IMG/VR virus record: IMGVR_UViG_3300004369_000116
Location: 1-27,045 of that record
Strand: one strand, 5' to 3'
Origin: a virus
DNA: 27,045 nt
The translations under genes and the position numbers were made by a program. The notes beneath the pieces were generated by a model. That model saw only the letters and a program-made list of their open reading frames with translations, made no database searches and was not told the DNA's origin. Shown here in pieces: positions 1 through 27,045 of the stretch (position 1 is its first letter; every line of letters begins with the position of its first letter).

Positions 1-169
1 AAGCACACATCGCCCACTCCTGTAAGTGGAACGCCTCTTTTTGGATTTCTATACATCGCGTAATTACCCCCTCAAGTTCTTTTGTTTCAAGTAAGGATGA
101 AGCTGTTAGGTCTCTGAGATCCGCACAAAGGGCGGTGATCCGTACTACATTTGCTCCGTGGTTTGACAT
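1..169 (-). CDS. Unknown small protein, C-terminus outside window
   Basis: An open frame starts with ATG at 169 and runs off the left edge, giving at least 56 residues beginning MSNHGANVVRITALCADLRD. The start overlaps the last 25 bases of the upstream annealing-protein gene, which suggests translational coupling. AAGGCACAGGT lies just before the ATG and can act as a weak ribosome binding site. The sequence looks helical, with no recognisable domain. It belongs to the leftward early operon next to a recombination gene, but I cannot give it a function. Confidence 0.6.
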   Translation of the reverse strand, partial: MSNHGANVVRITALCADLRDLTASSLLETKELEGVITRCIEIQKEAFHLQEWAMCA

Positions 170-657
170 ACCTGTGCCTTTCGCTTTGTAAAAGTTTCTT
201 GCATTACCTTTCTGTCTGCTTCACTCATGGCCCCCCAGACGGTCTTAAGATCCGCAAGTGAGGTACAAGCCATAACTGCTGCGGTCATCTTCTCTACCCT
301 GGGATTCTTGTTCTCCTGCTGGTAGATGGCGTTTTGTACTTCGTCCGCACTCGCAATCTCAGAACCACCGTAACCCGCAAAGGCTAGAGCGCGTCCTACT
401 GCTGAAGACTCGCAGTTCTCTAGTGCGGAGGTCTGGTTGATCTGGCTAGAGGAACGCTTCTCTTCTGCGTGGCCTGATGCGATGGTGACGCTTGCAGAGT
501 CACAAATCTCTGCGCGGACTACTACGCGGTCATCATCCATCTTGATAATGTCCGTATGGATCTGCCAATCTGGATGGTCTACGCGGAACTGCTTAATTCT
601 GTAAGCAACCGTGAGGTACTCTTTACCTCGGATGTTGACTTTGCCTGTGTTACTCAT
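145..657 (-). CDS. Putative phage single-strand annealing protein
   Basis: A 170-residue protein preceded by a good AGGAG ribosome binding site (read on the - strand from about 669). Residues 7-60 form a beta-rich N-terminal region opening with VNIRGKEYLTVAYRIKQF. Residues 77-110 contain SALENCESSAVGRALAFAG followed by SEIASADEVQNAI. From memory this 'ENCE(T/S)SA(I/V)GRALA' signature is common in phage proteins linked to Erf/Rad52-like single-strand annealing and recombination. Annealing of single-stranded DNA during replication or repair is therefore the likely role. The C-terminal 50 residues are helical and charged. It sits in a leftward early operon, as expected for a recombination gene. 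The exact family (Erf, Sak-like or other) is not certain. Confidence 0.6.
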   Translation of the reverse strand: MSNTGKVNIRGKEYLTVAYRIKQFRVDHPDWQIHTDIIKMDDDRVVVRAEICDSASVTIASGHAEEKRSSSQINQTSALENCESSAVGRALAFAGYGGSEIASADEVQNAIYQQENKNPRVEKMTAAVMACTSLADLKTVWGAMSEADRKVMQETFTKRKAQVCQTTEQM

Positions 658-666
658 CTTTTTCTC

Positions 667-903
667 CTAAAGAATTTGAAGTTTTGTGTCCCGTGAAATC
701 CAACGGTTTTTGTTGTTGAATTTTTCAGCAATGCAAATATATTTATTGGATACGGGTCTCCATGCCGCAGAAATATATCCGTAGGCTTTCCTGCCACCTA
801 AAACTTTAAACTTAAAAGACTCATCGTTAAGTGATGCACTTTTATAGATAAAGTTATAAAGGTCTCCAGCTTCAACAAAATCTCCTGATTTGATGTTACT
901 CAT
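667..903 (-). CDS. Unknown 78-residue early protein
   Basis: A small protein starting at 903 after a GGGAG site, followed closely by the annealing-protein gene. It is rich in Lys, Asn, Tyr and Phe, and its DNA looks more AT-rich than its neighbours. The pattern GDFVEAGDLYNFIYK...FKVLGGRKAYGYIS suggests a compact beta-rich fold, but I recognise no family. Its first bases overlap the end of the gene upstream (ATGAGTAA), which supports it as a member of the same transcript. The base composition may indicate a separate origin from its neighbours. Function unknown. Confidence 0.65.
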   Translation of the reverse strand: MSNIKSGDFVEAGDLYNFIYKSASLNDESFKFKVLGGRKAYGYISAAWRPVSNKYICIAEKFNNKNRWISRDTKLQIL

Positions 904-1066
904 CTGATTCTCCCAGTTGGAATGTAAGTGGTTCTTTGCTAAACATCTCTACCCGCAACTCACCGTCTTTGTGCTTGATGACAAGAGTTGTGTAGTGAGT
1001 TTGAGTGCTTCCCTTCTTGTGTTGAATTAGGGATAACCCTTCTGCGTGATGTACGGTTAAGTCCAT
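896..1066 (-). CDS. Unknown 56-residue early protein
   Basis: A short gene read from ATG at 1066 to TAA at 896-898, encoding 56 residues beginning MDLTVHHAEGLSLIQHKKGS. It has a strong site GGAGG about seven bases before the ATG, lying inside the end of the upstream gene. Its stop overlaps the start of the next gene. The middle, THYTTLVIKHKDGELRVEMF, looks like two beta strands. No family is recognised. The site, the overlap at both ends and the absence of any other good frame here support it as a real gene. Confidence 0.6.
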   Translation of the reverse strand: MDLTVHHAEGLSLIQHKKGSTQTHYTTLVIKHKDGELRVEMFSKEPLTFQLGESDE

Positions 1067-1225
1067 TTAGATGACCTCCATGCTTTTGAAATACTGTATT
1101 TCAGCGGTAAGTTGCTGGCTTGGTAAAACATATACAGGCGAAAAAAGACCAAGAGCCTCTTCAATCTCCTGCTGCCTAAGTAAGTCTTCTTGGTGAGCTT
1201 GCCCAGCGGCATCATAGTCCTCCAT
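1067..1225 (-). CDS. Unknown 52-residue acidic early protein
   Basis: I place the start at ATG 1225 because AGGAGG lies six bases before it. The frame is also open upstream to 1288, but those extra codons run through a GC hairpin and the stop of the preceding gene. The product begins MEDYDAAGQAHQEDLLRQQE and is acidic and Gln-rich, with a helical N-terminal half and a hydrophobic stretch LGLFSPVYVLP. The stop is immediately followed by the ATG of the next gene. No family is recognised. Confidence 0.55.
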   Translation of the reverse strand: MEDYDAAGQAHQEDLLRQQEIEEALGLFSPVYVLPSQQLTAEIQYFKSMEVI

Positions 1226-1236
1226 AAAATCCTCCT

Positions 1237-1250
1237 GGGGCCGAGGCCCC
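1237..1250 (-). promoter_or_regulatory. GC-rich hairpin next to a ribosome binding site
   Basis: On the - strand GGGGCC-TC-GGCCCC forms a six-base-pair stem with a tiny loop, directly followed by the AGGAGG of the gene at 1067-1225. It lies between two early genes. It has no T-run, so it is not a normal terminator. It could affect RNA stability or translation of the downstream gene. Confidence 0.45.
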
Positions 1251-1257
1251 GTGGTTG

Positions 1258-1476
1258 TCATTGGTGGTTGGCAATCATCCGCTTGCACTCATCGCAATCG
1301 CATGGCTCAACTGAGTGCTTAATGTCCTGGCGCAACTCTTTCATTGAATCGTATGCGTATGTGTGGCACACGGACATTGGGTCGTGATTGAATTTCCAGC
1401 CACCTGGCAGGTTCAGGATAAAGACGCCTGGTTCGTCTGTATCTACATCTCGTTTGGCGTTTAGTTTGTATGCCAT
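1258..1476 (-). CDS. Small cysteine-containing early protein, unknown
   Basis: First gene of the leftward operon. I choose ATG 1476 (72 residues, MAYKLNAKRDVDTDEPGVF...) because GAGG lies about nine bases upstream; ATG 1506 would place the start before that site. The middle contains GVFILNLPGGWKFNHDPMSVCHTYAYDSMKEL. The C-terminus has a tight CDCDEC cluster followed by a His near the end, which may bind a metal. No family is recognised. Being first after the divergent gap, it is probably expressed early. Confidence 0.6.
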   Translation of the reverse strand: MAYKLNAKRDVDTDEPGVFILNLPGGWKFNHDPMSVCHTYAYDSMKELRQDIKHSVEPCDCDECKRMIANHQ

Positions 1477-1506
1477 TTGTATTTTTCCTCGTTTGTGTTT
1501 AACCAC

Positions 1507-1631
1507 AACTCTATTTTCCTCTCTTGTGCAAGATATTGTTATTAGGGGAAACCCTTAGTTGCTTAAATGCAACAGTTTAACAATCATGCTTAAGTCTTTG
1601 TTTTGTAAACATATCGTGATAAGGTGACGAC
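1507..1631. promoter_or_regulatory. Divergent early promoter/operator region
   Basis: This AT-rich gap separates the leftward and rightward transcription units, so it should hold promoters for both. I see a dyad GTTGC-ttaaat-GCAAC at 1558-1573 and a smaller one AGGG-gaaa-CCCT at 1544-1555, which could be repressor sites. On the - strand TAAACTGTTG (1579-1570) repeats a motif found before the packaging genes at 9601. No textbook -35/-10 pair is clear. AAGGTGA before 1632 is the ribosome binding site of the rightward gene. Confidence 0.5.
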
Positions 1632-1973
1632 ATGAGATTAGTCACGCGGTCAACCTGTGTGGCGGTTTACGAACTGCTTATCCAGTTGCCCCCCATAAAA
1701 GTGTGGAGACTGCCCCCCTCTAAAGACATTCTTTTTGTCGTCAGGAACCTTCCAGATGTGTATGGGATGTTTGAGCCAGAGCCGCACAAGATAACCCTCT
1801 CCTCTGCCAAACACGCCCATTTGGATACTGTAGTAAGAACAATGGCTCACGAAATGATCCACCTGCACCTTTACCTCCGCAAAGTCCCACTCTGGGATAA
1901 GCACACCAAGACCTTCTTGGATTGCGCGGCTAAGGTCTCAAACACATTGGGTTTCGACCACAAGGAGTTGTGA
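1632..1973 (+). CDS. SprT-like zinc metallopeptidase
   Basis: A 113-residue protein with AAGGTGA before its ATG. Residues 68-77 read VRTMAHEMIH, giving the zinc-binding and catalytic HExxH motif (H73, E74, H77). H91 in DKHTKTF fits a third zinc ligand of the SprT/WSS1-type compact metallopeptidases. The N-terminal half is short beta-rich sequence ending GMFEPEPHKITLSS, a usual lead-in of SprT-like domains in which the substrate-edge strand precedes the helix. SprT relatives such as Spartan cut proteins crosslinked to DNA, but the phage target is unknown. It opens the rightward operon and overlaps the next gene by one base. Confidence 0.75.
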   Translation: MRLVTRSTCVAVYELLIQLPPIKVWRLPPSKDILFVVRNLPDVYGMFEPEPHKITLSSAKHAHLDTVVRTMAHEMIHLHLYLRKVPLWDKHTKTFLDCAAKVSNTLGFDHKEL

Positions 1974-2917
1974 TGGCATCAGCAGCTTGTAGTGACGAGG
2001 AGTTTATAAAACTGTTTAGGGAATTAGGTTCTCCCCAAGAAATTGCTGAAACACTAGGCATTTCTATCCGCAACGTCTTTGCAAGGAGAAATCGTCTAGC
2101 ACAGAAATATGGAATAGAGCTTCTTTCGTTCTCCAAACATTCGCGGATCACAAACGTAACGCACGAGCAGAAGATTTACAGCGAACTTAAGGACGGAATT
2201 GTTGTGGTCTTTAGTGATGCTCATTATTGGCCTGAACCTCCTACAGTCGCGCACCAGGCTTTACTTGCGGTTGTAAGTAACCTGAAACCAGCTATCGTAA
2301 TTGCAAACGGTGACATTTTTGACGGAGCCAGAGTCTCCAGACACGACCCTATCTACAAGCACGAAACACCAAGTGCTAAGGAAGAGGTGGAGGCTTGCGT
2401 GACTCGCATGACAGAGATAGAGGACGCTAGTAAGAACTCAACACTTATTTGGAACGTAGGCAACCACGATCAAAGGTTATGGCGGTACATCCGAATGAAC
2501 GCCCCAGAAATTTCTGGGATGGCAAACACAGACCTATTCGACTACTTTGGACGGTGGAAGCAGACCTACGCGGTGGACATAAACGGCAACACGCTTATCA
2601 AACACAGATGGCACAACGGCATACACGCAACGTACAACAATGCTTTACGGGCTATGGGAGCGCACGTTGTAACTGGTCACTTACATCGCTTGCAGGTTAC
2701 TGCGGTAGCTGGCTACGGACACCAGCGATTCTACGGGGTGGATTCAGGTACGCTTGCAGATGTGGACGGGCGGCAGTTTGCCTACTTGGAACACAACCCA
2801 GTCATGTGGGCATCTGGCTTTGCGGTGCTTACCTTTAGGAACGGGGTGCTGCTGCCCCCAGAGCTTGTGGAAGTCATAGACGGTGAGGCATTTTTCAGGT
2901 CTTGCAAGATCGCCTAG
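1973..2917 (+). CDS. HTH-containing calcineurin-like metallophosphoesterase
   Basis: A 314-residue protein starting at ATG 1973, which shares a base with the stop of the peptidase gene; AAGGAG lies five bases before. A GTG directly before it is less likely. Residues 8-50 resemble a helix-turn-helix (SPQEIAETLGISIRNVFARRNRLAQ). The rest carries the metallophosphoesterase motifs in order: SDAH (about 81-84), NGDIFD (112-117), GNHD (163-166), H211/H214/H218 and GHLH (235-238). These bind two metals and hydrolyse phosphodiesters or phosphomonoesters. The HTH-plus-phosphoesterase layout suggests a DNA-associated nuclease or phosphatase. Substrate unknown. Confidence 0.8.
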   Translation: MASAACSDEEFIKLFRELGSPQEIAETLGISIRNVFARRNRLAQKYGIELLSFSKHSRITNVTHEQKIYSELKDGIVVVFSDAHYWPEPPTVAHQALLAVVSNLKPAIVIANGDIFDGARVSRHDPIYKHETPSAKEEVEACVTRMTEIEDASKNSTLIWNVGNHDQRLWRYIRMNAPEISGMANTDLFDYFGRWKQTYAVDINGNTLIKHRWHNGIHATYNNALRAMGAHVVTGHLHRLQVTAVAGYGHQRFYGVDSGTLADVDGRQFAYLEHNPVMWASGFAVLTFRNGVLLPPELVEVIDGEAFFRSCKIA

Positions 2918-2939
2918 CAGGGAGAAAATTCTTTGTCTA

Positions 2940-2972
2940 TTTTTTCACGTTTTAGCGTTACCCGTGAAAAAA
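2940..2972. repeat. Perfect 10-bp inverted repeat (operator-like)
   Basis: TTTTTTCACG at 2940-2949 and CGTGAAAAAA at 2963-2972 are perfect inverted copies separated by 13 bases. The T-run is on the 5' arm and the A-run on the 3' arm, the opposite of an intrinsic terminator. A protein-binding operator is therefore more likely. It lies between the phosphoesterase and the small gene at 3014. Confidence 0.5.
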
Positions 2973-3013
2973 GGGGGATTAGTCCGTAGTAAAATCTCCT
3001 TTTGGAGGTGTAT

Positions 3014-3217
3014 ATGCATAAAGAAAACTACAGAACTTTTTGTAAGTGGGCCAGAGAAAAAAAGTATCGGCTTACAACAGACGCAGAGAAATACTTTGTT
3101 AGCACCCATACCCAGTCTGCGTGGGATGCTTGGAACGGTGCGCTTATGTGTAAACACGCAGATAAATGGAATGATGAAGCAAAGCGTTTAAGCACGATGC
3201 TTAAGCAAATTTGTTGA
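3014..3217 (+). CDS. Unknown 67-residue protein
   Basis: I choose ATG 3014 because GGAGG ends five bases before it; an in-frame TTG at 3002 would put that site inside the gene. The product begins MHKENYRTFCKWAREKKYRL and is basic, aromatic-rich and probably all-helical. No motif or family is recognised. It is bounded by the inverted repeat upstream and by the leader region of the replication gene downstream, so it may have its own control. Function unknown. Confidence 0.6.
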   Translation: MHKENYRTFCKWAREKKYRLTTDAEKYFVSTHTQSAWDAWNGALMCKHADKWNDEAKRLSTMLKQIC

Positions 3218-3241
3218 ACTTTTTTCTGTCTGTGGTATCTT
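3214..3241 (+). promoter_or_regulatory. Sigma70-type promoter candidate for the replication block
   Basis: TTGAAC at 3214-3219 and TATCTT at 3236-3241 are separated by 16 bases, and TGG just before the -10 gives an extended -10. Transcription would start near 3248, right at the first hairpin of the structured leader. TATGAT at 3241-3246 is an alternative -10 with poorer spacing. Confidence 0.5.
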
Positions 3242-3247
3242 ATGATC

Positions 3248-3361
3248 TGTGCCGTGAGAAGCACAAAGTGGAGGCAGTAGCCAGTTCCTTTCAGATCGGC
3301 CCGCTGCCAGTTTTATACGCAATGTAGGCCTCCCGCTGGATTCTCACCCTGTGCGGGCCGA
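3248..3361 (+). ncRNA. Structured leader RNA with pseudoknot potential
   Basis: Four pairings are exact. TGTGC/GCACA (3248-3252/3261-3265) makes a hairpin whose loop contains GTGAGAA. That loop matches TTCTCAC at 3341-3347. GGAGGC (3270-3275) matches GCCTCC (3328-3333). TCGGCCCGC (3296-3304) matches GCGGGCCGA (3353-3361), a nine-base-pair stem that crosses the previous two. The crossing makes a pseudoknot or a set of alternative folds. The last strand ends four bases before the AAAGGGA ribosome binding site of the DUF1376 gene, so cis regulation of that gene is plausible. No tRNA signature is present, and I recognise no named riboswitch class. Confidence 0.5.
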
Positions 3362-3378
3362 CCTAAAGGGAATTGGTT

Positions 3379-4119
3379 ATGTACTACTACAGCTTCAACA
3401 TTGGTGACTACCGTAAGAATACAGTTCACCTATCTCGGCTTGAACACTCCATTTATCGCGACCTCATAGACTGGTATTACCTAGACGAGTCTCCTATTCC
3501 ACTAGAAACCCAGTCGGTTTCCAGGCGGTTACGACTCGCAACCGAGGAGGAACGGAACGCTTTAATTGCGGTTCTTCAGGACTTCTTTTTTCAAGCAGAA
3601 GATGGCTGGCGGCACAAAAGAATAGATGCCGATATCGAAAAATATCGTAACCAATGCGCTACAAACCGAGTTAATGGCGGTAATGGTGGTCGACCTAAGA
3701 AGGATAAAAACCCAGTCGGTTTCCAGTCGCAACCCAGTCGTAACCCTAACCAAGAACCAATAACCAATAACCATAAACCAATAAAAAAACTACTTGCGCC
3801 TGAAGGCGTGTCTTCAGAGGTATGGGACTCTTTTCTTCAGCAAAGGCAAAAGACGCGGGCAGTAGTAACCGAGACGGTTATAAAGACAATCCAGAAGGAA
3901 GCTGATCTTGCGGGCTGGCCTTTAGAAAGGGCATTGTCCGAGATCGTGGCTCGCGGCTGGAGAGGGTTTAAGGCCGAGTGGGTGAAAGACAAACAGGAAG
4001 ATAAACTGTTAACTTTTGCGGAAAGGGACGAACAGTTAAAGAGAAAAAAGTGGGAAGAGATGACTGGCAGGAAGTGGCCTGAACCTGGTCAAACCGCAGA
4101 AAGGTTGCTAACACTATGA
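3379..4119 (+). CDS. DUF1376 (YdaU-like) replication initiator protein
   Basis: A 246-residue protein starting at ATG 3379 after AAAGGGA. Residues 1-90 (MYYYSFNIGDYRKNTVHLSR, then LEHSIYRDLIDWYYLDE and a winged-helix-like RRLRLATEEERNALIAVLQDF) match my memory of DUF1376, found at the start of many phage and prophage replication proteins. Residues 95-135 are a low-complexity linker rich in Asn, Gln, Pro and Lys. The C-terminal 100 residues (from LAPEGVSSEVWDSFLQQRQK to FKAEWV) are the usual helical tail of such proteins. It overlaps the next gene by ATGA. The likely role is origin recognition. The linker DNA holds iteron-like repeats, as in lambda O. Confidence 0.75.
   Translation: MYYYSFNIGDYRKNTVHLSRLEHSIYRDLIDWYYLDESPIPLETQSVSRRLRLATEEERNALIAVLQDFFFQAEDGWRHKRIDADIEKYRNQCATNRVNGGNGGRPKKDKNPVGFQSQPSRNPNQEPITNNHKPIKKLLAPEGVSSEVWDSFLQQRQKTRAVVTETVIKTIQKEADLAGWPLERALSEIVARGWRGFKAEWVKDKQEDKLLTFAERDEQLKRKKWEEMTGRKWPEPGQTAERLLTL
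3506..3790 (+). repeat. Iteron-like repeats and A-rich tract: candidate replication origin
   Basis: AAACCCAGTCGGTTTCCAG occurs exactly at 3506-3524 and 3708-3726, with a shorter copy AACCCAGTCG at 3731-3740. The two long copies lie 202 bases apart and are read in different frames of the same gene, so protein sequence does not explain the identity. They are followed at 3750-3790 by an A-rich, G-poor tract with repeated ACCAATA units. Iterons followed by an AT-rich unwinding tract inside the initiator gene is the lambda O/ori arrangement. Confidence 0.5.
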
Positions 4120-4424
4120 ACTTAGCCGCGATAGATGCCTTGTGGAACAAGATGCTGGTGACTTACGGGTCGGAGTGGACTCGCAAGTTTGACGGTATGC
4201 CTCTTGATGAGGTAAAGGGTGCGTGGGCAGATGACCTTAGAGGCTTTACTGTAGAGCAGATCCAGTATGGCCTGAGTATGCTTGGCGAGAGACCTCCCAA
4301 CCTTATCCAGTTCAAAGACCTGTGTAAGAAGGCTCCACAGTATTTTGACTCCCTACAACTAACTTACAGACCAACGCCAAGCGAGGAGAAGCTGGCTAAA
4401 TTTAGGAGGGCTTATGCAGACTAA
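4116..4424 (+). CDS. Putative replication P-like helicase loader subunit
   Basis: A 102-residue protein coupled to the DUF1376 gene through an ATGA overlap. It contains ALWNKMLVTYGSEWTRKF (about 8-25), WADDLRGFTVEQIQYGL and RPPNLIQFKDLCKK (about 59-72). The spaced Trp residues, 'L.GFT.EQI..GL' and 'PP.L..F..LC' resemble the C-terminal half of lambda P-like replication proteins as I remember them. Those proteins bring the host DnaB helicase to the initiator. The position directly after an initiator gene supports this. It is much shorter than lambda P, so it may be a minimal loader or a distant relative. Confidence 0.5.
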   Translation: MNLAAIDALWNKMLVTYGSEWTRKFDGMPLDEVKGAWADDLRGFTVEQIQYGLSMLGERPPNLIQFKDLCKKAPQYFDSLQLTYRPTPSEEKLAKFRRAYAD

Positions 4425-4590
4425 TTGGGAAAAGCTGCCTCTTGGTAAGAAAAAAGCTGAGTTTGTAAAATGGCTCATGAAAAAACATAAAGTGAGGCTT
4501 GAGGATGCAAAGCTGGCTTGTCACAAAAAATTTTATAAAGAGGAACAACGTGAGATGCGACAAGCATATAGGAGGGAAAATGACACCTGA
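4414..4590 (+). CDS. Unknown 58-residue basic protein
   Basis: A short gene from ATG 4414 to TGA 4588-4590, encoding MQTNWEKLPLGKKKAEFVKW and a Lys-rich helical tail. AGGAGGG sits four bases before the ATG. The start overlaps the end of the P-like gene and its end overlaps the start of the next gene, so it fits the operon exactly. It is strongly basic and probably helical, so nucleic-acid binding is possible but unproven. No family is recognised. Confidence 0.6.
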   Translation: MQTNWEKLPLGKKKAEFVKWLMKKHKVRLEDAKLACHKKFYKEEQREMRQAYRRENDT

Positions 4591-4930
4591 AAACGAGGTA
4601 GAACAAGTAATAACGCGGTCTATGTCTGCGGCTGAGATCATGGATCTAACAGGCCACAACAAGTGGACTCTGTTCCCAATCCTTCACAGGCTAATGCGTG
4701 AAAACAAGATCACGAAGAAAAATCTCAGATATGCTCCAACTGGCTATTCCGACAAGCTCATCTCTAACAAACAAGATGAGTTCTTCTGTGCCGATCCCTT
4801 TAGACTGTCAGGACTGCAAGACGCGGGGGATCTACAACATAAACTGCGGGCTATGCAAACTAAGACTTCTTCAACAGGAGTCATGCAAGGTCTTACGGCG
4901 GCAGATGGCAGAAAGGTACGGTGGGCCTGA
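4580..4930 (+). CDS. Winged-helix-like protein with overprinted tail
   Basis: I choose ATG 4580 because GGAGGG lies just before it; the frame is open upstream but has no site there. Residues 1-55 (ITRSMSAAEIMDLTGHNKW, then LFPILHRLMRENKITKK) look like a small winged-helix DNA-binding domain. Residues 56-116 look unlike a conserved domain, and their DNA also encodes the Cys-rich protein starting at 4776. The stop TGA shares its A with the ATG of the DUF3310 gene, which supports the full reading frame. A transcription or replication role is inference only. Confidence 0.55.
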   Translation: MTPENEVEQVITRSMSAAEIMDLTGHNKWTLFPILHRLMRENKITKKNLRYAPTGYSDKLISNKQDEFFCADPFRLSGLQDAGDLQHKLRAMQTKTSSTGVMQGLTAADGRKVRWA

Positions 4931-5006
4931 TGGAGATTGGAAAACCAACAATTGTGGATGTGAAAAAGTCTGCCAACGAAGGTCAAATAGGCGGGCAGCA
5001 CTATAA
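4776..5006 (+). CDS. Small Cys-rich (zinc-ribbon-like) protein in overlapping frame
   Basis: A 76-residue frame from ATG 4776 encoding MSSSVPIPLDCQDCKTRG, then CGLCKLRLLQQ and a C-terminal CGC...C cluster. CxxC-N9-CxxC with following basic helix is typical of small phage zinc-binding proteins, which makes this frame look real. It overlaps the end of the winged-helix gene by 155 bases and the start of the DUF3310 gene by 77 bases, all in different frames. No clear ribosome binding site precedes it, so translation may depend on coupling or reinitiation. A frameshift relationship with the 4580 gene is an alternative. Confidence 0.5.
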   Translation: MSSSVPIPLDCQDCKTRGIYNINCGLCKLRLLQQESCKVLRRQMAERYGGPDGDWKTNNCGCEKVCQRRSNRRAAL

Positions 5007-5181
5007 ACGCCTTGCGATACAACCGTGGGACTACATACTTGCTAACAATATCGGTTACTGCGAAGCCTCAGCTATAAAGTATCTTTCCAGATGGAAGGAT
5101 AAAGGCGGCATAGCAGACCTTTACAAAGCCAAGCATTTTATAGACAAGCTCATAGAGCATGAGGAAAGTAAAAATGGTTGA
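4930..5181 (+). CDS. DUF3310 family protein
   Basis: An 83-residue protein. The core is IGGQHYKRLAIQPWDYILANN (from about residue 20), then CEASAIKYLSRWKDKGGIADLYKAKHFIDKLIE. 'GG.HY', 'QPWD.I..N', 'F..G.AIKYL.R...KG...DL.KA..Y' is the DUF3310 pattern, a family of phage nucleotide-metabolism or kinase-linked proteins whose biochemistry I cannot state. ATG 4930 overlaps the stop of the upstream gene; GTG 4921 is possible. The end overlaps the following start by eight bases. High confidence in the family, none in the exact role. Confidence 0.75.
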   Translation: MEIGKPTIVDVKKSANEGQIGGQHYKRLAIQPWDYILANNIGYCEASAIKYLSRWKDKGGIADLYKAKHFIDKLIEHEESKNG

Positions 5182-5356
5182 TTTGCGCGATTACTTTGCT
5201 GGACTTGCTATGCAAGCCATTCTTAGAGACCAGTACGAAGATGGCATTTATCTCGGAGACGGAGATAACGACTCTGAGCATACTTGCGCCAATTCTGCTT
5301 ACATAATGGCAGACGCAATGCTTGAAACAAGAAAAAAGAATGTACCGCAACCCTAA
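5174..5356 (+). CDS. Unknown 60-residue phage protein (LRDYFAGLAMQ type)
   Basis: I choose ATG 5174 because GAGGAAAG lies about nine bases before it. The start MVDLRDYFAGLAMQAILRDQ followed by an acidic middle and a helical AYIMADAMLETRK is a pattern I have seen in many small phage proteins next to replication genes. The helices may form a dimer. The function is not known. It overlaps both neighbours by a few bases, in keeping with the operon. Confidence 0.6.
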   Translation: MVDLRDYFAGLAMQAILRDQYEDGIYLGDGDNDSEHTCANSAYIMADAMLETRKKNVPQP

Positions 5357-5630
5357 ACTCCTGAAGGCCGTGGCTTCCCTTTCCTGTCAGGAGTGCGGCA
5401 AAGAAGGCACACAAGCGGCCCACGCCAACTGGTCGTGGAGTGGCAAGGGTATGGGGATAAAGGCCCACGATATGTACGTTGCGGCTCTGTGTCCTGAGTG
5501 CCATTACATCCTAGACCAAGGCAAAGACCTGGCTAAGTGGGAGAGGGAAGAACTCTGGCTGCGGGCATGGCGCAAAACAATATATGAGTTGTTTGAGAGG
5601 GGACTTGTGGATGTACGTTCTAAAACATAA
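5340..5630 (+). CDS. YbcO-like (DUF1364) HNH-type nuclease
   Basis: A 96-residue protein. C16/C19 (CQEC), H28 (AAHANW), C51/C54 and H55 (LCPECHYILDQ) and D59 give a zinc-stabilised HNH/treble-clef layout. AAHANWS.SGKGMGIKA.D...ALCPECH..LDQG, followed by a helical tail EREELWLRAWRKTIYELFERG, matches the YbcO/DUF1364 family of lambdoid recombination-region nucleases as I remember it. It probably cuts or resolves DNA. ATG 5340 overlaps the preceding gene; an in-frame TTG at 5322 is less likely. Its stop lies inside the next gene. Confidence 0.7.
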   Translation: MYRNPKLLKAVASLSCQECGKEGTQAAHANWSWSGKGMGIKAHDMYVAALCPECHYILDQGKDLAKWEREELWLRAWRKTIYELFERGLVDVRSKT

Positions 5631-5814
5631 ATGGACAATGTGCAAAAGATGTGCGGGCAGAATCCGCAAGGTACGAGCAAGAAAATACTGCAACCTTTGT
5701 TTTAAGGCGATCTATGGCTATGTCCCCGACACAATTATCTCTAAAGTGGTTGAGAGAGCAGGGTTACCTAGCGGAGGTAGTGGAGAAGTGGATTCCAGGC
5801 GCGAACATCCGTAA
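5611..5814 (+). CDS. Small zinc-ribbon protein in overlapping frame
   Basis: A 67-residue frame from ATG 5611, with GAGAGGGGA seven bases before. C11/C14 (CKRC) and C27/C30 (CNLC) with a basic linker RIRKVRARK form a CxxC-N12-CxxC zinc ribbon, followed by a short aromatic stretch AIYGYVPDT. The basic linker suggests nucleic-acid binding. The last 100 bases also encode the nuclease-like gene at 5714 in another frame, and this tail (GGSGEVDSRREHP) is low in complexity. The zinc ribbon supports a real gene; the exact role is unknown. Confidence 0.5.
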   Translation: MYVLKHKWTMCKRCAGRIRKVRARKYCNLCFKAIYGYVPDTIISKVVERAGLPSGGSGEVDSRREHP

Positions 5815-6028
5815 AGATTTGTGGGGATGGTGCGACATCGTAGCCCTAAAAGATGAGGAAACTGTTGCGGTGCAATGTACCAGTTGGGACAACATTTCTA
5901 GCAGGTGTAAAAAGATTGCGGAATCAGACACAGTAGGCCCAGTAAGAAAGGCTGGATGGAACATCTGGGTTATAGGCTGGAAGAAGAAAGACAACAGATG
6001 GGTACATAAATTGGTAGACTGTTCTTAA
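5714..6028 (+). CDS. Putative PD-(D/E)XK-type nuclease
   Basis: I choose ATG 5714, six bases after AAGG, giving 104 residues. The order is helix SPTQLSLKWLREQGYLAEVVE, then NIRKDLWGWCDIVALK (D41) and EETVAVQCTSWDNISSR (E48/E49, Q54). 'RKDL.G..D..A......AVQ.TS..N...R..KI' is a phage family that looks like a restriction-endonuclease fold. The usual catalytic Lys is replaced by Gln, as in some active variants. The C-terminal WNIWVIGWKKKDNRW is a final strand pair. It could process recombination or replication intermediates. It is followed directly by the hairpin-terminator region. Confidence 0.6.
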   Translation: MAMSPTQLSLKWLREQGYLAEVVEKWIPGANIRKDLWGWCDIVALKDEETVAVQCTSWDNISSRCKKIAESDTVGPVRKAGWNIWVIGWKKKDNRWVHKLVDCS

Positions 6029-6030
6029 GG

Positions 6031-6036
6031 TATACT
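6031..6036 (+). promoter_or_regulatory. Candidate -10 box before the small hairpin RNA
   Basis: TATACT at 6031-6036 is a good -10 sequence just after the stop of the nuclease gene. TTGGTA at 6011-6016 is the only -35-like match, but its spacing of 14 is short, so an activator or another sigma may be needed. The TAWACTGTT string at 6031 resembles the motif repeated at 9601 and 15471. Confidence 0.35.
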
Positions 6037-6042
6037 GTTTAG

Positions 6043-6135
6043 ATTCGTGGTGTGCTATTCTAAGTGTGCCTCTTCCTCCGAGGCTTCTCCTCCCCTGGTT
6101 ACAGGGTTAGCCCGCCACTCGCGGGCTTTTTTTTT
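6043..6135 (+). ncRNA. Candidate small RNA: three hairpins ending in a terminator
   Basis: Between the nuclease and winged-helix genes lie three consecutive hairpins: GCCTC/GAGGC (6068-6084, loop TTCCTCC), CCCTG/CAGGG (6093-6106, loop GTTA) and AGCCCGC/GCGGGCT (6109-6127) followed by nine T. A -10 box at 6031 would start an RNA of about 90 bases. The first loop and the spacer CTTCTCCTCCCC are complementary to Shine-Dalgarno sequences (GGAGG). It could be a trans-acting RNA, a leader attenuator for the genes at 6145 onward, or a counterpart of the short lambda pR'-tR' transcript. Confidence 0.45.
6109..6135 (+). terminator. Strong intrinsic terminator
   Basis: AGCCCGC-cactc-GCGGGCT is a perfect seven-base-pair GC-rich stem with a five-base loop, ending in a run of nine T (6127-6135). 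This is a textbook rho-independent terminator. It separates the replication block from the gene at 6145, whose ATG is only ten bases downstream, so that gene needs readthrough or antitermination. Confidence 0.9.
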
Positions 6136-6144
6136 GGGGATGAG

Positions 6145-6357
6145 ATGAGCAAGAAAGACCAGATACTTAACTGTTGCAGAGACCAAGCCAGGAATGCGGG
6201 TGAGATTGCAAGTCTGCTTCAGCTAGACAAGACCATCGTAAAGATTACTTTGCTCTACTGTTTTAAGAGGGGTCTGGTTACCCGAGAAAAGAGGGACAGG
6301 CCGTCACAGGTTCGTGGGCCTAAACAAGAGTTCTTCTACCTATGTCAGCAATCGTAA
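6145..6357 (+). CDS. Small winged-helix DNA-binding protein
   Basis: I choose ATG 6145 (70 residues) because GGGGATGAG precedes it and upstream codons would run through the terminator. MSKKDQILNCCRDQARNAGE, then IASLLQLDKTIVKITLLYCFKRGLVTREKR is a winged-helix pattern with a recognition helix and a basic wing. It probably binds DNA or acts as a regulator. It overlaps the glycosyltransferase start by 16 bases. It lies immediately behind a terminator, so it may be made only when transcription passes it. Confidence 0.6.
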   Translation: MSKKDQILNCCRDQARNAGEIASLLQLDKTIVKITLLYCFKRGLVTREKRDRPSQVRGPKQEFFYLCQQS

Positions 6358-7022
6358 TCGCAACCAAGAACGGCAAATGCCTACCAGTCTTGGCGGCAAG
6401 TATTAGTATGTATTTACCAGACTTCTTTACAGTCTACATCTCGGGTTCAGGCATGATCCTGCCCAAACACAGGACTATTACAAGTGATAATACTGCCGAC
6501 AATTTTGGGGATGCTTACAATGCGGTTGTATTACAGGCGTTTGATGACGGACATAAGGACATCCTCGTCTGTAACGATGACGTAGTTCTAACGCCTTATA
6601 CCTGGCCTACTATGGCTGAAGACCTTCAGATCATCCCCGAGAAAAACCGCTGTTGGGTAGCTGCGCGGTCTGATTATGCGAGAGGCATACAGAACATCAG
6701 GTTCAAGCACGAAGGCGATAGAGACGCTTTACGTCATGCCTCAGAGAACAGCATTATAGAGGTGGACGTTATAGCCCCAATCTTTGCGTACATAACAATG
6801 GATGCCTGGATAAACTTCCCGCCGATCAACTGGTTTTCAGACGACATCCAATGCTACGACCTTCAGCAGACAGGCGGCAAGCACTATATCTCGCGGGCTT
6901 ATGTCCACCATGTAGGAAGCCAGACCTGCGGGCCAGACTTCAAGCAATGCGTAGAGGATGCGAAGCCTTGGATACAAGCGAACAGACCCGAACTTGCAGA
7001 ACTGTGGTTCAAGAGCAGCTAA
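6342..7022 (+). CDS. Phage glycosyltransferase (GT-A fold)
   Basis: A 226-residue protein. The N-terminus MSAIVIATKNGKCLPVLAAS is the first strand and helix of a family-2-like nucleotide-sugar binding fold. NFGDAYNAVVLQAF (54-67) and ILVCNDDVVLTP (74-85, NDD in place of DXD) fit donor and metal binding. SDDIQCYDLQQTGG and a terminal AYVHHVGSQT fit the acceptor/catalytic half. It would transfer a sugar from a nucleotide sugar to an unknown acceptor, for example host surface glycan, phage DNA or virion protein. No membrane segment is visible. It is one of two glycosyltransferases in the window. Confidence 0.7.
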   Translation: MSAIVIATKNGKCLPVLAASISMYLPDFFTVYISGSGMILPKHRTITSDNTADNFGDAYNAVVLQAFDDGHKDILVCNDDVVLTPYTWPTMAEDLQIIPEKNRCWVAARSDYARGIQNIRFKHEGDRDALRHASENSIIEVDVIAPIFAYITMDAWINFPPINWFSDDIQCYDLQQTGGKHYISRAYVHHVGSQTCGPDFKQCVEDAKPWIQANRPELAELWFKSS

Positions 7023-7348
7023 GAAATTGGGCCTGGTGGCTGGCAGGGTATGTCGGGCCTCCTGTACAAGATAAGGCCGCAAGCGCAGAGGGAAACTATG
7101 TCTCAGATGAGATTTGGGACGGGCATGACCCCAAATATGAACCCGACCAGCTTGCGGGTGAGAGGATGGAAGAGATTGTCCGAAACCTGCCTACATTTTC
7201 GCGCATGGTTCTCAAAGCCGCCTACGTCCAATATCCCTATCATCTTGAACACTCTATTGCGCAGCGTCTTAAAATCTCCACAGACAGGTACAAATCGGAG
7301 CTTAAAAAAGCGCACGAACTGGTTGCTAAATCTTTAAAACTAGACTAG
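7004..7348 (+). CDS. Q-like antitermination protein
   Basis: The conserved part begins VQEQLRNWAWWLAGYVG and ends with ERMEEIVRNLPTFSRMVLKAAYVQY, then SIAQRLKISTDRYKSELKKAHELV. 'L.NW..W', 'E..V..LP...R..LKA.Y' and a final sigma-region-4-like helix-turn-helix fit phage antiterminator Q (PF06530-type) proteins. Such proteins let RNA polymerase read late genes past terminators. The start is uncertain: GTG 7004 lies just before the conserved part and overlaps the glycosyltransferase end, with no clear ribosome site; ATG 6947 would add 19 residues. It stands right before the late operon, as expected. Confidence 0.6.
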   Translation: MVQEQLRNWAWWLAGYVGPPVQDKAASAEGNYVSDEIWDGHDPKYEPDQLAGERMEEIVRNLPTFSRMVLKAAYVQYPYHLEHSIAQRLKISTDRYKSELKKAHELVAKSLKLD

Positions 7349-7351
7349 ACT
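7323..7351 (+). promoter_or_regulatory. Candidate late promoter behind the Q-like gene
   Basis: TTGCTA at 7323-7328 and TAGACT at 7346-7351 are separated by 17 bases. The -10 overlaps the stop codon of the Q-like gene, and TAGACT is directly repeated. Transcription would start near 7357, before the tiny gene at 7393. This is where a late promoter following Q would be expected. Confidence 0.4.
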
Positions 7352-7392
7352 CGGGGGTGGGAACCTTTACCCTAAATTTTTAGGAGTTGACC

Positions 7393-7440
7393 ATGTACGG
7401 TAAGAAGAAAAAACCCATGCCTGGGAAAAAGGGCAAATGA
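7393..7440 (+). CDS. Tiny Lys-rich peptide (15 residues)
   Basis: ATG 7393 to TGA 7438-7440 encodes MYGKKKKPMPGKKGK. AGGAG sits six bases before the ATG, inside a palindrome CCTAAA-tt-TTTAGG (7371-7384). Its stop overlaps the ATG of the next gene (ATGA). Short Lys/Gly/Pro-rich peptides of this kind occur at the same place in many podovirus genomes, as I remember. It may bind nucleic acid or the capsid, or act as a leader peptide coupling translation of 7437. Confidence 0.6.
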   Translation: MYGKKKKPMPGKKGK

Positions 7441-7772
7441 AGGAGAAGGGCGTTACCGTAATGATTGGTCTGCTTGGCCCAGGTAAAAAAATGGGCAAAG
7501 AGGCCGACTCCCTTTTAGAAGATGATATGTCCGAGTGTCCTCTTGCGACTCAAGACGAGATTGTTAATAAAGGTAACAAGCAAAAAGCCATTTTGACCGC
7601 CAACTACGGCCCTAAAGAGGACGAGAGGATGTGCGGCAACTGCGAGTATGGAAACAAATTAAAAGGCTGCGGCTTAAGTAAAAACGAAGTTTTCTGCGAA
7701 ATCTTTGAGTTCAAGTGCGCCAAGGTCAACGTATGTGATGCGTGGGATGGCGGCGAAGAAGAAGAAGACTAA
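7437..7772 (+). CDS. Cys-rich phage protein, metal-binding candidate
   Basis: A 111-residue protein coupled to the tiny peptide. The N-terminus is glycine-rich (VMIGLLGPGKKMGKEADSLL). Residues 66-105 carry six Cys: CGNCEYGNKLKGCGLSKNEV, then C-C-C ending NVCDAWD. 'CGNC.Y.....C......C..F..C' is common in phage proteins resembling high-potential iron or zinc proteins. The tail is acidic (GGEEEED). It probably binds a metal and may be a virion or assembly protein, since it opens the late region. Exact role unknown. Confidence 0.6.
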   Translation: MKEKGVTVMIGLLGPGKKMGKEADSLLEDDMSECPLATQDEIVNKGNKQKAILTANYGPKEDERMCGNCEYGNKLKGCGLSKNEVFCEIFEFKCAKVNVCDAWDGGEEEED

Positions 7773-7966
7773 TGTGGTTGCCAGTCGTGTTTTTCTGCGC
7801 GGCTGGTTCTTGTCAATTCTGGTCAGATGATGCTTACACAAGTAAGCAAGAGTGCCTAGAGGCTGTCAAGGTAGTTGTTGAGATCATAAACTCCTATCCT
7901 GAAACCAGCACAGCGGGCCAATGTTTCCCTGTCAAACCGAGGTTTACAAATGCCAAACCTGTCTAA
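7772..7966 (+). CDS. Putative exported small Cys protein
   Basis: A 64-residue protein from ATG 7772, overlapping the previous stop (TAATG). MWLPVVFFCAAGSCQFWSDD is a hydrophobic N-terminus that could be a signal peptide or membrane anchor. Four Cys (C9, C14, C28, C51) could form disulphides after export. The rest, AYTSKQECLEAVKVVVEIIN, is helical. Small exported proteins near the start of late regions can act in lysis or superinfection exclusion, but nothing here identifies either. The next start overlaps its end. Confidence 0.5.
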   Translation: MWLPVVFFCAAGSCQFWSDDAYTSKQECLEAVKVVVEIINSYPETSTAGQCFPVKPRFTNAKPV

Positions 7967-8111
7967 AGCCCAAAATCGTTTTATGCAAGCTGCGGCCTCT
8001 AGCCCTGAAATGGCTAAGAAGCTAGGCATCCCCCAAAAGGTAGCCAAAGAGTTTGTTGCGGGCATGGACTCGATGAAGGGTCTACCCGAGAAGAAAAAGG
8101 CAAAAGCATGA
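7950..8111 (+). CDS. Small basic phage protein (53 residues)
   Basis: ATG 7950 follows GAGG by seven bases and the gene ends with TGA at 8109-8111. It encodes MPNLSKAQNRFMQAAASSPE, then MAKKLGIPQKVAKEFVAGMD and a Lys-rich tail. This 'LSKAQNRFM.AA...P..AKK.GI..KVA.EFV' protein is widespread in phages near packaging genes, always small and basic. The helix pattern suggests DNA or capsid binding, but its function is not established. It overlaps both neighbours. Confidence 0.65.
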   Translation: MPNLSKAQNRFMQAAASSPEMAKKLGIPQKVAKEFVAGMDSMKGLPEKKKAKA

Positions 8112-8275
8112 CTGTTAATAAAGAAGTTTACGAAAAGCCGCGTCCTAAGTCGCTTGGCAAACCCAAGGCTCTTAGCCCCAACCAGAAACGTGCGGCTAAA
8201 GCCTTTGCCAAGAAGTCAGGGACTGCTTACCCTTCACTAGTTGCTAACATGGCTGGAGCCAGAGCCAAGAAATGA
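8108..8275 (+). CDS. Small basic phage protein (55 residues)
   Basis: ATG 8108 overlaps the previous stop (ATGA), and its stop overlaps the next ATG. It encodes MTVNKEVYEKPRPKSLGKPK, then ALSPNQKRAAKAFAKKSG and TAYPSLVANMAGARAKK. The 'LSP.QK..AKA.AK..G..YP.LV.NM.AA' pattern is a recurrent small phage protein of unknown function. Its high Lys/Arg content suggests nucleic-acid contact. It forms a pair with the preceding small basic gene. Confidence 0.6.
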   Translation: MTVNKEVYEKPRPKSLGKPKALSPNQKRAAKAFAKKSGTAYPSLVANMAGARAKK

Positions 8276-8760
8276 ACATTGGTCAGCTTTATAGGCTCAT
8301 TCAACAGGATCAATATAACGAATTTCCTATGATGGGCGAGCAAATGGCTGGCGTTCCTGGGCTTATTGATTCGGCCCCAATGTCGGATAATGATGGTTTG
8401 TTAACCGCACAACCAACTGCACTTTCAGAGCCTGAAGAAAAACAGTTTCAAAATTGGATTAAAAACACGGGTTGGTATAAAGAGTTTGTTAATGAATATG
8501 GCGAAGAGCCAGAACTTAATATTCCTGACTACGATTACAGGGCAGCTTGGAAGGCGGGAATTGAGCCTGAGCGCGACCCTTATGACAACAACAGGTTTCA
8601 TTGGCCCTCTTCTTTGCCTACTGGTGAAATGCTTAAGTCTGCAACCCACCCGACCGCATGGAAAGAAATGTTTATGCGTGAAACGGGGCAGAATCCAGAC
8701 GCACTTGGGATTCGATCTAAAGAAGAAGCTGACGCAATTTTGCGGAATCTAAGACGATGA
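8272..8760 (+). CDS. Conserved phage protein (TGWYKEF/WPSSLP type)
   Basis: A 162-residue protein. The N-terminal 55 residues are flexible and Gln/Pro-rich. From residue 60 it has FQNWIKNTGWYKEFVNEYGE, then PDYDYRAAWKAGIEPE, FHWPSSLPTGEMLKSATHPT and AWKEMFMRETGQNPD. This block of conserved aromatic and Gly/Pro positions is familiar from many podovirus genomes beside the packaging genes. It is thought to be virion-linked, but I know of no proven role. No catalytic motif is evident. Confidence 0.6.
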   Translation: MNIGQLYRLIQQDQYNEFPMMGEQMAGVPGLIDSAPMSDNDGLLTAQPTALSEPEEKQFQNWIKNTGWYKEFVNEYGEEPELNIPDYDYRAAWKAGIEPERDPYDNNRFHWPSSLPTGEMLKSATHPTAWKEMFMRETGQNPDALGIRSKEEADAILRNLRR

Positions 8761-9101
8761 AGGTGCGAGATGCAGCTAAACTATTTGAAAAATATGATCA
8801 GAGAACTACTCGCAAAATGGCTGAACACAATCGGGCGGGCGGCTCTGTCCGCAAGCCAGTTCGTAGCACCAAAGATGCAAGTTCCTCTGACCAGTACGAT
8901 AGAGGCAAGTTCGCATACAGAAAGGCCTCACAAGCGATCACCGCGAGCCACCCACTCCAAAACGATAAGGGCGAACCAACACCTGCGGCACTCCAATTCA
9001 AAAGGTGGGGCTTCCCCGTCCCAAAAAACCAAGACGACCTCAGAAAGCTAAAAGCTCTAGGTGCGAGGTTAAAAGAGAAGTACAAGCCGCGTGAGTCATA
9101 G
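8757..9101 (+). CDS. Unknown basic protein (114 residues)
   Basis: Coupled to the previous gene through ATGA. It is basic and mostly disordered: MKVRDAAKLFEKYDQRTTRK is a possible helix, and the middle RAGGSVRKPVRSTKDASSSD is flexible. The C-terminal half, PAALQFKRWGFPVPKNQDDL followed by a Lys-rich helix, may form a small fold. No family is recognised. Its end overlaps the methyltransferase start by 11 bases. DNA binding or assembly is possible from charge only. Confidence 0.5.
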   Translation: MKVRDAAKLFEKYDQRTTRKMAEHNRAGGSVRKPVRSTKDASSSDQYDRGKFAYRKASQAITASHPLQNDKGEPTPAALQFKRWGFPVPKNQDDLRKLKALGARLKEKYKPRES

Positions 9102-9603
9102 CTGGCAACTGGATTTTGTGGGGGCAATCAAGCAGTCATACCCCGAGTTTTTTACCAACGCAAAAGTTTTAGAAGTTGGGAGTCTGGATATAAACGGCTC
9201 CATCCGTCCTTTTTTTGAGAACTGCGACTACCTCGGGGTTGACCTGGGAGAGGGTCGCGGGGTGGACATGGTTGCAAAAGGGGAAGAATTAGACTTTCCA
9301 GATGGCACGTTTGACACAATTGCGAGTTGCGAGTGCTTTGAACACAACGAAAAGTGGTCACAAACCTTCCAAAATATGGTCAGAATGACTCGACCTGGTG
9401 GACTGGTTTTCTTCACTTGCGCGACTACGGGACGACCAGAACACGGCACACGCAGGACAACGCCACAGGATGCTCCGTTCTGCGGAGACTATTATAGAAA
9501 TCTAGTGGCAGAAGACTTTTGGGATTTGCTTGCGGATTTTGCAGAGCATCATTTTTCTACATACATACACGACTTGAGGTTTGTGGGCATAAAGAATAAT
9601 TAA
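9091..9603 (+). CDS. SAM-dependent methyltransferase, class I
   Basis: A 170-residue protein starting at GTG 9091. Motif I is VLEVGSLDINGS (26-37), which binds SAM. D51 in LGVDLG ends strand 2. TFDTIASCECFEHNEKW and RPGGLVFFTC are motifs IV and VI. This is the Methyltransf_11 type, so the substrate could be a small molecule, glycan or protein; it lacks the NPPY/DPPY motif of DNA-adenine methyltransferases. It lies downstream of a glycosyltransferase and before packaging genes. Methylation of a glycan is one possibility. Confidence 0.7.
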   Translation: MSHSWQLDFVGAIKQSYPEFFTNAKVLEVGSLDINGSIRPFFENCDYLGVDLGEGRGVDMVAKGEELDFPDGTFDTIASCECFEHNEKWSQTFQNMVRMTRPGGLVFFTCATTGRPEHGTRRTTPQDAPFCGDYYRNLVAEDFWDLLADFAEHHFSTYIHDLRFVGIKNN

Positions 9604-9616
9604 ACTGTTGTAAAAT
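9601..9616 (+). promoter_or_regulatory. Repeated late-control motif (TAAACTGTTGTAAAAT)
   Basis: TAAACTGTTGTAAAAT begins at the stop codon of the methyltransferase gene and precedes the small terminase gene by 31 bases. One near-identical copy (one mismatch) begins at the stop codon of the capsid gene at 15471. TAAAAT can be a -10, but a -35 is not clear. It may be a phage late promoter or polymerase recognition site. Confidence 0.45.
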
Positions 9617-9647
9617 AACTACGAACACCCTTAATAGGATTCGACTA

Positions 9648-9947
9648 ATGGAAGTTGAAAACAATCAAGAAAAATCATGGGGCGGTGCTAGGCCAGGTGC
9701 AGGACGCAAGGCAGGATCGCTAAACTCTAAGACTCGCGCTATTGCGGAGAAGTGTGCAGATATGGGCGCAACACCTTTAGAGGTCATGGTTCAGGCTTAC
9801 TTAAAGCTAGTAGAAGAAGGAAGGCTAGAGGACGCGGCTAAGATTGCCAAGGATGCGGCTCCTTATATGCACCCAAGGTTAAGCAATGTTGAGTTAGGTG
9901 GCGACCCAGACCAGCCCTTGAACATAGGGATTGGATGGATCAAGTAA
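9648..9947 (+). CDS. terS: Terminase small subunit (putative)
   Basis: A 99-residue protein with GGA eight bases before the ATG. WGGARPGAGRKAGSLNSKTR (about 11-30) is a basic Gly-rich motif typical of phage DNA-packaging small subunits or their adaptors. It is followed by helices PLEVMVQAYLKLVEEGRLEDA and PYMHPRLSNVELG. The small subunit recognises phage DNA and loads it on the large terminase. It overlaps the large-subunit gene by 13 bases, which supports the assignment. Protein of this type is short and diverged, so the call relies on motif and position. Confidence 0.65.
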   Translation: MEVENNQEKSWGGARPGAGRKAGSLNSKTRAIAEKCADMGATPLEVMVQAYLKLVEEGRLEDAAKIAKDAAPYMHPRLSNVELGGDPDQPLNIGIGWIK

Positions 9948-11191
9948 TAACCATTCCTTATAAACCTAGGGAACACCAGCTTGCAATCCATGATGCAGTT
10001 GATTCTCACAGATTCGCAGTTGCAGTCTGCCATCGCAGGTTTGGCAAGACAGTTGCGGCAATCAACCAGATTATTAAAGCTGCGGTGCTATGCGGACGGG
10101 ACAATCCACGCTATGCCGTTGTCTGCCCAACATACACACAGGCCAAAAGAGTAGCCTGGGACTACGTTACCCAGTACACACAGCCACTAGACCCCAAGGT
10201 AAACATTAGTGAACTGCGGGTGGACTTCATGGGGCGGCGCATCTCCTTATACGGAGCAGACAGCCCAGACAGTCTCCGAGGAATCTACCTAGACGGGGTG
10301 GTGCTGGATGAGGTGGGGGATATGAACCCCAAGATCTGGACAGAGATTCTAAGACCTGCCCTTACAGACAGAGGCGGGTGGGCGTTATTCATTGGGACTC
10401 CGAAAGGACAAAATCATTTTAAGGAACTGCGAGATCGTGCCGAGACAGAGCAAGATTGGGCTTTACTGGAGTTTAAGGCTTCGCAGACTGACATCCTGCC
10501 TAAAGCCGAGCTTGAGGCTGCAAAAAAGGAAATGGGGGATGACAAGTATTTTCAGGAGTTTGAGTGTTCCTTCTCCGCTGCGGTCGAGGGGAGTTACTAC
10601 GGGACGATTCTTAACGAACTCGCAGAAGAACGCTTTAAAGAAATCCCAAGAGACGACCTCTGCAAGACCTTTGCGAGCTGGGACTTGGGGATGGGGGACT
10701 CTACGGCAATATGGGTTGTCCAAGTCGCGGGCCAAGAGGTCAGGCTTATGGACTACATTGAGAATCATGGGCAGGGCTTAGACTGGTATGTTAGAGAACT
10801 AACCCACAGAGATTGGCACAAGGCCACACAGTTGCTTCCCCACGATGTACAGGTAAGAGAGTTGACCACAGGCAAGAGCCGCTTAGAAGTCTTAAGAGAG
10901 GCTGGCCTAGACTGTACTGTTATCCCAAGGTTAAACGTAGATGATGGCATCCAGGCGGTGAGAAGGCTTCTTCCTAAGTGCTGGTTCAACATGCCCGCAG
11001 TTAAACAGGGCTTAGATTGCTTGCGGAACTACAGGCGTGAATACGATGAGAAAAGACAGATCTTTTATGCGCGGCCCCTTCATGATTGGTCATCTCATGG
11101 GTCAGACAGCTTTCGTTACCTCGCCCTTGGAATAGAGACAAACTCTACTTGGGATAAACCCCTGAACATCAAGACAAAATGGATTGTATAA
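9935..11191 (+). CDS. terL: Terminase large subunit
   Basis: A 418-residue packaging ATPase/nuclease. Walker A is RRFGKT (34-39), Walker B is VVLDEVGD (122-129), and the coupling motif is GTPKG (154-158). The C-terminal RNase H-like nuclease shows SWDLGMGDS (D250), LPHD (D304) and SHGSDSFRY (D391), the metal-binding acids. The length is a little short for the family but both domains are complete. It powers DNA translocation into proheads and cuts concatemers, docking on the portal encoded by the next gene. Stop and next start are adjacent (TAAATG). Confidence 0.93.
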   Translation: MDQVITIPYKPREHQLAIHDAVDSHRFAVAVCHRRFGKTVAAINQIIKAAVLCGRDNPRYAVVCPTYTQAKRVAWDYVTQYTQPLDPKVNISELRVDFMGRRISLYGADSPDSLRGIYLDGVVLDEVGDMNPKIWTEILRPALTDRGGWALFIGTPKGQNHFKELRDRAETEQDWALLEFKASQTDILPKAELEAAKKEMGDDKYFQEFECSFSAAVEGSYYGTILNELAEERFKEIPRDDLCKTFASWDLGMGDSTAIWVVQVAGQEVRLMDYIENHGQGLDWYVRELTHRDWHKATQLLPHDVQVRELTTGKSRLEVLREAGLDCTVIPRLNVDDGIQAVRRLLPKCWFNMPAVKQGLDCLRNYRREYDEKRQIFYARPLHDWSSHGSDSFRYLALGIETNSTWDKPLNIKTKWIV

Positions 11192-13303
11192 ATGGATGAT
11201 CTAAAGTTGAAAACAGTAGTCCAAGGCGAGATAGACAATGCTTTGGGCTACATAGAGTCGGAGACGACTGAAGAGCGCAGGAAGGCGATCAATTACTACA
11301 ATCGTGCTTTCTATGGTAACGAGGTCGAGGGTCGGTCTACAATTGTCACAGGTGAGGTTGCTGAGGCTGTAGACGCTGCGCTTCCTGCCCTGCTTCGTGT
11401 ATTCACTCAGGGTGACGATATTGTTCGTGCGGAGCCAGAAGGCCCAGGCGATGAAGAGATTGCCAAGCAGATCACAGGCTACCTAAACTACATTTTCTAC
11501 AGGGACAACCCTGGCTTCTCCATCCTGAACATTTGGTTCAAAGACGCACTATTACAAAAGAACGGTGTTGTTAAGGTTTACTGGGATGATGAGAAGCAGG
11601 TTAACTCGGAAGAGTACGAAGACCTGACAGAGGACGAACTAACCCTGATGCTTGCGGATGAAACCGTGGAAGTGGTCGAGCAAGACAAAAGGAAGGTGGG
11701 TGAGGTTCCTGCTCCTCCTACCCCAGAAGAGATGATGGCGGCTCAACAGACGGGCGTTATGCCTGAACCAAGGATGGAGCCAGTCTTTGTCTACGATGTG
11801 AAGATCCGCAAGGTTAAGAAGTTCGGTCAGGTCAGGATTGAGAACGTACCTCCCGAGGAGTTCATTATCTCTAAGAAGGCGCGGACAATTAAAGACTCAC
11901 CCTTCTGCGCCCATAGGAAGCTCACAACCCGTTCTGAACTGATTGCGATGGGGTTTGATGCAGATGTAGTAGAAGACCTGCCAGCTTATGAAGACCTTGA
12001 GTACACGCCAGAAAGAGTGGCAAGGTACTCGCAGGGTGAGCAACCTCTAAACCAGGCTTCTGCCATAGATAAGAGCATGGAAGAGGTCGAGGTTTTTGAG
12101 TGCTACATTTATGCGGACTATGACGATGACGGGATTGCAGAGCTGCGTAAGGTGGTTTATGCGGGTAACGAGATATTAGAGAACGATGAAATAGACTACG
12201 TCCCCTTTTGTTCTATCTGCCCCATTCCTATGCCGCACAAGTTTTATGGTCACAGTCTTGCGGACAGGACGATGGACTTACAGTTAATCAAATCGACCAT
12301 TACCCGACAGATCCTAGATAACCTTTACCTGACAAACAACGCCCGAGTCATGGCGGTAGACGGGCAAGTAAACCTAGATGACCTGTTAACCGTAACACCT
12401 GGTGGCGTAGTTAGGGTGAAAAGCCCACAAGCGGTACAGCAGTTGTCGGTCTCCCCTGTTGCGGGCCAGTCTTTCCCCATGCTGGAATACTTGGACAGGA
12501 TTCAAGAGAAGCGCACAGGGATTACGGCAAACTCACAGGGCTTAGACCCTAACATCCTACAGAACACGACTGCGGCGGCTGTGGCGGCTATGCAGAACGC
12601 TGCGGCTGGCAGAGTCGAGTTGGTTGCTAGGACATTTGCAGAAACAGGCGTTCGTGACCTCTTCCTAAACATCCTTCACTTACTTGGTAAGTACCAAGAC
12701 AAGGCGAGGATTGTGCGTTTACAGGGCAAATATGTATCCGTAGATCCGCGTGAGTGGAAGTCTCAGTACGATGTTTACATCAATGTGGGTTTAGGAACTG
12801 GCACAAGAGATCAGCAGTTAACCATGCTGTCCATGATCCTTCAGAAACAGGAGGCACTTCTTGGCACACCCATTGGTCAAGCGTTGGTTGGCATTGAACA
12901 ATATAGATCCGTCCTTGGCAGATTTATCGAAAGTGCTGGTTTTGCAGATAGCGCAGAGTTCTTCCGTGAAGTATCTCCTGAGCAACTCCAGCAGATGCAG
13001 CAACAGAACGCTCCGCAGACAGACCCACAAGCCCAGGCACTAATGGCCCAGGTTCAGGCTCAGATCCAGTCAGACCAGGCTAGAGCGCAGTCAGAGATTG
13101 CGATACAACAGCAGAAGGCTCAGGCCGATATTGCCCTACAGAGGGAGAAGGCTGCGGCGGCTATTCAGTTAGAGCGTGAGAAGGCAGAGGCTAACTTGCA
13201 GTTGAAGATTGCGGAGTTCCAAGCTGAGGCCCAGATGAAGGCGGCTAAGGTTGGCGCAGAGATTACTGGCAACGTACAAGTACCTGGGAGCTTCCAAGTT
13301 TGA
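11192..13303 (+). CDS. Portal protein (podovirus type)
   Basis: A 703-residue protein directly after the large terminase. The N-terminal half contains EERRKAINYYNRAFYGNE, VAEAVDAALPALLRVF and DALLQKNGVVKVYW; the middle has VPPEEFIISKKA and PFCSICPIPMPHKFYGHSLA. These match the large portal family seen in P22-like and related short-tailed phages. Residues 595-690 are a long Gln/Ala/Glu coiled coil (AQVQAQIQSDQARAQSEIAI and onward), which may form the internal barrel. It forms the twelvefold channel for DNA entry and the neck anchor. The assignment is strong by position and size. Confidence 0.88.
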   Translation: MDDLKLKTVVQGEIDNALGYIESETTEERRKAINYYNRAFYGNEVEGRSTIVTGEVAEAVDAALPALLRVFTQGDDIVRAEPEGPGDEEIAKQITGYLNYIFYRDNPGFSILNIWFKDALLQKNGVVKVYWDDEKQVNSEEYEDLTEDELTLMLADETVEVVEQDKRKVGEVPAPPTPEEMMAAQQTGVMPEPRMEPVFVYDVKIRKVKKFGQVRIENVPPEEFIISKKARTIKDSPFCAHRKLTTRSELIAMGFDADVVEDLPAYEDLEYTPERVARYSQGEQPLNQASAIDKSMEEVEVFECYIYADYDDDGIAELRKVVYAGNEILENDEIDYVPFCSICPIPMPHKFYGHSLADRTMDLQLIKSTITRQILDNLYLTNNARVMAVDGQVNLDDLLTVTPGGVVRVKSPQAVQQLSVSPVAGQSFPMLEYLDRIQEKRTGITANSQGLDPNILQNTTAAAVAAMQNAAAGRVELVARTFAETGVRDLFLNILHLLGKYQDKARIVRLQGKYVSVDPREWKSQYDVYINVGLGTGTRDQQLTMLSMILQKQEALLGTPIGQALVGIEQYRSVLGRFIESAGFADSAEFFREVSPEQLQQMQQQNAPQTDPQAQALMAQVQAQIQSDQARAQSEIAIQQQKAQADIALQREKAAAAIQLEREKAEANLQLKIAEFQAEAQMKAAKVGAEITGNVQVPGSFQV

Positions 13304-13530
13304 ACAATGCAGAAAGGGCGCAAGCCTACCTACAGGACGAGTTTTTCTTAGGTGTTGTCGAAAAACAACGGTTGTTGTATATTAACAACATTGTCAACAG
13401 TAGCGCAGAGGATGTAGAGGGTAGGGAAATGAACTACCTAAAGCTGCGGGTACTGGATGAGTTTATAGCGTCTTTTCAGACTGTTGCGGATGACAAGCTA
13501 GTAGAGAAAAGGCGATTTAAGATTTTCTAG
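13300..13530 (+). CDS. Small portal-linked protein, TTG start
   Basis: A 76-residue protein starting at TTG 13300, nine bases after GGAG; the codons after it are open and there is no ATG before residue 44. It begins MNNAERAQAYLQDEFFLGVV and continues with two helices, GREMNYLKLRVLDEFIASF. Small helical proteins of this type commonly sit between portal and scaffold genes in podoviruses, without a known function. It overlaps the portal stop by four bases. Translation may be kept low by the rare start codon. Confidence 0.6.
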   Translation: MNNAERAQAYLQDEFFLGVVEKQRLLYINNIVNSSAEDVEGREMNYLKLRVLDEFIASFQTVADDKLVEKRRFKIF

Positions 13531-13547
13531 TAACTAAGGAGTAGTGA

Positions 13548-14498
13548 ATGGACACCAACCCAGAAGGGAGTGCCAAGACGGTTAGCGAAGCAGCAAACGC
13601 ATTTCTAGGAATGATGGAGCCAGAGGAGGCGCAAGCCCAACCCGAGGCTCAGGAAGAACTGGAGAGCGAGGCTGCGGAAAACGAAGAGTATGAGGAGTCA
13701 GAGGAATCTGATGACTATGCTGAAGAAGAGCAAGAGGAACCAACTCCCACCTACAAAGTAAAGGTAGGCAAGGATGAGCTTGATGTTCCCCTGGATGAGC
13801 TTCTTAAAGGCTACTCACGAACTGCTGACTACACACGCAAGACTCAGGAAATAGCAGAGACCCGCAAGGCGGTAGAAGCGGACATGGCTAAGATTGAGGA
13901 AGCGGCAAGGCTCCGAGATACCTACGCGCAGAGGTTACAGGTGATTGAGCAGATGCTTAATCAGCAAGACTCTGGCGAGGATCTAGCAACGCTAAAAGAG
14001 ACTGACCCTATCGGTTATGCGGTGAAGGTTGCAGAGCAATCAGAGCGTGAGAAGCAATTAAACGCGGTGAGAGCAGAGCAACAACGGCTTGCCCAACAAC
14101 AACAGGCAGAACAAGGCGAGAGGCTAAAGGCCCACCTTGCTACGGAAGCCCAAAAGTTAGCTGAGGCAATTCCAGAGCTTTCTGACCCTGCGAAGGGCCA
14201 AGCAATCCGCACCGATATTAGGAACTATGCACAAAAGTTAGGATTCTCAGAGCAGGAACTGGCTCAGGTCTACGACTCTCGTGCGGTCACAGCACTCTAC
14301 AAAGCGATGCAATACGACAAACTGGTATCTGGCAAGGGTGGAGCCTCTAAGAAGGTGAACTCAGCCCCAAGGATGCTAAAGCCTGGAACGTCTACGCCTG
14401 AAACGCGGACAAGCCAGGAAGTAAAAAACATGAGAGGCCGTCTCAAAAAGTCTGGAAGGGCTAGAGATGCGGCAGCTTTATTCGAACGACTTTTGTAA
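13548..14498 (+). CDS. Scaffolding protein
   Basis: A 316-residue protein with AAGGAG before the ATG. Residues 24-66 are very acidic (Glu/Asp runs). YKVKVGKDELDVPLDELLKG and YSRTADYTRKT (68-97) are a motif I associate with phage scaffolds. Residues 95-210 are predicted coiled coil with Gln-rich runs, and the last 30 residues are basic (RGRLKKSGRARDAAALFERL), fitting capsid binding. Scaffold proteins guide prohead assembly and then leave. Position between the portal and major capsid genes supports it. Confidence 0.8.
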   Translation: MDTNPEGSAKTVSEAANAFLGMMEPEEAQAQPEAQEELESEAAENEEYEESEESDDYAEEEQEEPTPTYKVKVGKDELDVPLDELLKGYSRTADYTRKTQEIAETRKAVEADMAKIEEAARLRDTYAQRLQVIEQMLNQQDSGEDLATLKETDPIGYAVKVAEQSEREKQLNAVRAEQQRLAQQQQAEQGERLKAHLATEAQKLAEAIPELSDPAKGQAIRTDIRNYAQKLGFSEQELAQVYDSRAVTALYKAMQYDKLVSGKGGASKKVNSAPRMLKPGTSTPETRTSQEVKNMRGRLKKSGRARDAAALFERLL

Positions 14499-14510
14499 AA
14501 GGAAACAAAA

Positions 14511-15473
14511 ATGAGCGCAACCTATTCCTCGTTTACCGTAATTGGTCAACGTGAAGACCTTAGTGATGTCATCTATGACATCTCCCCCCAAGACACACCC
14601 ATTATGTCGAGTATCGGCAAGTCGAAAGCTACTGCCGTGTTCCATGAGTGGCAGACTGACTCCCTTGCTGCGGCTACTACTGCAAACGCACAGATAGAAG
14701 GTGCTGACGCTACAGATGCAACCGTATCGCCTACAACTCGTATTGGTAACTACACGCAGATCGTTGGTAAGACCATCCGCGTATCAGGAACCCTTGAGGC
14801 TGTAGACAAAGCTGGTCGTAAGTCTGAGAAGGCTTACCAGATGGCTAAAGCTGCGGCTGAGATGAAGCGCGACATTGAGACTATTATTACCGCCAACCAA
14901 GGCCAGTCTGCTGGTGATGCTACAACGGCGCGTGTAATGGGTTCACTCCTGTCGTACATCAAGACCAACAGCTCTGTTAACGGTACGTCCGTTACTGGTG
15001 TTGATCCTACAACGATTGGCGTTTCTACCCGCACAGACGGTACGACTCGTACCTTTACCGAGACTCTCCTGAAGGATGTTATTCAGAAGGTCTTTGTTTC
15101 TGGTGGTACGCCTACTCTTGCTGTTATGCGTCCTGCGCTTAAGCAGAAGGTTTCTGGCTTCCAAGGAAACTCTGCCTACCGCGTTAACACCGACAACTCG
15201 GTTGGTAATGTAACCGTGGTTGCTGGTGCTGACCTGTATCAGTCAGACTTTGGAGTCCTCCAGCTTATTCCTGATCGCTTCATGCGTTCTGCTGATCGTG
15301 ACGTTCTAATTCTCGATCCTGAGTACGCTGCCCTTGCTTACCTGCGTCCTTTCCAGACGAAAGACTTGGCTGTAAGTGGTGACTCTGAGCGTTCGCAGTT
15401 GCTTGCAGAGCTTACGCTGGAAGTTCGTAACGAGGCTGCACACGGTATCGTTGCCGATCTCAACACGAACTAA
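14511..15473 (+). CDS. Major capsid protein (SU10/DUF5309 type)
   Basis: A 320-residue protein with AAGGA before the ATG. MSATYSSFTVIGQREDLSDV, then IYDISPQDTPIMSSIGKSKA and FHEWQTDSLA are hallmarks of the DUF5309/SU10 major head family, an HK97-fold capsid. The central KAYQMAKAAAEMKRDIETII is the spine helix and the C-terminal part (LIPDRFMRSADRDVLILDPE) is the axial domain. It builds the icosahedral shell. It is followed by a motif copy and a GC hairpin that may stabilise its mRNA. Confidence 0.88.
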   Translation: MSATYSSFTVIGQREDLSDVIYDISPQDTPIMSSIGKSKATAVFHEWQTDSLAAATTANAQIEGADATDATVSPTTRIGNYTQIVGKTIRVSGTLEAVDKAGRKSEKAYQMAKAAAEMKRDIETIITANQGQSAGDATTARVMGSLLSYIKTNSSVNGTSVTGVDPTTIGVSTRTDGTTRTFTETLLKDVIQKVFVSGGTPTLAVMRPALKQKVSGFQGNSAYRVNTDNSVGNVTVVAGADLYQSDFGVLQLIPDRFMRSADRDVLILDPEYAALAYLRPFQTKDLAVSGDSERSQLLAELTLEVRNEAAHGIVADLNTN

Positions 15474-15486
15474 ACTGCTGTAAAAT
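15471..15486 (+). promoter_or_regulatory. Second copy of the repeated late-control motif
   Basis: TAAACTGCTGTAAAAT begins at the capsid stop codon and differs by one base from the copy at 9601-9616. It is placed before a hairpin and the next late genes. This repetition at two stop codons argues for a phage-specific control site rather than chance. Confidence 0.45.
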
Positions 15487-15509
15487 GGGGGGTGGGTAAC
15501 TGCCCCCCA
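15486..15509 (+). promoter_or_regulatory. GC hairpin between capsid and downstream genes
   Basis: TGGGGGG at 15486-15492 pairs with CCCCCCA at 15503-15509 around a ten-base loop. No T-run follows, so it is not a full intrinsic terminator. A strong 3' hairpin after a capsid gene could protect its mRNA or partly stop transcription, giving more capsid than minor proteins. Confidence 0.5.
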
Positions 15510-15523
15510 CTTCAAGGAAGTAT

Positions 15524-15844
15524 ATGAAACGACTAATGTCGCAAGACCTGGACACCGAAACGGTACAGATTGCACACGATGACGGAGAAGGCGGTCTCTT
15601 CCTAGAGACGAAACAAAACATTACGCCTTTTCTAGAGCAGAACAAAAACTCCTACGCTCGTATAGACGAACGAGCCAGATGGGGAGAGTTCACACATATT
15701 GCGAGTATTCCATTTACTGTTATTCAACAGTTAAACAAGGAGGGGATACTAAAAGGGTTTCACATAGTCGAGCCTAAGAAACTAAAGGCTTGGTTAAACA
15801 ACCCTGACAATCGGTCTTTTAGAACTCGACCTGGGAGGATTTAA
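15524..15844 (+). CDS. Conserved phage protein after the capsid gene
   Basis: A 106-residue protein with AAGGAAG before its ATG. MKRLMSQDLDTETVQIAHDD, FLETKQNITPFLEQNKNSYA and ARWGEFTHIASIPFTVIQQL are typical of a small protein that often follows DUF5309 capsid genes. The second half, LNKEGILKGFHIVEPKKLKAWLN, is helical. No enzymatic motif is present. It is probably a minor head or assembly protein, inferred from position. Its stop overlaps the next ATG. Confidence 0.6.
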   Translation: MKRLMSQDLDTETVQIAHDDGEGGLFLETKQNITPFLEQNKNSYARIDERARWGEFTHIASIPFTVIQQLNKEGILKGFHIVEPKKLKAWLNNPDNRSFRTRPGRI

Positions 15845-16539
15845 TGCGAGTAGCAATATGTATCCCTTCACGCGGGGATATGCAAATGGGAACAGCGTTT
15901 GATCTAGCAACCATGTGTGGCTATGACTCCCGATTCAGGGATGGCACACAGGCTATTTATACGGTTGCGGGTACGCTGATATTTGACCAACGCAACAAAC
16001 TAGCAGAAGCCGCGTTAAACGAGGGTGCAGATTACATCCTTTGGATAGATGCTGATATGCGGTTTCCCAAGACAACAATAGAGAGGTTGTTGACTCACGA
16101 TAAAGACATTGTGGGTGTAAACGCTACCACTCGTAACTACCCTGTAGCCCCTACTGCCAAACACTTAGAGTGTAACTTTGAGGCAAACGAAAGTACCTGG
16201 CTACCTGTAAACAGCAAGGGCAAGACTGGGCTGGAGAAGGTGGCTGCAATAGGCTGCGGGGTGATGCTTTGTAAGGCTGAAGTTTTTAAGAAGACACCTA
16301 AGCCTTGGTTCTGGTTTTACAGCCTGAAGAATGGCAAGACTCTGGGCGAGGATGTGCATTTTTGTATTGCGGCACATGACGCTGGATTTGAGACTTGGGT
16401 CGATCACGGCCTGAGTAACGAAATAGGACACATAGGCCAGTACACTTACTCATGGCAGGATATAAAAGATGGCTCTGACCAATTACAGCGACCTAAAAAC
16501 ATCAGTCGCAAACTATCTAGGAAGAAGCGACCTAACTAG
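15844..16539 (+). CDS. Second glycosyltransferase (GT-A fold)
   Basis: A 231-residue protein coupled by TAATG. MRVAICIPSRGDMQMGTAFD is the first strand/helix of the fold, with R50 in DQRNKLAEAAL near the donor site. ILWIDADMRFP (66-76) contains the DXD-type metal site DAD (69-71). The later AIGCGVMLCKAEVF and LGEDVHFCIAAHDAGFETWV fit the acceptor and catalytic part, with ED preceding it. It probably adds a sugar to an unknown target. It is unusual to find it inserted between capsid and adaptor genes. Its last 71 bases overlap the adaptor gene. Confidence 0.75.
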   Translation: MRVAICIPSRGDMQMGTAFDLATMCGYDSRFRDGTQAIYTVAGTLIFDQRNKLAEAALNEGADYILWIDADMRFPKTTIERLLTHDKDIVGVNATTRNYPVAPTAKHLECNFEANESTWLPVNSKGKTGLEKVAAIGCGVMLCKAEVFKKTPKPWFWFYSLKNGKTLGEDVHFCIAAHDAGFETWVDHGLSNEIGHIGQYTYSWQDIKDGSDQLQRPKNISRKLSRKKRPN

Positions 16540-17089
16540 CGTTATTCCCGACTTTATTACGCTCGCAGAGATTCGTCTTGCTAGGCAGTTACGACTGCGG
16601 CAGATGCTTCAAACTGTGACCTCAAACACAACGGGCGGCGATAACACGGTTGGCCTTCCAAGCGACTTTTTATCTATCCGTGACATCTATATAGACCAAA
16701 ACCCGCGAAGAACGCTCTCTTATTTATCTCCCTCAGCTTTTACGAGGGATGCAAGAGCAGCAGAGTCCGGGCTTCCTACCTTCTACACTCAGAAGGGGTC
16801 AGAGCTAGAACTTGCTCCGATTCCTGATACTGCTTATACGCTGGTCATGCTGTACTACGCAAAACCTGCGGCGTTATCAGACGCAAACACAAGTAACGAG
16901 TTTATGGCAGTCTGCCCAGATGCGCTTTTGTATGGTGCTTTGATTGAGGCAGAACCTTATTTGATGAACGATGCAAGGTTGGCTGTGTGGACGCAGTTAT
17001 ACAGCAATGCGGTGCAGAGTCTTGCAGAATCCGATAACACCTCAGAGTACGCAGGTGTCCCACTTACTATGTCCGTGACATCGAGGTAA
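16469..17089 (+). CDS. Head-tail adaptor protein
   Basis: A 206-residue protein with ATG 16469 about ten bases after AGGA, overlapping the glycosyltransferase by 71 bases. MALTNYSDLKTSVANYLGRS, IPDFITLAEIRLARQLRLRQ and GLPSDFLSIRDIYID are the pattern of the podovirus/SU10-type adaptor (gp4-like) family. The C-terminal CPDALLYGALIEAEPYLMND is its second helical bundle. It forms the ring under the portal. The gene order capsid to adaptor is standard apart from the inserted glycosyltransferase. Confidence 0.7.
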   Translation: MALTNYSDLKTSVANYLGRSDLTSVIPDFITLAEIRLARQLRLRQMLQTVTSNTTGGDNTVGLPSDFLSIRDIYIDQNPRRTLSYLSPSAFTRDARAAESGLPTFYTQKGSELELAPIPDTAYTLVMLYYAKPAALSDANTSNEFMAVCPDALLYGALIEAEPYLMNDARLAVWTQLYSNAVQSLAESDNTSEYAGVPLTMSVTSR

Positions 17090-17091
17090 CT

Positions 17092-17478
17092 ATGGCTGAA
17101 CTATCCGATTACTTAGAAAATAAACTCCTAGACCATGTTCTTAAGGGCGTAAGCTACACCTCGCCCACCACGGTCTATGTTGGCCTTTATACGTCTGACC
17201 CTGGGGACGACAACTCAGGCGCAGAGTGTACGGGCGGGGCTTATGCTCGTCAGATCCTATCTGTAACCACGGCCTCGGGAGGCATTGTGACCTCCTCTGC
17301 GGATGTGACATTCCCCCAGGCCACAGACAACTGGGGAACTATCTCCCACCTTGGCCTCTTAGACGCGGTGACTTCTGGCAACCTTCTTATGCACACGGAG
17401 TTAACCACCAGCAAGACGATTACCGCAGGTGACGTACTTAAAATTAGTTCTGGCAGTCTGACCGCAAGCCTTGACTAA
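17092..17478 (+). CDS. Virion structural protein, beta-rich
   Basis: A 128-residue protein. MAELSDYLENKLLDHVLKGV, then TTVYVGLYTSDPGDDN and GGAYARQILSVTTASGG give an N-terminal helix followed by a beta fold; TDNWGTISHLGLLDAVTSGN and DVLKISSGSLTASLD end it. The same 'YLENKLLDH.L...YT.P.TVYVGLYT' is common among phage structural proteins beside adaptors, often in tail or fibre contexts. It likely joins the tail or decorates the virion. It overlaps the next gene by one base (TAATG). Confidence 0.6.
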   Translation: MAELSDYLENKLLDHVLKGVSYTSPTTVYVGLYTSDPGDDNSGAECTGGAYARQILSVTTASGGIVTSSADVTFPQATDNWGTISHLGLLDAVTSGNLLMHTELTTSKTITAGDVLKISSGSLTASLD

Positions 17479-18323
17479 TGTCGCTTACATTAGAGCAGTT
17501 AGACCAATTTGGGTCACTTGACTCTTTACCTTTTTCTTTAGATAACAACTGGACAGACGAAGGGGTCTGCGGGCCTTTTACGTTAGAAGGCTTAGATCCT
17601 TTTGGAAGCATAGATTCTCTAGGGTATAGCCTAGATAACGGTATTTGGCTGTCCACCACGACCTGCGCGAAGATTGCCTCTGCGGAGATCACAGGAACAG
17701 GGACGCTTACCGCTACTGCGGATTTTAGGCTACCCATATTTATCTCTGGAAGCATTACAGGGGTTGGAACACTTACATCTGATGCTTTCCTAGTAAGACT
17801 CGCAGAAGGGTCGATTACAGGCTTTGGGAGCCTATCTGCAAGCGTATCTCGTATACAGACAGTAGAAGGGGCCATCTTAGGTTCTGGAAGCCTCTCGGCC
17901 TCTGTGCAGAGGATTCAGTTTGTAGACGGGTCTATAACGGGTACAGGAAGCCTTACGGCGGGTGCGTTTAAGCAACGGTTAGTCTCGGGTTCTATTACAG
18001 GCACAGGCTCACTAGCTGCGCTTGCGGGCTTTACCGCAGAGGGTACGGCAGAGATTACTGGGTCTGGTTCGTTTACGGCAGCAATCAATTTCATTGCAAG
18101 CATACAAGCCCAGGTACAGGGTGTAGGAACGATTATCTCCTCCCTGTATGTGTTTGGTGAGGAATGGTTTGCTGTAGCAGATGAGGCAAATACTTGGACA
18201 CCTGCGCCAGTAGAGGCAAATACTTGGACTGCGGTTGCTGTAGATACAACTACATGGACTCCTGTTTCTGAGGGGTCTAATACTTGGACAACATCTCAGG
18301 TAGAAGCAAGCACATGGCAATAA
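17478..18323 (+). CDS. Repeat-rich virion protein
   Basis: A 281-residue protein built of three repeat types. Residues 5-25 and 37-58 are copies of 'LE.LD.FGS.DSL..SLDN..W'. Residues 68-210 have about six units of 20-24 residues around GSITGTGSLTA. Residues 230-281 have five ten-residue units ending in TWT or similar (EANTWTPAP). The middle repeats could make a beta-solenoid or fibrous shaft. No enzymatic motif appears. Position after the structural gene points to a surface fibre or decoration. The first repeat type recurs in the next gene. Confidence 0.6.
   Translation: MSLTLEQLDQFGSLDSLPFSLDNNWTDEGVCGPFTLEGLDPFGSIDSLGYSLDNGIWLSTTTCAKIASAEITGTGTLTATADFRLPIFISGSITGVGTLTSDAFLVRLAEGSITGFGSLSASVSRIQTVEGAILGSGSLSASVQRIQFVDGSITGTGSLTAGAFKQRLVSGSITGTGSLAALAGFTAEGTAEITGSGSFTAAINFIASIQAQVQGVGTIISSLYVFGEEWFAVADEANTWTPAPVEANTWTAVAVDTTTWTPVSEGSNTWTTSQVEASTWQ
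17680..18316 (+). repeat. Degenerate tandem repeats within a virion gene
   Basis: The DNA at about 17680-18090 contains about six degenerate units of 60-72 bases encoding GS(I)TGxGSLxA. About 18173-18316 contains five 30-base units, with GAGGCAAATACTTGGAC repeated exactly at about 18182 and 18212. They stay in frame, so they are protein repeats. Unit number could vary through recombination. Confidence 0.65.
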
Positions 18324-19744
18324 GCAAAGTAAATTTTACAGAGTGGCTTCCTGACCAGCCTGGTGTTGTCGGAGCGTTAACCAACGCCCGCAATGTTTTC
18401 CCTAAAGCGTTTGGGTATGGAGCGTTTCCAGAAGAAGAGAATTACTCACAGGATGCCTCTGAAGCACTAACCAATATCGCGGCAGGAATTGACTCAAGCG
18501 GGTCTACGCGGGTATTTGCTGGTGGTTCTACAAAGCTATTCTTGTTGGATTCTGCGGACTTGTCTTTAGATGACATTTCAGGCTCAACATATAGTTCTGC
18601 GGAACGCTGGCAGTTTGTCCAGTTTGGTGACTATATGATTGCCGTAAACGGCGAGCAGAAAATTCAATATGCAGATATGTCGTCCACCACAATTACCTTT
18701 GCGGACATAGACGCTTCTGCTCCTACCGCACGATTCGTAACAGTCGTTCGAGACTTTGTGGTTGTCGGAAATACGTCTACCTACCCAAACGAAGTGGTGT
18801 GGTCTGGGATAAACAACCCAAACACTTGGGGCAATACCTCAGTAACCCAGTCTGACAACCAAGTCATCCCTGATGGCGGCGATGTTAGAGGGATAACAGG
18901 TGGCGAGTTTGGACTAATACTGTTAGAAAAGTCGGTCATTCGTATGTCCTACGTTGGATCTCCGATCATCTTTCAGTTTGACAACATTGCTAGGAATCTA
19001 GGTTGTTACGAGCCTAACTCAGTTATCCAATGGCAGGGCATAACGTACTGGCTTGCGGATGATGGGTTCTATGCTTGTAACGGTGAGAGCATTGAGGCGA
19101 TAGGCGCAGAAAAGGTTAACAGGCATTTCTTTGACACCCTTGCGGAGTCGAATCTTTCTAATATGTCTGCGGCTATAGACCCATTTAGAGCGTTAGTGCT
19201 TTGGGGTTACCCTTCTTTAGACGACACTTACAGAATCCTGATGTATCACATCCCCACCAAAAAGTGGTCGTTTGCTGAGACGGGGATAAACAGGATTGCG
19301 GATATTGCGACTCCTGCCGTGACTTTAGAGGGGTTAGATGCCTACTCTGCGTCTTTGGATGCCCTGCAAGTCTCTTTAGACTCTCGGCAATGGTTGGGTG
19401 GCAAGTTATTAGTTGCGGGTGTTTCTGGGTCTAAGATCATCACATTTACAGGCCCAAGTAAGGCTGCAAGGATTACGTCTGCGGACTTGGAGATAGGGGC
19501 CAATATGTCTATGGTGACCCTTGTAAAGCCGATTATCGAGAACGGCTCTGCAAATGTGGCGGTGGACTCTCGTTTTAACCTAAGTGAGGCTGTGAGTTTT
19601 CCTACAGAAGTTGCGGCAGATAGTGAAAATAGGGTTGGAGTTCGGTCTTTAGGTAGGTATCATAGGGTTCGGGTCATTCCATCTGGAAACTGGACAACAG
19701 CTATCGGATTTGAGGTCGATATTCAGCAAGCAGGTGGTCGCTAA
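18314..19744 (+). CDS. Large virion protein, possibly P22 gp10-like hub
   Basis: A 476-residue protein; ATG 18314 overlaps the previous stop. MAISKVNFTEWLPDQPGVVG, ALTNARNVFPKAFGYGAFPE and repeated beta strands (TRVFAGGSTKLFLLD, WQFVQFGDYMIAVNG, GEFGLILLEKSVIRMSYVG) suggest a beta-propeller. The family is widespread in short-tailed phages and resembles the DNA-stabilisation/tail-hub proteins, but this is not proved. Residues 338-360 hold a copy of the LE.LD...SLD module of the preceding gene. It lies after adaptor genes, so it probably forms part of the tail. Confidence 0.55.
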   Translation: MAISKVNFTEWLPDQPGVVGALTNARNVFPKAFGYGAFPEEENYSQDASEALTNIAAGIDSSGSTRVFAGGSTKLFLLDSADLSLDDISGSTYSSAERWQFVQFGDYMIAVNGEQKIQYADMSSTTITFADIDASAPTARFVTVVRDFVVVGNTSTYPNEVVWSGINNPNTWGNTSVTQSDNQVIPDGGDVRGITGGEFGLILLEKSVIRMSYVGSPIIFQFDNIARNLGCYEPNSVIQWQGITYWLADDGFYACNGESIEAIGAEKVNRHFFDTLAESNLSNMSAAIDPFRALVLWGYPSLDDTYRILMYHIPTKKWSFAETGINRIADIATPAVTLEGLDAYSASLDALQVSLDSRQWLGGKLLVAGVSGSKIITFTGPSKAARITSADLEIGANMSMVTLVKPIIENGSANVAVDSRFNLSEAVSFPTEVAADSENRVGVRSLGRYHRVRVIPSGNWTTAIGFEVDIQQAGGR

Positions 19745-20529
19745 TGCAATTTCGTAGGTTACCTACGTTAGGCGGGACTCCTAGACAGATTGCGGAGATC
19801 CTGAATAACACGCTAGACGGTAAAACGAACAATACTGGTACGGTTACTTTAGAGACCAGCAACGCAACGTCCACCACGATTAACGATGAGCGTATCTCTG
19901 TAGATACAAAAATAGTCATCCTTCCGTTTAGTTCTGCGGCGTTTACGGATGCGGCCCCATTAGGTGAGTTTACAAACAACACAGACCAGACCTTTCCAAG
20001 TACGGGAACCTCTACACTTATAGAATGGGACACAACAGAGCAGTCGTCTGGTGTTTATCTAAGTGATGACACAAGGATTAACATCAGAAACGCGGGTACT
20101 TATTCTGCCCAGTATTCCTTACAACTGGCTAATATAGCCAACGCGGGCGAGTATGCGGATATTTGGTTTCGCAAGAACGGAACAAACCTCGCAGACACGG
20201 GTAAGCGGTACTTCTTACCTGCTAGGAAAGCTGCCCTGGAACCGTCTCATGTGGTCGGAGCTTACGAGACCCTTATTGTTTGTAGCGCAGGTGATTACAT
20301 AGAGGTTGCGGGGTCTGTGTCTAATACGGATGTAAGTTTAGAACACTTTGCGGCAGATGCGGGGGTTCCAAGACCTGCGATACCTGCGGCAAATATTGTG
20401 GTGAAGCTCGTTTCACCTTTAGCGTATTCCAATATTTTTGTTTCGTCTCAGTCTCAAGGTCAGGCAACGGTTAGTCACTATGCCAACGACACAGCAGACA
20501 AGACCTATGCCTATATCTTAGTGGGGTAA
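19744..20529 (+). CDS. Tail fibre/spike-like protein with jelly-roll domain
   Basis: A 261-residue protein coupled by TAATG. Residues 1-60 (MQFRRLPTLGGTPRQIAEIL, NNTLDGKTNNTGTVTLET) look like a virion-attachment segment and short shaft. Residues 95-230 have beta strands: GTYSAQYSLQLANIANAGEY, ADIWFRKNGTNLADT and VVGAYETLIVCSAGDYIEVA. These resemble a C1q/TNF-like jelly roll, common at fibre tips and suited to host binding. No catalytic residues are visible. A receptor-binding or spike role is inferred. Confidence 0.6.
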   Translation: MQFRRLPTLGGTPRQIAEILNNTLDGKTNNTGTVTLETSNATSTTINDERISVDTKIVILPFSSAAFTDAAPLGEFTNNTDQTFPSTGTSTLIEWDTTEQSSGVYLSDDTRINIRNAGTYSAQYSLQLANIANAGEYADIWFRKNGTNLADTGKRYFLPARKAALEPSHVVGAYETLIVCSAGDYIEVAGSVSNTDVSLEHFAADAGVPRPAIPAANIVVKLVSPLAYSNIFVSSQSQGQATVSHYANDTADKTYAYILVG

Positions 20530-20532
20530 CTT

Positions 20533-21906
20533 ATGGCAACACTTGAACAGCTCTATCAACAAGTCTTAGGACGGCCCGCAGACCCAGGAGGTCTTGCGTA
20601 CTATCAGAATTTATTTGGGCCTACTATTGAGCCAGAAGAGGTTAACGCCTTTTTGGGGGGTGCTGTGGCTAGTGGCGAGGTTTCTGATATAAGCCGACTT
20701 CAGCCCGCGGCCCAATCGTTTGTGTCTGGCCTTGCCAACCCTGTGCAAACAATAGACTTAAATTTGCCTACCAGACTGCCGGTAGATACGACAAACCTGT
20801 TTACAGGTGGTGGAACGCAAGGTGCTACTGTTAACCCGCCCACCCCTACTGGATTCCAAGGTGCGTCTCGGGATGACATTCTAGGCTTGTATCGTTCTAT
20901 CGGGTTCCCAGATCCATCTGAGTCTGACATCTCTTTCTGGCTGAACTTCTCGCGTACTAACCCAGATGTACTTGGTGCGGCTAATCCCATGACGCAACTT
21001 ACAAATGCGTTTCGTGCCGCGTCTAGGCAACCCCTAACATCAGACGCACTACCGACTACGGGTGAGTCAAATATAGACCCCTTGATTTCTCCTTATCTTT
21101 CTGAGGCATTGGGTGTTGCAAGGAACTTGTTTTTAACTGGGGAAGGCCCAGAACTTTACCCAGGGCAGATGTATGTCTCGCCTTCCGCACAGACAGAACA
21201 AGCCCTTACTCAGGCAGAGCGTATCGCAACCTCTCCTGAAGCACAGGCATTGTCCACCCAAGGCTTACAGGCTTACCAGGGCGCGTTAGGTGGATTGTCA
21301 TCTATCGCTTCTGGTGACTATATGCAGTCTCCTGAATACCAAAGGTATTTAGAAAGCGTTACTCGTCCTGTAACCGAGCAGATCACACAGCAGATTCTTC
21401 CTAGTATTGCGTCTCAATACTCTGCGGCTGGTCGGTATGGTTCTGGTGCTATGCAACAGGCGACTGGCAGAGCTACAGAGTTGGGTGCGCGGGCTTTAGG
21501 TGACGTTACTGCTCAAGTCGCACAGCAACAGCAGGGACGGATGCTAGAGGCTCAGACAGCCCTTCCAAACTTCTTGGGCCAGATGCCAAGTGTGTTAGGC
21601 GGTGCGTTGGCTCCGTCCACAGCACTTGCAGGTGTTGGCGCACAGAGAGAAGCTATTTCAGGCCAACCTTTACAAGAGGCTATCCGCAGGTTTGAGTACA
21701 AGGAACAGCTTCCCGCCAATCAACTTGCCGCTTATCTATCGTCTATCTACGGCTCTCCGTTAGGAAGACTTACGGGACAACCAGAGATGCAAGGCAGTAG
21801 CACCTTACAGAACATTGGAAGTTTGTTTAATACTGTTGCGGCGGTTCCTAGCGCGGTAAGGGGTGTTCAGGCTGGCTATAATTTTCTAAGCGGTTTGATT
21901 CCTTGA
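20533..21906 (+). CDS. Virion protein with DUF4214-like N-terminus
   Basis: A 457-residue protein. MATLEQLYQQVLGRPADPGG and LAYYQNLFGPTIEPEE match the DUF4214 pattern (aromatic/'GR.AD..G..YY'), seen in bacterial surface and phage proteins. A weaker related unit is at about 113-155 (RDDILGLYRSIGFPDPSESD). From 210 it is helical: YVSPSAQTEQALTQAERIAT, then a Gln/Ala coiled segment to 370. It resembles proteins of the podovirus ejection/tail-gene row. It is likely part of the tail or the injected set, but not proven. Confidence 0.55.
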   Translation: MATLEQLYQQVLGRPADPGGLAYYQNLFGPTIEPEEVNAFLGGAVASGEVSDISRLQPAAQSFVSGLANPVQTIDLNLPTRLPVDTTNLFTGGGTQGATVNPPTPTGFQGASRDDILGLYRSIGFPDPSESDISFWLNFSRTNPDVLGAANPMTQLTNAFRAASRQPLTSDALPTTGESNIDPLISPYLSEALGVARNLFLTGEGPELYPGQMYVSPSAQTEQALTQAERIATSPEAQALSTQGLQAYQGALGGLSSIASGDYMQSPEYQRYLESVTRPVTEQITQQILPSIASQYSAAGRYGSGAMQQATGRATELGARALGDVTAQVAQQQQGRMLEAQTALPNFLGQMPSVLGGALAPSTALAGVGAQREAISGQPLQEAIRRFEYKEQLPANQLAAYLSSIYGSPLGRLTGQPEMQGSSTLQNIGSLFNTVAAVPSAVRGVQAGYNFLSGLIP

Positions 21907-21934
21907 TTAACTACGCTACTTGGCTAAGGCTCTA

Positions 21935-23389
21935 ATGGAAGATATAAAAGCTCAACAGCAGAAACTTCCTATTGATAGGGTTGCTGAAAAAAACATTTAC
22001 GAAGAGTTAAAAGCTCAGTATGACTCTGCCAAACAAACTGGCTACGGGTACAGACACGAAAGCGACCTTGATGCAATTTTTAGCAGACAAGCGGGAATAC
22101 TTGCTGCGGGCGGTCTTAAAAGCGTTTATGACATAGGCACTCGACCAGTCGAAAGGTCATCAGTTATAAAGGCAGGAAGTTCTAGACCCGATTATCAAGT
22201 TAAAGAAGATCCGTCTTCAAATATACGAAGGGTTTATAAATATGGTGATAATTATTACTACGAGGTAGAGGGTCTTGAAGGCTCTTCTGACGTAATATAT
22301 ATTGACCCTGCTAGAATTCTTGATGTCCAAGAAGATTTAGTGACGGTGCCCGAGGACGAATTTGGTAATCCTCCGCGTGTCGTTTCCCGTGGATTAATGA
22401 TTCGGGTTAAAGATGATCCTCGTATTGAGTTAATTAACAAAAGAACTAACGCGGCTGTTAACGATATTGAGCTTCACAATGAGTGGCGCGAAGATCCTTT
22501 GGCATACAATTTATTAAATAAGCCTATAGAGGTTGAGTCAAACAGGGGCTTTAACAGAATTCACACAAACTACGGTGTAAGAGGTGCGGCAGACCTATCG
22601 TTTCAAATGGTTCCAGATGCACAAGGCAATCAAGTTCCACTTATTCTCCCGGTTTACAGAAGCACATCAACAGACCTTACCCCTCTTATAATTGCTGGGT
22701 CTTTGCTTGCTGGTGGTCTCTTTCTAGGGTCAGGTGCAACAGCGGGTGCGGCTACAGGTGCTACTGCGGGAACGGCAGCGGGTGCGGGTGCTGCTACAGG
22801 TGCGGCTACTGGAACTACATTAGCAACATCTACGGCAATTCCTGGGTCTTTGCAAGCGGCATTGCCAGGGTTAGGTGTAAGTACAGCGGCAACCACAGCG
22901 GCCTCTACTGCTATCCCTGGCACGTTTAGCGCAGCATTGCCTGGGTTACTTTCGGCCTCTGCTGGAGGCGCACCCATTTACGTTGGAAACGCAGTTCCAG
23001 CTAATGAATTGGCTTATCCAGGAAGAGAGGTTGCGGCTAATTACACACCTGCCCCTGGTTCATTCCAAGAAGCCTTGCCTGGTCTTGGAGTAGAAACGGC
23101 TGCTAGTGCTGCTCCGTTTACTGCGGCCCCAGGTTCGTTCCAAGCGGCATTGCCATCACTACTTGCTCCTGCGGCTACTAGCGGCATTGGCTTAACAGAT
23201 GCTTTGCGGGCTGCTAACAGCGTAAACAACCTACTTAACCGTCCAACAATACAACAGCAAGCTGGCCTTCCACAGTCAGGGCTTTTGGGTGGTGGACAAG
23301 CTCGCGGTGTAGATTTCTCACCTCTTTATCAAAACAGCATGGTAGGACTACTCCCCCTTGCGGAGCGTTATCGGAGATCGTTGATATGA
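21935..23389 (+). CDS. Candidate DNA-ejection protein with hydrophobic Gly/Ala segment
   Basis: I choose ATG 21935 because AAGG lies six bases before it; TTG 21920 has no site. The 484 residues have an N-terminal helical and mixed domain. A hydrophobic segment LTPLIIAGSLLAGGLFLGSG lies at about 252-271, followed by a Gly/Ala/Thr run. Four units of 'PGSFQAALPGL' follow (about 303, 325, 370 and 393). Such a hydrophobic, Gly/Ala-rich, repeat-bearing protein in this gene row may insert in the host envelope during DNA ejection. No enzymatic motif is seen. The end overlaps the next gene by ATGA. Confidence 0.55.
   Translation: MEDIKAQQQKLPIDRVAEKNIYEELKAQYDSAKQTGYGYRHESDLDAIFSRQAGILAAGGLKSVYDIGTRPVERSSVIKAGSSRPDYQVKEDPSSNIRRVYKYGDNYYYEVEGLEGSSDVIYIDPARILDVQEDLVTVPEDEFGNPPRVVSRGLMIRVKDDPRIELINKRTNAAVNDIELHNEWREDPLAYNLLNKPIEVESNRGFNRIHTNYGVRGAADLSFQMVPDAQGNQVPLILPVYRSTSTDLTPLIIAGSLLAGGLFLGSGATAGAATGATAGTAAGAGAATGAATGTTLATSTAIPGSLQAALPGLGVSTAATTAASTAIPGTFSAALPGLLSASAGGAPIYVGNAVPANELAYPGREVAANYTPAPGSFQEALPGLGVETAASAAPFTAAPGSFQAALPSLLAPAATSGIGLTDALRAANSVNNLLNRPTIQQQAGLPQSGLLGGGQARGVDFSPLYQNSMVGLLPLAERYRRSLI
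22730..23155 (+). repeat. Gly/Ala-coding and PGSFQAALPG-coding repeats
   Basis: 22735-22830 repeats short GGTGCGGCTACAGGTGC-like units, coding Ala-Thr-Gly. From about 22835 to 23155 four imperfect units code TAIPGSLQAALPGL-like peptides. They stay in frame in the candidate ejection protein gene. They probably arose by local duplication. Confidence 0.55.
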
Positions 23390-24576
23390 ATGAAGAACTA
23401 TTAAGCCTTTTAGGAGCCACACCCGAGCAGATAGCACAGGCTCGACAGCGTTCTGGGTTAGAGGAGTTAGGACTTTTAGGCCAAGCCCTTATGCAAGCTG
23501 GCGCACCTGCTCCTAGAGGGACGACTACGCTAGGGCGGTTAGGACAAGCTGCGGGGATGTACACACAAGCACCTCGTCAGACTATGGACACCCTCTTGCA
23601 AGACCTGTTACGCAAACAGCAAGTACAGGATATGCAGAGGAAGCGTGAGCAACAGCTTCGATCTGAGGCGGCTAGGCAACAGTTTGCACAGCAGTTTGCG
23701 CCTACGACTTCACAGACTGCGCTTGCGGCTCCTGGGCGTGTTGGGCCTACTGCGGCTAGGGCTGAAATGATAGGGCAGACACCTGCTTTAGACAGGAACC
23801 GATTGTTGTCCGCAATGCTAGATCCTAATATGCCCGCTGATCTTGCGGAACGGGCAAAGGCCGTGTTTGAGGCCACAAAGCCTGTAGAAACTAAAGCCGC
23901 ACCTGGTGATATTGGCGCATACGAGGCCGCGCTTGCAAGAGGCTTTATCCCTCCTGGAACCACCTTTCCGCAATTTATGACCATGAGGAGGCCACCTGGA
24001 ACTACTGTTAATGTTGGTGGAGAAGTAAGCCCGTTTGCTAAGAAGGTGCAAGAAGGCAAGGCAGGAATGTTTCTAAAAATTGAAGAGTCTGGAATAGCAG
24101 CGCAAAGATCCGCGCAAGACGTTAATCGGCTAGAAAAGTTGTTGTCTAATATTGACACGGGTGGAGCTGCGGCATTTAAGCAAGCGGCTGGTAACTTTGG
24201 CATTAAGACAGAGGGTCTTGATGATATTCAAGCTGCACAGGCAATTATTAACAAGCTGGTTCCTGCACAACGCCCTCCTGGTTCTGGCCCCATGTCTGAC
24301 GCAGACCTTGAGTTGTTCAAACAGTCTATGCCACGAATCATTAACCAGCCTAGAGGTAACAAGCTAATTATTGAGGGCATGAAAGCAATCAACCAATACC
24401 TTATAGAAGAGGGCAAAATTGCGGCAGAAGTAACTGCTGGAAGAATTAGCCCAGAAGAGGGTACGGCAAGAATGTTTGCGCTTGGCAACCCTGTTCAAGA
24501 CTTTTTTGAACAAAGCCAATCTACTGGTGGACAATCATCGTCCTTAACTAAAGGCTCTCCATTTAGGAAACAATAA
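23386..24576 (+). CDS. Candidate internal virion/ejection protein
   Basis: A 396-residue protein overlapping its neighbour by ATGA. Residues 1-60 are helical (MNEELLSLLGATPEQIAQAR). Residues 62-105 are a Gln/Arg coiled coil (LLQDLLRKQQVQDMQRKREQ). The rest is flexible and Ala/Pro-rich, then helical (LFKQSMPRIINQPRGNKLII). There is no catalytic motif or signal. Three large proteins in a row after the tail genes is the order used for ejection proteins in short-tailed phages. The specific role is inferred from that order. Confidence 0.5.
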   Translation: MNEELLSLLGATPEQIAQARQRSGLEELGLLGQALMQAGAPAPRGTTTLGRLGQAAGMYTQAPRQTMDTLLQDLLRKQQVQDMQRKREQQLRSEAARQQFAQQFAPTTSQTALAAPGRVGPTAARAEMIGQTPALDRNRLLSAMLDPNMPADLAERAKAVFEATKPVETKAAPGDIGAYEAALARGFIPPGTTFPQFMTMRRPPGTTVNVGGEVSPFAKKVQEGKAGMFLKIEESGIAAQRSAQDVNRLEKLLSNIDTGGAAAFKQAAGNFGIKTEGLDDIQAAQAIINKLVPAQRPPGSGPMSDADLELFKQSMPRIINQPRGNKLIIEGMKAINQYLIEEGKIAAEVTAGRISPEEGTARMFALGNPVQDFFEQSQSTGGQSSSLTKGSPFRKQ

Positions 24577-26600
24577 TGAGCAACTTAACCGACAAGCTGA
24601 TGCAGTTGCGGGATGAGCTACAGGCAGACCGTGACCAAAATATGCTTACCAATGAAGGTGAGGTCTTGTTGCGGAACTTAGAAAGTGGCGTGGCTACAGA
24701 GAGCGTTGGGGCTGCACTACAAGGCTTAACTCTTAATCTTTCAGATGAGGGCATAGGTTGGGTGCGGTCTCTGTTCTCGGATGTTCCAGCACAAACAGCA
24801 CAGATGGTTAGCCAAGTTGGTATAGAGGCAACCCCACAAGAGATGGGCGGTGCTATAGAGCGTTTAGGGTTAGAGCAGTACAGACAAGACTTCCCTGGTC
24901 GTGCGTTTGCCTCTGAGATCGGTGGTGCTGTTGTCCCTGCTTTGCTTAGTCGCGGCAGAACTGTGCCAGAGTCGCTTGCTATGTCAACTGGAAAAGGCAC
25001 AGGCTTGGGATTTGTAAGCGGGGCTGGTGCTGGAGAAGGTACGTTAAGAGAACGATCAGAAGAGGGTTTGTTTGGCGCAGCTATGGGTTTTGTGGCTACT
25101 CCTGCATTACAACTTGCTGGTAGGGCTACAGGCAAGGCTTATAGAAGCGTTGTAGACGGGATGTTTGCCTCTCCTAATAGGTTGGGTAAAGATGCGGCTA
25201 GAGACGCTATAAAATCTGCTTTAGAGGCAGATGCGGGTACTGTAGACCAGGCCATTGCCATTGTTTTATCTAAAGCTGGTAAGCCATATTCACTTGCAGA
25301 TATTGGCCCAAATACTCGTGCTTACTTGGATGCCGCAAATGTGCTTCCTGGCCCAGGCAAAAAAGCTGCTAAAGACTTTTTAGATAAACGTGACCGTGGT
25401 ATTGCGGCTCGCCTTACATCAGATATACAAGACGCATTTGGCAGTAGGGCATCGTTTTTTGATGAGTTTAACGCCCTAAAAGAGGCTAGGTCAGACCTTG
25501 GCGGCAAGCTGTATAAGCGGGCATTATCTAAGCAGATTCCTGTAACTACAGAGCTTACAGCCCTGCTAAAGAGGCCAAGTTTAGAAGACGCTTACAACCG
25601 AGGCATTACTATCGCCCGTGAGCGTGGTATGCCTGTTCCTAAGACTCGCGTTGAAAATGGCAAGTTGATGACTGACCAGGGCGAGGTAACAGATATAGAC
25701 ACAGAGTTTCTCCACATCCTCAAGATGGGGTTAGATGATGTTGTGTTTACTGGCAAGTCTCCAGTAAGCGGGATAGGTTCTACGGCACTCAACTCGGTAA
25801 AAGATACTCGCGCACAGTTTTTGAACTTTATAGACAGGAACAACGCTGCTTATAAGCGGGCCAGAAACTACTGGGCTGGCGAAACCTCTGCGATGGATGC
25901 CATGCAGATGGGGCGTAACTTTTTGCGGTTGGATGAGGATGAGCTAGCTGCGGACATTCGCAAGATGTCTAAGTCCGAGAAAGAAGCCTTTCGTCTTGGT
26001 GCTATGCAAAATGTTTTAGACCGCATGGGTGGCGCACAAATGGGCGAGACGGTTACGGGTGCGGTGGGCAACCCTGCTAGAGACCTTATTAAGAACCCAA
26101 GGACTGTTCGTTTACTCGGACTGACGTTTGATAACAAGACCGTGTTTAATCGGTTTATTAATCGGCTAGAAGACGAGACGGAGATGCGGTTAACCTCTGC
26201 TCAAGTCTTGCGTGGGTCACAGACCGCTGAGAGGACAGAGGCTGTATCTGCGCTACGGGACAGGGCTGTAAAAGAACTTCCTGCGGACGCTTCTTTAGCT
26301 GCGGTTATCACAAATGCCTTGCGTAGAGATTTGCGGGGCGCAGAGCAACAGCAACTAGAAGCTACGGCAAACGAGGTAGCTCGTGTTCTGTTAGAGCGTG
26401 ACCCTCAAAAACTGCAACAAATTGCTTCACAATTACAGGGCGGGAATACGCTAGATGTGTTTAGGCGGCTTGCACCTGAGTTCTTACCTGCAATTGGTCG
26501 TGCGGCAATAGGCCCATACGCAATTTCATCTATATCTGGTGGACAAGCACCTGCGGTATCCCAAGCTATGCCAGGACTTTTAGACATAATCTCACAGTAG
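24576..26600 (+). CDS. Large internal virion/ejection protein candidate
   Basis: A 674-residue protein with its ATG overlapping the previous stop. The N-terminal part is helical (MSNLTDKLMQLRDELQADRD). About 105-185 is Gly/Ala-rich and moderately hydrophobic (FASEIGGAVVPALLSRGR, GTGLGFVSGAGAGEGTL, LFGAAMGFVATPALQLAG) and may touch a membrane. From 210 to 640 it is helical and charged. No lysozyme or transglycosylase motif is visible. It is the longest gene in the late group after portal. Injection with DNA is the most likely role, from position and composition. Confidence 0.55.
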   Translation: MSNLTDKLMQLRDELQADRDQNMLTNEGEVLLRNLESGVATESVGAALQGLTLNLSDEGIGWVRSLFSDVPAQTAQMVSQVGIEATPQEMGGAIERLGLEQYRQDFPGRAFASEIGGAVVPALLSRGRTVPESLAMSTGKGTGLGFVSGAGAGEGTLRERSEEGLFGAAMGFVATPALQLAGRATGKAYRSVVDGMFASPNRLGKDAARDAIKSALEADAGTVDQAIAIVLSKAGKPYSLADIGPNTRAYLDAANVLPGPGKKAAKDFLDKRDRGIAARLTSDIQDAFGSRASFFDEFNALKEARSDLGGKLYKRALSKQIPVTTELTALLKRPSLEDAYNRGITIARERGMPVPKTRVENGKLMTDQGEVTDIDTEFLHILKMGLDDVVFTGKSPVSGIGSTALNSVKDTRAQFLNFIDRNNAAYKRARNYWAGETSAMDAMQMGRNFLRLDEDELAADIRKMSKSEKEAFRLGAMQNVLDRMGGAQMGETVTGAVGNPARDLIKNPRTVRLLGLTFDNKTVFNRFINRLEDETEMRLTSAQVLRGSQTAERTEAVSALRDRAVKELPADASLAAVITNALRRDLRGAEQQQLEATANEVARVLLERDPQKLQQIASQLQGGNTLDVFRRLAPEFLPAIGRAAIGPYAISSISGGQAPAVSQAMPGLLDIISQ

Positions 26601-26609
26601 GAGTAACAA

Positions 26610-27045
26610 ATGCCCAAGAACAAACTATCAGAGTATTCCTCTACCGCAGGTGATAACACCGACATAGGCGGGATTAACATTGCGGAGGGCATGGCTCCCT
26701 CAGACGTAAACAATGCTATGCGGGAACAGATGTCCCAGCTAAAAGAGTTTATAGACGGGTCTTCTGGTGACACGATTACGACTGCAAAGATTGTCGCTAC
26801 AACAGCAACGATACTTTCTGGCGCAGATGTAACTGGAACGGCCACGTTTAACTCTGCGGTTGTCCTGTCGTCTTCTGTTACTGGAACCACAGCGTCCTTC
26901 TCTGGGGCTACTACAATCGGCGGTGCTGCGGTTCTATCCTCCACTTTAAGTGTAGCCAACACAGCCACGATGGGTGTGGTTCAGATGGCAGACAACAATC
27001 TAATCCGACCCACGCTTTTAGACTATTGCGTGAAGGGTAGTGCGT
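26610..27045 (+). CDS. Tail fibre protein N-terminus, cut by window edge
   Basis: ATG 26610 follows GGAG by six bases and the frame stays open to the right edge, giving at least 145 residues. MPKNKLSEYSSTAGDNTDIG, GINIAEGMAPSDVNNAMREQ and MSQLKEFIDG are an N-terminal virion-anchoring pattern common to phage tail fibres. Thr/Ala/Val/Ser-rich repeats follow (TATILSGADVTGTATF, SSSVTGTTASFSG, TTIGGAAVLSST), as in fibre shafts. The receptor-binding C-terminus is outside the window. Confidence 0.7.
   Translation, partial: MPKNKLSEYSSTAGDNTDIGGINIAEGMAPSDVNNAMREQMSQLKEFIDGSSGDTITTAKIVATTATILSGADVTGTATFNSAVVLSSSVTGTTASFSGATTIGGAAVLSSTLSVANTATMGVVQMADNNLIRPTLLDYCVKGSA

Follow-up and report, generated by a model that had tools for sequence, protein, structure and literature searches.

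A conserved pseudoknotted leader RNA upstream of the replication initiator of uncultured phages: a candidate translational switch

Results

The leader and its surroundings

The DNA analysed here (the window, a stretch of 27,045 nt) belongs to an uncultured phage, and the 27-kb record carries terminase, SU10-type portal, scaffold and head genes; no integrase was seen among the window ORFs that were searched. Its replication region holds a gene for a DUF1376 replication initiator, which is followed by a gene with a weak PHROGs match to a P-like helicase loader. In front of the initiator lies a leader of about 131 nt, whose 5' end is the start site of a conserved promoter and whose 3' end is the start codon of the initiator. 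A terminator-like hairpin (3186-3206) sits just 5' of this promoter and is the only one returned by the structure scan, which found no terminator-like stem inside the leader. Further upstream, an inverted repeat (TTTTTTCACG...CGTGAAAAAA, 2950-2985) precedes a small ORF starting near 3015. The features of the locus are as follows.

3214..3241, + strand: sigma70-like promoter, with -35 TTGAAC (3214-3219), a 16-nt spacer and -10 TATCTT (3236-3241)
3248..3378, + strand: whole structured leader RNA, matched over exactly this range at 58.7 bits by R1, a covariance model of clade-B leaders only
3248..3265, + strand: P1, 5-bp hairpin TGTGC (3248-3252) / GCACA (3261-3265) at the likely RNA 5' end; two-sided changes with the pairs kept
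3254..3260, + strand: loop element a, GTGAGAA, pairing with a' in 58 of 59 distinct leaders
3270..3275, + strand: P2 5' strand GGAGGC, hypervariable yet complementary in relatives; column pair 23/104 tops the covariation of 2678 pairs
3277..3291, + strand: P4 5' strand, anti-Shine-Dalgarno, from the minimum-energy fold; two-sided changes beside the Shine-Dalgarno (SD) sequence in relatives
3296..3304, + strand: P3 5' strand TCGGCCCGC; unrelated P3 sequences in three clades, all complementary
3316..3326, + strand: P5, small hairpin TAC-GCAAT-GTA; TAC/GTA in clade A and CCC/GGG (ACCC/GGGT) in clade B
3328..3333, + strand: P2 3' strand (P2') GCCTCC, complement of the P2 5' strand, with covariation
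3341..3347, + strand: target element a', TTCTCAC, complement of a, with covariation
3353..3361, + strand: P3 3' strand GCGGGCCGA, exact complement of the P3 5' strand
3365..3371, + strand: SD sequence AAAGGGA, assigned from its sequence and its position 5' of the ATG at 3379
3366..3380, + strand: P4 3' strand, which holds the SD and reaches the start codon, from the minimum-energy fold and covariation
3379..4119, + strand: DUF1376 replication initiator, the regulated gene (Pfam PF07120, E=1.1e-26; PHROGs primosomal protein / replication O-like)

The window promoter scores below the threshold of a generic promoter scan. When upstream regions were compared, the best -10 element ended 5-6 nt 5' of P1 in 38 of the 44 non-redundant relatives, and a gap of 4-8 nt between -10 and P1 was found in 91% of these regions and in 13% of shuffles. 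Because this placement is constant, the transcript most likely begins with P1, at 3248, and the start near 3248 proposed in a preliminary description of this DNA is well supported. The pairings given in that description (the hairpin TGTGC/GCACA, the loop GTGAGAA with TTCTCAC, GGAGGC with GCCTCC and the nine-bp stem TCGGCCCGC/GCGGGCCGA) are all exact, and they nest and cross as it had said; none of 20,000 dinucleotide-shuffled leaders contained the same set. It had also placed the ribosome binding site four bases past the last stem. AAAGGGA does follow there, but it is itself paired: the minimum-energy fold of the leader (-51.4 kcal/mol, z -2.9) adds a pairing of 3277-3291 with 3366-3380, which continues the crossing stem P3, encloses the SD and touches the ATG. 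This stem, P4, and its likely mutual exclusion with the pseudoknot had been overlooked, and P4 is probably the most important element of the leader.

Relatives of the leader

A protein search of IMG/VR gave 48 loci, and the leader was recognisable 5' of many of them; DNA patterns derived from its conserved parts added many more, which brings the total to more than 90 contigs of IMG/VR that fall into three clades by sequence; this count excludes pattern matches in coding genes (L066, L069, L073, L074, L076, L078, L079, L086 and duplicates, L146). For model R1, 21 clade-B leaders were used, and only the nested stems P1, P3, P4 and P5 were included. With no clade A leader in it, it found the window leader with E 6e-14 (about 1e-13), and it scored L013, of the third clade (C), at 72 bits. 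Alignment of 66 leaders to the model gave 63 distinct rows. Minus-strand matches of 30-37 bits were rejected as the self-complementary stem read backwards and not as genes, and so was L036 (22.8 bits with filters off), which looks like a plain terminator hairpin.

Two pattern scans of 84,980 prokaryote genomes gave no match to the leader, searches of GenBank phages and plasmids gave no leader match either, one of them yielding chance 31-nt matches only, and named DUF1376 phage records held no good covariance-model match. There was no second leader copy in the examined stretches of any contig. No family of Rfam 15 matches the leader, which the preliminary description could not link to a named riboswitch class either. 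Published large-scale computational screens for viral RNAs may include it without a name; as far as could be checked, the leader is a new RNA family.

Covariation of the pairings

In the 63-row alignment, 97.1% of base-pair cells hold standard pairs, and this falls to 35-43% when the partners are slid by 1-3 columns. Two-sided changes occur in 33 of 49 pairs (231 such cells, against 55 in shuffles), no measure was reached by any of 500 shuffles, and the compensating covariation also holds within clade B alone. By MI-APC, the top ten of 2678 column pairs belong to P2, P4 and a, or are direct neighbours or offsets of a; since neither a/a' nor P2 was in model R1, the alignment had not been fitted to these pairings.

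Four loop/target types were found, all matched: GTGAGAA/TTCTCAC, GTGGAAA/TTTCCAC, GTGGC/GCCAC and GTGACAA/TTGTCAC. The sole exception among the 59 distinct leaders is L128 (435-568), otherwise like L107 and L116, in which loop GTGAGAG is mismatched with target TTTCCAC; its 5' half looks like the L107 type and its 3' half like the L116 type, which suggests a recombinant or a chimeric assembly. Cognate duplexes are more stable than non-cognate ones both for loop and target (-7.6 versus -4.2 kcal/mol) and for P2 (-14.1 versus -9.7 kcal/mol). The P3 sequences of clades A, B and C are unrelated and each fully paired, that of L013 being wholly different with 13/13 positions paired; in L093 each strand of P3 carries one inserted base, which adds a base pair, and L004, L005, L015 and L072 carry matching two-base insertions. 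In P4, the compensatory changes adjoin the SD (TTTCGG/CCGAA, TATCGG/CCGAT, CATTGG/CCAATG, TTAGG/CCTAA), and relatives gain up to 6 more pairs toward the start codon. Columns 43/146 hold G-U or G-C in 63 of 63 rows, and the conserved G-U wobbles, which exist on the + strand only, suggest that the selected molecule is RNA of that strand. By this comparison all these leader pairings are evidently under selection. The preliminary description had named stem loss without compensation in homologues as evidence against it; the opposite was found, the stems being kept with compensating changes on both sides.

On a clade-B tree of 117 columns, made without the loop and target columns and giving rough change counts, the loop type changes at least 13 times, of which at least 10 are exchanges between AG and GA, with both sides changing together. 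Independently of the tree, leaders identical elsewhere differ in both loop and target (L101/L104; L107, L111/L116; L127/L113, L140). The two toggling pairs are AU and GC only, except in L112, which has a rare CG, and in L128 with its mismatch, and unlike P2 and P4 they lack stable wobble intermediates.

Genes downstream of the leader

Start codons after the leaders are mostly weak (GTG 30, TTG 24, ATG 12). With regard to a translated leader peptide coupled to the initiator, a feature of the plasmid pseudoknot leaders compared below, a GTG...TAG mini-frame occurs in many clade-B leaders, is absent from the GTGGC types and is altered in clade A; no consistent leader peptide was seen among the leaders. 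The genes that follow the leaders encode a variety of DUF1376 proteins; in some contigs (L150, L091, L108, L115) they encode other initiator-like proteins, that of L091 with a weak DnaT match. At L065:11682-11950 and L091:2615-3551, the leader is followed by an ORF of about 40 codons and then by a non-DUF1376 initiator-like protein with a weak DnaT-domain match. In the window (initiator gene, 3379-4116) and in L002, L007, L008 and L010, near-identical leaders are joined to clearly different DUF1376 N-terminal domains, which indicates that leader and initiator recombine at the gene start. The leader travels with the replication operon and not with one protein family.

In five contigs an ORF lies exactly between leader and initiator-like gene: HNH-like in L102, L121 and L129, by a sub-threshold Pfam match, and GIY-YIG in L013 and L140. 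These ORFs (L013:1478-1770 among them) are free-standing and apparently use the SD of the leader. The leader/start region may be a homing target.

Discussion

The leader is a real, conserved, structured RNA. We infer translational control of replication initiation as its function, probably in the manner of a switch that turns viral DNA replication on and off. It appears to be a + strand RNA that begins at a promoter, directly precedes replication initiators and has covarying stems, so that the original proposal of an undescribed cis-regulatory RNA controlling replication is supported as its best reading, ahead of the alternative of a free small RNA.

With moderate confidence we lean towards a switch that acts on translation from the 5' UTR of the replication operon, in which two competing folds would gate translation of the initiator. 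By comparison of the leaders, P3 and P4 together form a hairpin of about 25 bp (24-29 bp across leaders, about 70 angstroms) that buries the SD and reaches the start codon, and its apical loop contains a' and P2', the complements of the P1 loop a and the P2 5' strand. The linker from the P2 5' strand to P4 has a median of 3-4 nt and a range of about 0-8 (a dangling base is counted in its printed end), as against the roughly 70 angstroms of the helix. The P2+a pairing should therefore be sterically incompatible with a complete P3+P4 helix in one molecule, and from this exclusion two states would follow. In the hairpin state (P1, P3, P4) the SD would be closed and translation of the initiator OFF; in the pseudoknot state (P1, a-a', P2, P3) P4 would be open and the initiator made (ON). 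Opening of P4 would free 13 more nt, and P3, P2 and a could then fit together. Since P2' and a' are made ahead of the SD strand as the RNA is transcribed, the pseudoknot could be the first fold to form.

The argument for the ON state is thus steric and energetic. Mean stem energies are -17.3 (P4), -23.7 (P3), -7.6 (a) and -14.3 (P2) kcal/mol, and the comparison of about -17 for P4 with about -22 kcal/mol for a+P2 excludes the pseudoknot penalty and tertiary effects; the two values are of similar size. Folding kinetics, a protein or another leader molecule are candidates for tipping this balance. No ligand, protein or antisense partner of the leader was identified. The hairpin is so stable that a and P2 might pair only from one molecule to another.

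The two-allele toggling of loop and target is what specificity groups would produce, and it supports trans specificity as a hint, not as a demonstration. In one version, which we consider unlikely, the leader would be its own trans-regulator: the a' and P2' elements of closed hairpins would capture the P1 loop and P2 strand of new transcripts and so block the ON pseudoknot. If this were true, initiator output would fall as genome copies rise, the phage would sense its copy number without a separate antisense gene, and the loop/target types would be incompatibility or superinfection groups kept by selection.

A trans-acting antisense RNA of the P1/P7 C4 or P4 CI type is a possible and, in our judgement, rather improbable explanation. 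The 5' part of the leader, with the P1 loop and P2 strand released or acting as RNA, would silence the initiator on other transcripts via a' and P2', in a role of immunity or copy-number control. The order of the blocks (a and the P2/P4 strands, then P2', a' and the SD strand) gives a pseudoknot in cis, which is the arrangement expected of a two-loop antisense RNA with its target; the exchange of AG/CT and GA/TC, at least 10 times and also between leaders identical elsewhere, suits such an RNA as well, and other DUF1376 phages hold int-alpA-like small-RNA matches below the cut-off in the same slot. The window has neither a C4 nor an int-alpA match in Rfam, however, the leader contains no terminator-like stem and no contig a second copy in the stretches examined, and the SD-burying stem is intramolecular and covaries, all of which argues against this explanation.

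It is quite unlikely that the leader senses a ligand or a protein, whether as a riboswitch or as an autoregulatory operator to which the initiator or a different protein of the phage would bind. A compact conserved RNA with SD control is consistent with such an element, as are the conserved unpaired ATAG after P1 and CCGGAA in clade B, but most of the conservation is in stems and these unpaired stretches do not occur in clade A. The downstream genes are several unrelated-looking replication proteins and not a metabolic pathway, and the swapping of initiators under one leader type speaks against autoregulation by the initiator. A known riboswitch class was rejected because there is no Rfam match and the genes are replication initiators, and attenuation was ruled out by the lack of a terminator-like structure within the leader. 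A structure acting as DNA (an origin, a packaging site or a homing-endonuclease site) is very improbable. The position at the replication locus and the HNH/GIY-YIG ORFs exactly between leader and initiator in five contigs would suit it, but an RNA is what the promoter-P1 spacing, the SD pairing, the G-U wobbles on one strand and the unchanging distance from the start codon speak for.

Many uncultured phages thus have, at their replication switch, an RNA family that is well supported by covariation and absent from Rfam. As it occurs in front of several different initiator families, the leader can serve to mark this group of phages and their replication cassettes, and the natural two-allele toggling of loop and target makes trans specificity directly testable.

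Comparison with known systems

The CI RNA of phage P4 lies in the leader of a replication operon, has internal complementarities and works as a small RNA, processed from that leader, through premature termination of transcription, whereas no terminator-like stem was found inside the window leader. C4 antisense RNA (RF01695, phages P1/P7) is likewise a phage RNA upstream of the gene it controls, with two complementary blocks in pseudoknot order and the SD region as target. The present leader differs in that its controlled gene is the initiator and that there is no evidence of a processed small RNA; identity with C4 was rejected, as the covariance model gave no match at gathering in the window, nor any at E<=10 in 3150-3480.

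The int-alpA RNA (RF02996) is a small RNA borne by phages and other elements, and int-alpA-like matches occur in the same slot in four relatives whose DUF1376 gene has a different leader, at 30-34 bits against a cut-off of 35.8 (L028:2909-2983, L021:2909-2986, L024:2910-2985, L027:2915-2980); a CCTCC loop, read by eye, complements a downstream GGAGG in L025 and L028. The window leader differs in fold and sequence, and without a covariance-model match to RF02996 this identity was also rejected. More than one RNA class may therefore occupy the initiator slot in such phages. About 150 nt before the DUF1376 start, L030, L035 and L038 carry a GC-rich leader with the look of a three-way junction (GGATAG-hairpin-GAAAAG-hairpin-CC), possibly another RNA family; no Rfam match was reported for it at E<=0.05 in L030 and L038.

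Among plasmids, the closest systems are the pseudoknot-gated initiator leaders of repZ of ColIb-P9 (IncI-alpha; Asano & Mizobuchi 1998) and of repA of IncB and IncL/M plasmids, cited in PMC10724649 and PMC12365149. A switch between a closed hairpin and an open pseudoknot, as proposed here, is reported for repZ (cited in PMC10724649) and for IncL/M repA (cited in PMC12365149), and in those plasmids a counter-transcribed antisense RNA from the opposite strand blocks the pseudoknot. In IncK plasmids single loop bases decide incompatibility, as shown for RNAI loops (PMC10724649). Unlike these leaders, ours stands in a phage context, has P2 as an additional covarying stem and buries the SD in a far longer one, and no sequence similarity was found. 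A search for consensus-type promoters in 66 leaders plus 120 nt gave no conserved minus-strand promoter-like site for a countertranscript. Because no countertranscript was found, and because of the extra P2 and the phage context, the leader is not a member of the plasmid group on the features tested, yet it appears to work like them. As in I-complex and IncL/M leaders, a 5' hairpin loop pairs with a distal sequence (58/59 leaders) with two-sided changes, this pairing adjoins a stem in which the initiator's SD is enclosed (here P4), and the initiator is the controlled gene. Loop bases set specificity in the plasmid leaders, and the loop/target toggling hints at the same here. If the two-fold switch is true, these phages would set the dose of their initiator by a plasmid-like pseudoknot gate.
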